From Acetobacterium malicum subsp. dehalogenans DSM 11527 (lineage in GTDB: Bacteria > Bacillota > Clostridia > Eubacteriales > Eubacteriaceae), in contig NZ_AXAC01000003.1 of assembly GCF_000472665.1 (NCBI RefSeq), forward strand, positions 132,836-196,835: a DNA stretch of 64,000 bases. Direction: 5' to 3'. Below, piece by piece: positions 1 through 64,000 of the stretch. A program made the translations under genes and the position numbers. Under the pieces are notes generated by a model. The model worked only from the letters and a program-made list of their open reading frames with translations, made no database searches and was not told where the DNA came from. The stretch's first letter is position 1; every line of letters starts with the position of its first letter.

Positions 1-383
1 CCAGCCACACCAAAATCGAAGAGGTCGGCGCCGCCAATTTCTTTGGCATCACCAGAGACAACCGTTTTGTCACCCCCGACTCCCCCTCGATCTTACCCAG
101 CATCACCAAATACTCGCTGCTTTATCTGGCCGAACATGTTTTGGGGATGGCCGTATCCGAAGAGGATGTTTTCATCGACGAACTGGATCAATTTGCCGAA
201 GCCGGCGCCTGCGGCACCGCCGCCGTGATCACCCCGATCGGCGGCATTTTCCATCACAACCGGTTACACGTTTTTTACAGCGAAAGCGAAGTAGGTCCGG
301 TCACCAAAAAGCTCTACGATACCCTCACCGCCATCCAACTGGGCGATCTGGCCGGTCCCGAAGGCTGGATTACCAAGCTATAA
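1..383 (+). CDS. ilvE: Branched-chain amino acid aminotransferase, C-terminal part (5' end outside window)
   Basis: The reading frame beginning at base 3 is open to a TAA at 381-383 and gives the last ~126 residues of a fold-type IV PLP aminotransferase. Seen: the motif EVGAANFFGI near the start, the substrate-loop region with PDSPSILPSITKYSLL, then AGACGTAAVITPIGGI, which is the cofactor phosphate-binding region of IlvE-type enzymes. The family performs the last transamination step in valine, leucine and isoleucine synthesis and the first step in their breakdown, in the cytosol. The gene is followed within 25 bases by a family A repeat and faces a convergent flavin reductase gene. The start and promoter lie upstream of the window. 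Confidence 0.9.
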   Translation, partial: SHTKIEEVGAANFFGITRDNRFVTPDSPSILPSITKYSLLYLAEHVLGMAVSEEDVFIDELDQFAEAGACGTAAVITPIGGIFHHNRLHVFYSESEVGPVTKKLYDTLTAIQLGDLAGPEGWITKL

Positions 384-402
384 AAGAGTTTGATTTTGGA
401 CT

Positions 403-590
403 GCCGTACCGACCAATTGTTAATCTGTTGTTCGCTGCGGAATCGGACACTAATAAGAAATAAAATTTCTTATTAGTCGCGGACAGTCGCCAACTACAAG
501 CAAGCTTGTGATTGGCTCGTTGCCTCCACGCAGGTTTATCAACCTGTTCGCTCCGATGCGTACAACATGATGTAACAATTGTCGGCACTA
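403..590 (+). repeat. Family A palindromic element, copy A1 (long form)
   Basis: The left end GTACCGACCAATTG begins at 406 and the right end CAATTGTCGGCAC closes at 588. Inside are a perfect AT-rich hairpin (447-478), the ~50-nt module shared with family B (476-524), and a small AGGTTTATCAACCT hairpin. The copy lies between the convergent ilvE and flavin reductase genes. Short frames that run through it are not genes. Confidence 0.9.
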
Positions 591-636
591 CGTTTAATTT
601 AAAATGAAGCAAGTTAACTGTACACTTTTTGCCAAC

Positions 637-680
637 CTCAAAAGATGGGTTTACGCCCATCGTTTGAGGTTTATTTTTGC
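637..680 (+). terminator. Hairpin with T-rich tail for rightward transcripts
   Basis: CCTCAAAAGATGGG and CCCATCGTTTGAGG form a near-perfect stem, followed by TTTATTTTTG on the plus strand. It overlaps the 3' end of the convergent flavin reductase gene. It would stop transcription coming from ilvE through copy A1. Confidence 0.6.
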
Positions 681-1261
681 TGCGCGGGTCGTTTCTTCTT
701 TTTATTTTTGCGGACTGAATAGCCGAAGCTGCCGACTTTTTCGCCCAGGCCAAAGTACTCGCCGTGGACGTAGGCCAGTAGATCGGCCTGATCCAGATGG
801 AGTTTACCGCCAGCATCAATCAGGGCGTCCGCCACATGGACTGCCAGAATCTCGGCCATAAACAGATCGTGGGTACCCAGCGGGATGATTTCTTTGACCC
901 GGCATTCCATACTTAAGGGACTGGCTGCCAGCATCGGGCTCTTTACCGTATCGCCGGGGATTGTGGTTAAACCCATTCGTTCAAATTTATTCATGTCCCG
1001 GCCGGAGCGCACCCCGCAGAAATCGACGGCTTTGACCAGCGCCACGGTGGACAGATTGATGGTGAACTCCCGGGTGACGGCGATGATTTCGTAGGATAGT
1101 CGGCTGGGCCGCAGTGAAATATAGGTCATCGGCGGTTTGGTATTAAGAACCCCGGTCCAGCCCACCGTTAAGATATTTTCTGATGCGGCCTCGCCACAGG
1201 TTACCAACACCGGGGGTACCGGGGCCAGCAATACCGATCCCGGCCATTTTGTTTTACTCAT
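671..1261 (-). CDS. Flavin reductase family protein (FMN-binding split barrel)
   Basis: 196 residues, ATG start preceded by AAAGGAG. The sequence follows the flavin reductase-like split-barrel family: N-terminal PVPPVLVTCGE, then NILTVGWTGVLNTKPPMTYISLRPSR, an FMN-phosphate-binding stretch, and EFTINLSTVALVKAVDFCG. In clostridia such proteins are often annotated as flavoredoxin or flavin reductase; they bind FMN and pass electrons from NAD(P)H or ferredoxin to unknown partners. The C-terminus ends in a lysine-rich tail (KNKKKKRPAQQK) that is not part of the fold. The gene is monocistronic and convergent with ilvE. The exact substrate cannot be told from sequence. Confidence 0.85.
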   Translation of the reverse strand: MSKTKWPGSVLLAPVPPVLVTCGEAASENILTVGWTGVLNTKPPMTYISLRPSRLSYEIIAVTREFTINLSTVALVKAVDFCGVRSGRDMNKFERMGLTTIPGDTVKSPMLAASPLSMECRVKEIIPLGTHDLFMAEILAVHVADALIDAGGKLHLDQADLLAYVHGEYFGLGEKVGSFGYSVRKNKKKKRPAQQK

Positions 1262-1451
1262 TGTGTTTTCTCCTTTGTCTGCGATAACACCATTATAGCA
1301 GTTTTACCATAATTATGGCAGAAAATCGCCGCCACCCGGGCCCGGGGACCGCTGAAAAGCGTCGATTAAACCATTTAAACACAATTTTTCTTGCAATTTC
1401 TTTGCTAAGCCGATAGTATTATAATTAGAACAGACAGTGGACAGGAGAAAT

Positions 1452-1634
1452 ATGAAAACAGAATTATTATTTCTAATTAAGCGCCTATGTGATCTTGAAG
1501 AAGAATTCATGGAGCTGACTGAAGAAGAAAAAGAAATTGTCGTTACCACCGCCGAAAGCATGACCGGGAGTCTGGTCTTTTTATTGGAAGCGCTTGAAGA
1601 TTATTCCATGAGCGGTTTTTATGACGAGGATTAA
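1452..1634 (+). CDS. Small acidic protein, 60 residues, function unknown
   Basis: The start is set by AGGAG at 1443-1447, five bases before ATG. The product is strongly acidic and helical in pattern (LCDLEEEFMELTEEEKEIV, ending YDED), with no cysteine and no membrane segment. I do not recognise a family. It lies 35 bases upstream of a 32-residue membrane peptide on the same strand, and a single terminator follows both, so they probably share a transcript. The good ribosome binding site and clean coding pattern argue that it is real. Confidence 0.6.
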   Translation: MKTELLFLIKRLCDLEEEFMELTEEEKEIVVTTAESMTGSLVFLLEALEDYSMSGFYDED

Positions 1635-1669
1635 AGCAAACTGAAAACATCAAATAAGGAGGTAGTTCG

Positions 1670-1768
1670 ATGAAAGTAGCCGCTTTTGTATCCAGTATGG
1701 TTGCCCTGGTAATGGGTGCCGCAGCTCTGACCTTAAGCATTATTGCTGTTTCAAAAACTGCCCGTTAG
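1670..1768 (+). CDS. Tiny predicted membrane peptide, 32 residues
   Basis: ATG at 1670 has a near-ideal ribosome binding site (AAGGAGGT at 1656-1663). The product is one hydrophobic segment (AAFVSSMVALVMGAAALTLS) ending in a short basic tail (SKTAR). A rho-independent terminator starts six bases after the stop. Single-pass peptides of this size often modulate a membrane partner, but nothing here identifies one. It is likely co-transcribed with the acidic 60-residue gene just upstream. Confidence 0.6.
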   Translation: MKVAAFVSSMVALVMGAAALTLSIIAVSKTAR

Positions 1769-1773
1769 CGGCA

Positions 1774-1810
1774 AAAGAGCAACGCTTTGACAGGGTTGCT
1801 CTTTTTTTTG
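1774..1810 (+). terminator. Rho-independent terminator
   Basis: AAGAGCAAC and GTTGCTCTT form the stem, followed by eight T. It closes the two-small-gene transcript. Copy A2 of the palindromic element begins about 18 bases further on. Confidence 0.85.
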
Positions 1811-1827
1811 GTTATCACTAAACTGTC

Positions 1828-1957
1828 GTACCGACCAATTGTTAATCTGTTGTTCGCCGCGGGATCGGACACTAATAAGAAATAAATTTTTTATTAGTCG
1901 CGGGCATTCGCCGTGTCCGCCCCGATGCGTACAACATGATGTAACAATTGTCGGTAC
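1828..1957 (+). repeat. Family A palindromic element, copy A2
   Basis: The left arm GTACCGACCAATTGTTAATC and right arm CAATTGTCGGTAC bound an interior with an AT-rich hairpin (ACTAATAAG...CTTATTAGT type, slightly decayed). A shortened GTCGCGGGCATTCGCC remnant of the shared module is also present. The copy lies between convergent genes. Confidence 0.9.
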
Positions 1958-1995
1958 TGGGCTAGCTTTTAATCTTGCCTAAGTTACTTTTTTTA

Positions 1996-2631
1996 TCAGT
2001 CGGTAAACTCGACGATGACCTGATCGATATCCCAGAGTGATTCGATTTTTTCCACTGCGTCTTCTTTGATGGCGTTGGCAAACTGATGGGTTTCGGGGAG
2101 ATCGAGGACAATCCGGACGACCCCATCGTTGATATCAATTTCCTTGACCAGATGGGTTGCCACCATATCCAGGCCTTTGATCGGATTCATGACCTTCTTT
2201 AAGCGTTTTCTGACAATTTCTTCAGTGGTGACGACCTTTTCGGTTACCAGGCCGTGCTTTTCTTCATAATTCTGGATTGCCGAGCGCAACACCTCCACCG
2301 CCAACACCGAGCAATGAGCCTTGATTTTAGGCAGTCCGCCCAGGGCTTCCGAGGCTTCCTGCCAGGTAATATTTTTGGCTTCGTCGATGGTTTTGCCTTT
2401 GGCCAGTTCGGTAATAATCGAACCGGTAGCAATATTTGAGGCACAGCCATAGGATTCAAATTTGATATCATCGATCACTCTGGTTTCGGGATCGACCTTT
2501 AAATAGAGCGATACCATATCGCCGCAGGCCGGACTGCCTTCGGTTGCTTTGCCATCGGGATCCTCAATCCGCCCGGTATTGCGGGGATTTTTAAAATGTT
2601 CCAGGACCAGATCATTATAAGGACTTGCCAT
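1996..2631 (-). CDS. NifU/IscU-type Fe-S scaffold fused to a MIP18-like domain
   Basis: 211 residues. Residues 1-125 match the NifU N-terminal/IscU scaffold and contain the three conserved cysteines that hold the nascent cluster: C36 (SPACGD), C63 (YGCASN) and C107 (KAHCSV). Residues 135-211 look like a MIP18/PaaD-type (DUF59) Fe-S assembly domain, rather than the Nfu domain that usually follows in NifU. It is the last gene of a tight minus-strand operon (tusA, dsrE, nifS-like, nifU-like; gaps of 11-13 bases), so it should receive sulfur from its neighbours. A role in cluster assembly is inferred from family and context; the fused domain suggests that delivery to clients is built in. Confidence 0.85.
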   Translation of the reverse strand: MASPYNDLVLEHFKNPRNTGRIEDPDGKATEGSPACGDMVSLYLKVDPETRVIDDIKFESYGCASNIATGSIITELAKGKTIDEAKNITWQEASEALGGLPKIKAHCSVLAVEVLRSAIQNYEEKHGLVTEKVVTTEEIVRKRLKKVMNPIKGLDMVATHLVKEIDINDGVVRIVLDLPETHQFANAIKEDAVEKIESLWDIDQVIVEFTD

Positions 2632-2643
2632 TGTTATTTCCTC

Positions 2644-3807
2644 CTATTCCTTGCCCAGGGGGCTGATTTTTCGCAGGTTTTCAACCACCTTTTTCAGCGT
2701 TTCGACCACAAAAATGACCTCTTCCATGGTATTGAAGCGTCCCACCGTCATCCGGATCGAGCCATGGGCCCGTTCATGATCACCACCGATGGCAGCGATC
2801 ACATGGCTGGCTTCCAGAGAGCGGCTGAAACAGGCCGAGCCGGTGCTGACGGCGATGCCATACATGTCCAGATGCAGGGTGATCGATTCCCCCTCCACGT
2901 AATGGAAGGTGATATTGGCATTCTGGGGAGTCCGCTGCCGGGGATGTCCGTTTAGAATGACATCGGGAATCTGATCGCTCACCATGGTGATAATTTTATC
3001 CCGCAGCACCGCCAGCCCGATGTTTTCATCGGCCGTCACCAGTTCCGCCGCTTTGGCGAAGCCGACCGCTCCGGGAATGTTATCCATCCCGCCGCGGAGG
3101 TCAAATTCCTGAAAACCGCCATCCATTATTTTAGCCAGGGCGGTGCCTTTTTTTACATAGAGTCCGCCGATCCCCTTGGGACCATGCAGGGTATGAGCCG
3201 ATACGGTGATCAGATCAACGGCGACGGCGGTCACATCCAGGGGCACCCGCATAAAGGTGTGGGTGGCATCGGTGTGAAAGAGGACCCCCTGATCATGGCA
3301 AATTTTGCCGATCGCATTGATATCCTGAAGGGTGCCGATTTCCTGATTACCATGCTGAATCGAGACCAGAATGGTTTCCGGTCTGATCAGCGCCTGGAGT
3401 TTTTTCAAATCAACCAGACCATCGCCGTCGACGTCCAGATAATCAACGCTAAAGCCTTCTTTTTCCAGGGTTCTGGCGCTGTACAGCACCGGAAAGTCTT
3501 CAATTTTGGAAACGATCAGGTGTTTGCCTTTTTTCGCCCCCAATGCTTTGGCAACCCCTTTTAAGGCCAAATTGCTGGACTCGGCACTGCCCGAGGTGAA
3601 AATAAACTCCTGGCTGTTAGCACCCAGGGCCTGAGCCAGTCGGGTTCTGGCATCATCCAAAGCTTCTTTCGCCTCAACGCCCAGCGAATAGCCAAATTCT
3701 GAGGTCGCCACCGAGTAACGGTCAAAATAAAGCGGTGTCATCACTTCCAGCACCTGCTCATCCAGCCGGGTGGCGGCGGCGTTATCCAAATAATACACTT
3801 TTTCCAT
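2644..3807 (-). CDS. Cysteine desulfurase-like (NifS/IscS family) protein lacking the PLP lysine
   Basis: 387 residues, collinear with IscS/NifS. The N-terminus is YYLDNAAATR, the PLP aspartate sits in HTDA (D180), and the sulfur-accepting cysteine is present in GSACFS (C326). Two hallmark residues are changed. The lysine that forms the Schiff base, normally in an SxHK motif, is threonine here (SAHTLHGPKG, T206). The histidine over the cofactor (IscS H104) is aspartate (KIEDFPVLY). I checked the codons around 3165-3220 and the frame is clean. The protein may therefore not be a conventional PLP desulfurase but could still carry persulfide on C326. It is third in the tusA-dsrE-nifS-nifU operon, 12 bases from nifU. 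Confidence 0.85.
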   Translation of the reverse strand: MEKVYYLDNAAATRLDEQVLEVMTPLYFDRYSVATSEFGYSLGVEAKEALDDARTRLAQALGANSQEFIFTSGSAESSNLALKGVAKALGAKKGKHLIVSKIEDFPVLYSARTLEKEGFSVDYLDVDGDGLVDLKKLQALIRPETILVSIQHGNQEIGTLQDINAIGKICHDQGVLFHTDATHTFMRVPLDVTAVAVDLITVSAHTLHGPKGIGGLYVKKGTALAKIMDGGFQEFDLRGGMDNIPGAVGFAKAAELVTADENIGLAVLRDKIITMVSDQIPDVILNGHPRQRTPQNANITFHYVEGESITLHLDMYGIAVSTGSACFSRSLEASHVIAAIGGDHERAHGSIRMTVGRFNTMEEVIFVVETLKKVVENLRKISPLGKE

Positions 3808-3818
3808 GAGTTCCCCCC

Positions 3819-4238
3819 TTAGATAAACAAGGTAATGGCTGACTGTCGGGCTTCCTGGATATAGGTTCCGACGGCCCCGTAGTCGTCAATGATATCTTCG
3901 ATCAGATCGGATCGTTTTAAACCCATGATGTCCATGGTCATTTCACAGGCGATGATTTTGCCACCCAATTCCTTGAAATCAGCCATCAGCCGTTCCAGGG
4001 AGGCGACATTATTTTTTTTCATCCGGCCCAGCATCATCTTTTTTCCCAACCCCAGAAAATGCATTTTCGATAATGGACCTTTTTCCAGGCCGCCTTTTTT
4101 CAGGCGCAGCAATCCCCAGAAGGTGAAATACAGAGACACCTCCATCCCCATTGCCAGCGAGCCATTGGACACAATCAGAGCACTATACAGTTTATCCATA
4201 TCACCGCTCTGAACAATAATTGTTGTTTTGTCCGCCAT
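3819..4238 (-). CDS. DsrE/DsrF-like sulfur relay protein (DsrE2 type)
   Basis: 139 residues beginning TTIIVQSGDMDKLYSALI, typical of the DsrE/peroxiredoxin-like fold. A candidate persulfide cysteine is C98 in GGKIIACEMTMDIMG, the position used by this family. Basic segment 44-76 (LKKGG...GKKMMLGRMKK) is characteristic of the DsrE2 branch. DsrE-type proteins pass sulfane sulfur between carriers such as TusA and downstream acceptors. The gene sits between tusA (13-base gap) and the nifS-like gene (11-base gap), consistent with a relay in the cytosol. Confidence 0.85.
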   Translation of the reverse strand: MADKTTIIVQSGDMDKLYSALIVSNGSLAMGMEVSLYFTFWGLLRLKKGGLEKGPLSKMHFLGLGKKMMLGRMKKNNVASLERLMADFKELGGKIIACEMTMDIMGLKRSDLIEDIIDDYGAVGTYIQEARQSAITLFI

Positions 4239-4251
4239 GACAAAGCCTCCT

Positions 4252-4473
4252 TTACTTCTTAATTTTTATGGTCCAGGTGCCGTCCTGTTCTTCGGTGCTG
4301 ATAACTGCCAGCGACAAGGCGTCGGCGGCCATCGGGATTTCTTTTTTCGAGGCGGCATTGTTCCCGGTAATCTCAATGACATCGCCCGGTTGCGCCTTCC
4401 TGACGGCTTTACGCATTTCTACCAAAGGAACCGGACAGGTTTCGCCTCTCACATCAACATAAATTTCTGCCAT
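4252..4473 (-). CDS. tusA: TusA-family sulfurtransferase
   Basis: 73 residues with the defining CPxP motif near the N-terminus (RGETCPVPL, C13), then the two-layer alpha/beta pattern of TusA/SirA/YedF proteins. The cysteine accepts and donates persulfide sulfur; in relatives it serves tRNA thiolation, molybdopterin or selenium metabolism. It is the first gene of the four-gene sulfur operon, with an AGGAGG-like site just before the ATG. A perfect 20-bp tandem duplication lies 19 bases upstream of the start. Confidence 0.9.
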   Translation of the reverse strand: MAEIYVDVRGETCPVPLVEMRKAVRKAQPGDVIEITGNNAASKKEIPMAADALSLAVISTEEQDGTWTIKIKK

Positions 4474-4491
4474 TATCTTGCCTCCTACTCA

Positions 4492-4531
4492 AATTTTAAT
4501 TAACTGTCTGCAATTTTAATTAACTGTCTGC
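4492..4531 (-). repeat. Perfect 20-bp tandem duplication upstream of tusA
   Basis: AATTTTAATTAACTGTCTGC occurs twice, back to back (4492-4511 and 4512-4531). It lies in the leader or promoter region of the sulfur operon, so it could change promoter spacing or duplicate a regulator site. It could also be a recent replication slip. Confidence 0.8.
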
Positions 4532-4604
4532 TGCTCATTTTCCGTCTTTGTTTCTTTTTTCATACCCCATTATGAACAACTTACTTGAAAATTTAGTAAA
4601 AGCA

Positions 4605-4640
4605 TAAAAAGGCAGGCCGTCGGATCGTCCGACGGCCTGT
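4605..4640 (-). terminator. Strong terminator for leftward transcripts
   Basis: A perfect stem CAGGCCGTCGGA / TCCGACGGCCTG is followed on the minus strand by CTTTTTATG. It belongs logically to the polyferredoxin gene that ends at 4830, but copy A3 now sits between gene and terminator. A decayed version of the same hairpin is visible on the other side of A3 (about 4783-4808). Confidence 0.85.
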
Positions 4641-4665
4641 TGATGTTGTTAAAAAAGATAACCCA

Positions 4666-4763
4666 GTACCGACAATTGTTACATCATGTTGTACGCATCG
4701 GAGCGGACACGGCAAAGCCTGTCCGATGCCGCGGCGAACAACAGATTAACAATTGGTCGGTAC
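4666..4763 (-). repeat. Family A palindromic element, copy A3 (short form)
   Basis: Reverse orientation. The core runs from GTACCGACAATTG to CAATTGGTCGGTAC with the CACGGCAAAGCCTG loop. Wider flanks match A4 and A7: AAAAAAGATAACCC on one side and TTTAGCGACAACCTC on the other. It lies between two minus-strand genes. Confidence 0.9.
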
Positions 4764-4829
4764 GGTAGTTTAGCGACAACCTCGCCGGCCCATGGATTTA
4801 AGCCGACGGATTACTGGGGTTAGCTGTTA

Positions 4830-5912
4830 TTAATTTTTAAAGAGCTCGAGAAACCGGGTTGAATATGCCAGGGTTTCGGTGGGGCAGCTGTCGACACAGT
4901 GACCGCAGCCGACACAGCGCAGCTCGGCGACCGGGCGACCGCTGGCGGCACTGGTTTTTAGATCGATGGACATCGGACAGGCGGCATTGCAGCGGCCGCA
5001 TTGAATACAGTGGCTCTGATTGGTTGTGATTTGCTGACCAACCAGCTTACCGAGCAGGCCCACCACCGTTCCTAGGGGACAATAGTAACAGTAGCCGCGA
5101 CCACTAAAGGCGACCCAGAAAAACATCGCCATCAGCAGCTCGGCGGAAAGGTATTTATAGGTTTCGATTTTTGCCACTAACTCGCTGTTGGCCAGCGGCA
5201 GACCCAGCAGATATAACACCCAGTAGGCGGTAAAACCCAGAGCGAGTGCCAGAAACAGCCAGCGCAGGATGGCAAACAGTTTTAAACCGCGGGCCTTGAC
5301 CTTTTTCCGGGCCCCCAGTAAGGGCATCACCGGATCAAAAACCTCACTGGCAAAACCATTAAACAGGCACAGTGTCGAACACTGCCAGCGCCGACCCAGT
5401 AGCAGCGTTCCGACCAGAACAACGAGGGTGACAAGCAGATAAAAGAGCAGCGCCAGCGAGATGCCAGTGAGACCAAAGACCGGCAGATATTTGAGATAAA
5501 AAGCCGTGCTGGGGTCCATCAGTTGTAAGGGGATGGTGGTCCAGGGCAACGGCATCGCAAAAAAGTACAGTTCCTGATTATTTAAAAGTATCGGCCCAAC
5601 TATATGGACGACCAAAGCCATCACAATGAAGCCGGTCAGATTGCGTTTGCGCATCACGGTCCGTCGGGATGAGCCAATAATCCGCAGGGTCAGAAAGCTG
5701 CCCAGAACAATAAAACTGGTCTTAACCCAGTTTTCATAAAAACCCCACAGCCAGCTGATAAAGGCGGCCACTTCCGGAGTGGCCCGGCTGACATAGCCAA
5801 AATTGAGCCCGGCAATGATCAGGCAGAGGATGATATACACCCACAGGATTGCTTTTAGTGCTTTTATTTCACTGGAGGCTTTTGTTTCGCTAGAATTATT
5901 GTGATTCGCCAT
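4830..5912 (-). CDS. Membrane-bound 4Fe-4S polyferredoxin (NapH/NosR C-terminal type)
   Basis: 360 residues from ATG 5912, chosen because AGGGGAG lies 11 bases upstream; a longer frame upstream has no such site. Several hydrophobic helices cover residues ~15-260, followed by YCYYCPLGTVVGLLG, a conserved Cys-x-x-Cys-Pro element of the NapH family. Two CxxCxxCxxxCP clusters follow near the C-terminus (CIQCGRCNAACP and CVGCGHCVDSCP), each able to hold one [4Fe-4S]. The fold suggests electron transfer at the cytoplasmic membrane. No redox partner is adjacent, so the donor and acceptor are unknown. It is probably transcribed alone. Confidence 0.8.
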   Translation of the reverse strand: MANHNNSSETKASSEIKALKAILWVYIILCLIIAGLNFGYVSRATPEVAAFISWLWGFYENWVKTSFIVLGSFLTLRIIGSSRRTVMRKRNLTGFIVMALVVHIVGPILLNNQELYFFAMPLPWTTIPLQLMDPSTAFYLKYLPVFGLTGISLALLFYLLVTLVVLVGTLLLGRRWQCSTLCLFNGFASEVFDPVMPLLGARKKVKARGLKLFAILRWLFLALALGFTAYWVLYLLGLPLANSELVAKIETYKYLSAELLMAMFFWVAFSGRGYCYYCPLGTVVGLLGKLVGQQITTNQSHCIQCGRCNAACPMSIDLKTSAASGRPVAELRCVGCGHCVDSCPTETLAYSTRFLELFKN

Positions 5913-6119
5913 GGCTTCGTCTCCCCTAATTAACTGCAATTTTTTCTTAATTATAAACTGCTTTCGCCATAAACACAAGAATGGTTATGATGCTATCCCG
6001 GTATTTGGCATAAATGCTGCTTGACTGCCGGCATGAAAATCGGTACGATAAGTTACAAGTGTAGGGTTAACATTCATACCTATAATTTAATGATCAAATA
6101 AAAACAAGTGGAGGCAAAA

Positions 6120-6587
6120 ATGCGACGAGCAAATCGGGAAGTAACAGAACTAACGGAGCTTATTGAAATTATTAACGGCTGTAAGGTGTGCCGGCTGGCC
6201 ATGGTGGACAACGGCCAGCCCTATGTGGTGCCCCTGAATTTTGGCTATCACCGGGATGATTCAGTCATAACCATCTTTCTGCACTGTGCCAGAGAAGGTC
6301 GCAAAATGGACATCCTGAAACAAAACAATCAAGTCTGTATTGAGATGGATCAGATGAAGGAACTGCTCAGTGGCGAAAAGGGCTGTGATTACAGCTGTTA
6401 TTTTGAAAGTTTTATCGGCACCGGTCAGGCGGTTTTTCTTGACGATGCCGCGGCTAAAAGCCAGGCCTTACAGGCGATTATGAAGCAGCAGACCGGCCGG
6501 GACGATTTCAGCTTTGATCAACATATCCTCGATCAGACCGTCGTGATTGCGGTTGAACTTAGCAGTTATTCGGGTAAACGCCACTAG
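6120..6587 (+). CDS. Pyridoxamine 5'-phosphate oxidase-related flavin protein (NimA-like)
   Basis: 155 residues. ATG 6120 is preferred over an upstream GTG at 6108 because GGAGG lies five bases before it. Seen: MRRANREVTELTELIEIING, then KVCRLAMVDNGQPYVVPLNFGYH, typical of the FMN-binding split-barrel group that includes 5-nitroimidazole reductases (Nim). The family reduces small substrates or binds flavin or haem, but the natural substrate is usually unknown. It lies next to a MocR-type regulator and an EamA transporter, so a link to vitamin B6 is possible but is only context. Confidence 0.75.
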   Translation: MRRANREVTELTELIEIINGCKVCRLAMVDNGQPYVVPLNFGYHRDDSVITIFLHCAREGRKMDILKQNNQVCIEMDQMKELLSGEKGCDYSCYFESFIGTGQAVFLDDAAAKSQALQAIMKQQTGRDDFSFDQHILDQTVVIAVELSSYSGKRH

Positions 6588-6615
6588 TCGCGTCACTGTC
6601 TGATATCGGCCGGGA

Positions 6616-7569
6616 TCAGTCGCTTTCGATCGTTTCAACTGTGATGGTTTTAAGCTCCGGGCCGACCATTTCGCCGGGGCGCGCCGGCGACTTTTGGGTG
6701 GCGATGAGAATGCCGCAGATAATCAGACTCATTCCCAGTAAATGACTGAGCTGGATTTTTTCATTGAGCAGGATGGCGGCCAGGATAATGCTGCTGACCG
6801 GCACTACGCTAATGAAAATCGCCGCGTTGCTGGCTGCGACCTTGGCAATCCCCCGAAACCACAGGACATAAGAAATAAACGAGACAAAGATCCCATAATA
6901 GGCAATACACAAAATCGTCTGGAGCGACATTTCCGCAAACGGATAGCTCCAGGCGTCATAAATGGCAAGGGGCAATAAACAGATAAAGGCCAGCCCCGCC
7001 ACCAGCGTTGTCCGGTATACCGGGGACATCGGGATACACTTTATTTTACTGAGCACTGAAAATAAGCCCTCACCCGTAACGGCAATCAGAATCAGAAAAT
7101 TTCCCAGCACCGAGCTGTCAAGGATCCCTTCCGAAAAATAGGTGTAAAGGTTGATACAGAGCAGACCGATGATGACGAAAGCCAGACCAATGGCGTTGTT
7201 TTTTGAGATCTTCTCTTTTAAAATCAAGAACGCCAGAATCACCACAATGGCCGGCCCGGAGCTGGAAATCAAACCACTGTTGGCGGCGGAGGTCAGTTGC
7301 AGGCCCCAGAAAATAAGGACCCGATAAAGGACAATCCCGGCCAGGGCCTGACCCAGCAGCACCGCAACGGTTTTTTTATCCAGGCGGTGGTGTTCTTTTT
7401 TAATCACAAAAGTGACCAGCAGCAGAAAGACCAGCCCAATCGCAATCCCCAATTCAGTGGCCAAAAATACCGGCACCCGGTCGACCATCATTTTACTGAC
7501 CACAACCGCACTGCCAGCAATTAACATCGATACGATCAAATCCAGATAGGCGCTTAGTTTTTCTCCCAT
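6616..7569 (-). CDS. EamA/DMT-family transporter
   Basis: 317 residues with about ten hydrophobic segments and two EamA repeats, with GLQLTSAANSGLISSSGPAIVVILAFLILKEKIS ending repeat one and SVVPVSSIILAAILLNEKI ending repeat two. The family exports or imports small metabolites across the cytoplasmic membrane. It is divergent from a MocR regulator, and the 112-base gap holds GTGGTT-type half-sites. By analogy with many MocR-transporter pairs, the regulator likely controls this gene; the substrate is unknown. Confidence 0.85.
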   Translation of the reverse strand: MGEKLSAYLDLIVSMLIAGSAVVVSKMMVDRVPVFLATELGIAIGLVFLLLVTFVIKKEHHRLDKKTVAVLLGQALAGIVLYRVLIFWGLQLTSAANSGLISSSGPAIVVILAFLILKEKISKNNAIGLAFVIIGLLCINLYTYFSEGILDSSVLGNFLILIAVTGEGLFSVLSKIKCIPMSPVYRTTLVAGLAFICLLPLAIYDAWSYPFAEMSLQTILCIAYYGIFVSFISYVLWFRGIAKVAASNAAIFISVVPVSSIILAAILLNEKIQLSHLLGMSLIICGILIATQKSPARPGEMVGPELKTITVETIESD

Positions 7570-7622
7570 AATAATCCTCTTTTCTCCTCGCTATGGTTAT
7601 GATAAAATCTTACCAGATTGAT

Positions 7623-7666
7623 GTGGTTTGTAAAGAACCACTTAAACAGTTTTTTTAACAAACCAC
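7623..7666. promoter_or_regulatory. Candidate MocR operator between divergent genes
   Basis: GTGGTTTGTAAAGAACCAC (7623-7641) is an inverted repeat, and a third half-site AACCAC follows at 7661-7666. The element lies just before the MocR ribosome binding site and within the transporter's upstream region. Repeated half-sites in such divergent gaps are usual for MocR proteins. Assignment is by position and symmetry only. Confidence 0.5.
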
Positions 7667-7681
7667 TTTAGGAGGAACGCG

Positions 7682-9097
7682 ATGTGGGTTAATATTGACA
7701 AAAAGAGTGAACAGCCCTTAATGCGACAACTTTATGAGCAGATCAGGCACCTGATTTTAGACGGTCAGCTGACCCCGGCCGAAAAGCTGCCGTCAACCCG
7801 ACAGCTGGCAGCCGATCTGGGAATCTCCCGCAGTACCGTTCTCGATGCCTACAATCAATTGATTGCCGAGGGCTACCTGATTGGCAATCATGGGTCTGGT
7901 ACGGTGGTTGCCTGTGGTATTGATGTATTTTCGAGCCCCCTGAAAAGCGCTGCGAAAAAACGCGCTGCCACTGCGACTAAAGAAAAAGCACCACCCACCG
8001 CCGTCATCGATTTTCAGTCCGGCGTCATTGATTCGTCGCGGTTTCCACTGTCGGAGTGGAAAAAAGCCTATCAACGCAGCCTGGATCAGGTTCCCGCAGC
8101 GGCTTTTCATTATCATCCCAGTGCCGGGGTGCTGAGCCTGCGCCAGACGATAGCCGACTATTTGCGGCGTACCCGGGGACTGGTTTGTAATCCTGCCCAG
8201 ATTATGATCGTTTCTGGCTCAACCCAGGGTCTGGCGTTGATCGCTGCGTTATTTTGTGATCAGCAGCAGGCGGTCCTGATTGAAGATCCCACCCATCCCG
8301 GATTGCGCCAGATTATTGAGCACGCTAAACTCAATTTAATCGGGATTCCGGTCGATGATCAGGGTCTGATAACCGATTTACTGGCCCCCCACCCGGCCCC
8401 GGCCTTTATCTATACGACTCCTTCCCATCAATACCCGCTGGGCGGCATCCTGCCAATCCAACGCCGGCAGAAACTGATTCAGTATGCCATCGCTAATGAT
8501 ACTTATCTGCTGGAGGATGACTATGACAGTGAATTCCGCTTTGAAGGCCAACCGATTTCATCACTTTATGAGCTGAGTCCTGACCGCGTCATTTATCTGG
8601 GGACCTTCAGCAAGATCCTCACCCCGGCCATTCGGTTGGGTTATCTGATTCTCCCCGATCAACTGATCGAACCTTACCTGGAACTCAAGAAATATTCCGA
8701 TGTCCATACCGAAGCCCTGACCCAGTACGCCCTGGCCGAATTTATTGACAGCGGCGGGCTGGAAAAGCATATCTGGAAGATGAAAAAAATCTATGCTAAA
8801 AAACGCCAGCACCTGATCGCTGAACTATCCCGCTGCTATCCGGATCAATTTGAAATCAAAGGCCACGCCGCCGGGCTACACATGGTTGTCCATTTTAACG
8901 GCATTGTTTTTGACGCCCCGCGGATCAATCGCATCAACTCCCGACAGATCCGGGTCTACCCCATCAACAACTACGTTTTTGGCAACCCGGCACCCTACGG
9001 CAGCGACATCCTCCTCGGTTACGCCCACCTCACCTTTGCCGAAATCACCACCGGCATCACCCGGCTCTGTACGGCCCTGCCGGAACCGGAATCTTGA
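7682..9097 (+). CDS. MocR-type regulator (GntR HTH fused to aminotransferase fold)
   Basis: 471 residues, ATG with AGGAGG eight bases upstream. Residues 1-75 form a GntR winged helix (LYEQIRHLILDGQLTPAEKLPSTRQLAADLG with the recognition region ISRSTVLDAYNQL). Residues ~105-465 form a class I/II aminotransferase fold with the PLP lysine in GTFSKILTPAIRLGY and an aspartate motif LLEDDYDSEF. MocR proteins sense PLP or amino-compound adducts and control vitamin B6, GABA or transporter genes. It is divergent from an EamA transporter. The A4 repeat follows its stop. Confidence 0.9.
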   Translation: MWVNIDKKSEQPLMRQLYEQIRHLILDGQLTPAEKLPSTRQLAADLGISRSTVLDAYNQLIAEGYLIGNHGSGTVVACGIDVFSSPLKSAAKKRAATATKEKAPPTAVIDFQSGVIDSSRFPLSEWKKAYQRSLDQVPAAAFHYHPSAGVLSLRQTIADYLRRTRGLVCNPAQIMIVSGSTQGLALIAALFCDQQQAVLIEDPTHPGLRQIIEHAKLNLIGIPVDDQGLITDLLAPHPAPAFIYTTPSHQYPLGGILPIQRRQKLIQYAIANDTYLLEDDYDSEFRFEGQPISSLYELSPDRVIYLGTFSKILTPAIRLGYLILPDQLIEPYLELKKYSDVHTEALTQYALAEFIDSGGLEKHIWKMKKIYAKKRQHLIAELSRCYPDQFEIKGHAAGLHMVVHFNGIVFDAPRINRINSRQIRVYPINNYVFGNPAPYGSDILLGYAHLTFAEITTGITRLCTALPEPES

Positions 9098-9101
9098 GCA
9101 C

Positions 9102-9293
9102 AAAAAGACACTCGCGCGAGTGTCCGAGGTTGTCGATAAACTACCGTACCGACCAATTGTTAATCTGTTGTTCGCCGCGGAATCAGACAGGCTCTGCCGT
9201 GTCCGCTCCGATGCGTACAACATGATGTAACAATTGTCGGTACTGGGTTATCTTTTTTGGCAGTCTGAAAGACGTTCTTGTGAGTGTCTTTTT
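9102..9293 (+). repeat. Family A element, copy A4, between duplicated terminator hairpins
   Basis: The core is 9146-9243. It is preceded by an A-tract and hairpin (9102-9124, GACACTCGCGCGAGTGTC) and followed by a related hairpin with a T-tract (9268-9293, ending GTGAGTGTCTTTTT). The two flanking hairpins align as direct repeats with a few mismatches. The intervening flanks GAGGTTGTCGATAAACTACC and GGTTATCTTTTTTGGCAGTC match those of copy A7. Confidence 0.85.
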
Positions 9294-9312
9294 ATAATAG
9301 ATCAGAACCGGG

Positions 9313-10113
9313 CTATTTTTCGACGGCATCGATGGCGGAGTCGGCATCAGTAACGGTTCCCTCCGGGGTGGTTGGCGACAGGGTCATAAAAAAACCGTCG
9401 GTTTGATCGACAAAGGCGTCGGCGCTGTCGAAGCTGACATCGAGGAGATGGCCACCCTTGCTGCGGTCATCGGCGATGAAATGAAAGTGGTAACCTTTAA
9501 CATTCAAGCCGCCGATATCGGCCGGACACCACAAGCCGACCAGAGTGCCGCTGATCTTTTGATAATCAAAGATCGACTGGTTTTTGACGGCTTCGGAAAG
9601 CACCGGATACGGTTTTACCTGACTGGGTACCGAACGGGCTTTGATGGTGTTGAAGGTGCCGTCGATCCGGAACACATAAAAGGCATTCGGATCGGTCATC
9701 ATTTTGTCCAGTTCCTGCTCCAGGGCTTCCAGACTGGCGGTTGGGCCCAGTGATTTGGTCGCATCTTCGTTAAAGTAGGTAACCGCGGCAAAGGGAGTGG
9801 TGTCAGTGTCCGGGACTTCCTCCACGGCACCGCTGGCTTTGACCTTGTAGACGGTATTGTCAATCATCACCAGCTCGCCGTCCAGGGCGTTAAAGGTGCC
9901 GATGCCGACATCACCGTGCTGTTTCAATTCACCAAAACTCATAAAACCATCATAATTCCCGGCCAGCAGAGAATTAATGGTGGACGCCTGGAAGAGGGTG
10001 TCCGCTTTGGCTGCAGCGGCCTCACTGTTGGTCGTTGTGGTTGCGGCGGTACAGCCGGCCAGGGTCACCATCCCCAGAACCGATATAACAATTGCGGTAA
10101 TTTTTATTTTCAT
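9313..10113 (-). CDS. budA: Acetolactate decarboxylase, predicted lipoprotein
   Basis: 266 residues. Residues 1-21 form a lipoprotein signal peptide with lipobox LAGC (lipidated C21), followed by a short Ala/Thr-rich linker. The mature part matches alpha-acetolactate decarboxylase: DGFMSFGELKQHGDVGIGTF, RIDGTFNTIKARSVP, then GYHFHFIADDRSKGGH, whose three histidines are the zinc ligands of the family. The enzyme converts acetolactate to acetoin. The known enzymes of fermenters are usually cytosolic; a lipoprotein would act outside the membrane, like the exported Brevibacillus enzyme. It ends 9 bases of stem away from nothing else; yqeC lies 18 bases upstream on the same strand. Confidence 0.85.
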   Translation of the reverse strand: MKIKITAIVISVLGMVTLAGCTAATTTTNSEAAAAKADTLFQASTINSLLAGNYDGFMSFGELKQHGDVGIGTFNALDGELVMIDNTVYKVKASGAVEEVPDTDTTPFAAVTYFNEDATKSLGPTASLEALEQELDKMMTDPNAFYVFRIDGTFNTIKARSVPSQVKPYPVLSEAVKNQSIFDYQKISGTLVGLWCPADIGGLNVKGYHFHFIADDRSKGGHLLDVSFDSADAFVDQTDGFFMTLSPTTPEGTVTDADSAIDAVEK

Positions 10114-10131
10114 ATAAGCTCCTTCTTTTCT

Positions 10132-10875
10132 TTATTTAAGCTGTTCAACCCAACCCTCTTTAATGGAACCGAGCAGGCAATGGTCAAATAAGGGCGCTCC
10201 GATTTTTGCCATCAACCGGGCATTTGTCAGATTGTCACCATCGGCTTTGTTGATAAATAGAATCCGGGTGGTATTATGAGCCAGGGTCTGGTTTAGTTTA
10301 TTGTCAATAAAAGTAGCCAGGGTCTGCTGTAAAACGGCTTCATCAAAAACCGCCTGATCATTATTATTTTGTTCGTTATTATATAGTTCCGCGCGATGAA
10401 AGGTATCCGCGTCAATTTTCCGAAACAGGATCTCGGCCCCCATGACGTGAATCAGTTTGGTGGTAATCGACAGAATCGATGGTTCGTAGTCGTGATAGAA
10501 TTTATAAGGTTTGCGTTTTGATCCGTCCCCTTCATTAATGATGACCAGGGGCACAATCGCCGCCTTTAAATCAATCAACTCGGCTTCGGAAAACCCCGAT
10601 ATTTTCTGTCCGTTGACCCTTTCCTTGCCAATCAGCCATGCCCGTTGGGGGTCTTTAGTAATCGCTGCGATCACTGCCGTCATCTCTGAGCGGATCAGGC
10701 ACTGTGGTTCCGGCACATCGGCAATGCAGATTTTGGCGGTTGTGGTCATCACATGGTTAAGCTTTTGATCCGCCAGTTCCTGGCTGAGCGCAAACATCAG
10801 CGCGGTTTTACCGCCGCCGCCAGTAATGGTAATGACATCATTTGCGGTGATGTTCAGTTTGTCAATAAGTTTCAC
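10132..10875 (-). CDS. yqeC: Selenium cofactor biosynthesis protein YqeC
   Basis: 247 residues, GTG start with GGGAGAG upstream. A P-loop-like glycine run near the start (ITITGGGGKTALMFALSQEL) is the mark of the YqeC family, followed by MTTTAKI and IINEGDGSKRKPYKFY. YqeC accompanies selenium-dependent molybdenum hydroxylases (with YqeB and the selenophosphate synthase SelD) and is thought to act in insertion of the labile selenium cofactor. The partner genes are not in the window. It probably shares a transcript with the downstream acetolactate decarboxylase gene (18-base gap), for no obvious metabolic reason. Confidence 0.85.
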   Translation of the reverse strand: MKLIDKLNITANDVITITGGGGKTALMFALSQELADQKLNHVMTTTAKICIADVPEPQCLIRSEMTAVIAAITKDPQRAWLIGKERVNGQKISGFSEAELIDLKAAIVPLVIINEGDGSKRKPYKFYHDYEPSILSITTKLIHVMGAEILFRKIDADTFHRAELYNNEQNNNDQAVFDEAVLQQTLATFIDNKLNQTLAHNTTRILFINKADGDNLTNARLMAKIGAPLFDHCLLGSIKEGWVEQLK

Positions 10876-10954
10876 ACTGCTCTCCCTTTTATTCGAGCGA
10901 TAATCGGCTAATCCGATCGCTTCGTGTTCGTTTCGAACCGCCCCGCCTGATTTC

Positions 10955-13942
10955 TCAGGCCTTTAAATCCGGCGGCTTTATCAGTAGATTGTGGTTGTAA
11001 ATCGCGGCGATTTCGGCGGCATCCAGCGGTTTGCTGAAGACGTAACCCTGAATGCCATCGCAGTCACTGTTTTTGAGAACGGCAACTTTATCCCACTCCT
11101 CAATGCCCTCAGCCATAATTTTTAAATTGAGGCTGTGAGCCAGCAGGATCAGGCTTTCAATCACCTTGATCCGGTTGCCCTGTAAAAACTGATCACTGAT
11201 CGATTTATCCAGTTTTATTTTGTTGACCGGCAAATAGGTCAGACAATTCAGCGACGAATAACCGGTGCCAAAATCATCCAGTGCCACCGACAGCCCGGCG
11301 TCTTTAAGCTCCTTGAGGAATTGATCGGTCTGGAAATTGTTTTCCATCAAGATACTTTCGGTAATCTCAATCTCAATAAACCGGGGCTCGACATGATGCT
11401 GTTGCAGCAGCGCGGTGATATGGCTGACATAATCTTTGTCCCGCAGCTGACGGTTGGAAAAATTGATCGCCACCGGTTTTTCCGCCAGACCCTGATTGCG
11501 CCAGTGGACGATCTGGGTCACCGCTTCCCGGGCCACCCAGCGGCCGATCTCGCTGATCAGGCCAGTTTCTTCGGCCACCGGAATAAACTGATCCGGTCCA
11601 TAGCGGTTTTCTTTGAGTCGCAGCAACGCTTCAAACCCGCTGATCCGGCCGCTGCGCAAATCCACCTGGGGCTGATAGACCAGTTTAAAACCGTCAGATT
11701 TCAATGCCGTCCGGAGCAGCGCTTCAATTTCGATTTTGCGGTTCATTTCCTTTTTCAATTCATGATGATAATACATGTAGTGGTTTTTACCGCGGTTCTT
11801 AACCTCGTACATGGCCGTATCGGCATTCATGATCAGCTGATCGATGATGTTGCTGTCGTAGGGATAGCAGCAAATGCCCATGCTGATACTGACAAAAACT
11901 TCCCGGCTATTTAGTCGGAACGACTCATCAAAGGCGGTCAGGATTTTATCGGCATAGGCTTCAATATCGGCCTGACAAGATTTATTGGTAATCAGAATCA
12001 GAAATTCATCGCCACCGAGACGACCAACCATCATGTTTTCGTCAGAAATAGAGAGCAGCCGGCCGGCAATCAGCTTGAGCAATTCATCACCGCAGAGATG
12101 GCCGAGGGTGTCATTGATACTTTTAAAATTATCAATATCCAGAAGCAGCACCGCCCCGGTATGACCAGCCTGGAGTTCTTTTTCCAGCTGCACCAGAAAA
12201 CTCATCCGGTTGGGCAGCTGGGTTAAAAAATCATGTCGGGCCAGATGCCGGATCTGTTCTTCCTGAACCTTAAATTTGGTATTGTCCAGCAGAATCCCGT
12301 GTAACTTGCAAAAACTGCCGGCTTCTGATTTAATTCCTTTGCCGCGGATCAACAACCATTTCTGGTGCGGGTCGGAGCCCGCCGTCAGCACCTGAACGTT
12401 GATCTGGGCTGTTTTTCCCGTTAGGTAGTTGCGGACTTCAGTCACCAGATGGTCGCGATGGCTGGGCTCCAGAACGATGTCCATCCAATCATGGACATTA
12501 CTATGATTACTGATGGTTTTATTGATAATCCGGGAACAGTCACCGGCAAAAGTGATCGTTTTGGACGTGAGATCGACTTCCCAGACGGCGCTGTTGGTAC
12601 CCTCGATGGCCAGCTCAAACTTCTGGTTCAATTCGCCAACTTCACGATCGTGTTCTTCCATCACATCATATTGCCGCCGCAGCGCCCCTTCCACCGCTTC
12701 CAGTTCATTGTAGGTTATTTTAAGCTCGGTATTACTAAACTCCAGCGCTTTTTGGATACTCCGGCGTTTCAGATTATCATAGATCAGCACCAGTGTCACC
12801 AGCATCAGCGCGATCAGGATAATCGCCGTAGCCAGAATCAGATTGCGGTATTTATCCAGCGGATGTTCGGTTTTGTTGATCAGCACCGCATCCGTGGGAA
12901 TCAAGTGATCGGGAATCTTATACTGCTGGATCAGCGTGTAATCAAAAATATAATAATAGGGCGTCGCTTCAATCATCGCCATGGTTTCGACCGGGGTGCC
13001 CGCCAAAATATCACTGACCAGTTGGGCCGCTGTTTTTCCCAGGGCCTGGTAGTCCACCATTTTTCCGCCCAGCAGCCCCGCACCGACGCCGCCCACCGAA
13101 GCCCGGTAAACAGGGATCTGGGTATGCTGGTACAAAAAGGCCGCGGCTTTTTCAAAATCCATATAGTCGCCATGCTTATCGGGATTCATATCAAGAAACA
13201 GCAAAATTGTTTCATTCCCCAGTGGCTCCAGTTCCGCGCCCAGTTCGGCAAAGCTGTAGTCGGGGGTATTGAGGGTGGTAAAGGTCAGTTCGGGAAAGTC
13301 CTGGCGGAAGGATTCAAACTGCTGACGGTTGCCCTGACCAGTCAGGGTTTCATCGGCAATCGCGACGACCCGGGTGGCCCGGGGGTTAAAGACCCGGGCG
13401 ATCTCGAGGGTTTCTTTAATCGAGATCCGTTCAATGATGCCGGTGATATAAGGATCGGCGGCGGCCTGGCGGGCCCGGGTTTCATCGTTTACACCTAAAA
13501 AAACAATCGGCATCTGGGGAAACAGTTCGGCCTGATGATCAAGGGCAAATTGGAGGGCATTGTCATCCCCCACAATCACCGCGTCATAGGTTGGCAGCTG
13601 GGCCAATTTAAATTTCAGGCTCTGATAAAAAACCTGTTTATTTTCCGGAGTATCGAGGCGCTTGGTATCCATGTATTCAATTTCCAGATTGATCTTCTGT
13701 TCATCAAAAACCGACCGGATACCGGCAACCTGATCCGGTACCGAGACAAAGCTCTCACTGTAAGAGCTGATAAAAAGGACCGTCTTTTCTGACCCGGCCC
13801 GGACCAAAAAGGCTGGCCCCAGGCACAGATTGGTTACGAGCATCGTAACCGAGAAGACGCTAAAAAAGATCAGCAAATTCACCATTAAACCGGACTTTAT
13901 GGTTTTATCCTGGGCATTTTTTGATTTGGCTCTTGCAGTCAT
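10955..13942 (-). CDS. Membrane sensor with periplasmic-binding-like domain, PAS, GGDEF and EAL
   Basis: 995 residues. A membrane segment at ~18-42 is followed by an extracytoplasmic ABC_sub_bind-like domain (~50-340; SYSESFVSVPDQVAGIRSVF, VFLGVNDETRAR), a second membrane helix at ~366-388, a PAS-like region (~440-560), GGDEF (~575-730, motif RLGGDEFLIL) and EAL (~745-985, EALLRL plus DDFGTGYSSL). Both c-di-GMP synthesis and hydrolysis motifs look intact. No RxxD inhibitory site precedes GGDEF. The outer domain should bind a small ligand and tune c-di-GMP. It is followed upstream by another diguanylate cyclase gene on the same strand (26-base gap), so the two are likely one operon. Confidence 0.9.
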   Translation of the reverse strand: MTARAKSKNAQDKTIKSGLMVNLLIFFSVFSVTMLVTNLCLGPAFLVRAGSEKTVLFISSYSESFVSVPDQVAGIRSVFDEQKINLEIEYMDTKRLDTPENKQVFYQSLKFKLAQLPTYDAVIVGDDNALQFALDHQAELFPQMPIVFLGVNDETRARQAAADPYITGIIERISIKETLEIARVFNPRATRVVAIADETLTGQGNRQQFESFRQDFPELTFTTLNTPDYSFAELGAELEPLGNETILLFLDMNPDKHGDYMDFEKAAAFLYQHTQIPVYRASVGGVGAGLLGGKMVDYQALGKTAAQLVSDILAGTPVETMAMIEATPYYYIFDYTLIQQYKIPDHLIPTDAVLINKTEHPLDKYRNLILATAIILIALMLVTLVLIYDNLKRRSIQKALEFSNTELKITYNELEAVEGALRRQYDVMEEHDREVGELNQKFELAIEGTNSAVWEVDLTSKTITFAGDCSRIINKTISNHSNVHDWMDIVLEPSHRDHLVTEVRNYLTGKTAQINVQVLTAGSDPHQKWLLIRGKGIKSEAGSFCKLHGILLDNTKFKVQEEQIRHLARHDFLTQLPNRMSFLVQLEKELQAGHTGAVLLLDIDNFKSINDTLGHLCGDELLKLIAGRLLSISDENMMVGRLGGDEFLILITNKSCQADIEAYADKILTAFDESFRLNSREVFVSISMGICCYPYDSNIIDQLIMNADTAMYEVKNRGKNHYMYYHHELKKEMNRKIEIEALLRTALKSDGFKLVYQPQVDLRSGRISGFEALLRLKENRYGPDQFIPVAEETGLISEIGRWVAREAVTQIVHWRNQGLAEKPVAINFSNRQLRDKDYVSHITALLQQHHVEPRFIEIEITESILMENNFQTDQFLKELKDAGLSVALDDFGTGYSSLNCLTYLPVNKIKLDKSISDQFLQGNRIKVIESLILLAHSLNLKIMAEGIEEWDKVAVLKNSDCDGIQGYVFSKPLDAAEIAAIYNHNLLIKPPDLKA

Positions 13943-13968
13943 CGACCCCTCCGTTAATAAAAACCTCT

Positions 13969-15591
13969 TTATTTCACTTCAACGCGATTGCGGCCCTTTT
14001 CCTTGGCCTGATATAAGGCCGTATCGGCCCGGGAAACGATGCTTTCCGGCGAGCTGTCGGTGGTAAACGCCGACACCCCGAGGCTGATCGTCACCTGCCC
14101 GGCAGTGCTGAAGGCATGGCCGGCAACCGCCTGGCGCAGCCGCTCTGCCAGTACCGTGGCGTCGGCCAGCGTGGTCTCCGGCAGAATAATCAGAAACTCT
14201 TCACCGCCCCAGCGCCCCACCACATCGCCAGCACGGACATTATCATGAAGGGCCTCGACCAGTTCAATCAGAACCCGGTCCCCGACCTGATGGCCGTAGG
14301 TATCGTTGACCAGCTTGAAATGATCAATGTCCAGAATGATGATGGCAAACGGCACCCCGCCGCCTTTTGACGATTCGAATTGCTGTTCCAGCGTTTCGTC
14401 CAGTTTCAGCCGGTTAAAGCTCTGGGTCAGCTTATCGGTGATTGACAGCCGTCTTATTTCTTCCTCCATCAGTTTGCGTTCGCTGATATCCCGAGTGACC
14501 CCAAGCATCCCGATAAAGCGACCATCTTCGCTGTATATACCGGATACCGTTGCCTCGGTCCAGACGGTGCTGCCATCTTTGCAGGGTTGTTCCAGCTCGC
14601 CCCGAAAGACCTGGAACGGCAGACCGTTTTGAACCGAGTTGATAGCCCGGGCCAGCCCCTCCTGCATATGAATCAGTGAGTCCGGACACAAGACCTCCTC
14701 CGGCGTCTGGGCCATAATCTCTTCGACCGTGTAGCCCCGGAGTTTCTCCACCGACGGACTGATATAGGAAAACCGGCCTTCCAGATCCATGGTCCAGATG
14801 ACATCCGCGGCATTATCAGCCAACAGCCGATGCCGTTCTTCACTCTGCTGCAGTTTCGCTTCAATGGCCTTGAGTTGGGTGATGTCCCGAATCACGCTGA
14901 GGGCGTGAGGAATGTCATCGATCATGATGCGTTTTGATGACACCAGACCGATATGTCGGGCATTGTTTTTGGCATAAAAAGAAAATTCCAGGTTTTCCAC
15001 GTTGCCATCGCGTTCCAGGGTTTTGAGAAAGACCTCCCGTTGGCTGAGATCAACATAAAGATCGGCGATATTAAATTGTCCGCCGGTTAAATCCTCATCA
15101 GTAAATTTAGTCGCTTCCATAAAGGCCCGATTATAGGCAATTAGGGTCCCGTCGGCGACTTTGGTAATCACGGTGGCATCAGGAATGGTCTGAAACACCA
15201 TTTCAAAATGGGAGCGGGCTTCTTCCAATTCATGGATGGAAGACTCCAGCTTTTCGGTCATACTGTTAAAGGCCTCGGAAAAATCGCCGAGAAAATGGAC
15301 CCGCTGGGAAAAGTCGCCCGAAGCGATGGTTTTGGTGATCCAGGTCAGGTTCCGCAGCGAGGCCTGGAGATTTTTCATCGAGCCCAGCACATAGCCCTTT
15401 CCTTTAATATCATGGGAAAGATTGCCGTTGCCCAGTTCGGCCGCGGCTGCCCGGATCGTTCTCAGGGTTTGCTCAACCGCTAAAAAGGTGTCATCCTTAC
15501 TGAGATTTTCAGGGGCCGCGGGACTGACGTGAAGGTCATTAAGCAGGGCTTTGTAGTACTCTAAAATTGACTGTGCGTCGTTACTGAGCAT
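13969..15591 (-). CDS. Soluble HAMP-like/PAS/PAS/GGEEF diguanylate cyclase
   Basis: 540 residues without a clear membrane segment. Order: a linker and HAMP-like helices (~60-140, LTWITKTIASGDFSQRV), PAS 1 (~145-262), PAS 2 (~265-385, VIWTMDLEGRFSYISPS), then GGDEF domain (~390-540) with the active motif GRWGGEEFLIILP. RAGD lies five residues before GGEEF, which is the product-inhibition I-site. The enzyme makes c-di-GMP from GTP. It is the first gene of a two-gene transcript with the downstream GGDEF-EAL protein, which suggests that synthesis and breakdown are balanced together. Confidence 0.9.
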   Translation of the reverse strand: MLSNDAQSILEYYKALLNDLHVSPAAPENLSKDDTFLAVEQTLRTIRAAAAELGNGNLSHDIKGKGYVLGSMKNLQASLRNLTWITKTIASGDFSQRVHFLGDFSEAFNSMTEKLESSIHELEEARSHFEMVFQTIPDATVITKVADGTLIAYNRAFMEATKFTDEDLTGGQFNIADLYVDLSQREVFLKTLERDGNVENLEFSFYAKNNARHIGLVSSKRIMIDDIPHALSVIRDITQLKAIEAKLQQSEERHRLLADNAADVIWTMDLEGRFSYISPSVEKLRGYTVEEIMAQTPEEVLCPDSLIHMQEGLARAINSVQNGLPFQVFRGELEQPCKDGSTVWTEATVSGIYSEDGRFIGMLGVTRDISERKLMEEEIRRLSITDKLTQSFNRLKLDETLEQQFESSKGGGVPFAIIILDIDHFKLVNDTYGHQVGDRVLIELVEALHDNVRAGDVVGRWGGEEFLIILPETTLADATVLAERLRQAVAGHAFSTAGQVTISLGVSAFTTDSSPESIVSRADTALYQAKEKGRNRVEVK

Positions 15592-15970
15592 CTTTTTTGT
15601 CAGCTCCCTTCGATTGTGATTGTTAACACTGTCTGTTGACGTGATTCCGATTCATGATCTGTTGTGCTTTTTTTCTTGTTTTTGCGGCAACCGCAACTTG
15701 ATTCTATCGCTTTATTTTACCACGTCGACCCGGGGCATTGTCAAGGTGCTTTAATTGGCGTAGGCCCCGTTAGAGCAAATATACGCCAGTCTTATTTATC
15801 TGATCCCGGTTGTCCTGGCGCGCAATATTTGTTATGATCATTAAAAGAGTTCTTACCCGAATGCCCGTCTGTTATAACGTTTTGATTCCGGGTAATCAGA
15901 AAGAGACCATTCTAAACGAATCAGCTTCCCCCGTAACTGCCCATTCAAATCATGAAAGGAAGGTATTCTT
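15592..15970. other. Divergent intergenic region, 379 bases
   Basis: This gap separates the diguanylate cyclase (minus) from the membrane protein gene (plus). A possible plus-strand promoter is TTGTCC (near 15812) spaced 17 bases from TATGAT (near 15835). No repeat, RNA motif or short gene was recognised. A ribosome binding site GAAAGGAAGG precedes the ATG at 15971. Confidence 0.4.
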
Positions 15971-16921
15971 ATGTCCCCCAAAAATAGTGGCCCCACTCCG
16001 GTTCCCTTTGTCTACAAGCCCTCTGAAAAAAAAGTGTTGGCACAGCTGACGGCCTTTGCCAACCGCTACCAGCCCGTTCACTACAAAAACGATATCATTC
16101 TGGAGTTTGTCTTCACCAATCTTGATTCCCGCTATCAATTGGTGATGGGTGTAACCGATTGTGTGGTTAAATCCGCCGACTTTGTCGATTTTACCACGCA
16201 AATTGAAATCAGTTTTGATATTTTTGAAGAGGTCGCCTTTAAAGGTCTGTGTATTAAGGAGGTGATTTTGAACAATGATTGTCAGATCAACGGCGCCTTT
16301 GCCACCATTATGGCTTTTGAAGATTATTTTGATCTGACCAAAAAAGAAATCATCAAAAAAGCAACCCTGAATCTAATGATCATTCAGTGGATGATGATCT
16401 GGATGGTGATGTCCTTTGATGTTTTCTGGGGCAGCATTGCCGGAATCGTCTATTCCTCGCTGATGCCCTTGCTGAGCCGCAAGTTTCTGCTGACCTTTTA
16501 TGACCGGCTGAGTATTTTTCTGGTGACCGCGTTATGCCTGTTGGGGCTGGTCGCTGTGGATGAGACCCTGATCGTCTGCACCTCCTACTTTTTATTTGGC
16601 GCCATGTGGCTGGGTTCCTGTCTGACCAAAGCCCCCCTGACGGTTCATTACAAGCTGGGGAAATTTGGCTACCGCGGCTATTACAACCAGATTTTTCTCG
16701 ATTCCAACCGGATCATTACAGCCATGTGGGGGGTCTATTATCTGATCGTGACCGGCACCACCTACCTTCTCGATGTCAACGGGATGCGTAGTCTCAGTGG
16801 GATTCTGAATTTGCTGATCCCGGTGTTACTGGGACTGGTGACCGTCAAATTTGTCAAGATTTATCCCGAAAAGCGCAAGGCCGCGTTGATGGAGCAACTG
16901 GCCGCGATGCCCCAAGAATAA
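15971..16921 (+). CDS. Membrane protein with soluble N-terminal domain, function unknown
   Basis: 316 residues. Residues 1-135 are soluble and alpha/beta in pattern (YQLVMGVTDCVVKSADF), loosely reminiscent of sterol-carrier-like folds, though this is weak. Residues 135-300 hold about five hydrophobic segments (IIQWMMIWMVMSFDVFWGSI, LSIFLVTALCLLGLVAV, TLIVCTSYFLFGAMWLG and others). A charged pair-rich loop (KFGYRGYYNQIFLDSNRI) lies between the last segments. I do not recognise the family. It stands alone between a divergent cyclase operon and copy A5. Confidence 0.6.
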   Translation: MSPKNSGPTPVPFVYKPSEKKVLAQLTAFANRYQPVHYKNDIILEFVFTNLDSRYQLVMGVTDCVVKSADFVDFTTQIEISFDIFEEVAFKGLCIKEVILNNDCQINGAFATIMAFEDYFDLTKKEIIKKATLNLMIIQWMMIWMVMSFDVFWGSIAGIVYSSLMPLLSRKFLLTFYDRLSIFLVTALCLLGLVAVDETLIVCTSYFLFGAMWLGSCLTKAPLTVHYKLGKFGYRGYYNQIFLDSNRIITAMWGVYYLIVTGTTYLLDVNGMRSLSGILNLLIPVLLGLVTVKFVKIYPEKRKAALMEQLAAMPQE

Positions 16922-16950
16922 AGTCAATCGATCATTGCCGACATACTACC

Positions 16951-17048
16951 GTACCGACCAATTGTTAATCTGTTGTTCGCCGCGGAATCGGACAGGCTCC
17001 GCCGTGTCCGCTCCGATGCGTACAACATGATGTAACAATTGTCGGTAC
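16951..17048 (+). repeat. Family A palindromic element, copy A5 (short form)
   Basis: A complete short core with CAGGCTCCGCCGTG at the centre. It is followed by TAGGTAATCTTTTTAACGGTC, close to the A4/A7 right flank, and then by a hairpin with a T-tract (about 17069-17099) ending GGGATCTTTTTTTA that would stop rightward transcription. Confidence 0.9.
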
Positions 17049-17126
17049 TAGGTAATCTTTTTAACGGTCACAGATCTCGTTTTTCCGGGATCTTTTTTTA
17101 TGAAAACGATTCGTGTAAAAGTTGAC

Positions 17127-17155
17127 TTGACAATTAAAAATTCTTTGGATAAAAT
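17127..17155 (+). promoter_or_regulatory. Sigma-A type promoter of the marR-MATE operon
   Basis: TTGACA (17127-17132) and TAAAAT (17150-17155) are spaced by exactly 17 bases, immediately upstream of the MarR gene. Because the promoter lies inside a longer possible reading frame, it decides that translation starts at 17184. Confidence 0.8.
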
Positions 17156-17183
17156 AGATAGCATGCTAAGTATTGGAGAAACG

Positions 17184-17624
17184 ATGAAGACAGATACCTT
17201 TAATTTTGGTGGCACCGTTAAACAATTGAACAACATTATGGAAATGCGATTTAATCATTCTTTGAAACAATGGGATCTGACCTCATCCCAGTTTTCCGTG
17301 ATTATCTTTCTCCTGCACCATCAGGATCAGGAGGTCAATCAGAAGATGATCGAGGACGCCTTCCTGCTGAAAGGGCCGACCGTAACCGGGATTGTCAAAC
17401 GCCTGGTTGAAAAGGATTTTATCCGGCGCCGACCCGATTGCCAGGACCGCCGGATTAACTATCTGGAACTGACCGAAAAGGGCCAGCAACTGGAATCGCT
17501 GGTCTGTAACGAGATCACCCGCCTGGAAGCGGAAACCCTCCGGGGCATTTCCGCTGAACACCTTGAACTGCTGGAAGCACTTCTGCATCAAATTTTAAAA
17601 AACATTACCGGCCCTACACTATGA
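17184..17624 (+). CDS. MarR-family transcriptional regulator
   Basis: 146 residues from ATG 17184 (GGAGAA upstream; promoter at 17127-17155 excludes the earlier ATG). Winged helix: LTSSQFSVIIFLLHH, then NQKMIEDAFLLKGPTVTGIVKRLVEKDFIRRRPDCQDRR, the wing with the typical DxRxxxLxLT pattern (DRRINYLELT). MarR proteins bind DNA as dimers and lose affinity on ligand binding. It precedes a MATE efflux gene by 22 bases on the same transcript, the usual arrangement for drug-responsive autoregulated operons. Confidence 0.9.
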   Translation: MKTDTFNFGGTVKQLNNIMEMRFNHSLKQWDLTSSQFSVIIFLLHHQDQEVNQKMIEDAFLLKGPTVTGIVKRLVEKDFIRRRPDCQDRRINYLELTEKGQQLESLVCNEITRLEAETLRGISAEHLELLEALLHQILKNITGPTL

Positions 17625-17646
17625 TTCAACGAAAGGAATTATTTTT

Positions 17647-19020
17647 ATGAAAAACGATCTATTTGAAAAGTACCCCATCCCCAAAGCCGTTATGACCCTG
17701 GCGATCCCCACCATGCTGAGTATGCTGGTGACGATTGTCTACAACATGGCTGATACCTACTTCGTCGGTCAGACCGGCGACCCCAATCAGGTGGCTGCCG
17801 TGACCCTGACGATGCCGATCTTCTTTCTGCTGATGGCCTTTGGTAATATTTTTGGCATCGGCGGCGGTTCTTATATCTCGCGGCTGCTGGGCGAACGAAA
17901 AATCACCGATATTAAACATACCTCCTCCTTCGCCTTCTATGGCTCAATTGCCCTCGGTCTGATCGGGATGGTGGTATTCCTGATCTTTATGGATCCGATT
18001 CTGACCATTGCCGGCGCCAGCCCCAATACCATCGGCCTGGCCCGGGACTACCTAACCATTATTGCCTATGGCGCCGTCGCCATCAGTCTGCAGAATTCCC
18101 TGGCCCAGATTGTCCGGTCCGTCGGTGCGGCCAAAGAATCGATGATCGGGATGATGATCGGGACCATCGTCAACATCATTCTCGATCCGATTATGATTCT
18201 GTCCATGGGTATGGGCGTGGCTGGGGCGGCCTGGGCCACCGTGATTGGAAATGCCTGCGCGGTGCTTTATTTTATCTATTACATTTTCAAACACAGTGAT
18301 GTGCTCTCCATCGCTCCCAAAGATTTCCGGATCGAAGGAGCCATTGCCAAGAACACCTTCGCTATCGGGATTCCGGCCTCCGTTAATAATATCCTGATGA
18401 GTTTTTCGATGATCATGCTAAACAGTTTTGCCTCAGCTTATGGTGATACCGTGATTGCCGCTCTGGGTGTTTCCGGCCGGGTCTTCTCCATTGTGGTGAT
18501 GCTGGCATTGGGTCTGGCGATGGGGATTCAGCCCTTTATTGGCTACAATTACGCCCAGCAAAACTATAAACGGATGAACGATGCCATCAAATTTACGGCG
18601 GTGGTTGGCATGATTATGGGAACCGTGGTGATGATCTTCGCGATCCTTTTTGCCACCCAGATCATCACCTTCTTTATCAATGACGCCGATGTTATTGCCA
18701 TCGGTGCGACGATGCTGATTATTCAAATGCTGGTCAGCCCCTTCCTGGGCCTCCAGTTTATTGTTACCACCGTCTATCAGTCGTTAGGAAAAGCGATCCC
18801 GTCCCTGATCCTGACTGTTTGCCGCCAGGGACTGGCCTTTATCCCGATTTTGATTATTGGCTCCTCGCTGTTTCAGCTCCAGGGTATTATCTGGGCTCAA
18901 CCACTGGCCGACGTTGTCTCCATTATCCTGGCCGTGTCAATGTACACCGTCACCTACCGTAAACTGCGGGCCAGCAAGACCGAACCGGTTGCTCTGGCGA
19001 TGGAAGACGGGTTGGCTTAA
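17647..19020 (+). CDS. MATE-family multidrug efflux transporter
   Basis: 457 residues with twelve hydrophobic segments in two halves. N-terminal IPTMLSMLVTIVYNMADTYFVGQ and internal GGGSYISRLLGER are typical of the DinF/NorM-like MATE branch. Such proteins export cationic drugs or dyes using a sodium or proton gradient. It is co-transcribed with marR upstream. The stop codon is followed within six bases by the left half of a duplicated terminator around copy A6. Confidence 0.9.
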   Translation: MKNDLFEKYPIPKAVMTLAIPTMLSMLVTIVYNMADTYFVGQTGDPNQVAAVTLTMPIFFLLMAFGNIFGIGGGSYISRLLGERKITDIKHTSSFAFYGSIALGLIGMVVFLIFMDPILTIAGASPNTIGLARDYLTIIAYGAVAISLQNSLAQIVRSVGAAKESMIGMMIGTIVNIILDPIMILSMGMGVAGAAWATVIGNACAVLYFIYYIFKHSDVLSIAPKDFRIEGAIAKNTFAIGIPASVNNILMSFSMIMLNSFASAYGDTVIAALGVSGRVFSIVVMLALGLAMGIQPFIGYNYAQQNYKRMNDAIKFTAVVGMIMGTVVMIFAILFATQIITFFINDADVIAIGATMLIIQMLVSPFLGLQFIVTTVYQSLGKAIPSLILTVCRQGLAFIPILIIGSSLFQLQGIIWAQPLADVVSIILAVSMYTVTYRKLRASKTEPVALAMEDGLA

Positions 19021-19025
19021 GACAT

Positions 19026-19196
19026 AAAAAGCGCCCTTCTATGGGCGCCCGGGTTGGTGAAAACTACCGTACCGACCAATTATTAATCTGTTATTCGCCG
19101 TGTCCGCTCTGATGCGTACGATATGATGTAATAATTGTCGCTACTGGGTTGGTATTTAAAGATTAACTTGAGCGCCCTTAGATAGGGCGCTTTTTT
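19026..19196 (+). repeat. Family A element, copy A6, between duplicated terminator hairpins
   Basis: The core is 19069-19144, the shortest copy: the interior is reduced to GCCGTGTCCGCTC. An A-tract plus hairpin AGCGCCCTTCTATGGGCGC lies at 19030-19048, and AGCGCCCTTAGATAGGGCGC plus a T-tract at 19171-19196. The two hairpins are near-identical direct repeats; the left one terminates leftward transcripts and the right one rightward transcripts. Confidence 0.85.
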
Positions 19197-20785
19197 AGTT
19201 CACTGGCACGGAGCCGGGCTTCGGTGTGGAGCATGCCGATGTTGGTGGTCATGACGTTGCTGGCAGTGGCTGGGTAGTCTAAAAAGATCGCAATGGTTAC
19301 GGCCAGGGCCAGTCCTTCCAGCGGGATGCCCAGCAGGTTGAAGACAATCGTAAACAGAAAGGCGCCCATTCCCGGCGAGGGCGGCACGGCCACCGAGAGG
19401 ATCATACACAAAATCACCACCGGGATCATATCCGGCAGCGAAAAACTGATCCCATAAATATTACCGACAAACAGGGCGGTCAGCAAGAGCATCGGAATGG
19501 CATCCTGCTTGTTGAACAGGACCCCCACCGGAATCGAAAAATGGACCACATAGTCGCGGATTTTTTGTTTGCTCAGGGCCGTCGCGGTGTGGCTGGCAAA
19601 GGTGGCACTGGAGCTGGCGGTGGACAGCGCAATCAGCAGAAACGGCGCGGCGGACTTCAGATAGGCCAGCGGGCTGATTTTATGATAAACTGCAACACTC
19701 AACAGCATCACCAGATCGATGATTAGAAAAGAGCCGAGCAACAGCGCAATCAGCCCAAAGGCCCCCAGCAGGGCGGCGCCATCGCCGGAGATCATCATGT
19801 TCAGGATACTGATAAAAACGACCCCGGGCATCAGCGCACAGATCGCATCGAGAATCGTGGCAAAGACCAGATTGGCTTCGGTGATGATCCGGGTGATTGC
19901 GGGAAACCGGCCCTTTAAGGTCAGCATCACGATCCCGCCAATAATCGCCAGAAACATGATTTGCAGGGTATTACCGTCGATAAAAGGCTTTATGATATTG
20001 GTGGGAATAATGCCGAAGACCATCGCCCCGATCTGATTCCACAGATCACCCTGACCGCCGGCACTGGCCGAGCCACTGCGGCCCAGCAAAAATAGCTGAG
20101 CCAGAGCCAGTGAAACCGCCGACGCCAGCAGAATAACTGCCATCGACCAGGTCAGCAGCAACCGGAAAATCCGCTTCATCTGGGCCAGGTTATCCATATT
20201 GACAATGCTGCCGATGGCCGAGAAAAACAGCACCGGAATGACGATGGCGTTCAGAAAGCCGAAAAAGGTACTGCTGATCGGTGTCAGAATGCCGGCCCCC
20301 AGCTGCTTACCGAGCTCCGGCGCCAGTGCCTCAAAAACCAGCCCCGCCAGGATTGCCGCCACCAGCGCCACGGCGGTGGCCAGAGCCGGATTCAGCGGTT
20401 TCTGTTTCAGGGTATAGGCAACCGTGTTACAGCCTTTTTCATAGGAATAGGTCACCGCTGATAAACCAATCAGAATATTCTGGCCGATCCGGTTGTAGTC
20501 GGCGTCCTCATCCTCCGATGTTTCCGGCAGCGCCAGCGGGTTTTGGGGATCGCCCCAGTAGTTCAAGGTTAGGGTAATCGTTTTAAAACGCTTCTGAATC
20601 GCCAGTTCAAAACTGGCCGTGTCAGCCGCCTGATCGGCCCAGTAAACAATCGCTTCTTCGACAAAGAGCTGAGCTTTCAGGTTGTCGGTCTTGGGACACT
20701 TATAGTGGTTTAGCAGCCCTTCAACAAAGGTATTGGCTTCGTCGAGGCTGGCCAGACTTAGTGGTAAAATCTTTTTTGTTTCCAT
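19178..20785 (-). CDS. Dicarboxylate/amino acid:cation symporter with N-terminal ATPase-like domain
   Basis: 535 residues. Residues ~1-130 resemble a histidine-kinase-like ATPase/anti-sigma fold (AQLFVEEAIVYWADQAAD, then DYNRIGQNILIGLSAVTYSYEKG). Residues ~135-530 form the DAACS/GltP transporter (ALATAVALVAAILAGLVFEA, FFGFLNAIVIPVLFFSAIG, the serine-rich ALSTASSSATFASHTATAL, and PPSPGMGAFLFTIVFN). The transporter takes up glutamate, aspartate or C4-dicarboxylates with cations. The fused cytosolic domain could sense nucleotide or bind a partner. The stop overlaps the right-hand terminator hairpin of A6. Confidence 0.85.
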   Translation of the reverse strand: METKKILPLSLASLDEANTFVEGLLNHYKCPKTDNLKAQLFVEEAIVYWADQAADTASFELAIQKRFKTITLTLNYWGDPQNPLALPETSEDEDADYNRIGQNILIGLSAVTYSYEKGCNTVAYTLKQKPLNPALATAVALVAAILAGLVFEALAPELGKQLGAGILTPISSTFFGFLNAIVIPVLFFSAIGSIVNMDNLAQMKRIFRLLLTWSMAVILLASAVSLALAQLFLLGRSGSASAGGQGDLWNQIGAMVFGIIPTNIIKPFIDGNTLQIMFLAIIGGIVMLTLKGRFPAITRIITEANLVFATILDAICALMPGVVFISILNMMISGDGAALLGAFGLIALLLGSFLIIDLVMLLSVAVYHKISPLAYLKSAAPFLLIALSTASSSATFASHTATALSKQKIRDYVVHFSIPVGVLFNKQDAIPMLLLTALFVGNIYGISFSLPDMIPVVILCMILSVAVPPSPGMGAFLFTIVFNLLGIPLEGLALAVTIAIFLDYPATASNVMTTNIGMLHTEARLRASELKKRPI

Positions 20786-20856
20786 GGTTCCCCCTTATGC
20801 TTGGTATCTTATGACTATGCTGGAAATGAACCCTACCACACTACACCCACACAAAT

Positions 20857-21137
20857 AACACCGGATCTGTGACCCGGTGTAAAGACTGTCAAAAAAGATA
20901 ACCTAGTACCGACAATTGTTACATCATGTTGTACGCATCGGAGCGGACACGGCAGCGCCTGTCCGATTCTTCGCGAAGGCAACGAGCCAATCACAAGCTT
21001 GCTTGTAGTTGGCGACTGCCCGCGACCAAGGCGAAAGGAGTGCAGCGGATTTCGCATGGTGCGGCGAACAACAGATTAACAATTGGTCGGTACGGTAATT
21101 TATCGACAACCTCAACACCGGATCTATGACCCGGTGT
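20857..21137 (-). repeat. Family A element, copy A7 (long form), flanked by 24-bp direct repeats
   Basis: The core is 20906-21093, reverse orientation, with a nested hairpin and the ~50-nt shared module. A palindromic 24-base sequence (CACCGGATCTGTGACCCGGTG plus ends) at 20857-20880 recurs at 21114-21137 with one difference. Both copies are terminator-like hairpins. Inner flanks match copy A4. Confidence 0.9.
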
Positions 21138-21204
21138 TATTCACGTTGATGGAAAATTGTTATTATCATCAAATGGTGTCCGTGTTAGTCTAAGATTATC
21201 ACTA

Positions 21205-21639
21205 TTATACCACCTGATTCATTCTGCCGTCATCATAATTTAACTGCCAACCGACCCCAAATTTATCAACCAGGGAACCGTAGACCTTGCTCCAGAAGGT
21301 TTCCTGAAGTTCCATCTCGACGGTGCCGCCCTCTTTTAATTTATAATAGAGGATTTTGATCTCATCGAGATCGTCACTGAAGATCACCAGGGTCATCTTG
21401 TCTTTATGACTATCCGGGGATTTTAAGGGTATATCGGAAAGTAGCATCCGCGTTTCATCCTGCTCCAGATCTGCCCGGATCACCACCTTGTCAGAGCGAT
21501 CCTGCTCGACCGCTTCCGGTTCTGGAAGCCGGTCACCAAACAGGATGATTTCGGGGATATCGGTGCCGAAAACATCGGCATAGAATTCCACAGCTTCCTG
21601 ACAATTTCCATTAAAACTAAGATAGGGTTGTATCTGCAT
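21205..21639 (-). CDS. VOC-family protein, PhnB-like
   Basis: 144 residues from ATG 21639 (GGAGCG eight bases upstream; a longer frame lacks a site). MQIQPYLSFNGNCQEAVEFYADVF is the opening of PhnB/3-demethylubiquinone-methyltransferase-like VOC proteins, and KVYGSLVDKFGVGWQLNY is the matching end. These are glyoxalase-fold dimers; most have no known reaction and may bind small ligands. It is apparently a single gene on the minus strand. Confidence 0.8.
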   Translation of the reverse strand: MQIQPYLSFNGNCQEAVEFYADVFGTDIPEIILFGDRLPEPEAVEQDRSDKVVIRADLEQDETRMLLSDIPLKSPDSHKDKMTLVIFSDDLDEIKILYYKLKEGGTVEMELQETFWSKVYGSLVDKFGVGWQLNYDDGRMNQVV

Positions 21640-21948
21640 TACGACGCTCCTTTTTTCGTATTGATGCGAACCGGATACCCCGGTCCGGGGGGTCCGCTCC
21701 AATCATTCTGTTTTAATCAATTTTACAGAACCATGACACTCTGTTACATTGTATAGCCTGTTTTTTACGATTTAAACGGTTTCGGGTAAAATTTTCACAA
21801 CTTTCGGTAAAATAAAATTGACCAAACGCAAATCTGCTGGTATTGTTATAAGGGCTCTGAAATACAGTGCTATTTTTATTCATTTTGGTTCGATTGCCGG
21901 CAACCGCCAACAGGCAACTGCAATTTATATTTAAAGGGAGGATTTGTT
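21640..21948. other. Divergent intergenic region, 309 bases
   Basis: This gap separates the VOC gene (minus) from the antiporter (plus). It is AT-richer than its surroundings. A short CG-rich palindrome (ACCCCGGTCCGGGG) lies near 21677. AAGGGAGG before 21949 fixes the GTG start of the antiporter. No further feature was recognised. Confidence 0.4.
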
Positions 21949-22902
21949 GTGAGTATTATCTTTTTAATTATCGGGCTGGTCTTATTAGTCAAGGGCGCCG
22001 ATTTTTTTGTGGAGGGTTCGTCTTCCATTGCCAAGCGCTTTAACATCCCCAGCATGGTCATCGGTTTGACCCTGGTGGCCTTTGGGACCAGTGCCCCAGA
22101 ACTGGCTGTCTCAGTATCCGGATCGATGAACCAGGCCAATGGGATTGTCTTCGGGAACGTGGTCGGTTCGAATATTGTCAATGTCCTCTTTATTCTGGGG
22201 ATCTCGGCCTTTATCACCCCCATCAGCATCAAGTCAAAAACAATTTTCAAAGAGATGCCCTTCGCCATTCTGACCACCGTCGCACTGATGCTGATGGTCA
22301 TGGATGGTCTGATCAACGGTGACCCGATCTCGGTGGTTTCCCGTTCTGAGGGTTGGATCTTGTTGTTATTTTTTGCTATTTATCTGTATTCGATGGTGGA
22401 AATCGCCATCCTCGGCAAGGAAGAATCCGAGGGCGAAATTCTGTTGCTGCCGGTACCCAAGAGCATTCTCTTTACCCTCGGTGGATTAGTGGCAATCGTT
22501 TTTGGTGCCGATCTGGTGGTTAAAGCCGCCATCGAAATCGCCACCCTGTTAGGGATGTCCGAAACCGTAATCGGTTTGACCATCGTCGCCATCGGTACCT
22601 CCCTGCCGGAGCTGATCACCTCCGTGGTCGCCGCCAAGAAGGGCGAAAACGATATTGCCGTCGGTAATATCGTCGGCTCCAATATCTTTAACATCCTGTT
22701 CGTTATGGGTGTCTCCGGGGTTATTTATCCCATCGATATTGCCATGGAAAACTATACCGATCTGTGGATCCTGCTGGCGGCCATGGTCGTGGTGGTCCCG
22801 ATGATGTACACCTCCAAAAAAATCAGTCGCTGGGAAGGCGCTGTCATGATGCTGGGCTACGTCGGTTATTCGGCCTTCATCATCATGCGGGCGATCGCCT
22901 AA
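21949..22902 (+). CDS. Calcium/sodium:cation antiporter, YrbG type
   Basis: 317 residues, GTG start with AGGGAGG seven bases upstream. Two inverted alpha-repeats each carry the NCX motif: GLTLVAFGTSAPELAVSVSG and GLTIVAIGTSLPELITSV, each followed by GNVVGSNI/GNIVGSNI. About ten membrane helices. These exchangers move Ca2+ (or K+) out against Na+ at the cytoplasmic membrane. It is monocistronic; a strong bidirectional terminator follows. Confidence 0.9.
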   Translation: MSIIFLIIGLVLLVKGADFFVEGSSSIAKRFNIPSMVIGLTLVAFGTSAPELAVSVSGSMNQANGIVFGNVVGSNIVNVLFILGISAFITPISIKSKTIFKEMPFAILTTVALMLMVMDGLINGDPISVVSRSEGWILLLFFAIYLYSMVEIAILGKEESEGEILLLPVPKSILFTLGGLVAIVFGADLVVKAAIEIATLLGMSETVIGLTIVAIGTSLPELITSVVAAKKGENDIAVGNIVGSNIFNILFVMGVSGVIYPIDIAMENYTDLWILLAAMVVVVPMMYTSKKISRWEGAVMMLGYVGYSAFIIMRAIA

Positions 22903-22929
22903 TCACTGCTCAATCTAAACACAAGCGAA

Positions 22930-22963
22930 AAAAAGCACCGGCTAAAAACCGGTGCTTTTTGTC
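22930..22963 (+). terminator. Bidirectional rho-independent terminator
   Basis: AAAAAGCACCGG / CCGGTGCTTTTT with a short AAAA loop closes the antiporter transcript. Confidence 0.9.
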
Positions 22964-23057
22964 TGTTAAAATGGAGAACCCCGTGTTCGGCACGGTCGCT
23001 CTCATTAACCTGCGCGCCCAGATTAGCACACATGTTAATTTTTCAAATGCCAACCCA

Positions 23058-23247
23058 GTACCGACAATTGTTACATCATGTTGTACGCATCGGAGCGGAC
23101 AGGTTGATAAACCTGTCCGATTCTGCGTGCAGGCAACGAGCCAATCACAAGCTTGCTTGTAGTTGGCGACTGCCCGCGACCAATGCGAAAGGAGCAAAGC
23201 GGATTTCGCATGGCGCAGCGAACAACAGATTAACAATTGGTCGGTAC
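23058..23247 (-). repeat. Family A palindromic element, copy A8 (long form)
   Basis: Reverse orientation, with an AGGTTGATAAACCT hairpin, the ~50-nt shared module (about 23132-23180) and a further ATGCGAAAG / CTTTCGCAT-like hairpin. The outer flanks are themselves an inverted repeat: GCGCGCCCAGATTAGCA (near 23008) and TGCTAACTGGCGCGC (near 23257). It lies between convergent genes. Confidence 0.9.
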
Positions 23248-23276
23248 GGCAGTTTTATGCTAACTGGCGCGCGGAC

Positions 23277-24752
23277 CTAGGCCCGGGCTTCGTATTGGCT
23301 GATCAGCTGATCCATCGCGGCGACGGTGGCTTCTTTGGGCAATACATAGGGGCTGCCGGGGAGACTGCGAAAAAAATCGTCAAAGGCGGCGACAATATTG
23401 GCTTCTTTTAATTTGACCGTCTTAAAGACCTGCTGATCACCTTTTTTGTAGTGCAGAATTAGATGTACCATGGTGGCTTCATTGACAAACTCCACCGCCG
23501 CATTCAGGGCGATCTTACCTTCATCAAACGCATAGGTTTTGCGGACATCGGCGACAATATCGTCGCGGACCTGCCGGATCAGCATCAGCCGCTCGGCCGG
23601 GGTAAAGGGTTCACAGATTTCCTCGGGAAAATACATGCTGCCGGTTTCCATAAAGGTGGCCAGATTGGTCAGCGAAAAGACGTTGATCATCGACCGGTTT
23701 TCCTGTTTGAAATAGTCATAGAAGCGATTGGTGGCGGCCACCAGCGGTTCATAAAAGGGCAGATTTTTTTTGACCTTGGCGGCTACCATCTCATGGGTGG
23801 CATAATAGGCAAAACAGGGCAGCGGTTCGACGACCTGGCGGATCCGATAGGTGCTGTCGAGGGTATAGATGGCAAACAAGTCCCGACTTTCCTCAATAAA
23901 GGGCTCGGTCTGCTGCAGGATTGTCACAAAGCCCTTCTGATAGAGGCGGTAAAGCTCGGGATCATGATAGCGGACAGCCCGGCCGAAGTCCCGGGAAATG
24001 GTGATGACCGCTTCGGTGGTCAGGATAAAGTACGGAAACAGCACATTAATTTCGGGAGCGTCCCCGGTGGACTGGTAGTAATAATTGGACTGGTAACTGA
24101 CATTGTCCAGCAACGACAGTCCAATCAGGGTCTTAAGGGCCCCCAGACCGGGATCAGCGGTTGCGGCCGCGGTTTCAGGAAAACTCTGGACATCCTGCAA
24201 GGTCAGATGTTTCGGGTTGCCCAGCATCTGCTCAAAAATATGCCGATAGATGGCTTCAAAATGACTGGGAATGGCCAGCTTTAAATGGGGCCGTTCAGCG
24301 CCGAACAGTTCCCGGTCGATGCTGTTTTCGATCATCGCCAGCACCGCCCCGGGGCCATTGATAATCTCGATTGGCTCCCGGACCAGTGGGGCTGTTGCGG
24401 ACCCGCCTTTCGGCTCGCCTGCGGCTTTTATTTTAACCGCTTTGATAAAGGGAATCTGATAGCTGGTCAGTTCATAAATGATGGCGATCAGTTCGACTAT
24501 TTTTTGGCGATTATAATAACAGCGTTCGCCCACCTGAGTTATTTCCAGCAGCGTCTGCAATTCTTCGACCTCCGCATTGGACAGTCGTAAGGCCTTGCAT
24601 AAGTTGTCGAAAACTCTTTTGGTCGGCAGCCGTTCCCCGGTTTTAAGCCGCTGTAAGGTAGTGCGGTTGATTTTGCCCATTTCGGCCAGTGATTGCACCG
24701 TTTCGCCGCTTTCATCGATCAGTTCTTCAATTCGTTTGCTAAATCGTGTCAT
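23277..24752 (-). CDS. Long HTH protein A (XRE-like N-terminus, unknown C-terminal domain)
   Basis: 491 residues. Residues 1-60 form an XRE-like helix-turn-helix (ESGETVQSLAEMGKINRTTLQRLKTGERLP). The remaining ~430 residues match no domain I know; they contain a predicted mixed alpha/beta core with LFPYFILTTEAVITISRD and a C-terminal FDDFFRSLPGSPYVLPKEAT. A close paralogue lies at 28919-30454, collinear along its whole length. The two flank a pair of EAL-HDOD paralogues, all on the minus strand. It is probably a transcription factor with a ligand-binding body. A separate terminator lies upstream, so it has its own promoter. Confidence 0.65.
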   Translation of the reverse strand: MTRFSKRIEELIDESGETVQSLAEMGKINRTTLQRLKTGERLPTKRVFDNLCKALRLSNAEVEELQTLLEITQVGERCYYNRQKIVELIAIIYELTSYQIPFIKAVKIKAAGEPKGGSATAPLVREPIEIINGPGAVLAMIENSIDRELFGAERPHLKLAIPSHFEAIYRHIFEQMLGNPKHLTLQDVQSFPETAAATADPGLGALKTLIGLSLLDNVSYQSNYYYQSTGDAPEINVLFPYFILTTEAVITISRDFGRAVRYHDPELYRLYQKGFVTILQQTEPFIEESRDLFAIYTLDSTYRIRQVVEPLPCFAYYATHEMVAAKVKKNLPFYEPLVAATNRFYDYFKQENRSMINVFSLTNLATFMETGSMYFPEEICEPFTPAERLMLIRQVRDDIVADVRKTYAFDEGKIALNAAVEFVNEATMVHLILHYKKGDQQVFKTVKLKEANIVAAFDDFFRSLPGSPYVLPKEATVAAMDQLISQYEARA

Positions 24753-25100
24753 GCTCTGCTCCTGTTCGAATTTATTTGTTTGAATTCGCTTTATGTGTCG
24801 TTTTTTATGATTGTTGGATCGATCCGATTTGATATCATCGTGATCTGACTTGCGCGCGGCGATTTAATCAAACCGGGCGCTACCTTAATTATAGCGGTGT
24901 TTCAGGCAATTGCAAGATGTGGCATTTTGTGTGCCAGAATATTCCGGTTTTTTTATTTTCTGGCGGCCCGGGTCTTGACGCGGCATAAAAAAAAGACAGT
25001 TCCCCCAGTTTAACTGGCTGAACTATCCCCTTTGCGCGGATCTTATTATTTTTTGACGATTCGTTCCGGTTATTTTCGCTGCCGCGATTTTTAAGTGCTT
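24753..25100 (-). terminator. Intergenic region with terminator of the EAL-HDOD A gene
   Basis: Within this 348-base gap, 24986-25026 forms a stem (GTTCAGCCAGTTAAACTGG... / AACTGTC) followed by eight T on the minus strand, which would end the transcript coming from 25101-26309. The rest should hold the promoter of long HTH protein A; I could not fix its boxes. Confidence 0.65.
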
Positions 25101-26309
25101 TCAGGCGATATTGCCAATGACGTTCCGAGCCCAGTTGATGGCTTCCCGGTAGTCGTGATAAATGTAATATTCCTCAATATTCAAGGCCCGGGCATTGCTA
25201 TCAACCTGACCCCAGTCGCCTTTTTCATAGGTCAGGATTAATTCATAGATGGGATAGAGATGTCCCTCGCCCTCGATTAAGGCATCAAGAATTGCCTGCG
25301 GCAAGGTAATCCCCGCCAGCACCACGGCCATCGGCTGATCGAGAATCGCGTCCAGCACGCTGAACAGTCCCATCAGGGCGGCATCCGCTTCCAGTTCGAT
25401 CAGCCCGGCCCGTTTGGCCAGGGATTCGGCAAAGCGGGTACGGATCAGTGACAGTTTAATCAGTTCGGCGGGTTTATCCTTACTGAGATCATGGATCATT
25501 AAAATACTGATCCAACGTTCAAATTCCCGCAGTCCGATGTAGCTGAGGGCAAATTTAATTGAGCTGATCAATTCGCTGCCAGCCCGAAAACTGGCCAGCC
25601 GCAGCAGCCGATAGGTCAGGGTGACATCCTGCTCGATCAGCTGCGCCAGGCGGTCAAAAGAGGGTTCATCGGCGTTGATTTCGGTCATCAGCTGCAGATA
25701 CTGAATCTGCGAGGGTGTGGCCCGGAAGGACCGTCCGGCAATCCGCGGTTTGCTGAAAAAATAGCCCTGAAACAGGGTAAAACCCATCGCTTTGGCCTTA
25801 ATAAATTCAGCCTGGGTTTCGACCTTTTCGGCCAGCAGGGTCTTTCCCTGGGCCAACCCGGCGGGAACGTCGGCGGCAATGCGATCGAGCGGGGTGACCA
25901 TAATATCGTATTTGATAATATCAGCCAACGGGGTCAGCGGGTAACTTTTTAAGGTCTGGGCAAAATCATCAAGGGCGATGCTGTAACCCATCGCTTTGAT
26001 ATCCGTCAGGCGCGCCATCAGATTGTTGCTGACTTCGATATTTTCCAGCATTTCGACGATCATCCGGTCCGGTTTGATCAGCTCCACGGCTTCGGAGTGG
26101 ATAAAGATCTCATCAAAATTGATGAAGGCGATCTTGTCTTCAATCAGATTTTCCAGGCCCGATTCAAACAGGCCGGTGATGACCATGGCCGTTGCCCCCT
26201 GGGATGATACGCCGCCAAACTGGGTTGACTGGCTGTTAAGGCGAAATAAAAGCTCATATCCGTACACTTCAAGCTGTGCGTTGAAAATCGGTTGTCTGGC
26301 AATAAACAT
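25101..26309 (-). CDS. EAL-HDOD protein A (degenerate EAL, YuxH/CdgJ type)
   Basis: 402 residues. Residues 1-200 form an EAL fold whose signature is lost: YGYELLFRLN replaces E-A-L-x-R, and ALDDFAQ replaces DDFGTG, so c-di-GMP hydrolysis is not expected. Residues ~205-400 form an HDOD domain (LAQLIEQDVTLTYRLLRLAS, then FERWISILMIHDL). Such proteins act as non-catalytic signalling adaptors in motility or biofilm control. The paralogue at 26561-27772 differs at scattered positions only. AGGAGGCCCC precedes the ATG. It lies between the two long HTH paralogues. Confidence 0.9.
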   Translation of the reverse strand: MFIARQPIFNAQLEVYGYELLFRLNSQSTQFGGVSSQGATAMVITGLFESGLENLIEDKIAFINFDEIFIHSEAVELIKPDRMIVEMLENIEVSNNLMARLTDIKAMGYSIALDDFAQTLKSYPLTPLADIIKYDIMVTPLDRIAADVPAGLAQGKTLLAEKVETQAEFIKAKAMGFTLFQGYFFSKPRIAGRSFRATPSQIQYLQLMTEINADEPSFDRLAQLIEQDVTLTYRLLRLASFRAGSELISSIKFALSYIGLREFERWISILMIHDLSKDKPAELIKLSLIRTRFAESLAKRAGLIELEADAALMGLFSVLDAILDQPMAVVLAGITLPQAILDALIEGEGHLYPIYELILTYEKGDWGQVDSNARALNIEEYYIYHDYREAINWARNVIGNIA

Positions 26310-26471
26310 GGGGCCTCCTGAATCTGGCTAAACGCATAATTTTATCATAGTCTAATCCTTTTCAATAATTTTATTTTATCACTTAGTTTCATTAAATACA
26401 AGTATTTTTATCCACCTGATGCGGCCTTTATGTGCGGCCCGGGTCACCGCCGCCGCTGCATGTGCTCAAAT

Positions 26472-26512
26472 AAAAAGAAACATGACCGCGCTGGAGCCGG
26501 TCATGTTTCTGC
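26472..26512 (-). terminator. Hairpin ending the EAL-HDOD B transcript
   Basis: AGAAACATGACCG / CGGTCATGTTTCT stem; on the minus strand a TTTTTATTT tract follows. It separates the two EAL-HDOD genes into different transcripts. Confidence 0.75.
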
Positions 26513-26560
26513 TTACTGACGTCTTGATGGGCGGCCGCGTTGATTGGGCACCCGGTGCTA

Positions 26561-27772
26561 TCAGTCAAGGTTTGAAATAATTTCATTGGCCCATTGAATC
26601 GCTTCGCGATAGTCGTGATACAGGATATACTCTTCGATGTTCAGCTCCTGGGACCGGCGCAGGGTGGTGGCCCAATCGCCTTTTTCATAGGCCGCCATTA
26701 ATTCATAAATCGGATACAGGGGGCCGCTGCCGTCAAGCAGGGCTTCCAGAATTGCCGGTGGCAGGGTTATCCCGGCCAGGGCCTCGGCCATCGTCTGATC
26801 GAGAATACCGTCCAGGACACTGAACAGGCCCATCATCCCGGCGCTATGCTGGGCATTGTAGGTCAGCAGTGCCCGTTTGGCCAGGGTTTGGGCAAAGCGG
26901 CTGCGGATAATCGAGATTTTCATCAATTCTTCGGGTTTGTCCTTGCCCAGATCCTGCAGCATTAAAATATTAAGCCAGCGTTCAATTTCGTTGAGACCCA
27001 TATAGGTCAGGGCATAGCGGATCGAACTGACGAGGTCATGATTGGACCGGACACTGGCCATCCGCATGACCCGATACGCCAGGGTGACATCCTGCTGGAT
27101 CAATTCAGCCAGGGCATCATAGGAAGGATCATCCTTTTTAAGCTCGGAAATCAGCTTGAAATACTGGAGCTTGGTCGGTGATTTACTGACCGAATGTCCG
27201 GCGATAATCGGTTTGCTGAAAAAATAGCCCTGAAACAGCGTGAATCCCATTTCTTTGGCCTGCTGAAATTCGGCCTGGGTTTCGACCTTTTCGGCCAGCA
27301 GCACTTTTCCCTGGGTCAGCGCCGCCGCGGCATCAGCCGCAATCGTCGCTAACGGGGTGACCATCAGGTCATACTTGATAATATCGGCAAAGGGGGTCAG
27401 TGGATAGCTGTCATAAACTTCTTCAAAATCGTCCAGCGCAATCTTATAGCCCTGATCCTTGATGGTTTGCAGGCGGGCCATCAAGGGCCCGTCAATTTTG
27501 ATCTTTTCCAGCATTTCGACCACCATCTGATCGGGTTTGATCAGTTCCAGCGCATCGGAATGAATGAAAATCTCGTCAAAATTAATAAAGGCCAGTTTGT
27601 CTTCGACGATATTTTCAATCCCCGATTCGTACAGGCCGGTGATCACCGCCGCAGTAGCCCCCTGGGAAGAAACCCCGCCAAACTGACTGGAGTGGCTGTT
27701 TAACCGAAAAAGTAATTCATATCCATAAACGTCCAGTTGATCATTAAAAATTGGTTGTCTGGCAATAAACAT
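26561..27772 (-). CDS. EAL-HDOD protein B (paralogue of 25101-26309)
   Basis: 403 residues, same architecture as protein A: degenerate EAL (YGYELLFRLN, ALDDFEEVY) at ~1-200 and HDOD (LAELIQQDVTLAYRVMRMAS, IERWLNILMLQDL) at ~205-400. The two proteins are collinear with almost no gaps, which points to a tandem duplication. The regions that differ most are residues ~85-125 and the surface helices of HDOD, so partners may differ. An AAGGGGGA site precedes the ATG. Loss of catalytic residues in both copies suggests regulation by binding. Confidence 0.9.
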   Translation of the reverse strand: MFIARQPIFNDQLDVYGYELLFRLNSHSSQFGGVSSQGATAAVITGLYESGIENIVEDKLAFINFDEIFIHSDALELIKPDQMVVEMLEKIKIDGPLMARLQTIKDQGYKIALDDFEEVYDSYPLTPFADIIKYDLMVTPLATIAADAAAALTQGKVLLAEKVETQAEFQQAKEMGFTLFQGYFFSKPIIAGHSVSKSPTKLQYFKLISELKKDDPSYDALAELIQQDVTLAYRVMRMASVRSNHDLVSSIRYALTYMGLNEIERWLNILMLQDLGKDKPEELMKISIIRSRFAQTLAKRALLTYNAQHSAGMMGLFSVLDGILDQTMAEALAGITLPPAILEALLDGSGPLYPIYELMAAYEKGDWATTLRRSQELNIEEYILYHDYREAIQWANEIISNLD

Positions 27773-27926
27773 CGTGTCCCCCTTTGAAGCATCGGTACTG
27801 CTTCACGATTCAACTGAAACCAGCTGGTTTATAAGTGTCGACCTTGTTGATTTTATGATAGCACGATCGCGGACAATAAACAAGCTAAATCCGACTCACT
27901 CTGATTGATTCTGCCGGGCGCACCAT

Positions 27927-27970
27927 AAAAAAGCATCCGGACTGGCGATGATCAGTCCGGATGCTTTTTT
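27927..27970. terminator. Bidirectional terminator
   Basis: AAAAAAGCATCCGGACTG / CAGTCCGGATGCTTTTTT, a perfect 18-base stem, closes the MORN gene transcript (minus strand). Confidence 0.9.
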
Positions 27971-28000
27971 GCGGTTGTTTTTTTGTCTATGCCGTGCCGC

Positions 28001-28624
28001 TTATTGGGCCGGTTTGCCGTAGGCGAATTTTCCTTTAAAGACCAGTCGGCCATTGCGGTCATAGGAACGCCCTTCGCCATGCCAGACACCATTGACAAAT
28101 TCACCCTCGTATTTCAGCTGGCCATTGTCGTAATATTCTTTGCAATGGCCAGTTGGTACCGAGGGATCCTTGATATTTTCCTGATTACTGGGGAGCCGGG
28201 CAAAATTGCCCTCGCATTTCAGTTTACCGTTCTGGTCAAAGATCCGCCCCTGCCCCGAGGCGTAACCACTTTCAAAATTGCCGATATATTTCAGCTTGCC
28301 GTTTTCTTCATAGAGCTTGCCCTGACCGGCGGCCAGGCCGTTGCTAAAGTTGCCTTCGTATTTCAGGGTCCCATTGGGGTAGTATTCTTTACCGACACCG
28401 ACCTGGATGGCGTTGACAAAAACGCCTTCGGAGGCCAGCCGGTTGTTAACAAAACGCTGGCCGATAAAGCGGCTGCCCTGATAATAACCGATCAGATAAC
28501 CGTCTTTACAGGGAATTCTCAGCAGCGGCTGCTGGCCGGTCGGACTGTGCTGCGAAGCGGTCAGATAGAGCCAGATGGCGACGGCGACAATAACGACCAG
28601 AACAACAAAAATAATACCGCCCAT
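28001..28624 (-). CDS. Membrane-anchored MORN-repeat protein
   Basis: 207 residues from ATG 28624 (AGGAGGT eight bases upstream). Residues 3-25 are one membrane anchor (IIFVVLVVIVAVAIWLYL). From ~70 to the end are about five MORN-type units of the form YYPNGTLKYEGNFSNGLAAGQGK and EYYDNGQLKYEGEFVNG, as in YwqK-like proteins. MORN repeats usually bind membranes or proteins. It sits between EAL-HDOD B and copy A9, close to long HTH protein B. Function is unknown; a surface scaffold is plausible. Confidence 0.85.
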   Translation of the reverse strand: MGGIIFVVLVVIVAVAIWLYLTASQHSPTGQQPLLRIPCKDGYLIGYYQGSRFIGQRFVNNRLASEGVFVNAIQVGVGKEYYPNGTLKYEGNFSNGLAAGQGKLYEENGKLKYIGNFESGYASGQGRIFDQNGKLKCEGNFARLPSNQENIKDPSVPTGHCKEYYDNGQLKYEGEFVNGVWHGEGRSYDRNGRLVFKGKFAYGKPAQ

Positions 28625-28698
28625 AAGCTTACCTCCTGTGATGGATTTTGGTACAGCGAAACAATTTTGTACAAACTGGAGGTTAGCGCTTCGCTGGC

Positions 28699-28797
28699 GC
28701 ACCGACAATTGTTAATCTGTTGTTCGCTGCGGGAGCGGACAGGTTTATCAACCTGTTCGCCCCGATGCGTACAACATGATGTAACAATTGTCGGTAC
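28699..28797 (+). repeat. Family A palindromic element, copy A9
   Basis: The left arm is slightly altered (GCACCGACAATTGTTAATC, one C shorter than usual). The right arm is canonical and the interior hairpin is AGGTTTATCAACCT. Outer flanks ACAAACTG and CAGTTTAT are inverted. Confidence 0.85.
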
Positions 28798-28918
28798 TGG
28801 GTTTGAAGTTGTCGCTCAGTTTATTTTTATTTTTTACAAAATTGTTTTTAGAACCAACTGCAAAACAAGCCTTGTATGACTTTATTGTTTTTTGCTATAT
28901 CGCTAGTTGATAAGCTTA

Positions 28919-30454
28919 TTATAACCCCGGTGGCGGTGATTCGACAAGGTTTTCGGTGAAATTAGGATCGGTGCCGGTTGCGCTCATAAAGGCTGGTTGG
29001 TATTCCCGAAGCAGGGCGTCAATTTCGGCCAGGGTGGTTTCGGTGGGCAGCACATATTCACTTTTGGGGAGACTGGTAAAAAAATCCTCAAAGGCAGCAA
29101 TGATGCCGGGTTCCCGGAGTTCAACTGTTTTGTAAATGATTTTATCATCGATCTTGTAATGAAGGATCAGACGCAGACCATCGCCTTCACTGATAAATTC
29201 TACCGCTGAATTTAGAAACAGTTTATCATCATCCAGGGCAAAGAGAATACGGCGTTTATGGAACAGATCATCCCGGACCTGCTGTATTGTCGTGAACCGT
29301 TCTTCCAGTGTTAAGGGATGATAGAGATACTCAGGGAGTATCAGACTGCCATCTTTCATAAACTGGCGCAGGTTTTTCAGTGAAAAAATATTGAGCATCT
29401 GGGTATTCAATTTTCTGAAACGTTGGTAGTACTGATCGACCGCCTCCAACAGTGCTTCGTAATAGGGGAAATCCCTGTTTATCTTTTTTTCCAGTATTTC
29501 CCGATCAGCATAATAGGCTAAGCAGGGCAATGGTTCAAAAACATATTTAATATGAAATTCCCGGTCGATGGCAAATACCTTATACATATCATTACTCTCC
29601 AGAATAAACGGCTGGGTTGATGCCAGCATTTGGGCGAAGCTGTCACTGTAGAGGCGAACAAAGGCGGGATCCTGGTAGTGGACGGCCTGACTTAAATCCC
29701 GGGAAAGGGTGATGACGGTGCTGGAGGTCAGGATAAAATACGGGAACAGGGCGCTGATTTCCGGGCCGGAGCTGGCTTTTTCGGATTGCTGCACCCAGCA
29801 ATGGGACTGGTAGTTGACATTGTCCAGCAGGGTCAGGGCAATCAGATGTTTCAGCGCCCCCAGCATCGGATCGGCGCCGGTGTCGCCGACTTCCCGGTGC
29901 AGACTCAGGACATCCTGGAGGTTTAAGGTTTTTTTATTTCCCAGCAGCTGCAAAAACAGATAATCATAAACCGCCTGGAAACCATAGGGAATGGCCAGCT
30001 TCACGGTTGGCGTGGGGGCTGCAAACAACTCCCCGTCAAGACAGTGCTGGATCAAACTCAGCACCTGTTTTTCGCCGGCGACAATTTGCATCGTCGGCAG
30101 CGGCTCACTGTTTTTTTGAACCCCCTCCCGTTGCCGCAACTCCTTGGAAAAAGGGATCTTATATTCCGTTAATTCCGAAACCGTTTCGATCAATTCAATA
30201 ATCTTTTGACGGTTGGCATAGGTCCCTTCCCCGACCTGAGCGATGGCCAGCAGCGTTTCCAGTTCGGCTTCTTCGGCTGGTGACAGCCGCAGCACCCGGG
30301 TCAATTTTTTGAAAAAGGCCCGGGTCGGCAGCCGTTCCCCGGACTTTACCCGCTGCAGGGTGGTCCGGTTGATGTTCCCCATTTCCGCCAGGGACTGAAC
30401 GCTTTCCCCACTTTCGCTGATGTATTCGGTTATTTTCTGACTCAGTAATGACAT
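28919..30454 (-). CDS. Long HTH protein B (paralogue of 23277-24752)
   Basis: 511 residues. The XRE-like HTH at 1-60 (ESGESVQSLAEMGNINRTTLQRVKSGERLP) is nearly the same as in protein A, so both may recognise similar DNA. The body is collinear with A (for example LFPYFILTSSTVITLSRDLS and FEDFFTSLPKSEYVLPTETT). B carries an extra C-terminal tail of ~20 residues rich in Pro and Thr. It ends soon after copy A9. Together with protein A it brackets the two EAL-HDOD genes and the MORN gene, which suggests a duplicated regulator-adaptor set. Confidence 0.65.
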   Translation of the reverse strand: MSLLSQKITEYISESGESVQSLAEMGNINRTTLQRVKSGERLPTRAFFKKLTRVLRLSPAEEAELETLLAIAQVGEGTYANRQKIIELIETVSELTEYKIPFSKELRQREGVQKNSEPLPTMQIVAGEKQVLSLIQHCLDGELFAAPTPTVKLAIPYGFQAVYDYLFLQLLGNKKTLNLQDVLSLHREVGDTGADPMLGALKHLIALTLLDNVNYQSHCWVQQSEKASSGPEISALFPYFILTSSTVITLSRDLSQAVHYQDPAFVRLYSDSFAQMLASTQPFILESNDMYKVFAIDREFHIKYVFEPLPCLAYYADREILEKKINRDFPYYEALLEAVDQYYQRFRKLNTQMLNIFSLKNLRQFMKDGSLILPEYLYHPLTLEERFTTIQQVRDDLFHKRRILFALDDDKLFLNSAVEFISEGDGLRLILHYKIDDKIIYKTVELREPGIIAAFEDFFTSLPKSEYVLPTETTLAEIDALLREYQPAFMSATGTDPNFTENLVESPPPGL

Positions 30455-30983
30455 AAGACCTCCCGGAAATAGGCAATGTTGCCGATTTCGACTTTATTCG
30501 TTATTCTTAAAGAATTTTATTCACTTATCTCTGTTATTGTGCATGTTCTACTGAACCATCATAATCGTTTTCTTATGGACTGACAAGTGTAATTTTTTGC
30601 GATTGTTACAAAAACGCCCCTTTGTCAACCGCGGCATGCGCTGATTTTTACCTTCTCTATCATAACCGCATAATACCCGCGCCAACCGTAGCCCCCTTAC
30701 TTGCACGTTGCGATTAATATTTTGTGTTTTTTTTAACAATTTCGCTGGTAATTATGGGGTCGAATCGATATAATAGGTAAGGCTTTATTAATGTTTTTAG
30801 GATTCATTCGTGATGCCGCAAGGATCGCGGTCAGCGCTATCATTTTTGATTAACTCAATAATAAACTCCGGCCCTTCACAATCACAGTGGCAACCCAGGT
30901 TGTGTGACAATCCTGACGGATTGGACTTGACGTTGACCCCCAAAAACGGTTAAAGCCAGAACGATAAAGAAAAGAGGTTAATC
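30455..30983. other. Divergent intergenic region, 529 bases
   Basis: This gap separates long HTH protein B (minus) from the chemoreceptor (plus). A TATAAT box lies at about 30770-30775 on the plus strand, with no clear -35. I looked for a GEMM c-di-GMP riboswitch between there and the ATG and did not see its conserved core. AGAGGTT precedes the chemoreceptor start. No small gene is convincing. Confidence 0.4.
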
Positions 30984-33900
30984 ATGGAACAAAATGAACC
31001 GTCCTTAATGGACAAAACCCCGGACAAAAATCTGGGCAAATCCCCGGCCCTGGACCCAACTCCGGCCACCGGCTTTAGAGCTGGCAACGACAGGCGGGTA
31101 ATCAAAAAACACCTGTCGACCAAACTGCTCGGTTTCACCCTGGCGATCCTGGCGATTGCCGTCATCGCGCTTGGCATTATTTCTTATAATATGGGCTCCG
31201 CGGCCCTACTGGAGCAGGCCAATGGCGATGCCCAGAAATATACCAACGAAGGCGCCGCTCACGTGGCTGCGATCATCGCCGGAAATCTGGAAACCCTCAA
31301 CGAGGTCACCCTCCGCGGCGGTGTTGCCTCAATGGACTGGAATGCTCAGGTGGCCGCTATCGGCGCGGATGTCACCACCCTCGGTTATGAGGACATCGCC
31401 GTCATGAAGCTGGATGGCCACGCCAAATATCTGGCTGGCGGCGGTGAGTTTGACGCCGCCGGGCAGTTCTGGTATGAGAACGGCTTTAACGGCGAAACCG
31501 CCGTTTCTGACGTCGCCATCAGTAAGGTCACGCTAAAACCAGTGGTCTTTGATGTCGCCCCGATTAAAAACAATGGTCAGGTGGTCGGCTTACTGGTCGG
31601 TCGTCGCGATCCTACCTTTTTAAAGGACACCACCAATGCCATGGGTGACGGCGACCGCCAATACGGCTTTGTCGTCAATGCCGATGGTGGCTTTATGGCC
31701 CATCCTAACGATGAGGTGGTGCTGGAACAAACTAATGTCTTCACCGACATCGACAACGACGGCACCTGGAAAGATTTCGGGCTGGCTTTTAAAGAGCTGG
31801 GGGCCGGTCAATCGGGGATGCTCACCTACCGCTTAAATGGTGACACCAAAATCGGCGCGACCGCCCCCATCCCCGGCACCAACTGGAACCTGATCATCGC
31901 TCAGTATGAAAGTGATGTTCTGGCCCCGATGGTCCATCTGCGCACTGTCACGATCCTGATTTCGCTGCTGGTGCTGGTCCTTGGTGGTGCTGCGGCCTGG
32001 TATCTGGCCAAAAAGATTACCAAACCGATTGTCGATTTAACCGCCCTGGCCGATCAGATGGCCCTGGGTAATGTCGATCTGGAAATCGCTGCTGCCAGCG
32101 AAGACGAAATTGGGGCGCTGATGAATTCCTTTGCTACCATCATTGCCAACCGTAAGGACCAGGCCGAGGCCGCCCAACGATTATCGACCGGCGACTTCGC
32201 GGTCGAAATCATCCCCCAATCGGATCAGGATGTCCTGGCTTATGCCCTGATTGATATGGTTGCGGAAATGAACAAGGTTAACGCGGGGATCAAAAAAATC
32301 GGTACCGCCGCCCAGGAAGGGCAGCTGAATTACCGCGGTAACACCACCGAGTATACCGGTGCCTTCAAGGATATGATTATCAGCCTCAACAACATGATCA
32401 ACACCTTTGTCAAACCGCTTAAAGTGGCCAGTAAGGCCATTGAACGGATCGGCAACGGGGTGCTGCCACCCAAGATCACCACCGAATACAAGGGTGATTT
32501 TAATGATCTCAAAACCAACATCAATGCCTGTATCGACGGCCTCGGCGCTCTGACCGAAGGGAACCAGGTGCTGGCGCTGCTTTGTGCCAATGATCTGTCG
32601 CAGAAAATGGAAGGTCAATATCAGGGCATTTATCAGGAAATTGGCGAATCGATTAACGGCGTTCACGCCCAGATGGTCCATATTGTCGAAATTGCCAACA
32701 ACATTGCTGCCGGAAACCTCTGTGATCTGGACGGCCTCAAGGCCATTGGTCAGCGCAGCGACAACGACACCCTGGTGCCCAGCTTTATCAGCATGATCGA
32801 AAGCATTGCCCGGCTGGTCACCGAAACCCAGACGATGACGCAGATCGCCGTTTCCGGCGATCTGACCAACCGTGGCGACGTGACCAAATTCCAGGGCGAA
32901 TACGCCAAGGTGGTGGAAGGCTTCAACCAGACCCTCGATGTCGTTATTGAGCCGATTAATGCCGCTTCAGCGACGCTCCGGGAACTGTCCCAGGGTAATC
33001 TTCACACCGAAATGCACGGCGACTTTAAGGGCCAGCATGGTCAGATTAAAGAAGATATGAACCAGACCATCGCCTTCCTGAAAGAATATGTCGAAGAAAT
33101 TACCCAGACGCTGGAAGAAATGGGCCGCGGCAACCTCAATCAGGAAATTACGACCACCTACCTGGGCGATTTCCAGGCCATTAAAACAGCCCTCAATGAG
33201 ATTACCGCCAGCCTCAGCACCACCATGTTTGAAATTAACAATGCTGCCGGCCAGGTCGAAAGCGGCGCCCGTCAGATATCGGATGGCGGTCAGGCCCTGG
33301 CTCAGGGCACGACCGAGCAGGCCTCAGCGATTCAGGAACTGACGGCTTCGATTGATGAGGTCGCCCAGGAAACCAAACAGAATGCCATGCGGGCTAACGA
33401 AGCCAATGAGCGTTCGATCGAGGTCCGCAACAATGCCGAAATCGGTAATGCCCGGATGACCAACATGGTCACGGCGATGGTGGACATTAATACCTCATCC
33501 CAGAGTATTTCTAAAATCATCAAGGTCATTGACGACATCGCCTTCCAGACCAATATCCTGGCTCTGAATGCCGCTGTCGAAGCGGCCCGGGCCGGACAAC
33601 ATGGCAAGGGTTTTGCCGTTGTCGCCGAAGAGGTCCGCTCGCTGGCGGCTCGCTCCGCCGAAGCGGCCAAGGAAACCACCGGGCTGATTGAAGGCTCGAT
33701 CGATAAGGTCGCGGTCGGTTCTAAAATTGCCGATGAAACCGCCGAAAGCCTGACCCAGATTCTCGCCGATATCGGCAAGGTTACCGCCCTGGTCGGTAAC
33801 ATCGCCCGGGCCTCCAACGATCAGGCCTCGGAAATCGCTCAGATTACTCAGGGCATCGAACAGGTTTCTCAGGTCGTTCAGACCAACTCCGCCACGGCCG

Positions 33901-34094
33901 AAGAAAGCGCCGCGGCCAGTGAGGAACTGTCCGGCCAGGCCGAAATGCTCAAGCAGATGGTCGGGGCTTTTACGATCAAAGCCGACGGCGGCAGCTTTAC
34001 CGCCGCCACCCCGGCTGCCACCCGGCCGCAACCGGTCACGGCCCCAGCTGAACCGCGGATTGAGCTGGATGACTGGGATAATGACAAGTATTAA
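30984..34094 (+). CDS. Methyl-accepting chemotaxis protein with multiple HAMP units
   Basis: 1036 residues. Membrane helix 1 (~47-68), extracellular dCache-like sensor (~70-315; contains [18 protein letters not shown] and [13 protein letters not shown]), membrane helix 2 (~320-342), then a long stretch (~343-770) of about six HAMP-like units marked by repeats such as [44 protein letters not shown] and [14 protein letters not shown]. The signalling hairpin spans ~775-1000, with the tip [18 protein letters not shown]. The C-terminus ends [11 protein letters not shown]. It senses a small molecule and signals to CheA. A lone gene with a strong terminator after it. Confidence 0.95.
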
Positions 34095-34150
34095 GGGCGA
34101 CACGACGAACGCCTGACCGATCATTTTTTTCAGTAATTCCCACCATCCCA

Positions 34151-34202
34151 AAATACCACCCCCGGCGCTCCTCAGGGATTACCAGGGGTGGTATTTTATT
34201 TT
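34151..34202 (+). terminator. Terminator of the chemoreceptor gene
   Basis: AAATACCACCCC / GGGGTGGTATTT with a long loop, then TTATTTTATTT. Confidence 0.85.
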
Positions 34203-34305
34203 ATTTAGAATCACTCTTGATTTCTGCGCCCGTTAGGGTTATAATTTTCACATATCTATTATAATTTTAAACTAACATAATTTTTTTACACACGGAGGAT
34301 TTAAT

Positions 34306-34698
34306 ATGGCAATCGTATGGACCCAGGATTTATCGGTCGGAGTGAACAGTATTGACAAACAGCATCAACAATTATTTGAAATGGCCGATGAGCTTTTTGA
34401 AGCCGGAAAAACCGGCAAATCGAAGGAAAAAATCGGTGAGCTGCTGAACTTCTTAGATGCTTACACTAAACAACATTTCAGAGATGAAGAAAGCTATATG
34501 GCAACCATCAAATACCCCGGCCTGGCTGAGCAGCAGACCGCCCACAAGGCGTTTATCAATGAACTGACCAAACTCAGTGCCGAGTATGACAAATCCGGCG
34601 GCAATATTGCCGTGATTATCGGTGCCAACCAGATGGTCGTTGACTGGCTGACCAAGCACATTTCCGGGATGGATAAAAAAATCGGCGCTCACGCCTAA
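34306..34698 (+). CDS. Bacteriohemerythrin
   Basis: 130 residues, ATG with GGAGG upstream. The di-iron ligands are visible in order: H in DKQHQQLFEMADE, H-x-x-x-E in QHFRDEESYM, H in TAHKAFINEL and H-x-x-x-D in KHISGMD. These proteins bind O2 and in anaerobes serve oxygen sensing, transport or detoxification. It lies 211 bases after a chemoreceptor but has its own leader; aerotaxis linkage is only suggested by the neighbourhood. Confidence 0.95.
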   Translation: MAIVWTQDLSVGVNSIDKQHQQLFEMADELFEAGKTGKSKEKIGELLNFLDAYTKQHFRDEESYMATIKYPGLAEQQTAHKAFINELTKLSAEYDKSGGNIAVIIGANQMVVDWLTKHISGMDKKIGAHA

Positions 34699-34719
34699 AA
34701 CCAGCTTAACGGATAACAT

Positions 34720-34764
34720 AAAAATCCCAGCAACGACAGTTCAGCTGTCATTGCTGGGATTTTT
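34720..34764. terminator. Bidirectional terminator between hemerythrin and holin genes
   Basis: AAAAATCCCAGCAA and TTGCTGGGATTTTT bracket an inner GACAG/CTGTC stem. It overlaps the 3' end of the convergent holin gene. Confidence 0.9.
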
Positions 34765-35181
34765 GGGTATCTGGGATGAATCATCGGCCCCCAGCCCGGC
34801 CAGCACCTGTTTGAGGCGTTGCGGGATCGGCACCCCGAGGGCGGCGAGGTTTTCTAAAATACTCAGGCCTTCGTTGGCGAGGTAGAAGAAGATCATTGCT
34901 GAGCGCAAGGGTTCACCAGCACCGCCCAGCAGGAGGGTGTCCAGCAGGTGGCCCATCCCGATGACGATAAAGATCAGGATTTTTTTGACGATGCCGCGAC
35001 AGCCCCGGGCGCTGGACAGCCGCTGCTGGCAGGCGGCAGCCAGAAAACCGGTCAGGTAGTCGATCACCACAAAGGCGGTCAGACAGAGCAGAAAACCGTC
35101 CCAACCGCCGAGGAACTGACCGATCAGGCCGCCGAGCAGGGCCCAGCTATATCGCCAGATGGACAAAGCCTTCGGCCTCAT
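34741..35181 (-). CDS. Phage holin family protein (holin 4 type)
   Basis: 146 residues. Three hydrophobic segments within ~10-110, with the diagnostic VVIDYLTGFLAAACQQRLSSARGCRGIVKK in the middle and a C-terminal PIPQRLKQVLAGL. Holins of this type (Cp-1/phi29-like) make holes for endolysin release; chromosomal copies can serve secretion. The start overlaps the 3' end of the M15 peptidase gene by 35 bases, so the two are translationally linked. Taken with DUF2922 and DUF1659 genes upstream on the same strand, it is the end of a lysis-like cassette. Confidence 0.8.
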   Translation of the reverse strand: MRPKALSIWRYSWALLGGLIGQFLGGWDGFLLCLTAFVVIDYLTGFLAAACQQRLSSARGCRGIVKKILIFIVIGMGHLLDTLLLGGAGEPLRSAMIFFYLANEGLSILENLAALGVPIPQRLKQVLAGLGADDSSQIPKNPSNDS

Positions 35182-35689
35182 ACAGAATCGCGGTCAGGCC
35201 GAGACTTTCGCCAATCGCTGCCACCGTCTCAATCGGGATGCCGGGGGCATGGAGATCAGCGGCCTGGCCAAACAGATGCTGGGAGTTGTCGACCCCGCCG
35301 ACTTCAGCGTTGCGCTGGCGGCAGCGGACCCCGGAGGTGATGATCACCGGAACATTTACGGCGTTGCGTAGGGCTTCCAGCTTCAACAGCAGCTCCAGGT
35401 TCATTTCCGCCGGGAAGCCGTCGCAATAGCCGCCGCAGTCACAGCCAAACTCAGCCCGGGCAAAGTGCGGCGTCGAGCCGTCGCTGTCAAAAGAGATCAC
35501 ACTGAGCTGCTCAGTAAACAGCCGGTTGGCCGTCAGCGCCCCCACCACCCCATCGGGGTCCAGCCCCGAATCCTGCTGAAACGCCTTAATCGCCTTTTGC
35601 GTCTTCGGCCCCTCCCGGCCATCAAGCGGCCCGGGCTGATACCCCCGGGCCGCCAGAGCCGTCTGGACTTTTTTGATAAATTCGTTCAT
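35147..35689 (-). CDS. Peptidoglycan-binding domain plus M15-type D,D-peptidase (endolysin-like)
   Basis: 180 residues from ATG 35689 (AAAGGA upstream). Residues ~1-60 form a PG_binding_1 repeat (KVQTALAARGYQPGPLDGREGPKTQKAIKAFQ). Residues ~75-180 form a Peptidase M15_3-like domain with zinc motifs SGVRCRQRNAEVGG and SQHLFGQAADLH. It should cut peptide cross-links of the cell wall. It overlaps the holin gene. No signal peptide is seen, as for holin-dependent endolysins. Confidence 0.85.
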   Translation of the reverse strand: MNEFIKKVQTALAARGYQPGPLDGREGPKTQKAIKAFQQDSGLDPDGVVGALTANRLFTEQLSVISFDSDGSTPHFARAEFGCDCGGYCDGFPAEMNLELLLKLEALRNAVNVPVIITSGVRCRQRNAEVGGVDNSQHLFGQAADLHAPGIPIETVAAIGESLGLTAILYEAEGFVHLAI

Positions 35690-35761
35690 AGGTGTTCCTT
35701 TCTGTGAATAATTTTGGGCCGTTGTTGACGTGAGGCAAAAACCCCATACCAGCAACAACCA

Positions 35762-35860
35762 GTACCGACAATTGTTACATCATGTTGTCCGCATCGGGGC
35801 GAACAGGTCATCGACCTGTCCGATCCCGCAGCGAACAACAGATTAACAATTGGTCGGTAC
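35762..35860 (-). repeat. Family A palindromic element, copy A10
   Basis: Reverse orientation. The interior carries AGGTCATCGACCT, a variant found only in copies A10-A12. The preceding flank GTGAGGCAAAAACCCCATAC recurs almost unchanged before A12 at about 42251. Confidence 0.9.
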
Positions 35861-35940
35861 GTCAGTGTGACACGAATCGTAATTCCAGGGCCGGCCCGAC
35901 GCCGAAACCTGAGTTCCCGCCGAAACCTTCGGCCTGCGGC

Positions 35941-36165
35941 CTAGCTCATGCTAAAGGCGGTGGTATCGGTGACGACTAACTCGGCTTTGACCTTGGAGAC
36001 CAGCGCCATGTTGTCCGGGGCAAAAATATTTTTGGCGATGATCGCCGCCATCGCGGTGTTCACCGCATCCACGGTCAGTCCTGCCTTGGGCGTCGCAATC
36101 GACATCGTCGTCGTTTTGAGATCCGACCGTTTAAAGGTCAGTTGCAGAATTGTATTTGCTGCCAT
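35941..36165 (-). CDS. DUF2922 family protein
   Basis: 74 residues, AGGAGG five to ten bases before ATG. It begins ANTILQLTFKRSDLKTTTMSIATPKAGLT and ends VTDTTAFSMS, matching the short DUF2922 family of Firmicutes. Function is unknown. The family occurs nearly always beside DUF1659 and often beside holin/endolysin genes, which is the case here. A10 and A11 repeats lie on either side. Confidence 0.85.
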   Translation of the reverse strand: MAANTILQLTFKRSDLKTTTMSIATPKAGLTVDAVNTAMAAIIAKNIFAPDNMALVSKVKAELVVTDTTAFSMS

Positions 36166-36229
36166 ATGGTTCCTCCTTTCTGTTAAGATGTAGTCATTGC
36201 GAGGTTCAGCTTATGCCAGCCGAACCCCA

Positions 36230-36328
36230 GTGCCGACAATTGTTACATCATGTTGTACGCATCGGGGCGAACAGGTCATCGACCTGTCCGATCCCGCAGC
36301 GAACAACCGATTAACAATTGGTCGGCAC
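36230..36328 (-). repeat. Family A palindromic element, copy A11
   Basis: Reverse orientation. Ends read GTGCCGAC and GTCGGCAC rather than GTACCGAC/GTCGGTAC: both ends changed together, so outer pairing is kept. The interior carries AGGTCATCGACCT. Confidence 0.9.
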
Positions 36329-36360
36329 GGTATTACGTAATGAACCTTCGTCATCATGGT

Positions 36361-36582
36361 TTAAACCGGGATGATCAGGTTGGTTTCCTGTTTGAAGACT
36401 TCTTCCATTACCGGCTGCTGCAGCCCGGCAATGATCACCGCAACGTCATAAATGTCCTGGTCGGTGGCGCTGGCCCGAACATCGCCGTAGGTGCGGGTGG
36501 TGATTTTTTCCTTGCCGTCAACCATCCCGTGGTTGGAGCGGATCTGAATCTTCTGTTCGATAAAATCAGTGGTTACTGCCAT
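36361..36582 (-). CDS. DUF1659 family protein
   Basis: 73 residues, AGGAGG upstream of the ATG. It contains EQKIQIRSNHGMVDGKEKITTRTYGDVR, the typical DUF1659 pattern. It is the partner of DUF2922 in many Firmicutes; function is unknown. It is the first gene of the minus-strand cassette DUF1659-DUF2922-peptidase-holin, interrupted between members by A11 and A10. Confidence 0.85.
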   Translation of the reverse strand: MAVTTDFIEQKIQIRSNHGMVDGKEKITTRTYGDVRASATDQDIYDVAVIIAGLQQPVMEEVFKQETNLIIPV

Positions 36583-36751
36583 TGGTGTTCCTCCTTTCCT
36601 CGTCTTGATACCAGTCTAACATGGTGGCGGGATGGCTTTAAATGGCGTATTGCCAGAGGACTGAAAGTAATTTTTTTCATTCATCAAAATGATTTTATCG
36701 TTATCTCATCCGTCTATTCCGACATGTACTGAAAATACTCATCGTTTATCG

Positions 36752-36780
36752 TTGACTTAAGTGATTTTTTCACATAAAAT
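36752..36780 (+). promoter_or_regulatory. Promoter of the AAA15-RloB pair
   Basis: TTGACT (36752-36757) and TAAAAT (36775-36780) are spaced 17 bases apart, 36 bases before the GTG start of the ATPase gene. Confidence 0.75.
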
Positions 36781-36815
36781 GACAATACTAATAATAATCA
36801 ACAGGAGGTGCTATC

Positions 36816-38228
36816 GTGCTTATTCGATTTAATGTAAAGAATTTTTTATCCTTTTCAACTAGAGATGACAGCCAGGCGCAGGAGTTTTCAATGATCGCTG
36901 GAAAGGTCAGAAATAAAAAGAATCATCTTTATGATGATGGAAAGTTAAAATTACTCAAGTTTGCTGCTGTCTATGGTGCCAATGCATCGGGAAAATCAAA
37001 CTTAATCAAAGCCATCGACTTTATGAAAAATACTATTTTGACTGGTTTGCCTAAAGGTCATACCGAACAATACTGTAAAGTTGACCCCATCAATCGCGAT
37101 AAGGCAAGCTATTTTGAACTGGAACTGCTGCTTAATGACCGCTACTATGCCTATGGATTTGAAGTTATCTTGAATAAAAGCCAGTTTGTTGCCGAATGGT
37201 TAGTAGCGTTGACTCCTGACGGAAATGAAAAAATCGTGTTTACACGAGAGATCCGAACGGGCGTATTTGACGCTGGCGAAATCTTTAAAGATAAGCAGTT
37301 TAAGGAAAAATTGAATCTATATGCAGATGACATAAAAAATGATGAATCTGCACTGCTGCTATCAGTTATGAATCAGTATAAAAAAAATCTGTATTCGGTT
37401 CATCAGGAAGCGCTATTATTCAAAAATATTTATGAGTGGTTTTTGCTCTGTCTGGATATTAATTATCCCGACAGTCCCATCTCAAACTATTCGTATATGG
37501 CAAATAGTGCCAATATTGATGAAGTCTGCCGGATGATATCGGCTTTTGGAACCGGGATCACCAGCTATCAGGTTGTCCCTGTCCCGGTTGAAAAAATAGT
37601 CAGTAAACTTCCCAAATTCATCGTGGAGGATATTTCTGATAAACTTGAACAGGCAACATCGAAGAACCGGATCAGTCTATCGGAGCCGCCCAAGCCTGAA
37701 GACGCAACTGATCGAAAATTCTCTTTTATCATGCGCAGCAAGGAAGACTTTTTTATTCTTGAAAGCGATCAGGATGGCCAGCTCATCGGTAAGACCATCC
37801 AGTTTTCCCATGGTGAGAAGAATGTCTTGTTCAATTTAAATGAGGAATCAGACGGCACCATCCGCATTTTGGATTTAATAGAAGTATTAATCAATACAAC
37901 TGCCAACAAGGTTTATCTAATCGATGAATTAGATCGATGTTTGCATCCCAGTTTGAGTTATAAGTTTGTTGAAACATTTTTACAGTTTGCTGCTCAACGT
38001 AACATCCAGTTAATTGTAACAACCCACGAATCCCGACTAATGGATTTTGATTTGCTGCGCCGGGATGAAATCTGGTTTGCCAATAAAGATAAATCCGGTC
38101 AAAGTGACATCTATTCTTTGGAAGAGTATAATTCCCGATTTGACCAGAAAATTGATAAAGCCTATCTGGAAGGGCGCTATCGCGGCGTTCCTATTTTCAG
38201 TACGGTGTTCCCCATCGAAGCGGTATAG
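36816..38228 (+). CDS. AAA15-family ATPase, RloA/AbiLi-like
   Basis: 470 residues, GTG start after AGGAGGTG. RFNVKNFLSFSTRDDSQAQ opens the fold, Walker A is YGANASGKSNLIKAIDFM, the ABC-like signature region FSHGEKNVLFNL is near 330, Walker B is VYLIDELDRCLHPSL, and the switch histidine is TTHESRLMD. This is the COG1106 ATPase found with RloB in abortive phage defence (AbiL-type pairs). RloB starts four bases after its stop, so the pair is one unit. Its base composition is AT-richer than the flanking phage genes, and it lies on the opposite strand, which points to separate acquisition. Confidence 0.85.
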   Translation: MLIRFNVKNFLSFSTRDDSQAQEFSMIAGKVRNKKNHLYDDGKLKLLKFAAVYGANASGKSNLIKAIDFMKNTILTGLPKGHTEQYCKVDPINRDKASYFELELLLNDRYYAYGFEVILNKSQFVAEWLVALTPDGNEKIVFTREIRTGVFDAGEIFKDKQFKEKLNLYADDIKNDESALLLSVMNQYKKNLYSVHQEALLFKNIYEWFLLCLDINYPDSPISNYSYMANSANIDEVCRMISAFGTGITSYQVVPVPVEKIVSKLPKFIVEDISDKLEQATSKNRISLSEPPKPEDATDRKFSFIMRSKEDFFILESDQDGQLIGKTIQFSHGEKNVLFNLNEESDGTIRILDLIEVLINTTANKVYLIDELDRCLHPSLSYKFVETFLQFAAQRNIQLIVTTHESRLMDFDLLRRDEIWFANKDKSGQSDIYSLEEYNSRFDQKIDKAYLEGRYRGVPIFSTVFPIEAV

Positions 38229-38232
38229 TGCG

Positions 38233-39174
38233 ATGCGGGTGAAAAAAATATTTGGAGTCAGATCGGTTACCAAGGCCGAAAGCGAACCCCGTAAAAAGTA
38301 TTTTTTGGTTTATGAAGGTGAAAAAACTGAACTGCTTTATTTTGATGCGGTGAATGATATGCGACAAGAAATAAGCCTTAATCCGCTGATTGAGCTAACC
38401 CCATTGATCAGAAGTTATAGTGAATCTGGATGGAGCAATCCCAAACAAATTCTTGATCGCGTTATTCAGAATGTCACTGAAGGACAAACCGGTGACATAA
38501 CCTATGGCACCTTAATTGATCGGGTGATTGATTATTTGCTTGAAAAAGAAATCATCAGCAAAACCCTTCAGGCTAAAAACATTGCGAGCATCCTTGAATG
38601 GTATTGTGCCGAAGAGAATAAAACCAGGCGTGATCTCGTCACTAATTTAGAGCAAACATCCGCGATCATCGCAGGCTTTTTGGATAAGGCTTCGTGTATC
38701 GCAACAATTTCAGAGAACATCTCAGACATTATCAAAAGCCAGGCGATAACCTATGCGGAGGATTTTGACAAAATCTGTTTGATTGTTGACCGGGATCGGG
38801 AGAGTTTTATCTGCAAGTTGGATAATGATCAGTATAACTATGTGCTTGAAACATGTAAAAAAAAGAAAATGGGATTTTACGTTACAAATCCCTGTTTTGA
38901 ATTTTGGCTTTTACTTCATTTCGATCAGGTATTGAATCTTGATAAAACCCGGTTATTAAATAATCCGAAGGTTTCCAGCAGGCGTCGCTACGCTGAGCAT
39001 GAGTTGAACAAACTAATGCCGGGTTTTCAAAAATCATCCTATGATGCCCATCTGCTCGTGCAGAAAATCGATACCGCTATTGAAAATGCGCAGCAATTCT
39101 GTGAAGAAATTGAAAAACTGGAGCAGCAAGTTGGCTGTAACCTGGGCAGGCTCATCAAGGAACTGCGCGAGTAG
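38233..39174 (+). CDS. RloB-like protein (TOPRIM-like putative effector)
   Basis: 313 residues from ATG 38233, chosen because it follows the ATPase stop and begins MRVKKIFGVRS, a typical RloB start; an upstream extension overlaps the ATPase heavily. Family marks: YFLVYEGEKTELLYFDAV (acidic residue of a TOPRIM-like fold), DKICLIVDRDRES (metal-binding aspartates), and NPCFEFWLLLHFDQV. The family (PF13707 type) is about 200 residues; an insertion of roughly 100 residues (~50-165) makes this one long. A nuclease role in defence is inferred, triggered by the ATPase partner. Confidence 0.8.
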   Translation: MRVKKIFGVRSVTKAESEPRKKYFLVYEGEKTELLYFDAVNDMRQEISLNPLIELTPLIRSYSESGWSNPKQILDRVIQNVTEGQTGDITYGTLIDRVIDYLLEKEIISKTLQAKNIASILEWYCAEENKTRRDLVTNLEQTSAIIAGFLDKASCIATISENISDIIKSQAITYAEDFDKICLIVDRDRESFICKLDNDQYNYVLETCKKKKMGFYVTNPCFEFWLLLHFDQVLNLDKTRLLNNPKVSSRRRYAEHELNKLMPGFQKSSYDAHLLVQKIDTAIENAQQFCEEIEKLEQQVGCNLGRLIKELRE

Positions 39175-39190
39175 CAATAACCCGCGCTTC

Positions 39191-39589
39191 TCAGCCGTTA
39201 CCAGTGCTGATTGGCAACAGTTCCGCCCCCGTCCCCAGCCCCCGGGCATGGAGCCGATAAACCCAGCGGAGATCGTAGCCCATCGCCGCGGCGATGGCCG
39301 TAAAGGGTTCGTCGCCAAGGTAGCGGCGGGTCAGGATTTCCTGGATCTGCGGATTAGCCTGGCTGTCAATGGCTGCGATCAGCGCCTGATTGAGGGTTTC
39401 CAGATTGGCACTGTCCCGGGCGATGGCGGCCTGCAGGGCGCGGAGCTGTTGGCGACTGCGGTGGCCACTGGCCGGGCTGGCCCGGTCGATCAGCGCCAGT
39501 TGTTTCTGGGTGTGGCGCAGATACTGGGTGTTGCGCCAGAGCTGGGCCTGCAGCCGGGTGATGGCGGCTTTGGTGGTTTTAATGGACAT
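39191..39589 (-). CDS. Phage-type sigma-like helix-turn-helix protein
   Basis: 132 residues. Residues 1-80 are helical and coiled-coil-like (RLQAQLWRNTQYLRHTQKQLALID). Residues 85-125 form a region-4-like HTH (IQEILTRRYLGDEPFTAIAAAMGYDLRWVYRLHARGL). Such proteins (ArpU or DUF1492-like) control late phage genes. It is downstream of the primase on the same strand, which suits a phage replication/regulation module. Family name uncertain, HTH fairly clear. Confidence 0.65.
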   Translation of the reverse strand: MSIKTTKAAITRLQAQLWRNTQYLRHTQKQLALIDRASPASGHRSRQQLRALQAAIARDSANLETLNQALIAAIDSQANPQIQEILTRRYLGDEPFTAIAAAMGYDLRWVYRLHARGLGTGAELLPISTGNG

Positions 39590-39825
39590 CGGGTCCTCCT
39601 TTTATCGAATTAGAAACAAAACACGTGTTTGCGAAGGGGTCGAAGGGGTTTATCGCTGTTTTTTTGTATATCGTGATTAAAGAATTCTAATCACAGGTTT
39701 TCGCCAAAAGAGAAAAAAAGGCTTCGATGCCTTCGAATGGCTTATTACTGGCGTTTGACCCCTTCGCAATGGCTTCGCAATACCTTCGCAAATAACGACA
39801 ACCGCTTCGCATTTTGGGTGAAAGA

Positions 39826-42159
39826 TCAAATACAGTCATAAATTTCGGTCTCAGCCAAGCTGATTCCCTTGTAGAGTTTCCGTCGTGAACGAGAATCAAG
39901 ATATTTTTCCAGACCCGTCACCTCCGCCTCCAACTCCACCCCAAACCGCTTCTGGCTCACCGGCTTCAGCCCGCTGTCCCGGCAGTACTCGGTGTAGGCG
40001 TAATAAATCTGGGTCGACGAGACCTGGGCAGCAGCATCGACCACGCACAGCTCCGCTACAAACGACAGCACCGAGCTGCCATCAATGCGGTAGCGGTTCA
40101 GGGCGGCGTGGCTGTCCGGGGATTCGCTGAAGCGGTAGCCGTTAGCCATCAGTCGGGTCAGTCCCGCCAGGGCCCAGTTGAAAATCCCCGGCGCTTCGGC
40201 GATAAAGCGTTCCTTTAATTTGGGGTCCCGCAGTTGTGCCGGTCGGGCCGGCCGAAAGGGCACAATCACCAGCCGCCGGTAGAAGGCGGCACTGCGATCG
40301 CCGAGGTTTTTGGGAATCGCGTTGCAGGAAAAGACCAGCCGGGCCGTCGCGACAAAGGCAAAGGGATCGCGGTTCTTGCGCTCGGCGGTGATCCGGTCCT
40401 CCCCGGTGATGCTTTTAAACAGGCCGTTGTCGGCAATGTTTTGAGACGGCAGATCGGCAAAAATATTGGCCAGCTTGCCGACCAGCTCGGCGGTTTTAAA
40501 ACGGTCATCAAGACTCTGCCAGGGCACGTTGGAGACATTACCCCGGCCCAGCAACAGATCCTGAGCCACCCACAACAGCGTCGATTTCCCGGCGCCGCCT
40601 TCCCCTACCAGCACAAAGGCCTTCTGGGCACAGGTTTCGGGGATCAGCAGATAACCGAACAGCTCCTGCACCAGCTGCTCGGTGGCCGGGTCCAGGCACT
40701 GCCCGAGAAAAGCCATAAACCCCGGGGCCGTGGCGTCAGGATCATAATTGGTAGCAATCTGAATCGTTGACAGATAGCCGCGATCGTGCGGGCTGAGGGC
40801 CCCGGTCCGTAAATCGTAGAGGCCGTTTTTAAGATTGATCCAGTGGCAGCAGGCATTGAGCTTATCCAGCGACCGCGAAATCAGCAGCGTCAGCTGCCCC
40901 AGAACGTCCCTGATCTGGGCCATCGTGACATGATCGACCCGGAGCTGCTTGCGGATCAGCCGCTTGACGTGGTTTTCATCGACCATCGTGTAGACCCCGC
41001 CAATAAACTGATAATAGGCTTCCCCGGCATAGATCAGCGGTTTGTCACGGCTCAGATAATCGGCCAGGACCCCCGGCTTGAGCCGCAGACCGCGGGGCTG
41101 CTGCTGGTACCAGGGTGGCAGCGGCGGCTTCCCCAGATGCTGGGGGCATTTGGCCGGACAGCTGCCCAGCCGCGGACAGCCAAAGCCCCAGTCCCGGATC
41201 GTCTGACAGGTGATCGGGCCGGTGCCGGCATTCCCGGCCTGAGCGATTTTGGCAGCAGTTGCGGCCGGATCATAGCGGGGATCGGGTTGCGACAACTGAT
41301 GGATCAGCGCCGCGCCGCCCCGGGTACCGGCCAGATTGGTGATCATTGCGTACCACAGCGGCTCCCGCAGATTGACGGCGTGGTCGCGGCAGTAGCCGAT
41401 AAAGTCACAGTTTTTCATAATTAACTGGCTGTCCCGCTCCGACAGTTCCGTCTCGGCCGCTGGGGCCGAAATCGCGGCCGCGCCCGGGCCGCTCGCTTCG
41501 TCAGGCTGCCGCTTTGCCAGAGCAGCCGCCAGTTCCGCCTGAGTATAGCGCCGCCCCGGCTCAAACAGCAGACAGACCACCGCCAGCGGCTCGGCCTTGT
41601 GGTGGTCAAAGCCCGGCAACCGCATCACCCGGCTGGGATTGGCAATCACCGGATCGCCACCGAAGTGGGCCGCCAGTTGTTTCTGGACGGCGCGGAAATT
41701 AGCCAGGTGGGGGTCGGTGCTTTGATCTGAGGCTTTCATCAGCCAATAGCCATGCAACGACTTCCGGGTCCGCACCACAATTGACGGCGGCAGCGGAAAG
41801 GCCATCAGATTATCCCACTGGGTCGCCAGCGGCAACCCATCGGCCTCGACAAAATGAGCCGTGACCCGGGTGATCTCGGCGTCCTTATGGCCGCCACCAT
41901 TGACCACAAAAAAGACCCCCCGCCGCTCACTCTGATTAACCCGCCCAAGCTCCGTAAGCAGCCTGGCCAGGCCGTCGCCATCCGCTACCGTATAATTCTG
42001 GCCCGACCCGCGACCCTGATCACAAAAGGTCCGCAACCCATAAGACCCCGGCCCAAACGCCGCCAGAAACGCCGCCGGAGTGATGGCCAGCGGCGTGACG
42101 GCAGCCAGGGCCGGGAAATTTTTATCAAGATTATTTTCAAAATCGTTATTATTTTTCAT
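39826..42159 (-). CDS. Phage primase-helicase (archaeo-eukaryotic primase plus D5/SF3 helicase)
   Basis: 777 residues. The N-terminal ~1-210 looks like an AEP/RepB-type primase (AHFVEADGLPLATQ, SLHGYWLMKASDQ). A central Cys-rich stretch CPRLGSCPAKCPQHLG could bind zinc. D5_N and an SF3 helicase follow with Walker A GEGGAGKSTLL and Walker B-like NIFADLPSQ, then a D5-type C-terminus (FRPARPAQLRDPKLKERF). It primes and unwinds DNA in phage or plasmid replication. It lies downstream of a family A DNA polymerase on the same strand. An open frame shifted by one at its 3' end (to 39687) continues with similar character. Confidence 0.9.
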   Translation of the reverse strand: MKNNNDFENNLDKNFPALAAVTPLAITPAAFLAAFGPGSYGLRTFCDQGRGSGQNYTVADGDGLARLLTELGRVNQSERRGVFFVVNGGGHKDAEITRVTAHFVEADGLPLATQWDNLMAFPLPPSIVVRTRKSLHGYWLMKASDQSTDPHLANFRAVQKQLAAHFGGDPVIANPSRVMRLPGFDHHKAEPLAVVCLLFEPGRRYTQAELAAALAKRQPDEASGPGAAAISAPAAETELSERDSQLIMKNCDFIGYCRDHAVNLREPLWYAMITNLAGTRGGAALIHQLSQPDPRYDPAATAAKIAQAGNAGTGPITCQTIRDWGFGCPRLGSCPAKCPQHLGKPPLPPWYQQQPRGLRLKPGVLADYLSRDKPLIYAGEAYYQFIGGVYTMVDENHVKRLIRKQLRVDHVTMAQIRDVLGQLTLLISRSLDKLNACCHWINLKNGLYDLRTGALSPHDRGYLSTIQIATNYDPDATAPGFMAFLGQCLDPATEQLVQELFGYLLIPETCAQKAFVLVGEGGAGKSTLLWVAQDLLLGRGNVSNVPWQSLDDRFKTAELVGKLANIFADLPSQNIADNGLFKSITGEDRITAERKNRDPFAFVATARLVFSCNAIPKNLGDRSAAFYRRLVIVPFRPARPAQLRDPKLKERFIAEAPGIFNWALAGLTRLMANGYRFSESPDSHAALNRYRIDGSSVLSFVAELCVVDAAAQVSSTQIYYAYTEYCRDSGLKPVSQKRFGVELEAEVTGLEKYLDSRSRRKLYKGISLAETEIYDCI

Positions 42160-42199
42160 CGCTTTTCTCCAAGTTCATATTATTCAGGGCCCCGTAACA

Positions 42200-42480
42200 A
42201 TCCCCCATTCAGGGGCCGACCACGCCTACCGTAATTAGGCCCGTCGTTTCGTGAGGCAACAACCCCATACCAGCGCCAGCCAGTACCGACAATTGTTACA
42301 TCTGGCCGAAACTATACCATCATTCCGGGCCCAACAACAACCCTCAATTCAGGGGCCGACATTTATCACATCATGTTGTCCGCATCGGAGCGAACAGGTC
42401 ATCGACCTGTCCGATTCCGCGGCGAACAACAGATTGATAAATGATCGGGCCCGACCACGCCTACCGTAAGTGGGCCCGAC
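42200..42480 (-). repeat. Family A element, copy A12, with compensated arm changes and nested direct repeats
   Basis: An outer remnant GTACCGACAATTGTTACATC starts at 42283 and then breaks off. A complete second version spans 42352-42452 with arms GGCCGACATTTATCACATC and GATTGATAAATGATCGGGCC. GACCACGCCTACCGTAA occurs at 42218-42234 and 42453-42469. ATTCAGGGGCCGAC occurs near 42207 and 42347. The copy lies between polymerase and primase genes. Confidence 0.8.
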
Positions 42481-42489
42481 CACTACCTG

Positions 42490-44469
42490 CTACTCGGCCC
42501 CGGCCCACGCCCCCATCGTCCCATAGCGCTGCCCGACCGTGACCTCCACGGCCAGCGGCACATCAAAGGCCGGCCAGGGCGGCGCCGCCATGACGGCTAC
42601 AAGCCAGGGGATGGCTGCCCCCAACTGCGCTGTTTCGACCTCAAAGACAATCTCATCGTGAACCGTCAGCAGCGGGCAGATAAACGGCCGGGCCGTCAGT
42701 CCCGCCTCCAGCCGGACCATCGCCAGCTTTAAAATATCCGCCGCCGTGCCCTGGATCGGGTGATTCAGCGCGGCCCGTTCAAAATGGCCCTGGAGCCCCT
42801 CCTCCGGGGCGTTGATGCCCGCCAGACAACGCCGCCGGCCCAGCGCCGTGTCGACCGTCTCGCGATAGCGGGCCGCCGCTTTGACCTGCTCCTGCCACGG
42901 GCCCAGCTCCGGATACGTCCGTTTCAGATTGAAAATCATCGCCTCACAGGCTTCCAGACTGGGGTTCTGGCCAGCCTTAAGGCGCAGAATATCGCGTAGT
43001 CCTTTGGGGTAGAGGCCATAAAAAATCCCGAAGTTGATATTCTTGGCCACCGTCCGGCGGGCCTTATAATCCGGATCGCTGCTGTCCTGGGCCGCGGCCA
43101 GGGTGATCCCGTAAACCGCCGCCGTCGTCACCGCATGGATATCGCCGCCCTCCCGGTAGACCGCCAGCAGGTTGGGGTCCCGGGTAAACCAGGCTCCGAT
43201 CCGCAGTTCGATCTGACTGTAATCCACCGCCACCAAGGTGTAACCCGGCCGGGCGATCAGATAATCGCGGACATTGACGCCATACAGCGGCCCCGCCGGC
43301 AGGTTCTGACAATTGGGATGGGCACTGGTAAAACGCCCGGTTTCAGCGCCCAGCTGAAAAAACTGGGTGTGGATCGCCCCGGTAACGGGATTGATTTTAG
43401 CGGCCAGGCCAAGCAGATAGGTTTTGTGCAGCTTGGCCAGACCGCGATAGGCGGAAATCGCCTCCAGATAGGGCAATTGTTCCGGAGCATGGTCGCGGCA
43501 GTAGTCCCGCAGCCCGAGAATCGCCGCGGCGTCCACCGATGGCTTGCCGGTGTCGGTCTGTTTTAACACCGGCAACCCCAGATCGGCAAACAGATAGGCC
43601 TTGAGATCGTTGGTGGCGGCGTTTTTGCCGACCTGCACCGGGCGCCGACCCATCGTTTCCAGCTGGTTCAGGTAACGGCCCAGTTGTGCTTCCGCCGCGG
43701 CCGCGGCCGCCGTCAGCCCGGGCCGATCAACCAAAAAGCCGCGCTGCTCCATCCGCGCCGTAAACAGCGCCACCGGGCTTTCGATGGCATGTACCAGGCG
43801 CTGATGGGCGGGGATATGGCTTTGAAACCAGTCGTTTTCCAGCTGGTAGCAGCGCCACGCCAGCTCGGCATCACGACCGGCATAGGCGATGGTGGCCGGG
43901 TCGCGCGGATCCAGATCCGCAAAGCTCCCGACCCCGACGACCGCGATAAAGCCCGGCAGCGTCAGCCCCAACCAGTCCCGGGCCAGGGTTTTTAAGCCGA
44001 CATCGGCCAGCCGCCGGAAGTGGCCTTCTTCTTTGTACATCAGCAGCGCCCCGGCCATCGTGTCATACACCGGCGGCACCAGCGTAATCCCCTGGTTCAG
44101 CAGAAACTTGGCCTCAAAACCGAGGTTATGGGCAATTTTGGTGACGGCCGGGTTTTCAAAAACCCGGTGGCGCAGCAGTGCCAGCACCGCCCCAGCGTCG
44201 GCATTAAGTCCGGTGCCAGCGGGATCGTGGTGGCCAAGCGGTATATAGATTGCCTGAAGGCCGTTATTTTCAGTCCCGGTGGGAGCAACCGCCAGTGATA
44301 TCCCAACAATCGTCCCCCGATGGGGATCCAGTGCCGCTGTCCCGTCGTCTTGCCAGGCCGGCTGGGGGGCGGTTTCAAAATCAAAGGCCACCACCGTGGC
44401 TCCGGCCAGATACGCGTCCAGTTCGGCCAGCTCGGTGACCAGGCGATACTGTGTTTGTTGATTATTCAT
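42490..44469 (-). CDS. Phage-type family A DNA polymerase with 3'-5' exonuclease
   Basis: 659 residues. The exonuclease domain (~25-200) carries VVAFDFETAPQP. The polymerase domain (~300-650) carries motif A VAVDYSQIELRIGAWF, motif B RRTVAKNINFGIFYGL and motif C LTVHDEIVFEV. It lacks the 5'-3' exonuclease of chromosomal PolA, so it fits a phage replicase. It heads a minus-strand module with the primase-helicase and HTH genes. No integrase, terminase or capsid genes are in the window, so the module is either a remnant or domesticated. Confidence 0.9.
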   Translation of the reverse strand: MNNQQTQYRLVTELAELDAYLAGATVVAFDFETAPQPAWQDDGTAALDPHRGTIVGISLAVAPTGTENNGLQAIYIPLGHHDPAGTGLNADAGAVLALLRHRVFENPAVTKIAHNLGFEAKFLLNQGITLVPPVYDTMAGALLMYKEEGHFRRLADVGLKTLARDWLGLTLPGFIAVVGVGSFADLDPRDPATIAYAGRDAELAWRCYQLENDWFQSHIPAHQRLVHAIESPVALFTARMEQRGFLVDRPGLTAAAAAAEAQLGRYLNQLETMGRRPVQVGKNAATNDLKAYLFADLGLPVLKQTDTGKPSVDAAAILGLRDYCRDHAPEQLPYLEAISAYRGLAKLHKTYLLGLAAKINPVTGAIHTQFFQLGAETGRFTSAHPNCQNLPAGPLYGVNVRDYLIARPGYTLVAVDYSQIELRIGAWFTRDPNLLAVYREGGDIHAVTTAAVYGITLAAAQDSSDPDYKARRTVAKNINFGIFYGLYPKGLRDILRLKAGQNPSLEACEAMIFNLKRTYPELGPWQEQVKAAARYRETVDTALGRRRCLAGINAPEEGLQGHFERAALNHPIQGTAADILKLAMVRLEAGLTARPFICPLLTVHDEIVFEVETAQLGAAIPWLVAVMAAPPWPAFDVPLAVEVTVGQRYGTMGAWAGAE

Positions 44470-44876
44470 ATTTTTACCTCTTTCTCGTTAAATTAACTGA
44501 ACAATTTTGACAAAAAAAACCGAATGAAGTTAATGCCTGCAGCAGCAGGTTAATTAACGACATTCGGTAGGTCAGTGGCACAATAACGGCCCTATTTAAC
44601 TCGAAATGTGGTTACATTCGATTCTATTTGTATGCCCTGGCCGACTGGCGGCCAGAGTGCGATCTTTCAATATTATTCACTGATCTTAGAACAAGTCTGT
44701 GAATGCTCTTATCATATAAAAAACTTCTTACGTATATAAACTTCTCGCCTATAAAAATTCTACTCTAGATAAACTAAACACGGCTGATTCCTGAGCCTTC
44801 AGGCGGTTCTCAGCATTTTTCTCAGTGCCTGATGACACCGTTTTATGATTGTCGCAGCGACAATTTTTCTAAACGT
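44470..44876. other. Upstream region of the polymerase, with a long inverted repeat
   Basis: 407 bases without a gene. At 44518-44573 a long imperfect palindrome is built from CCGAATG / CATTCGG outside and GTTAATGCCTGC / GCAGGTTAATTAAC inside. It lies about 50-100 bases upstream of the polymerase start and could be an operator or a replication site. The remainder is AT-rich without other structure that I could see. Confidence 0.5.
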
Positions 44877-45335
44877 TTAATTTTGTGTTAATTCCGGTTC
44901 GGAATCGTGATTCTCTGACAGCAACACAACCAACTGGCGATTGTCCCGGGAACATTTAAAGCGTAGATCCAGTTTGTTCTCCACAACGGCATCAAACAGG
45001 CGTTGATCACAATTAGGGCAACGAATTTTTTGATGTTGACTGGCAAAATCAAGCAGCTCCGGCGACCCTGACTCAAGAAATGAATGGTGATGATTATCAA
45101 TCCGGACCATCACCACTTTTTTGGCCCGGGCGCATTTGAGGGCGACCATACTGGCACCGTCATGGTGACGATAATCAAACAGGTACCCGACACAATGCTT
45201 CTTCTTCTCGAGATCTGCATACCGGCAGGTCAGCCGGTGGGGACAATCCACCCGCACAAAATCTTTGAAGCACTCCCCCCGCTGTTCCGACGACACATCC
45301 ATTAAGTTTATCCCATCACTAAAAAAAATATCCAA
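44877..45335 (-). CDS. Cysteine-rich hypothetical protein
   Basis: 152 residues, TTG start at 45335 supported by AAAGGAGG six bases upstream; an ATG 33 bases inside has no site. It has a C-x4-C-type N-terminal cluster (GECFKDFVRVDCPHRLTC) and a C-terminal zinc-ribbon-like part (IRCPNCDQRLFDAVVENKLDLRFKCSRD). Metal binding is likely; beyond this no family is recognised. It stands alone between the phage module and the restriction-modification region. Confidence 0.65.
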   Translation of the reverse strand: MDIFFSDGINLMDVSSEQRGECFKDFVRVDCPHRLTCRYADLEKKKHCVGYLFDYRHHDGASMVALKCARAKKVVMVRIDNHHHSFLESGSPELLDFASQHQKIRCPNCDQRLFDAVVENKLDLRFKCSRDNRQLVVLLSENHDSEPELTQN

Positions 45336-45898
45336 TGGGCCCTCCTTTAATCGTTTTTTTATCTCGACAGCCTCATGATGTCCAAACCCCCTTTCGCTAT
45401 TATGGGTACATTATATCATCTATGGCAATTCTCAGAAAGAAATTTCTGACTTTCACGAAAATTAATTTTGACATTTTGTTTACTGCAGAAAACGCTTGCA
45501 TTTCAAATTACATTCAAGTAAAATAAAAAATAGCGTGCCAATCCGCCATATTTTGGTTAATTTAGCCAAATTGCCGGTTTTAAAGTAAAAGTATCACCTT
45601 TGTGATACTTTTCTAACTTGTTGTTAATATAGCAATATTTATTATTCATGCGAATTAATCCGCGGCACCTTTTTTACTTAAGCAACTCTTAAGGCTGATG
45701 GTTTTTCCTGATCCGCGTTCCGATGTGTGTGCCTGCCAAACGATCCAAAAAAGTGAGATGCTCCTCTCGTCACCGTCCGTTTCAATAAAAACTGGCGATG
45801 ACCAGGAGGAGCATTTTTTCAATCTTCTTTTTTATTTAATCGACTTGTTCAGTCAGTCGCCCTGACGCTGAACTGTTCCCCGCGATTCCGGCGTTTTT
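45336..45898. other. Gene-free stretch with two hairpins
   Basis: 563 bases. 45587-45612 is a perfect stem AAAAGTATCAC / GTGATACTTTT. At 45747-45818 an A-tract, GATGCTCCTC and GAGGAGCAT with a T-tract form a terminator-like structure read in either direction. Otherwise AT-rich, with no recognisable gene; it ends at the chemoreceptor relic. Confidence 0.55.
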
Positions 45899-46093
45899 TT
45901 AGTATTTATCCCGATCATCTAACCGGATGGTTGGTTCCGCCGGTGCTGGGCTGAGTGGTTTTGCTGCCGGGGACACGGCTTTTTTTACCGCTGAAGCGGC
46001 TTTTTTGGCGTCTTTAATTTTAAACGCATCGAACATTTGTTTGAGCATTTCCGCATTGCTGCGGACCCGCATCGCCAGTTCGTTGGCCTGATT
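45899..46093 (-). pseudogene. C-terminal relic of a methyl-accepting chemotaxis protein
   Basis: Reading leftward, an in-frame stretch of ~64 codons ends at a stop at 45899: it begins NQANELAMRVRSNAEMLKQM and ends IRLDDRDKY. This matches the end of the intact chemoreceptor ([13 protein letters not shown] and [11 protein letters not shown]). An in-frame stop lies directly before the fragment and no start is available. It is the last few percent of a receptor gene, cut off abruptly at about 46090. Confidence 0.8.
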
Positions 46094-46141
46094 TCATCCT
46101 GATTATCGCTGATTTCGATGCTGCTCGACACGTAAGATCAT

Positions 46142-46300
46142 TGTTTCGGGAGAAATCCTTGAGAAACCGGAACGGTTGACAGCCACCAATGAATTTACCA
46201 ACATCGCCAAAGGTGTTTTGAGTCACCATGAAAGATGGGATGGAACTGGCTACCCAAGCGGCATCAAAGGACATGAAATTCCGATCACAAAGCAATACGA
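46142..46300 (+). pseudogene. Relic of an HD-GYP domain gene
   Basis: The plus-strand frame encodes [16 protein letters not shown], then [19 protein letters not shown] and HEIPIT, which is the signature core of HD-GYP c-di-GMP phosphodiesterases. The flanking sequence then runs out of homology and the frame has no proper start. It is not a copy of the intact HD-GYP gene at 51693-53612, which differs at several of these positions. Confidence 0.8.
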
Positions 46301-46340
46301 TCATCTGTTTCTTTTATTCTATCTAATATCAATAAACTAT

Positions 46341-46353
46341 GTTATAATATAAC
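46341..46353 (+). promoter_or_regulatory. Palindromic -10 region of the methyltransferase gene
   Basis: GTTATAATATAAC is a perfect palindrome that contains TATAAT (46343-46348), 38 bases before the ATG. Such symmetry over a -10 box fits self-repression by the methyltransferase or a controller protein, though no controller gene is present. Confidence 0.5.
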
Positions 46354-46385
46354 CCAAATTACAAAAAGAAAAATGGTGAACAATT

Positions 46386-47576
46386 ATGTCAACACTACAA
46401 AAAAATGAATCCTCTGTCATCTCGTTATTTTCAGGTGGCATGGGTTTGGATATTGGTCTGATGCAGGCCGGATTAAACATTCAAATTGGTCAGGATATTG
46501 ACAAGGCCTGTGTATCAACCATGAGACTCAACGGCCACAGTGTCATTGACGGCGATATCCGGAAAATAAGCGCTGAAGAAATTTTAAAACTTTCTGGACT
46601 GGCTCGAGAAGAGCCTTTTTTAATCTGTGGCGGACCACCTTGCCAGCCTTTTTCAACAGCAGGCAAGCGGCTGGGGATCAACGATCCCCGGGGTAGCCTC
46701 TTTATGGATTATATCCGCATGATTGATGCCATCCGGCCACGCTTCTTTATCATGGAAAATGTCAAAGGTTTGATTTCTTCCTCTATCAATCATGTCCCTC
46801 TATCCGAACGCAACAAAGAAAACAAGGATCCCCGATCCCAACGGGGATCTGTTTTCAAAATTGTTCTTGATGAGTTTGAGAAATTGGGTTATACAACCAT
46901 TTATGGCGTGTTGGATGCTGTCAATTATGGGGTTCCGCAATTCCGTGAACGGCTGATTATTATCGGCAGTCGTGATCATGAAAATATTTTTCTCCCCATG
47001 CCGTCACATTTTCAGTTACATCAGAAAAAAGATTATTTGTGGCATACCCTTCGAGATGCAATTTTCGATCTGGAAAACAATCCCGGCGAATGTGCCAGCT
47101 TTAGCAAAGACCGCTTGGATTTTTTAAAAATGGTACCCGAAGGCGGCAACTGGAAAGACTTGCCCCCAGATCTCATCAAAGAAGCCATGGGCGGAGCCTA
47201 TCTATCTGGTGGCGGAAAGGTTGGATTCTACCGACGTCTATCCTATGATCAGCCTTCGCCTACCCTGGTGACGACGCCAGTTCAAAAAGCTTCCATGCTA
47301 TGCCACCCCACCAAGGATCGTCCCCTGAGCGTGACCGAATATGCGCGCATTCAACAATTTCCTGACGATTGGGTTTTTGCAGGAACAACGTCAGCAAAAT
47401 ACTGTCAGATTGGCAATGCCGTTCCAGTCGGTCTGTCCCGTGCTTTGGGACAAATGCTGGTTGCGGTAGCAAACAACAGTGCCATAATCAAGTCAAAACG
47501 TACCCGTGGCACCGATATTCATCTCAAAATTCAAAATGCTATGTCAAAACAGGAGAATACAATCAATGGCTATTAA
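46386..47576 (+). CDS. DNA cytosine-5 methyltransferase
   Basis: 396 residues with the ordered m5C motifs: I (VISLFSGGMGLDIGLMQAG), IV (CGGPPCQPFSTAGKRLG, catalytic Cys), VI (FFIMENVKGL), IX-X region (PLSVTEYARIQQFPDDW and YCQIGNAVPVGL). It modifies the recognition sequence of the restriction enzyme whose gene overlaps its 3' end by 11 bases. A variable region of ~80 residues (~245-330) sets specificity; I cannot read the site from it. The gene starts 86 bases after a recombination scar. Confidence 0.95.
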   Translation: MSTLQKNESSVISLFSGGMGLDIGLMQAGLNIQIGQDIDKACVSTMRLNGHSVIDGDIRKISAEEILKLSGLAREEPFLICGGPPCQPFSTAGKRLGINDPRGSLFMDYIRMIDAIRPRFFIMENVKGLISSSINHVPLSERNKENKDPRSQRGSVFKIVLDEFEKLGYTTIYGVLDAVNYGVPQFRERLIIIGSRDHENIFLPMPSHFQLHQKKDYLWHTLRDAIFDLENNPGECASFSKDRLDFLKMVPEGGNWKDLPPDLIKEAMGGAYLSGGGKVGFYRRLSYDQPSPTLVTTPVQKASMLCHPTKDRPLSVTEYARIQQFPDDWVFAGTTSAKYCQIGNAVPVGLSRALGQMLVAVANNSAIIKSKRTRGTDIHLKIQNAMSKQENTINGY

Positions 47577-48303
47577 TTCAAACTATAACGAAGATTTGAT
47601 GCTGTCAGTAATTGGTGATGCCCTCAATCATTTTTATGTGTCACTTGTTGCGAAAATAGATTCACTGTCCATCAAAACGGTCATGCGTAAAAAAAATCCC
47701 TATTTATTTCGGGCAAAGGATATGCAAGGTGCGGCACAGATCGTTGATGCCATTCTTTCTGCTTATGTATCATCGTCTGAAGAAACAATTTTTGGCAATT
47801 TATTTTTCGAACCCATTGCTACGGCTGCGGTTCAGGGTCAAAAAGCTCTGGCCCCGGGCATTGACATCATGGTTGAGGGGGATGATGTGATTTTCGCCAT
47901 TGCCGTCAAATCAGGAACAAATGTATTTAATTCCAGCAGCAAGAAAAAACAAGAGCAGGATTTTGCAGCTGCCGGCAAATTAGCTCAACAGGCGCGAAAA
48001 CGTTATGTCCCTATTATCGGCTACAGCTATGGAAAAAAGAAAAATGGAACAAAGACCATTCCCAAAATGTATGCTGAGCTGGCTGGCCAGGATTTTTGGG
48101 AAGAACTCACAGGTGATTGCGATTTTTATCTAAAACTGATTCATTACATTGATCGACTGCCTAAAACCCATATTGACGCTTTTGAAGCGGCCTATCAAAA
48201 AGCGCAAAATCGTCTGGTTAAAGAATTTACCCAATTATTCTGTTTAGACGACGGCAGCATTAACTGGGATGCCCTGGTGATTTTCAACTCCGGCCGCTCA
48301 TGA
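47566..48303 (+). CDS. Type II restriction endonuclease, PmeII-like
   Basis: 245 residues from ATG 47566, chosen for AGGAG 15 bases upstream and the overlap with the methyltransferase end. The body shows RKKNPYLFRAKDMQGAAQ, SSSEETIFGNLF, then GIDIMVEGDDVIFAIAVKSG followed by KKKQEQDF, an arrangement of acidic residues and KSG resembling a PD-(D/E)xK core and the PmeII family as I remember it. Genetic linkage to an m5C methyltransferase supports the call. Cleavage specificity is unknown. Confidence 0.8.
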   Translation: MAINSNYNEDLMLSVIGDALNHFYVSLVAKIDSLSIKTVMRKKNPYLFRAKDMQGAAQIVDAILSAYVSSSEETIFGNLFFEPIATAAVQGQKALAPGIDIMVEGDDVIFAIAVKSGTNVFNSSSKKKQEQDFAAAGKLAQQARKRYVPIIGYSYGKKKNGTKTIPKMYAELAGQDFWEELTGDCDFYLKLIHYIDRLPKTHIDAFEAAYQKAQNRLVKEFTQLFCLDDGSINWDALVIFNSGRS

Positions 48304-48317
48304 TCGCTTCGCTTTCT

Positions 48318-48358
48318 AAAAATAAAACCCTTCATCGTATCGGGTTTTATTTTTTTTA
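48318..48358. terminator. Bidirectional terminator between restriction enzyme and Fic genes
   Basis: AAAATAAAACCC / GGGTTTTATTTT stem with T-tract on the plus strand. Confidence 0.9.
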
Positions 48359-48359
48359 C

Positions 48360-49535
48360 TCATGACTCACCCACAAAATACTTATTCCGGTTGCCATATT
48401 TCTGCACCCGCAGCAAGCCCAATTTGGTAAACTTCAGGACAAAGCCGCGGATCGTGGCATAGGCGGCGTCGCCAAAGTCTTTTTCCAACTGTTTGGTCGA
48501 AAACTCAGCCCGGCCATAGGCGGCCAGGACAAACTCAAAGAGCGCTTTTTCCTTAGATGTGATCAGCCCCGCCGCCAGCGCCTCCTGATAAACCGCCAGC
48601 CCTTCGGCGGCGGCCCCGGTCTGCGGCTTCAGCTGGTTATAAACCGCTTCGATAAAATAGACCAGAAAGGGCGTCACATCCAGAATCCCGCTGATCCGAT
48701 AATTATCAGAAACCCGGCTAAAGGCCTGGTAGTAGTTCTTTCTGGTGGCCTGGATATGGTCTGACAGGGGTTGGAACAAAGCCGCCGGATAACCCTGCTG
48801 GATCAGCATCCATAAATGCAGCAACCGGGCCATCCTTCCGTTACCGTCAAAGTAGGGATGCAGATAAGCCAGATAAAAATGCCCGATCACCCCTTTGAGC
48901 AAATCATTGACGTCATTCTCACGATTAATCCAGTCAACCAACTGCGCCATCGCTGCGGGCAGCTGCTGGTGGGGCAAACCAGTATGTTCTATTTGCTCGC
49001 CGATAATATATACCGCATCGTCGCGATAGAAACGGCCCGGTTCCAACTGGTTTTCCGGCTCCAGAAAATCACCGACGGTCATCATATAGAGTTGATAAAG
49101 GGACGCTTCGGTAATCTTATTAGCCGGATCACTGATAAAATCCAGCCCTTTTTTCATCCCCCAGAGTCGTTGCTCGCTTTCGTCATGGGGCGCATAACCG
49201 GTCAGAATGTGCCGGATACTCTCCCGGGTTGAGTTGATATTTTCAATCGCCAGGGTCGCCTGAATCTCCGTTGTCATCGCATTAATGTTGTAACGGTGGG
49301 TTTCCGGCGGCCGCTCAAACAACACCCGGGCCGATGCCATACTGAGCCTCACCCGGTTTTCCAGATATACCAGCGGCTGACCATCAAAATCCTGCAACGG
49401 CAAGTTTTTAAAGAAATTTTTCTGCAGCAGCGCCATCATTTCCGCCACATCGGCAGCTGAATACTTGTGTTGCATCCGTTTTAAATCAATGAGATGCTTG
49501 TCCGCCAGCATCGCGGCAAATTTCCCGGCCTCCAT
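48360..49535 (-). CDS. Fic-family protein (putative AMP transferase)
   Basis: 391 residues from ATG 49535 (AAGGAGG eight bases upstream). The N-terminal region carries a class II inhibitory-helix pattern TLAIENINSTR ((S/T)xxxE(G/N)). The core has HPYFDGNGRMARLL, the canonical HxFx(D/N)GNGR motif with catalytic His, so AMP or other nucleotide transfer is likely. The C-terminal ~95 residues form a winged-helix domain (FELAAYGRAEFSTKQLEKDFG region), suggesting DNA binding. A palindromic operator precedes the gene. Linked to restriction and Abi-like genes, it may have a defence or toxin-like role. Confidence 0.9.
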   Translation of the reverse strand: MEAGKFAAMLADKHLIDLKRMQHKYSAADVAEMMALLQKNFFKNLPLQDFDGQPLVYLENRVRLSMASARVLFERPPETHRYNINAMTTEIQATLAIENINSTRESIRHILTGYAPHDESEQRLWGMKKGLDFISDPANKITEASLYQLYMMTVGDFLEPENQLEPGRFYRDDAVYIIGEQIEHTGLPHQQLPAAMAQLVDWINRENDVNDLLKGVIGHFYLAYLHPYFDGNGRMARLLHLWMLIQQGYPAALFQPLSDHIQATRKNYYQAFSRVSDNYRISGILDVTPFLVYFIEAVYNQLKPQTGAAAEGLAVYQEALAAGLITSKEKALFEFVLAAYGRAEFSTKQLEKDFGDAAYATIRGFVLKFTKLGLLRVQKYGNRNKYFVGES

Positions 49536-49548
49536 GGCAGTCCTCCTT

Positions 49549-49580
49549 GCTGATACCAACTAGTATCAATTTGTATCAGT
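49549..49580 (-). promoter_or_regulatory. Repeated palindromic operator upstream of fic
   Basis: TGATACCAACTAGTATCA is an inverted repeat, followed after four bases by another GTATCA half-site, just upstream of the Fic ribosome binding site. The protein's C-terminal winged helix suggests self-regulation. Confidence 0.6.
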
Positions 49581-49604
49581 ATAGCACAGCGTCGGGCCAA
49601 TGCC

Positions 49605-49633
49605 AACAAAAAAACCTCCCATTACTGGAAGGT
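49605..49633 (-). terminator. Terminator of the second defence pair
   Basis: AACCTTCC / GGGAGGTT stem followed by seven T on the minus strand, 70 bases after the TOPRIM-like gene. Confidence 0.7.
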
Positions 49634-49703
49634 TCGCTCTAAAAAGCAGTGGCGCGAAGCGCCCTACCTTTTTCTGAATCGACAATCATTGCTATCTTAC
49701 CGA

Positions 49704-50468
49704 TCATTCAATAATTTCCAAAAAAGCGGGGTTATAATCCGCCACAAAGAAAACACAGGTCGATAAAACATCGAATCTATTATCGATCAGCAGGCGCTCC
49801 AATTGAACCCTCAGTACGGCGAGATGATCAACTTCGGTAGTCACCTTTGGATCAGTCCAATCAAAGATGGTGCCACTTTGCAAAGTATGTGCTTTAGCCA
49901 AATTCTGTCTGATCACGATCGTGATTTGATCACGGGTTGTGGCAAACTTGCGATAATCTCCGCCCATTGTTTCCTGCTGAACTCTGGTTTTGTACTGTTT
50001 GTTTTTCAATTCAGCGATCGAAACTTTTCGTTCATGAAAATTACGATCCGGTATCGATTGCATATGATAGAACGCTTCAACCATCGGGTAATTGATGTAA
50101 AGCTTCCCCATATCTGAAGAATCCACAAAATATTCCTGCAACTGCATAACAATCCTATCGCTAAAACGGGTGTCCTGGGGATCCAAGTCAAAAATCAACA
50201 GAATATCCGTATATTTAGCATCAAACAGTTTTTTCTTACTTTCATCCCGCTCTCTGTTTTTGAGAATCAGTAACAGATCAATGGCATCAAAGCTGATGGT
50301 TCCGTAAGTCACCATTTCCTGATACAAAGCATAAATATTTGTGCAATATGAGACGATGCGATAGGCATCGCTAATCGGATACGCAGCGATTACTTTTTTC
50401 ATCAGACTGACATCCGTTTTTTCACCCTCAACGATGATCAGAATACTCTTCTTATCCGCTTCATCCAT
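49704..50468 (-). CDS. TOPRIM-like protein paired with an AAA ATPase
   Basis: 254 residues from ATG 50468, which overlaps the ATPase stop (ATGGATGA); a GTG nine bases earlier is possible. Seen: SILIIVEGEKTD (first acidic motif), DILLIFDLDPQD (paired aspartates) and NYPMVEAFYHM, an arrangement also found in RloB/AbiLii and DUF4435-type effectors. Length is typical of AbiLii. It is likely the nuclease partner of the upstream ATPase. It is only distantly similar to the RloB-like protein at 38233-39174. Confidence 0.7.
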   Translation of the reverse strand: MDEADKKSILIIVEGEKTDVSLMKKVIAAYPISDAYRIVSYCTNIYALYQEMVTYGTISFDAIDLLLILKNRERDESKKKLFDAKYTDILLIFDLDPQDTRFSDRIVMQLQEYFVDSSDMGKLYINYPMVEAFYHMQSIPDRNFHERKVSIAELKNKQYKTRVQQETMGGDYRKFATTRDQITIVIRQNLAKAHTLQSGTIFDWTDPKVTTEVDHLAVLRVQLERLLIDNRFDVLSTCVFFVADYNPAFLEIIE

Positions 50469-51561
50469 CAAATTCACCGTTTACATACAGTTTTTCCAGA
50501 TTATGGCCTTCTCTCAGTTCGCGCCGCGTGGCATTGGCCAGGGAGGTCAATCGCTCCGGTGTTAAAATAAAATAACAATCCGGACGCATGATGCGATTTG
50601 TTAAGAGATTCGTATTATGTGAGGTTAGCACCGTCTGAAAACCGGTCATCGAATCCAATAATTCAACAATCATTTCCGATAGTTCAAAATGATAATAGGC
50701 ATCAAATTCATCAATAAATAAAAATGAGAGATCGGTCGCAATTGTTAGCCAATAAAAAAATGTATATAAGGCTTTGGTTCCATTTGATGCCGCTTTAAAA
50801 AACGGGATTGGTTTTTTTCGCTGAAAATACAGCCGTTCCTGACCATCTGGATCAGCAATGACAACTAACTGTTCATTGATTCCAGCCCGATTGAGCAGTT
50901 CCTGGAATTGCTGCAGTGTTTGCTCTTGCAGAATAAAGTTAAAATAATCTTTGCTGTCATTTTTATAACCAATATAACGGTTCTCATCCAGGCTGCGGTA
51001 CCAGAGCATGTTATTGACAAAATGGACCAGCTCTCGTAACGGTTTGACTGCTTCGCTGGTACTGTTGCTGACTACGTATTTTAAGAGCGAAAAATTTTCT
51101 TCCAGGAATTCATAATTCAGGGTCGGAATCCGTTTTTTCAACCCCTCTAAATCACCTGTTTTTTTTATATGATCATAAGAAAATATGATTTCCGAATTTA
51201 ATTTTACTTCTTCAAATCGCAAAATTTGCTCGTTGTTTTTATGATATCGGTATTCAATTTCATCATCAGCTACTTTAAAAACGTATCGGAATTCAGCATA
51301 GTCGACTTCACTATCGGCATTCAGATAGTAATCATATAGGCCCGGGGAAACATTTTTGTCTGACAAATGGGACGTCAGGTCAAAGAGAGCCAATCCGATA
51401 TTTGATTTACCGACCCCGTTTTTTCCATAGATTATTATTTTATTTAACAAACCATCTTTGATACAGTCTCTATTGAATGAATAATCCCGGACGTCAGAAA
51501 AATCCAAGCAGATCGTATCTTTGAAGTTTTTAAACCCTGTAACCATGAATTTTTTTAACAT
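50461..51561 (-). CDS. AAA ATPase, second defence-type pair
   Basis: 366 residues. FMVTGFKNFKDTICLDFSDV opens the fold; Walker A is IYGKNGVGKSNIGLALF; Walker B is LSFLFIDEFDAYYHFEL; the histidine switch is LTSHNTNLLTNR. These are the marks of the OLD/AAA15-type ATPases in Abi and PARIS-like systems. The gene is clearly AT-rich compared with the HD-GYP neighbour. The TOPRIM-like gene overlaps its end by eight bases, so synthesis is coupled. Confidence 0.8.
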   Translation of the reverse strand: MLKKFMVTGFKNFKDTICLDFSDVRDYSFNRDCIKDGLLNKIIIYGKNGVGKSNIGLALFDLTSHLSDKNVSPGLYDYYLNADSEVDYAEFRYVFKVADDEIEYRYHKNNEQILRFEEVKLNSEIIFSYDHIKKTGDLEGLKKRIPTLNYEFLEENFSLLKYVVSNSTSEAVKPLRELVHFVNNMLWYRSLDENRYIGYKNDSKDYFNFILQEQTLQQFQELLNRAGINEQLVVIADPDGQERLYFQRKKPIPFFKAASNGTKALYTFFYWLTIATDLSFLFIDEFDAYYHFELSEMIVELLDSMTGFQTVLTSHNTNLLTNRIMRPDCYFILTPERLTSLANATRRELREGHNLEKLYVNGEFDG

Positions 51562-51611
51562 CTAGTCACCTCTCGTCTAGATTACCACGTATTGAGGAGC
51601 GAATGCAATAA

Positions 51612-51653
51612 TAAATCTCGTTTTGCCGTAAAAATATTACGGCAAAACAAGAT
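51612..51653 (-). terminator. Long hairpin after the HD-GYP gene
   Basis: TTTTGCCGTAA / TTACGGCAAAA stem with flanking AATCT/AGATT pairing, followed on the minus strand by TTATTATT. It likely ends the HD-GYP transcript. Confidence 0.65.
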
Positions 51654-51692
51654 TGCTAACCTGTCTAAGGTACGGCAGCTCTCGCCACCCGC

Positions 51693-53612
51693 CTACTCCT
51701 GATCCGACAAATCGGCCCGGATTTCCAGAATCCGATCCCAGTTGGCAAAGAAAATATCAATCAGGACGGGATCAAACATCGCGCCTCGCTGTTCGGTCAG
51801 AAAGGCTTTGACCTGGTCCAGCGGCCAGGCTTCCTTGTAACAGCGCTGATGCGAGACGGCATCAAAGACGTCGGCAATCGAAACGATCCGGCTGACCGGG
51901 CTGATCGCCGTCCCGGCCAGTCCGGCCGGATAGCCGCTGCCATCCCAGCGCTCATGATGGCTTAAGGCGATGGTGGCCGCCAGTTTCAGGATTTTATACG
52001 GGGATTTCTTGAGAATATCGTAGCCAATCGTGGTATGATTTTTGATAATTTCAAATTCGTCCCGGGTCAGGGTGCCGGGCTTGTTGAGAATGTAATCGGG
52101 AATGCCGATCTTGCCAACATCGTGCATCGGCGTGGCAATTTTCAACAGCGTCGCCTCATCGTGGCCCAGCCCAAATTCCCGGCCCATCAGGTAGGCGTAT
52201 TCGGCCACCCTGATCACATGCTTGGCGGCTTCCTGGGAGCGGGTTTCAATGATCTGACCGAGGGTGTAAATGACCTCTTTCTGGGTCTCGATGATTTCCA
52301 CATTGACCTGCTGAAGCTGCTTTTGGGCGCTTTTAAGCTCGGTGATGTCCTGGATCACGCCGATGATCCCGGCCGGTTCGCCGGACAGATTACGAAACAG
52401 CGCTTTATTGTAAATCACGTCCCTTTTTTCACCCGGTCGGGTTTGGGACTGATATTCATAGACCTGCATGACCTGCTTTTCCAGCAACTCCAGATCCGTT
52501 TGATTGTTAAACTGAGCCAATTCTGGCGGGGCGATGTCTAATACGGTTTTGCCGACATAGTCCGACGGGCTGAGCCCAACAAAATCGTCAAAGGCTTGAT
52601 TGCCACCGAGATAGACCCGGTCGGTGTTTTTGTAAAAAATCGGGGTCGGGATCGCGTCCATCAGCTCGGTCTGAAAGTTCAGGACGTTGTAGAGTTCGTC
52701 CAGGGTTTCATTGATTTTAATATTGGTATAGCTGAGCTGGGAGATATAGACCGCAATTTTTGAATAAAACCGCATCGACATGTCCACCTGACGCCGGGAA
52801 AATCGCGGCACCTGCTCCAGCGCCTGCATATAGGCTGCTTCATCAAAGCCGTAGCGGCGGGCCTGGTCACGGAAAAAGTCATAATCGATGGGCTCATCCT
52901 CGTAAAAAAACTGGCCCAGAAAAATATGCCCCATCCGCTGATCGTTGATATAAATGGGGGTGGCGATATCCCAGAGATTATTTTTGCATTTATATTGACG
53001 GTACTGATTGATGCGGATGCCCTGGGTCAGATAACAGTCACTTTCGAGACAGTTTCTCAGGGTTTCCGGATGACCGCGGTGAAATTGGGTACAGATATCC
53101 TGCCAGCCTTCCTGGACGATGATCCGGCCGTCCAGATCGATGATCCCGACGGGAATCCCGGTGACATCATAAAAATAATCCATGATCTCCTGCAGCAGCG
53201 GGGCATCCATCAGATCTTCGAGGCGGTAGTTTTTACCCTGATCCCGGTCGGATTGATAAAATCGCAGCGGATCGCCAAACTGATTGGCATCACGGATCTG
53301 TTCTTCGGGGTTGATGTGCAGTACAAAAACACCCATATCAGGAACATGGATCCCCGCCACCGACAGGTTAATGAGACCCTGATCGTCGCTGGTCAGGAAG
53401 GTTTTAAACGAAAAGGTCTGATCCTTTTTCATTTTTTCGAGATACGTCCGGAGCTGGTATAATGACAGTCCCAAGTTCAAATCAAGGAAGTTGATCGCCG
53501 CGATCGGTTTGGCGCCCAGTTCCAGCAGCTTGCGGCAGGCCTCGCTGATCCCGATCACCCGGCCGGAATCATCAATGATCATAACGCGATCATCGGCAGG
53601 TTTAACATTCAT
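51693..53612 (-). CDS. PAS/PocR/PAS/HD-GYP sensory c-di-GMP phosphodiesterase
   Basis: 639 residues. Order: PAS-like (~5-125), PocR (~150-305; cysteine cluster LRNCLESDCYL and QYKCKNNLWDIATPI), PAS (~320-440), HD-GYP (~455-630) with HDVGKIGIPD and HHERWDGSGYPAG, both signature motifs intact. PocR domains sense small hydrocarbons or propanediol-type ligands in related regulators. The protein should hydrolyse c-di-GMP in the cytosol. It has no membrane segment and appears to be transcribed alone. Confidence 0.9.
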   Translation of the reverse strand: MNVKPADDRVMIIDDSGRVIGISEACRKLLELGAKPIAAINFLDLNLGLSLYQLRTYLEKMKKDQTFSFKTFLTSDDQGLINLSVAGIHVPDMGVFVLHINPEEQIRDANQFGDPLRFYQSDRDQGKNYRLEDLMDAPLLQEIMDYFYDVTGIPVGIIDLDGRIIVQEGWQDICTQFHRGHPETLRNCLESDCYLTQGIRINQYRQYKCKNNLWDIATPIYINDQRMGHIFLGQFFYEDEPIDYDFFRDQARRYGFDEAAYMQALEQVPRFSRRQVDMSMRFYSKIAVYISQLSYTNIKINETLDELYNVLNFQTELMDAIPTPIFYKNTDRVYLGGNQAFDDFVGLSPSDYVGKTVLDIAPPELAQFNNQTDLELLEKQVMQVYEYQSQTRPGEKRDVIYNKALFRNLSGEPAGIIGVIQDITELKSAQKQLQQVNVEIIETQKEVIYTLGQIIETRSQEAAKHVIRVAEYAYLMGREFGLGHDEATLLKIATPMHDVGKIGIPDYILNKPGTLTRDEFEIIKNHTTIGYDILKKSPYKILKLAATIALSHHERWDGSGYPAGLAGTAISPVSRIVSIADVFDAVSHQRCYKEAWPLDQVKAFLTEQRGAMFDPVLIDIFFANWDRILEIRADLSDQE

Positions 53613-53748
53613 CGTCGTGTCTCCTTTGCGCGCTTCAGGTAGTAGTGCGTTTTTACGCTATGTTAGATTATACCCATCTGGCGCCGAAATATTCATCGGC
53701 GGGGGCTGGTGACACGACCGGCAACGCGGCACTGTTAGCCGTGATGCC

Positions 53749-54558
53749 CTACATCAGTACAATCAGACTCAGCGCCATCAGCATCATCCCGGCGATCAGC
53801 CCGTAGATCGACAGGTGGTGTTCGCCATATTCCCGGGCCGTGGGCAGCAGCTCATCGAGGGAGATAAAGACCATGATCCCGGCGATGCCGGCAAAGAGGA
53901 TCCCGAAAACGGTGTCGTTGAGAAAGGGCAGCAAGATAAAATAGGCGGCAATCGCCCCGACCGGCTCGGCCATCCCCGAAAACAGTGACCAGCCGAGGGC
54001 CTTTTTACGGGACCCGGTGGCACAGAAAACCGGAATCGCCACCGACATCCCCTCGGGAATATTATGAATCGCCACGGCAATGGCGATCGCCAGCCCCAGG
54101 GAGGGTTGCTGAATGGCCGAGACAAAGGTAGCCATCCCTTCGGGAAAATTATGGACGGCAATGATCACGGCGGTAAAAATACCGGTCCGCAGCAATTTTT
54201 GACTGCCATCCACCGGACAGGCGGCGGTTTCTTCGAGCAGATGGGTCTCGTGGGGATTTTCGTAGGAGGGCACCAGCTTATCGATAATGGCAATCAGCAG
54301 CATCCCGCCAAAAAACGCGATGACGTTGACCCAGACCCCGGTTTCCGGGCCGAGATTGGCAATCAGCAGGCGCCGGGACTCAAACAGCAGTTCAACAAAG
54401 GAGACATAAATCATGACGCCGGCGGAAAAACCCAGCGCCACCGATAAAAGTTTGGTATTGGTTTTTTCAAAGAGCAGCACAATTAGCCCCCCGATACCGG
54501 TTGATAAGCCGGCCAACACGGTCAGGAGGATCGCGATGCCCAAATTTGACAGGTTCAT
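53749..54558 (-). CDS. ZIP-family metal transporter
   Basis: 269 residues, eight hydrophobic segments. The metal sites are visible: HNFPEGMATFVSA in helix 4 and HNIPEGMSVAIPV in helix 5, the hallmark of ZupT/GufA-like ZIP proteins. It imports Zn2+ and possibly Fe2+ or Mn2+. A histidine-poor cytosolic loop (YENPHETHLLEETAACPVDG) lies between helices 3 and 4. Monocistronic; copy A13 lies upstream. Confidence 0.9.
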   Translation of the reverse strand: MNLSNLGIAILLTVLAGLSTGIGGLIVLLFEKTNTKLLSVALGFSAGVMIYVSFVELLFESRRLLIANLGPETGVWVNVIAFFGGMLLIAIIDKLVPSYENPHETHLLEETAACPVDGSQKLLRTGIFTAVIIAVHNFPEGMATFVSAIQQPSLGLAIAIAVAIHNIPEGMSVAIPVFCATGSRKKALGWSLFSGMAEPVGAIAAYFILLPFLNDTVFGILFAGIAGIMVFISLDELLPTAREYGEHHLSIYGLIAGMMLMALSLIVLM

Positions 54559-54639
54559 TGGTTCACATCCTTATGGTTTATTCCATTGCAAATAATTGCG
54601 TAACAGAAATAATATAACACGAATAATAAAAAAATGAAA

Positions 54640-54812
54640 CCGGAAATGTTTATTAGCTGTTGACTCAAACTACCGTACCGACCAATTGTTAATCAGTTGT
54701 TCGCTGCGGAATCGGACAGGCTTTGCCGTGTCCGCTCCGATGCGTACAACATGATGTAACAATTGTCGGTACTGGATTGTCTTTTTAAATTGCCTGAATA
54801 GCCGGAAATGTT
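54640..54812 (+). repeat. Family A element, copy A13, flanked by an 11-bp direct repeat
   Basis: The core is 54675-54772. CCGGAAATGTT occurs at 54640-54650 and 54802-54812. The sequence between repeat and core (about 24 and 29 bases) matches the extended ends of A4: TGTTGACTCAAACTACC on the left and GGATTGTCTTTTTAAATTGC on the right. Confidence 0.85.
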
Positions 54813-54835
54813 GCGACCGCCCACCGCAAAAGGGC

Positions 54836-54893
54836 ATAAAAAAAGAAGCATTCCACTGGATGATTGAGATCCGGGCTATCGCTTCTTTCATTG
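54836..54893 (-). terminator. Terminator-like hairpin of the 180-residue hypothetical gene
   Basis: AAAAAGAAGC / GCTTCTTT with an inner irregular stem. On the minus strand it ends CTTCTTTTTTTATG. Confidence 0.65.
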
Positions 54894-54917
54894 GATTTAT
54901 GCTTATCAATCGAAGCA

Positions 54918-55460
54918 TTAGAATAGACTATTTGCCGCTTTCCGGCCGGACTGACCCAGCACCGGTTTTTTGGGTTGCTGCGGCTCAGCGGGCTGTTTAT
55001 CATCCTGACGGCTTTTCATTTCGGCATTATAGGTTGCCACGGTAATCTTACCGGATAAAACCAAGCCCTTCAATTCCGAACTGGTGTAGCCACCCAACTG
55101 ATTGCTGGAAACTTTCTCGTCGTCCGGTTCATCAGCATCAGCGGTCTGACTCCTGGTTTCCTTTTTTTCGCGGTTTTCTTCTTCATCGTCGGTGGGAATC
55201 CGCGACGATTTCTGATCAATGTTCGAACTCTGCTGATCGGTATCACTGCCCACGGTGGCATTTTCACTCTTCATCCGATACCCGACATATTCCCGGCTGA
55301 GTTCCATGGTATCATATTTGTAATACGAATTCGCCTCATTGGCGGCAGTCTGCGCATTGATGCTGTCTCCGGTGGGTTTAACGGTAACCGCATCGACTTT
55401 TTTTGACAACGATGTGACAGGTGCCTGGGTCCCGGCGGCGTTTAAACTGATTGGATCCAT
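54918..55460 (-). CDS. Hydrophilic hypothetical protein, 180 residues
   Basis: Start at ATG 55460 (AAAGGGGAAAG upstream). The middle third is low-complexity and charged (TDDEEENREKKETRSQ), likely disordered. The C-terminal QLGGYTSSELKGLVLSG with KITVATYNAEM resembles a short SHOCT-like helix pair, though weakly. No signal or membrane segment. Function unknown; it lies between copies A13 and A14. Confidence 0.6.
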   Translation of the reverse strand: MDPISLNAAGTQAPVTSLSKKVDAVTVKPTGDSINAQTAANEANSYYKYDTMELSREYVGYRMKSENATVGSDTDQQSSNIDQKSSRIPTDDEEENREKKETRSQTADADEPDDEKVSSNQLGGYTSSELKGLVLSGKITVATYNAEMKSRQDDKQPAEPQQPKKPVLGQSGRKAANSLF

Positions 55461-55617
55461 GATCTTTCCCCTTTCTGTGGCGACATTCTCAGGCGACAAC
55501 AGCCGTACTCTGAGCTGGATAATTCGTTCTCCCTATTATTAACAGCAGTATACCACAATTGCTTCGATATTTCATCAACTTTCGTAAAATCTATTGATCA
55601 TGTCTTTCAAAAAAACA

Positions 55618-55905
55618 TCCCGGGATCCCGGGCGATCCACGGATCGTTTGTCACTGCCGTACCGACCAATTGTTAATCTGTTGTTCGCTGCGCCATGCGA
55701 AATCCGCTGCGCTCCTTTCGCATTGGTCGCGGGCAGTCGCCAACTATAAACAAGTTTCTGATTGGCTCGTTGCCTGCGCGCAGAATCGGACAGGCTTTGC
55801 CATGTCCGCTCCGATGCGTACAACATGGTGTAATAATTGTCGGTACTGGGTTATTTTCGTTATTACAGACAAGACACCCCGGTTGCCCGGGGTGCCTGTG
55901 TTGAT
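55618..55905 (+). repeat. Family A element, copy A14 (long form)
   Basis: The core is 55659-55846, with an ATGCGAAATCC / TTTCGCAT hairpin and the ~50-nt shared module (about 55725-55775). A CCCGGGATCCCGGG hairpin lies to the left (55619-55632) and a related CACCCCGG / CCGGGGTG hairpin to the right (about 55876-55895). Confidence 0.85.
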
Positions 55906-55915
55906 TAAATCGTCT

Positions 55916-56299
55916 TTAGAATTTTTTATAGGCTTTGGCGCCGGCCAGCACTTCGACGACTTCCTCAAAGGATGAGCCGATCGATGCTTCCACGGAGCTG
56001 AAAATGGTACCTTCAACGACCGGGGCATCAATAATTTGAACCTGACTGCCGCCTTCCCGCATTTCGATGGCCATTTCTGAACTCATCACGGCACTGCCGA
56101 GATCAACCAGAATAACCACCCCATCGCCTTGATCAACGGCTTCAATACCGGCTAAAATTTTGGAAACATCGGTACCGATGCTGCCATCTTCCATGCCACC
56201 GGCAGCCGCGAGTTTTGCTTCTGGGGCCATTTGTCTGGCCAGCTCCACTGCGCCTTCGGCAACTTTCTGACTGTGTGAAACGACTACAATTCCGACCAT
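55916..56299 (-). CDS. dhaM: Dihydroxyacetone kinase phosphotransfer subunit DhaM (EIIA domain only)
   Basis: 127 residues with the EIIA-Man fold: GIVVVSHSQKVAEG, the phospho-histidine being H9, and VILVDLGSAVMSSEMAIE. It takes phosphate from HPr and passes it to the ADP bound in DhaL. It lacks the HPr and EI-like extensions of the E. coli protein, as is usual in Firmicutes. It starts two bases after the dhaL stop. Confidence 0.95.
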   Translation of the reverse strand: MVGIVVVSHSQKVAEGAVELARQMAPEAKLAAAGGMEDGSIGTDVSKILAGIEAVDQGDGVVILVDLGSAVMSSEMAIEMREGGSQVQIIDAPVVEGTIFSSVEASIGSSFEEVVEVLAGAKAYKKF

Positions 56300-56301
56300 C
56301 C

Positions 56302-56940
56302 CTAATTACCTGCCTTCGCTGCGACTTCGCGGGCGGCCTGAAAAGCATAAGCCATCGAGGTTGCACCAGGGTCTTGATGCCCGATACTGCGTTCACCCAG
56401 ATAAGAGGCCCGGCCTTTGGTGGCAATGATCGTTTTAGTATATTCGACCCCGCCCCAGGCAGCCGCTTCCGCGTCAACCAGCGCATCAGTCATTGACTTG
56501 CCAGCGGCAATGCTGGCTTTAATGGCGTTGATCGCGGGAATCATGCTGTCGAGAATGGTTTTTTCACCTTCCACCGCTTTGCCCCGGAATTGGATCCCGC
56601 CGACGGCTTCATCAAAGGCCAGAATAATATCCTCATTGGATAATTCTTCCTTGCCCTTAACGGCCGCCCCGGCTTTCATAAACGCCGTCCCGTAAAGGGG
56701 CCCGGAGGCTCCCCCCACAGTAGAAACCAGCGTCATCCCCACCGCTTTTAAAATATCATCAATGTTTTTATCTTCAACCGTCGGTAATTTTTCCATCACC
56801 GCTTTAAATCCCCGGCTCATGTTAATGCCATGGTCACCGTCACCGATTGCCTGATCAAAATCGGTCAATTCTTGTCGATGTTCTGCCATCTTATCCGCAT
56901 AAACCCGAATAAAATCCAGCACTTCTGCCTTTGTTGCCAT
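56302..56940 (-). CDS. dhaL: Dihydroxyacetone kinase subunit DhaL
   Basis: 212 residues. The magnesium/ADP-binding aspartates lie in DFDQAIGDGDHGINMSRG, and the ADP loop in VGGASGPLYGTAFMKAG. DhaL carries tightly bound ADP and transfers phosphate from DhaM to dihydroxyacetone held by DhaK. It is followed by dhaM with a two-base gap and separated from dhaK by 457 bases that contain one family B and one family A repeat. Confidence 0.95.
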   Translation of the reverse strand: MATKAEVLDFIRVYADKMAEHRQELTDFDQAIGDGDHGINMSRGFKAVMEKLPTVEDKNIDDILKAVGMTLVSTVGGASGPLYGTAFMKAGAAVKGKEELSNEDIILAFDEAVGGIQFRGKAVEGEKTILDSMIPAINAIKASIAAGKSMTDALVDAEAAAWGGVEYTKTIIATKGRASYLGERSIGHQDPGATSMAYAFQAAREVAAKAGN

Positions 56941-56997
56941 TGTTTTTCCTCGTTTCTATGGTTTGGTTTTGATAGACTGCCGTAAGCTTTGTCGGCA

Positions 56998-57079
56998 GTT
57001 TGCACGAAACAATTCTTACACTGTACGGCGGACAGGCTCAGGCCTGTTCGCCTACACGTTACAGAATTGTTTGTGAAAC
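56998..57079 (-). repeat. Family B palindromic element, copy B1 (short form)
   Basis: Ends GTTTGCACGAAACAATTCT and AGAATTGTTTGTGAAAC are inverted repeats, with the inner hairpin GGCGGACAGG / CCTGTTCGCC. Outer flanks AGCTTTG and CAAAGC extend the pairing. The copy lies between dhaK and dhaL. Confidence 0.8.
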
Positions 57080-57202
57080 TACCACAAAGCAATGATTGTT
57101 CGATCCATTTAAATTCAAAATAGAACAAAATTTGCGTTGATTTCGGTTCCCAAAAACAATTTTGTAAATTGAAAAAACGAACTTAGTAATTAGCATAACT
57201 CA

Positions 57203-57300
57203 GTACCGACAATTGTTACATCATGTTGTACGCATCGGAGCGGACACGGCAAAGCCTGTCCGATTCCGCAGCGAACAACAGATTAACAATTGGTCGGTAC
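57203..57300 (-). repeat. Family A palindromic element, copy A15 (short form)
   Basis: Canonical arms and CACGGCAAAGCCTG interior, reverse orientation, in the dhaK-dhaL gap. Confidence 0.9.
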
Positions 57301-57397
57301 GCCAGCGAAGTGCTTACCAAGAGTAGCACAAAATTGTTACGCACTAACCGACTGCAAAGCTAACGGCACTTTATTTATTACTTATTTTCGATTTTGC

Positions 57398-58393
57398 TTA
57401 ATACATTTTGAAGCCGATAGTATCAGCTTGGGCCAGTAATAAGTCTTTGAGTTCGGCGTCCAGTTTTAACAGGGTGATGGATGCGCCGGCCATGTCGATG
57501 GAGGTCATGTAATCGCCAACGAAGGTTTTGAAGACTTTAACACCTTTGTCAGCCAGGATCTGTTGAACCCGACGGTTTAAGATATACAGTTCCATTGGTG
57601 GGGTAGCGCCGGCACCATTGATCATCACGGCAACTTCGTCACCGGCTTTTGGATCCATATCTTTTAAGATGCGTTCCATCAGGTAATCAACAATTTCGTC
57701 AGCGGTCTGGATTGGTTTGCGTTCGGTTCCCGGTTCGCCGTGGATCCCGATACCCAGTTCCATTTCATCTTCCGACAATTCAAAACCTGGTTTTCCAGCC
57801 GCGGGAACCGTACACGGTTTCAGTGCCACACCCATGGTCCGGACATTGGCAATAACCTTTTCAGCTGTTGCTTTAACTTCTTCCAGACTGGCTCCGGCTT
57901 CAGCTTTTGCACCAGCAATTTTATGAACAAAAACAGTCCCGGCCACGCCGCGACGACCTGTCGTATAAAGACTATCTTCAACCGCAACATCATCATTGGT
58001 AACCACGTTGGCTACTTTGATGCCTTCGGCTTCGGCCAGTTCAGCGGCCATTTCGAAGTTCATGATATCACCGGTATAATTCTTAATAACTAATAATACA
58101 CCTTCCCCGGCATCAACCGCTTTGATCGCTTCAAATACCTGGTCGGGGGTGGGAGAAGTGAAAACCGAGCCAGCTACTGCACCGTCGAGCATCCCTTTGC
58201 CGACAAATCCGCCATGGGATGGTTCATGACCGCTGCCGCCGCCGCTTACCAAAGCAACCTTGCCAACTTTTTTGTCAGCGCGGACCAGCACATCAAAACC
58301 TTCTACTCGGGCTACGTATTCAGGATGGGCCAGAACGATACCTTCCAGCATTTCATTTTCCACATTTTCTACATCGTTAATAAATTTTTTCAT
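57398..58393 (-). CDS. dhaK: Dihydroxyacetone kinase subunit DhaK
   Basis: 331 residues from ATG 58393 (GGAGGAAG upstream). Substrate-binding GGGSGHEPSHGGFVGKGMLD holds H56, and MELGIGIHGEPG holds H218, the residue that binds dihydroxyacetone covalently. With DhaL and DhaM it makes dihydroxyacetone phosphate in the cytosol using PTS phosphate, feeding glycerol or DHA into glycolysis. It is the first gene of the operon; repeats lie on both sides. Confidence 0.95.
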   Translation of the reverse strand: MKKFINDVENVENEMLEGIVLAHPEYVARVEGFDVLVRADKKVGKVALVSGGGSGHEPSHGGFVGKGMLDGAVAGSVFTSPTPDQVFEAIKAVDAGEGVLLVIKNYTGDIMNFEMAAELAEAEGIKVANVVTNDDVAVEDSLYTTGRRGVAGTVFVHKIAGAKAEAGASLEEVKATAEKVIANVRTMGVALKPCTVPAAGKPGFELSEDEMELGIGIHGEPGTERKPIQTADEIVDYLMERILKDMDPKAGDEVAVMINGAGATPPMELYILNRRVQQILADKGVKVFKTFVGDYMTSIDMAGASITLLKLDAELKDLLLAQADTIGFKMY

Positions 58394-58457
58394 AAGACTT
58401 CCTCCTATAAACATTATTAGTCCGGTAAGTGCAAAAGTGCCATGAGCTTTGCATTCA

Positions 58458-58631
58458 GTTTCGCACGAAACACCAGAAGAAATCGCACTGCGAATTTCTT
58501 CTTTGTCGCGGGCAGTCGCCAACTACAAGCAAGCTTGTGATTGGCTCGTTGCCTTCGCGAATTTCTACACTAGGGCGTACAACAATTTCTTGTACAGTTC
58601 GCCTACACGTTACGAAATTGTTTGTGGAAAC
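58458..58631 (-). repeat. Family B palindromic element, copy B2 (long form)
   Basis: Ends GTTTCGCACGAAAC and AATTGTTTGTGGAAAC; outer flanks CATGAGCTTTGCATTCA and CAAAGCAATCATTGTTCGAT. The interior contains GAAGAAATCGC / GCGAATTTCTTC and the ~50-nt module (58505-58553) also present in family A copies. It lies upstream of dhaK. Confidence 0.8.
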
Positions 58632-58927
58632 TAAACGCAAAGCAATCATTGTTCGATGTTTATTCATTCGCAATTGTACATACCTTAAACCATACTATAA
58701 CACGTTTTTACCCATTTTGAAGATAAAAAAACGATGTCAAAAGATTTTTTTTGGCGCGGTTCCGTTAATTCAGAAAATATTACGCACTCGACTGGTAATA
58801 TTTCGATCTGTCAATAGGGTTGGGGGTGGTTCGATAAAATTTATGTTAATCTTTTGTAAATTTGGGGCAGTATATAAGGGGTTGAAAGATGATTAACGCT
58901 ATATTTAAACCGTTACGTTATCTTGCC
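58632..58927. other. AT-rich gene-free stretch upstream of dhaK
   Basis: About 300 bases between B2 and A16. The minus strand should hold the dhaK promoter, but B2 lies between it and the gene. I see no convincing gene. Confidence 0.35.
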
Positions 58928-59028
58928 GTACCAACCAATTGTTAATCTGTTGTTCGCCACAAGATTGGCCAGGTTTATCAACCTGTCCGATTCCGCAGCG
59001 TACAACATGATGTAACAATTGTCGGTAC
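58928..59028 (+). repeat. Family A palindromic element, copy A16
   Basis: Arms GTACCAACCAATTGTTAATC and CAATTGTCGGTAC; interior AGGTTTATCAACCT. Shares CACAAGATTGGCC only with A17, so A16 and A17 are sister copies. Confidence 0.85.
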
Positions 59029-59032
59029 TACC

Positions 59033-59097
59033 TATACACCCTAATCCCAATGCTTCCTTCATCTAGCAGATGTAGATGGTAAGGATTCGGTAACGAA
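59033..59097 (-). pseudogene. Decayed copy of the trpA 3' end
   Basis: The minus strand reads ILTIYIC-stop-MKEALGL, against [14 protein letters not shown] at the end of intact trpA. The sequence just after the stop (CCTATACACCCTAA against CCTGTACACTCTAA) is also shared. The fragment lies between A16 and A17, so repeat plus trpA end appear to have been duplicated and one copy then decayed. Confidence 0.7.
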
Positions 59098-59175
59098 AGT
59101 GACTGTTAGAAAACCGGCAATGTCTTAGGGGTAGACCCCTTAGGTGCCCATATTAAATCCATACATTATCCCGCC

Positions 59176-59275
59176 GTACCGGCCAATTGTTAATCTGTTG
59201 TTCGCCACAAGATTGGCCAGGTTTATCAACCTGTTCGCTTTGATGTGTGCAACATGATGTAACAATTGTCAGTAC
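59176..59275 (+). repeat. Family A palindromic element, copy A17
   Basis: Arms GTACCGGCCAATTGTTAATC and CAATTGTCAGTAC, interior AGGTTTATCAACCT, directly downstream of trpA. Confidence 0.85.
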
Positions 59276-59296
59276 TAACTTAACTGCCTGTACACT

Positions 59297-60100
59297 CTAA
59301 ACCAGCGCTGCCTTCATCTCACGGACGTAGTCGGTCAGGATCGGGGTGGCTGCGCTGCCGTGCGCGGCGATGAGTCGGACGATGGCGCTGCCGACGATGA
59401 CGCCATCGGCGAGCTTAGCAATCTGTGTGGCCTGTTCCGGGGTGGCGATCCCAAAGCCCACCGCTACGGGCGTCTGGGTCACCGCCCGGATATCACTGAC
59501 AATGGCAGCCAGATCGGTTTTGATCTCGCTGCGGACCCCGGTAACACCCAGCGACGACACCAGATAGATAAAGCCCGTCGCTTCTTTGGCCAGCATCTGA
59601 ATGCGATCCTGGGAGGTCGGGGCAATCAGGGTGATCACGTCAACCTCATGGGCCTTAGCAACGCTTAAAATCTCACCTTTTTCTTCAAAGGGCAGATCCG
59701 GGATGATGATGCCATTGATCCCATTTTTCTGACAGGCGGCAAAAAACCGTTCCACCCCGTAGACAAACACCGGGTTCATATAGGTTAAAAAGACCAGCGG
59801 TATGGCGGTCTGGGTCCGGACCCGGGCAACCATGTCAAAGATCGCATCGGTGGTGGTGCCGACTCTCAGGGCCCGTTCGTTGGCGGCTTCAATCACCGGC
59901 CCTTCGGCGATGGGGTCGGAAAAGGGAATCCCGATTTCAATCAGATCGGCCCCGGCGGCGTCCATGGCGAGAATAAATTCTTCGGTTTTATCGAGGCTCG
60001 GATCGCCAGCGGTTAAAAAGGCGATAAAGGCTTTCTGATTGCTGAAGATCTCAGATATTTTGTTGGCTTTGATTTTAGTTGCTTCTATTATATTACTCAT
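59297..60100 (-). CDS. trpA: Tryptophan synthase alpha subunit
   Basis: 267 residues from ATG 60100, which overlaps the trpB stop by eight bases; the longer upstream frame lies inside trpB and is discarded. [21 protein letters not shown] holds the catalytic glutamate and aspartate positions, and [11 protein letters not shown] the phosphate site. It cleaves indole-3-glycerol phosphate to indole, which tunnels to TrpB. Last gene of the visible trp operon; a decayed copy of its 3' end lies further downstream. Confidence 0.95.
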
Positions 60101-61277
60101 AAATATTTTCCCCCTTGTAGCGGGCAATCGCCGCGACATCCTTATCGCCCCGGCCGGAGACATTGACGATGATAATTTCGTCTTTTCCCATTGTCGGCGC
60201 CAGCACCATCGCGTAAGCAATCGCATGGGCTGATTCAATGGCCGGAATAATCCCCTCGGTCCGGGACAGGTATTCAAAGGCAGCGACCGCTTCATCATCG
60301 GTGATCGGCACATACTCGGCCCGTTTGGTATCATGGAGATGGGCATGCTCCGGCCCGATCCCGGGATAGTCAAGCCCCGCCGAAATCGAGTAAACCGGGG
60401 CGATCTGGCCGTATTCGTCCTGACAGAAATAGGATTTCATGCCGTGAAAGATCCCCAGACTGCCCCGGGCGATGGTGGCGGCGTGTTCTTCGGTATCGAC
60501 CCCGCGGCCGGCCGCTTCACAGCCAATCAACCGCACGTCGGCGTCGGGAATAAAGTTATAGAAGGCCCCGATGGCATTGCTGCCGCCGCCGACACAGGCG
60601 ATCACGGCATTGGGCAGACGGCCTTCTTTTTCGAGAATCTGGGCCCGGGCTTCTTTACTGATGACGCTCTGAAAATCGCGCACCATTTCCGGAAAGGGAT
60701 GGGGTCCCATCACCGAACCGAGGACATAATGGGTATCGTCAACCCGGGTGGTCCATTCTCGAAAGGTTTCGTTAACGGCATCCTTTAAGGTCATCGTCCC
60801 GGAGGTGACCACATGAACTGTGGCACCCAGCAGGCGCATCCGAAAGACGTTGAGGGCCTGACGGTCAGTGTCTTCTTTGCCCATAAAAATCTCGCATTCA
60901 AAGCCCATCAGGGCCGCGGCGGTGGCCGTGGCGACGCCATGCTGACCGGCACCGGTTTCGGCAATCAGCCGGGTTTTCCCCATTTTCTTGGCCAGCAGCG
61001 CCTGCCCCAGGACGTTGTTGATCTTATGAGAGCCGGTATGGTTCAGATCTTCGCGCTTGAGATAGATCTTGGCCCCACCCAGATCGGCGGTCATTTTCTT
61101 GGCATAATACAACCGCGAGGGGCGGCCGGCGTATTCATTTAATAATTCGGTTAACTCGGCCTGAAAGGCCAGATCGTTTTTATAGTGTTCATAAGCTTTT
61201 TCCACTTCAATAATGGCATTCATCAGGGTTTCTGGGGTGTACTGACCCCCGTGGATCCCGTATTTTCCTTTACTCAT
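60093..61277 (-). CDS. trpB: Tryptophan synthase beta subunit
   Basis: 394 residues. The PLP lysine is in [20 protein letters not shown], the glycine loop in [36 protein letters not shown] holds the catalytic glutamate. It joins indole to serine to make tryptophan. It overlaps trpA by eight bases, so the pair is translationally coupled. It is 201 bases downstream of trpF, with a C-type repeat in between. Confidence 0.95.
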
Positions 61278-61341
61278 TTTCTTTCTCCTTTTTATATCAA
61301 GTCTCCGTGCTTTTATTAATCTGCATCGTCGATCCTCGGTT

Positions 61342-61437
61342 TGTAGGGGCGATTCGCAATCGCCCGAACGTTGTTGATCTTTAAATTAACGCATGGCATA
61401 AGATCTACGCTTGCGGGCGGTCAATGACCGCCCCTAC
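61342..61437. repeat. Type C element with GTAGGGGCG ends
   Basis: GTAGGGGCGATTCGCAATCG on the left and GGGCGGTCAATGACCG on the right, closing CGCCCCTAC. Each side has its own small hairpin and the outer nine bases are an inverted repeat. Similar sequences occur in many bacterial genomes. It lies in the trpF-trpB gap. Confidence 0.75.
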
Positions 61438-61478
61438 GGGATAATGCGTTACGTCAGTGTTTATTCCAGTAGTTTTTA

Positions 61479-62087
61479 TTAACGGTTAATCTTCCTGATC
61501 ATTTCCACAATCTCAATAATCTTGTCCCGGTCTTTCACTCCATCGGTTTCGACGCCGCTGCTTAAGTCGACGCAGTAGGGGCGTACCTGGTGGATGGCGG
61601 CAGCGATGTTGCTGTGGTTGAGGCCGCCGGCCAGAAAGAAATCGCCGCTGACGCCCTGCAACAGATCCCAGTTGAAGGCCGCCCCGGAACCGCCGTATTG
61701 ACTGGGGTCGTAGGTGTCAAAAAGGCGGTAATCGGCGGCGGTTTCTTTGATGTCGGCCGGGCTGCTGATCCGCAAGGCCCGGATCACTGGCAAACCAGTT
61801 TGGGCCTGCAGCAATTGCACCGTGGCCTCGTCCTCATCGCCATGAAGCTGGATGAGGTCGATGATGCCCGCCGCGGCCAGCGCGCTGATCTCAGCCACCG
61901 GGTGGTTGACAAAAACCCCCACCGCTTTAATACCGGGATCAAGGACTTGTTTTAAGGCCCGGGCCGTTTCCATATCGACCTGGCGCTTACTTTTGGCAAA
62001 AACAAAGCCAATATAATCCGGCCGGGCGGCGTTCACCGCCGCAATATCGGCGAGGCGGGTTAAGCCGCAGATTTTTATTTTTGTCAT
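61479..62087 (-). CDS. trpF: Phosphoribosylanthranilate isomerase
   Basis: 202 residues. KIKICGLTRLADIAAVNAARPDYIGFVF carries the catalytic cysteine; D at LIQLHGDE and the phosphate-binding GGLNHSNIAAAI follow. VDLSSGVETDGVKDRDKI ends the barrel. Third step of the tryptophan branch. Between it and trpC lie 515 bases filled by B3 and A18. Confidence 0.95.
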   Translation of the reverse strand: MTKIKICGLTRLADIAAVNAARPDYIGFVFAKSKRQVDMETARALKQVLDPGIKAVGVFVNHPVAEISALAAAGIIDLIQLHGDEDEATVQLLQAQTGLPVIRALRISSPADIKETAADYRLFDTYDPSQYGGSGAAFNWDLLQGVSGDFFLAGGLNHSNIAAAIHQVRPYCVDLSSGVETDGVKDRDKIIEIVEMIRKINR

Positions 62088-62149
62088 GATATTCTCCCTA
62101 TCAAATTTGGTCGTAGGTAATTGCTAAACTGCCATGAGCTTTGCATCCA

Positions 62150-62322
62150 GTTTCGCACGAATCACCAGAAGAAATCGCGATGCGAATTTCTTCTTAGTCG
62201 CGGGCAGCCGCCAACTACAAGCAAGCTTGTGATTGGCTCGTTGCCTTCGCGAATTTCTACACTGTACGGCGGACAGTTCGATGAACTGTTCGCCTACACG
62301 TTACAAAATTGTTTGTGGAAAC
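62150..62322 (-). repeat. Family B palindromic element, copy B3 (long form)
   Basis: Ends GTTTCGCACGAATC and AATTGTTTGTGGAAAC, with the ~50-nt shared module (about 62197-62246) and an inner ACTGTACGGCGGACAGTTCG hairpin. It is inside the trp operon. Confidence 0.8.
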
Positions 62323-62424
62323 TGCACACAAAGCAACCATTGTTCGATGTTTGCTCATTTCGCAATCACATATAATTTGGTCGTAATACCCGCCCCTTGA
62401 ACTGTAGATTCTAATACAAACCCA

Positions 62425-62576
62425 GTACCGACAATTGTTACATCATGTTGTACCCAAGGGGGCAGACCCTGTGCCTCAAGGCGAACAGTTGCGACGAAAA
62501 ACCTGAGTATTTGAATCATCTAAATTCGCAACTGTACGAATTGTGCGCATTCAACAGAATAACAATTGGTCGGTAC
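62425..62576 (-). repeat. Family A palindromic element, copy A18 (divergent interior)
   Basis: Arms GTACCGACAATTGTTACATC and AACAATTGGTCGGTAC. The interior is unlike other copies: GCGAACAGTTGCGA pairs with TTCGCAACTGT, and a CAAGGGGGCAGACCCTGTG block is added. It lies inside the trp operon between trpC and trpF. Confidence 0.85.
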
Positions 62577-62602
62577 GGCAGTTCGGAGTTAACAGCCAGC
62601 AG

Positions 62603-63385
62603 CTACCCCCGCAGCTGATCCAGCGCCGCTTTCTTATCCCCACTTCGCATCAATGTTTCGCCAATCAGTACCGCGTTGGTCCCATTTTCTCGCAGTTTTG
62701 CGATATCTTCTGCAGTGCGTATCCCACTTTCCGAAACAAACAAAATTTCCGGGGGCACCAGTTGGCGCAGTCGGATGCTGTTGTTTAGATCCACCTCAAA
62801 GGTCTTCAAATTGCGGTTGTTGACCCCAATCACCCGGGCCCCGGCGGCCAGGGCTTGTTTCACTTCCGCTTCATCATGGGCTTCCACCAGCGCCGACAGT
62901 CCCAGCGCATCGGCGATCTCAAGGTATTCCCGGATCGTTTCGGTATCTAAAATCGAACAGATTAATAATATCGCATCGGCGCCGATCAGGCGGGCTTCGT
63001 AAATCTGGATGGCATCGATAATAAAATCCTTGCGCAGTACCGGAATGCTTACCTGATCCTTGATTGCCGTCAGATAAGTATTAGCGCCCTGAAAAAAATC
63101 CGGCTCGGTCAGCACTGAAATGGCATCGGCCCCGGCGGCCTGATAGTCCCGGGCAATCTCCAGATAAGGGAAATCAACCGCGATCACACCTTTTGATGGC
63201 GAGGCTTTTTTAACCTCGCAGATAAAGGCGATTTCCCCGGCGGCAGCTTTCCGGGCTAGGGCTTGTTCAAAGGCAAAGGGTTTTTCTGATCGTTTGGCCT
63301 GGCTTTTTAAGGCGTCCAGCGTGGTCGTTTCTTTAAGCACCGCCACCCGTTTGGCGGTGGCCGCAACTATCTGATCCAGAATCAT
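62603..63385 (-). CDS. trpC: Indole-3-glycerol phosphate synthase
   Basis: 260 residues. Catalytic lysines and glutamates: ICEVKKASPSKGVIA, ISVLTEPDFFQG, VLRKDFIID, and the phosphate site GVNNRNLKTFEVD; SESGIRTAEDI near the end. Fourth step of the tryptophan branch. It overlaps the trpD stop by four bases (ATGA), so the two are coupled. Confidence 0.95.
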   Translation of the reverse strand: MILDQIVAATAKRVAVLKETTTLDALKSQAKRSEKPFAFEQALARKAAAGEIAFICEVKKASPSKGVIAVDFPYLEIARDYQAAGADAISVLTEPDFFQGANTYLTAIKDQVSIPVLRKDFIIDAIQIYEARLIGADAILLICSILDTETIREYLEIADALGLSALVEAHDEAEVKQALAAGARVIGVNNRNLKTFEVDLNNSIRLRQLVPPEILFVSESGIRTAEDIAKLRENGTNAVLIGETLMRSGDKKAALDQLRG

Positions 63386-64000
63386 GCCAGCACCTCAATC
63401 GCCAGCTCATTGCTGCGTTTGACAAAGCTATCCAGCTTGGCCTTAGCCTTGCCGGAGTCGATAATCTCCTCGGCCATCCTGACACAATCCCGGAGGGTGA
63501 TATCATTGTGGGACATGTACAGGCAGAAGGCTGAGTTCAGCACCACCACATCGCGCTTGGGACCTTTTTCGCCATTTAGGATATCCCGGGCGATGGCGGC
63601 ATTTTCATCCTTTTCGCCGCCGATTAAATCCGATAATTCACAGCGCTTAAGCCCCAGCTGTTCCGGGGTGATAAAAAAGCTGTTGATTTTACCATCGGCG
63701 ATTTCACAGATGGTGGTGGTATCAGTCAGGGTAATCTCGTCCAGGCCGTCGTGGCCGTGAACCACCATCCCCCGCTTGACATTAAGCTTGTTTAACACAT
63801 TGGCCAGCGGTTCGACCAGATTTTCGTCATAGACCCCCAGCAGCTGCATATTGGCCCCGGCCGGATTGGCCAGCGGGCCGAGAATATTAAAGATCGTCCG
63901 GATCCCCAGTTCTTTACGGACCGGTCCGGCATATTTCATTGAAGCGTGATAGGTCGGGGCAAACATAAAGCAGATCCCCAGCTCGTCCAGCAGCACGGCG
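63382..64000 (-). CDS. trpD: Anthranilate phosphoribosyltransferase, C-terminal part (5' end outside window)
   Basis: The frame is open through the window end; ~206 C-terminal residues are visible. FAPTYHASMKYAGPVRKELGIRTIFNILGPLANPAG is the TrpD core. VVHGHDGLDEITLTDTT holds the conserved aspartate-glutamate metal site, and GEKDENAAIARDILNGEKGP follows. Second step of the branch: it moves phosphoribose to anthranilate. The operon should continue upstream with trpE and trpG outside the window. Confidence 0.95.
   Translation of the reverse strand, partial: AVLLDELGICFMFAPTYHASMKYAGPVRKELGIRTIFNILGPLANPAGANMQLLGVYDENLVEPLANVLNKLNVKRGMVVHGHDGLDEITLTDTTTICEIADGKINSFFITPEQLGLKRCELSDLIGGEKDENAAIARDILNGEKGPKRDVVVLNSAFCLYMSHNDITLRDCVRMAEEIIDSGKAKAKLDSFVKRSNELAIEVLA

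Follow-up and report, generated by a model that had tools for sequence, protein, structure and literature searches.

A multicopy short element of Acetobacterium that inserts into and duplicates terminator hairpins, with a probable IS1182-family mobiliser

Family A, a repeat found several times in the 64,000-nucleotide stretch of Acetobacterium malicum DNA analysed here (the window), is an Acetobacterium-wide non-autonomous transposable element (MITE). Its target is an inverted repeat, in most cases an intrinsic terminator, and the entire repeat is left on each side of the inserted element. The best overall explanation, which we hold with high confidence, is a MITE mobilised by an IS1182-family element that inserts into hairpins and terminators and duplicates them. 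An earlier note on this DNA had proposed a terminator as the insertion target, duplicated upon insertion, and had named flanking direct repeats and element-free orthologous sites as the places to look; the excess of repeats over re-paired controls and the single hairpins at empty sites described below both bear the proposal out.

The 4.05-Mb A. malicum genome contains about 108 copies of family A. A whole-genome search with the core motifs, allowing up to 3 mismatches, returned 108 left and 107 right motifs, and 0 with the reversed control. Carriers were 17 of the 41 genomes searched, every one of them Acetobacterium, and the database records containing the motif belonged to Acetobacterium species and Bacillota MAGs. 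The core occurs in two classes, mostly 97-100 bp or 186-190 bp (typically 97 and 187 bp), the long class carrying an additional internal module of about 90 bp (e.g. window 20906-21092). The element ends are fixed (GAGGTTGTCGATAAACTACCG ... TGGGTTATCTTTTTTGACAGTCTG) and were defined from the flanking repeats, which mostly stop 21 bp to the left of the core and begin 24 bp to its right. The full element including its ends is therefore about 142 or 232 bp, which corrects the previous estimate of about 150 bp. Family A is short, non-coding and multicopy, generates a target-site duplication, and has ends in common with an autonomous element (right end 16/16, left end only similar; see below), as is characteristic of MITEs. 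The entire A4 unit can fold as a single long hairpin. The class may change between species at orthologous sites, a short copy in one corresponding to a long copy in another. Some cores (the A4 orthologue L297 in genome G012, and L160) contain a short palindromic insert around GGGGTCAGACCC, and a variant at window 42190-42304, adjoining a family A right end, has the family A interior with other complementary arms (ATTTATCA / TGATAAAT). No paper on Acetobacterium MITEs was found among the abstracts and passages accessible in the open-access literature.

Three copies in the window show the arrangement most clearly. A4 (9126-9267, plus strand) is a short-class copy with a 97-bp core at 9147-9243, its left end matching the consensus at 21/21 and its right end at 23/24 positions. 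It lies between the hairpins AAAGACACTCGCGCGAGTGTC (9104-9124), which retains the A-tract side, and AAAGACGTTCTTGTGAGTGTC (9268-9288), which is followed by a T-tract. A6 (19049-19169, plus strand) is a shortened copy with a 75-bp core (19070-19144), bracketed by hairpins at 19030-19048 and 19170-19190, the latter next to a T-tract. A7 (20882-21113, minus strand) is a long-class copy with a 187-bp core at 20906-21092, and its hairpins at 20858-20880 and 21115-21137 have one difference. The positions of these bracketing hairpins and the single difference at A7 agree with the earlier note, as does the placement of the A-tract with the left copy and the T-tract with the right one, only the outer sides keeping their tracts; its term "near-identical" was generous for A4, where 16/21 positions match. 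In a second species (L050, G002), where the orthologous site is also occupied, the two hairpins are identical at 19/21.

Less clear cases were also present in the window. A14 (55639-55870, plus strand; core 55660-55846) is a long-class copy with decayed ends. Its left hairpin (55615-55632) has diverged; its right hairpin (55872-55896) matches the sole hairpin of two congeners (L086, L120). A3 (4642-4783, minus strand), a short-class copy with both ends intact and a possible duplication, is flanked by a perfect hairpin at 4613-4639 and by a poor, decayed partner at 4784-4809. A13 (54655-54796, plus strand), a short-class copy with partly decayed ends, provides weak evidence: the same sequence is indeed present on both sides (CCGGAAATGTT at 54640-54650 and 54802-54812), as a short repeat and not a hairpin.

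For the statistical comparison, the left and right flanks of each of 99 copies were scored against all mismatched pairings. Flank similarity within the same copy reached a score of at least 12 in 26 of the 99 copies, with 1.6 expected and a maximum of 8 in 10,000 re-pairings. When the repeat was strictly anchored at the element ends, it was found in 19/30 copies with two recognisable ends, 1/17 with one end and 1/51 with neither, against 4/974 (0.4%) mismatched pairs, and congeners behaved alike (18/36 intact-ended copies). The duplication is real, yet confined almost wholly to the intact-ended minority; some 20-25% of all copies still show it. Among the copies collected from the A. malicum genome and its congeners, duplicated sites total 50, and as some duplications are perfect (e.g. 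20/20 at L199), some insertions look recent.

The duplicated segment corresponds to a whole hairpin. Of the 30 intact copies, 19 have a palindrome directly at the left edge and 17 have one at the right, compared with 1.9% of random anchors. The segment is 15-36 bp long (median 23 bp), and its predicted folding is much stronger than that of shuffled versions (mean z -4.1; 76% below -2). In 32 of 35 reconstructed empty sites, no more than 1.5 bp separates its centre from the palindrome axis. An A-tract 5′ of the left copy, a T-tract 3′ of the right copy, or both were present at 38/50 sites. The duplicated copies lie between convergent genes in 10/21 cases and between divergent genes in 1/21, as expected for terminators. 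Between the two hairpin copies of a site, differences are three times rarer in the stems (0.067) than in the loops (0.205). Compensatory changes between hairpin copies were dropped as a line of evidence, double changes numbering only two.

Element-free orthologues carried a single hairpin at eight sites (A6, A7, A14, L003, L019, L028, L167 and L179). The sample of empty sites was opportunistic, some loci having been originally collected for carrying another copy; for A6 and A7, a direct search was made. The empty A6 site in G012 and G007 has a lone AGCGCCCC...GGGCGCT hairpin at the same position, and the empty A7 site has one hairpin between the same flanks in eight congeners, so that insertion in the lineage of the window is far likelier than the eight losses otherwise needed. 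No empty site was found for A4, the syntenic orthologues found being all occupied; in G007 and in the MAG containing L140 the element is inverted within the same terminator. Opposite element orientations at one orthologous terminator were seen across species for L193 versus L154 and for A4 (window 9126-9267) versus L083 and L140, and symmetrically shifted cuts at the same terminator for L172 (23 bp) and L130 (19 bp). The opposite orientations and shifted cuts suggest repeated insertion into one target.

A large class of copies differs from this pattern. A good core without recognisable ends was found in 51/98 copies, and simple decay does not explain these well. Their cores are about 94% identical to the consensus. 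Near-consensus cores without IS1182-like ends or duplication occur, for example, at window 35762-35859 and 57203-57299, and some such copies are nested in the loop of a different palindromic repeat (AACAATTTTGT...ACAAAATTGTT). Inverted repeats flanking the end-less copies were only in weak excess, partly owing to nested insertions in the other palindromic repeat.

The probable mobiliser of the MITE is a DDE transposase of the IS1182 family acting in trans, judging from shared terminal sequence and target behaviour. A profile search gave IS1182-family matches in 17/19 genus genomes, many of them weak or partial. In one IS1182 subgroup (G007:C58, G012:C32 and a decayed copy in G014), the terminal repeat is CAGACTGTCAAA[AG]AA, and the right end of the MITE (CTTTTTTGACAGTCTG), once reverse-complemented, is identical to the 16 bases that open the G007 copy (L246); the left end (GAGGTTGTCGATAAA) resembles the IS end only loosely. 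L246 aligned with the G012 copy (L247) over 1489 bp, and the alignment stops at the terminal repeat on either side. The L247 transposase matched NCBIfam NF033551 (IS1182) at 362.5 bits, above the cut-off of 270, as well as DDE_Tnp_1_6 and DUF772, and its gene in G012 is free of internal stops. Both L246 and L247 lie between two copies of a palindrome, and at the orthologous site of L247 a congener (L321) lacks the IS and carries one hairpin, in keeping with the palindromic or hairpin targets reported for some IS1182 members. Within L247 (1046-2534), each terminal repeat is overlapped by a terminator-like hairpin that lies just inside the IS end.

No IS with this end (CAGACTGTCAAAAAA) was found in the A. 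malicum genome, a 76-contig draft. The two larger IS1182 elements of that genome, C26 and C20, are not obvious partners, their ends being different (AAAGGGGGTGTCGC... and AGGGGCTGTCGGG...); the C26 copy showed no duplicated hairpin, and the C20 copy reaches a contig end. Another IS1182 element in G011 (L263, 584 aa) lies in a split palindrome, TGGCCGGAAT|IS|ATTCCGGCCA, without duplication, like IS1272.

Three other accounts were weighed. Neighbouring terminators are frequent between convergent genes and the family A element is itself a long hairpin, so two similar terminators might have existed as a tandem or pair before insertion, or the element might bring its own hairpins, with no target duplication in either case. 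We regard this as most improbable, as the hairpins match within a site and differ from site to site, the limits of the repeat fall exactly at the element ends, and element-free orthologues have the single hairpins described above. The end-less copies with well-kept cores would fit a host-maintained structured element, an RNA or a protein-binding site at gene ends, whose mobility is ancient and secondary. Core conservation as a sign of function was unsupported, however: where both orthologues are occupied, the core is overall no better kept than the flanks (0.90 vs 0.90). Perfect duplications such as that at L199 and the lack of any Rfam match to family A at gathering thresholds likewise speak against this account, and we consider it improbable.

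The remaining rival concerns the enzyme. According to the title of Calcutt 1999, as cited in PMC3317919, IS1630, an IS30-type element of Mycoplasma fermentans, targets variable-length inverted repeats and duplicates them, and movement of the MITE by a transposase of this type would account for the same target behaviour. An IS30 transposase is, however, absent from the A. malicum genome and above the cut-off in 2/19 genus genomes, against 17/41 genomes with the MITE, and the MITE ends do not match this type, the right end being the same as an IS1182 member's terminal repeat; we therefore think an IS30-type mobiliser very unlikely. As far as the cited sources describe it, IS1630 also differs from family A in being a full IS of the IS30 family present in few copies, with no MITE described.

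The closest relatives in behaviour are IS1272 and TnSha1, IS1182-family elements of staphylococci that, in the passages available from PMC4923244 and PMC5678879, replace or partly delete a hairpin without target duplication. According to the same passages, they share with our system the transposase family, inverted-repeat or terminator targets with no fixed sequence, and the repeated use of one target in both orientations. Unlike IS1272, family A duplicates the whole hairpin, which stands on both sides of the element and once in empty sites, and its main population is a MITE. Hairpin duplication is drawn as a hypothetical alternative pathway in one of these papers (PMC5678879). Family A resembles bacterial MITEs in general, as portrayed in the accessible part of the review PMC10969869, in being short, palindromic, non-coding, high in copy number, mostly intergenic and, probably, mobilised in trans; that part of the review names neither an IS1182 MITE nor a terminator-duplicating MITE. 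What is already known, then, is that the IS1182 member IS1272 replaces hairpins and that the IS30-type IS1630 duplicates inverted repeats; here, IS1182-type ends are combined with hairpin duplication, in a MITE.

Under the preferred reading of an IS1182-mobilised MITE, the transposase would recognise a hairpin-forming target, possibly an extruded cruciform, and both 3′ ends of the element would be joined to the opposed stems at their 5′ feet. The full stem-loop would then be copied by gap repair, and we propose that this is why the duplication is variable in length and centred on the dyad. Only the outer tracts would be retained, the A-tract by the left copy and the T-tract by the right. Since the left copy then has no downstream T-tract and the right copy no upstream A-tract, transcripts from either side would cross the element and terminate at the far copy. 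The earlier idea that each convergent gene keeps its own terminator would thus hold in effect, with the far copy as the working terminator and about half of the contexts (10/21) being convergent. With termination preserved, insertions would be nearly neutral, which would go some way towards explaining the roughly 108 copies in a genome. A fuller scheme is offered tentatively and is less likely than not to hold: an IS1182-type transposase would read the extruded hairpin (cruciform) and cut both feet symmetrically, the target structure setting the duplication length; the MITE would thereby spread through terminators with termination unharmed, and about half of the copies would reflect a core on alternative ends or a second route.

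The 50 duplicated sites constitute a large natural sample of structure-guided transposition, and the candidate partner IS has an intact transposase gene in the cultured Acetobacterium wieringae DSM 1911. For annotators, the element boundaries can now be placed and paired terminators in acetogens be explained. For the IS1182 family, the findings mean that a hairpin can be duplicated as well as replaced, which bears on target choice and cutting. For Acetobacterium, family A would represent a mobile element that reaches about 100 copies by way of a target whose function survives the insertion.
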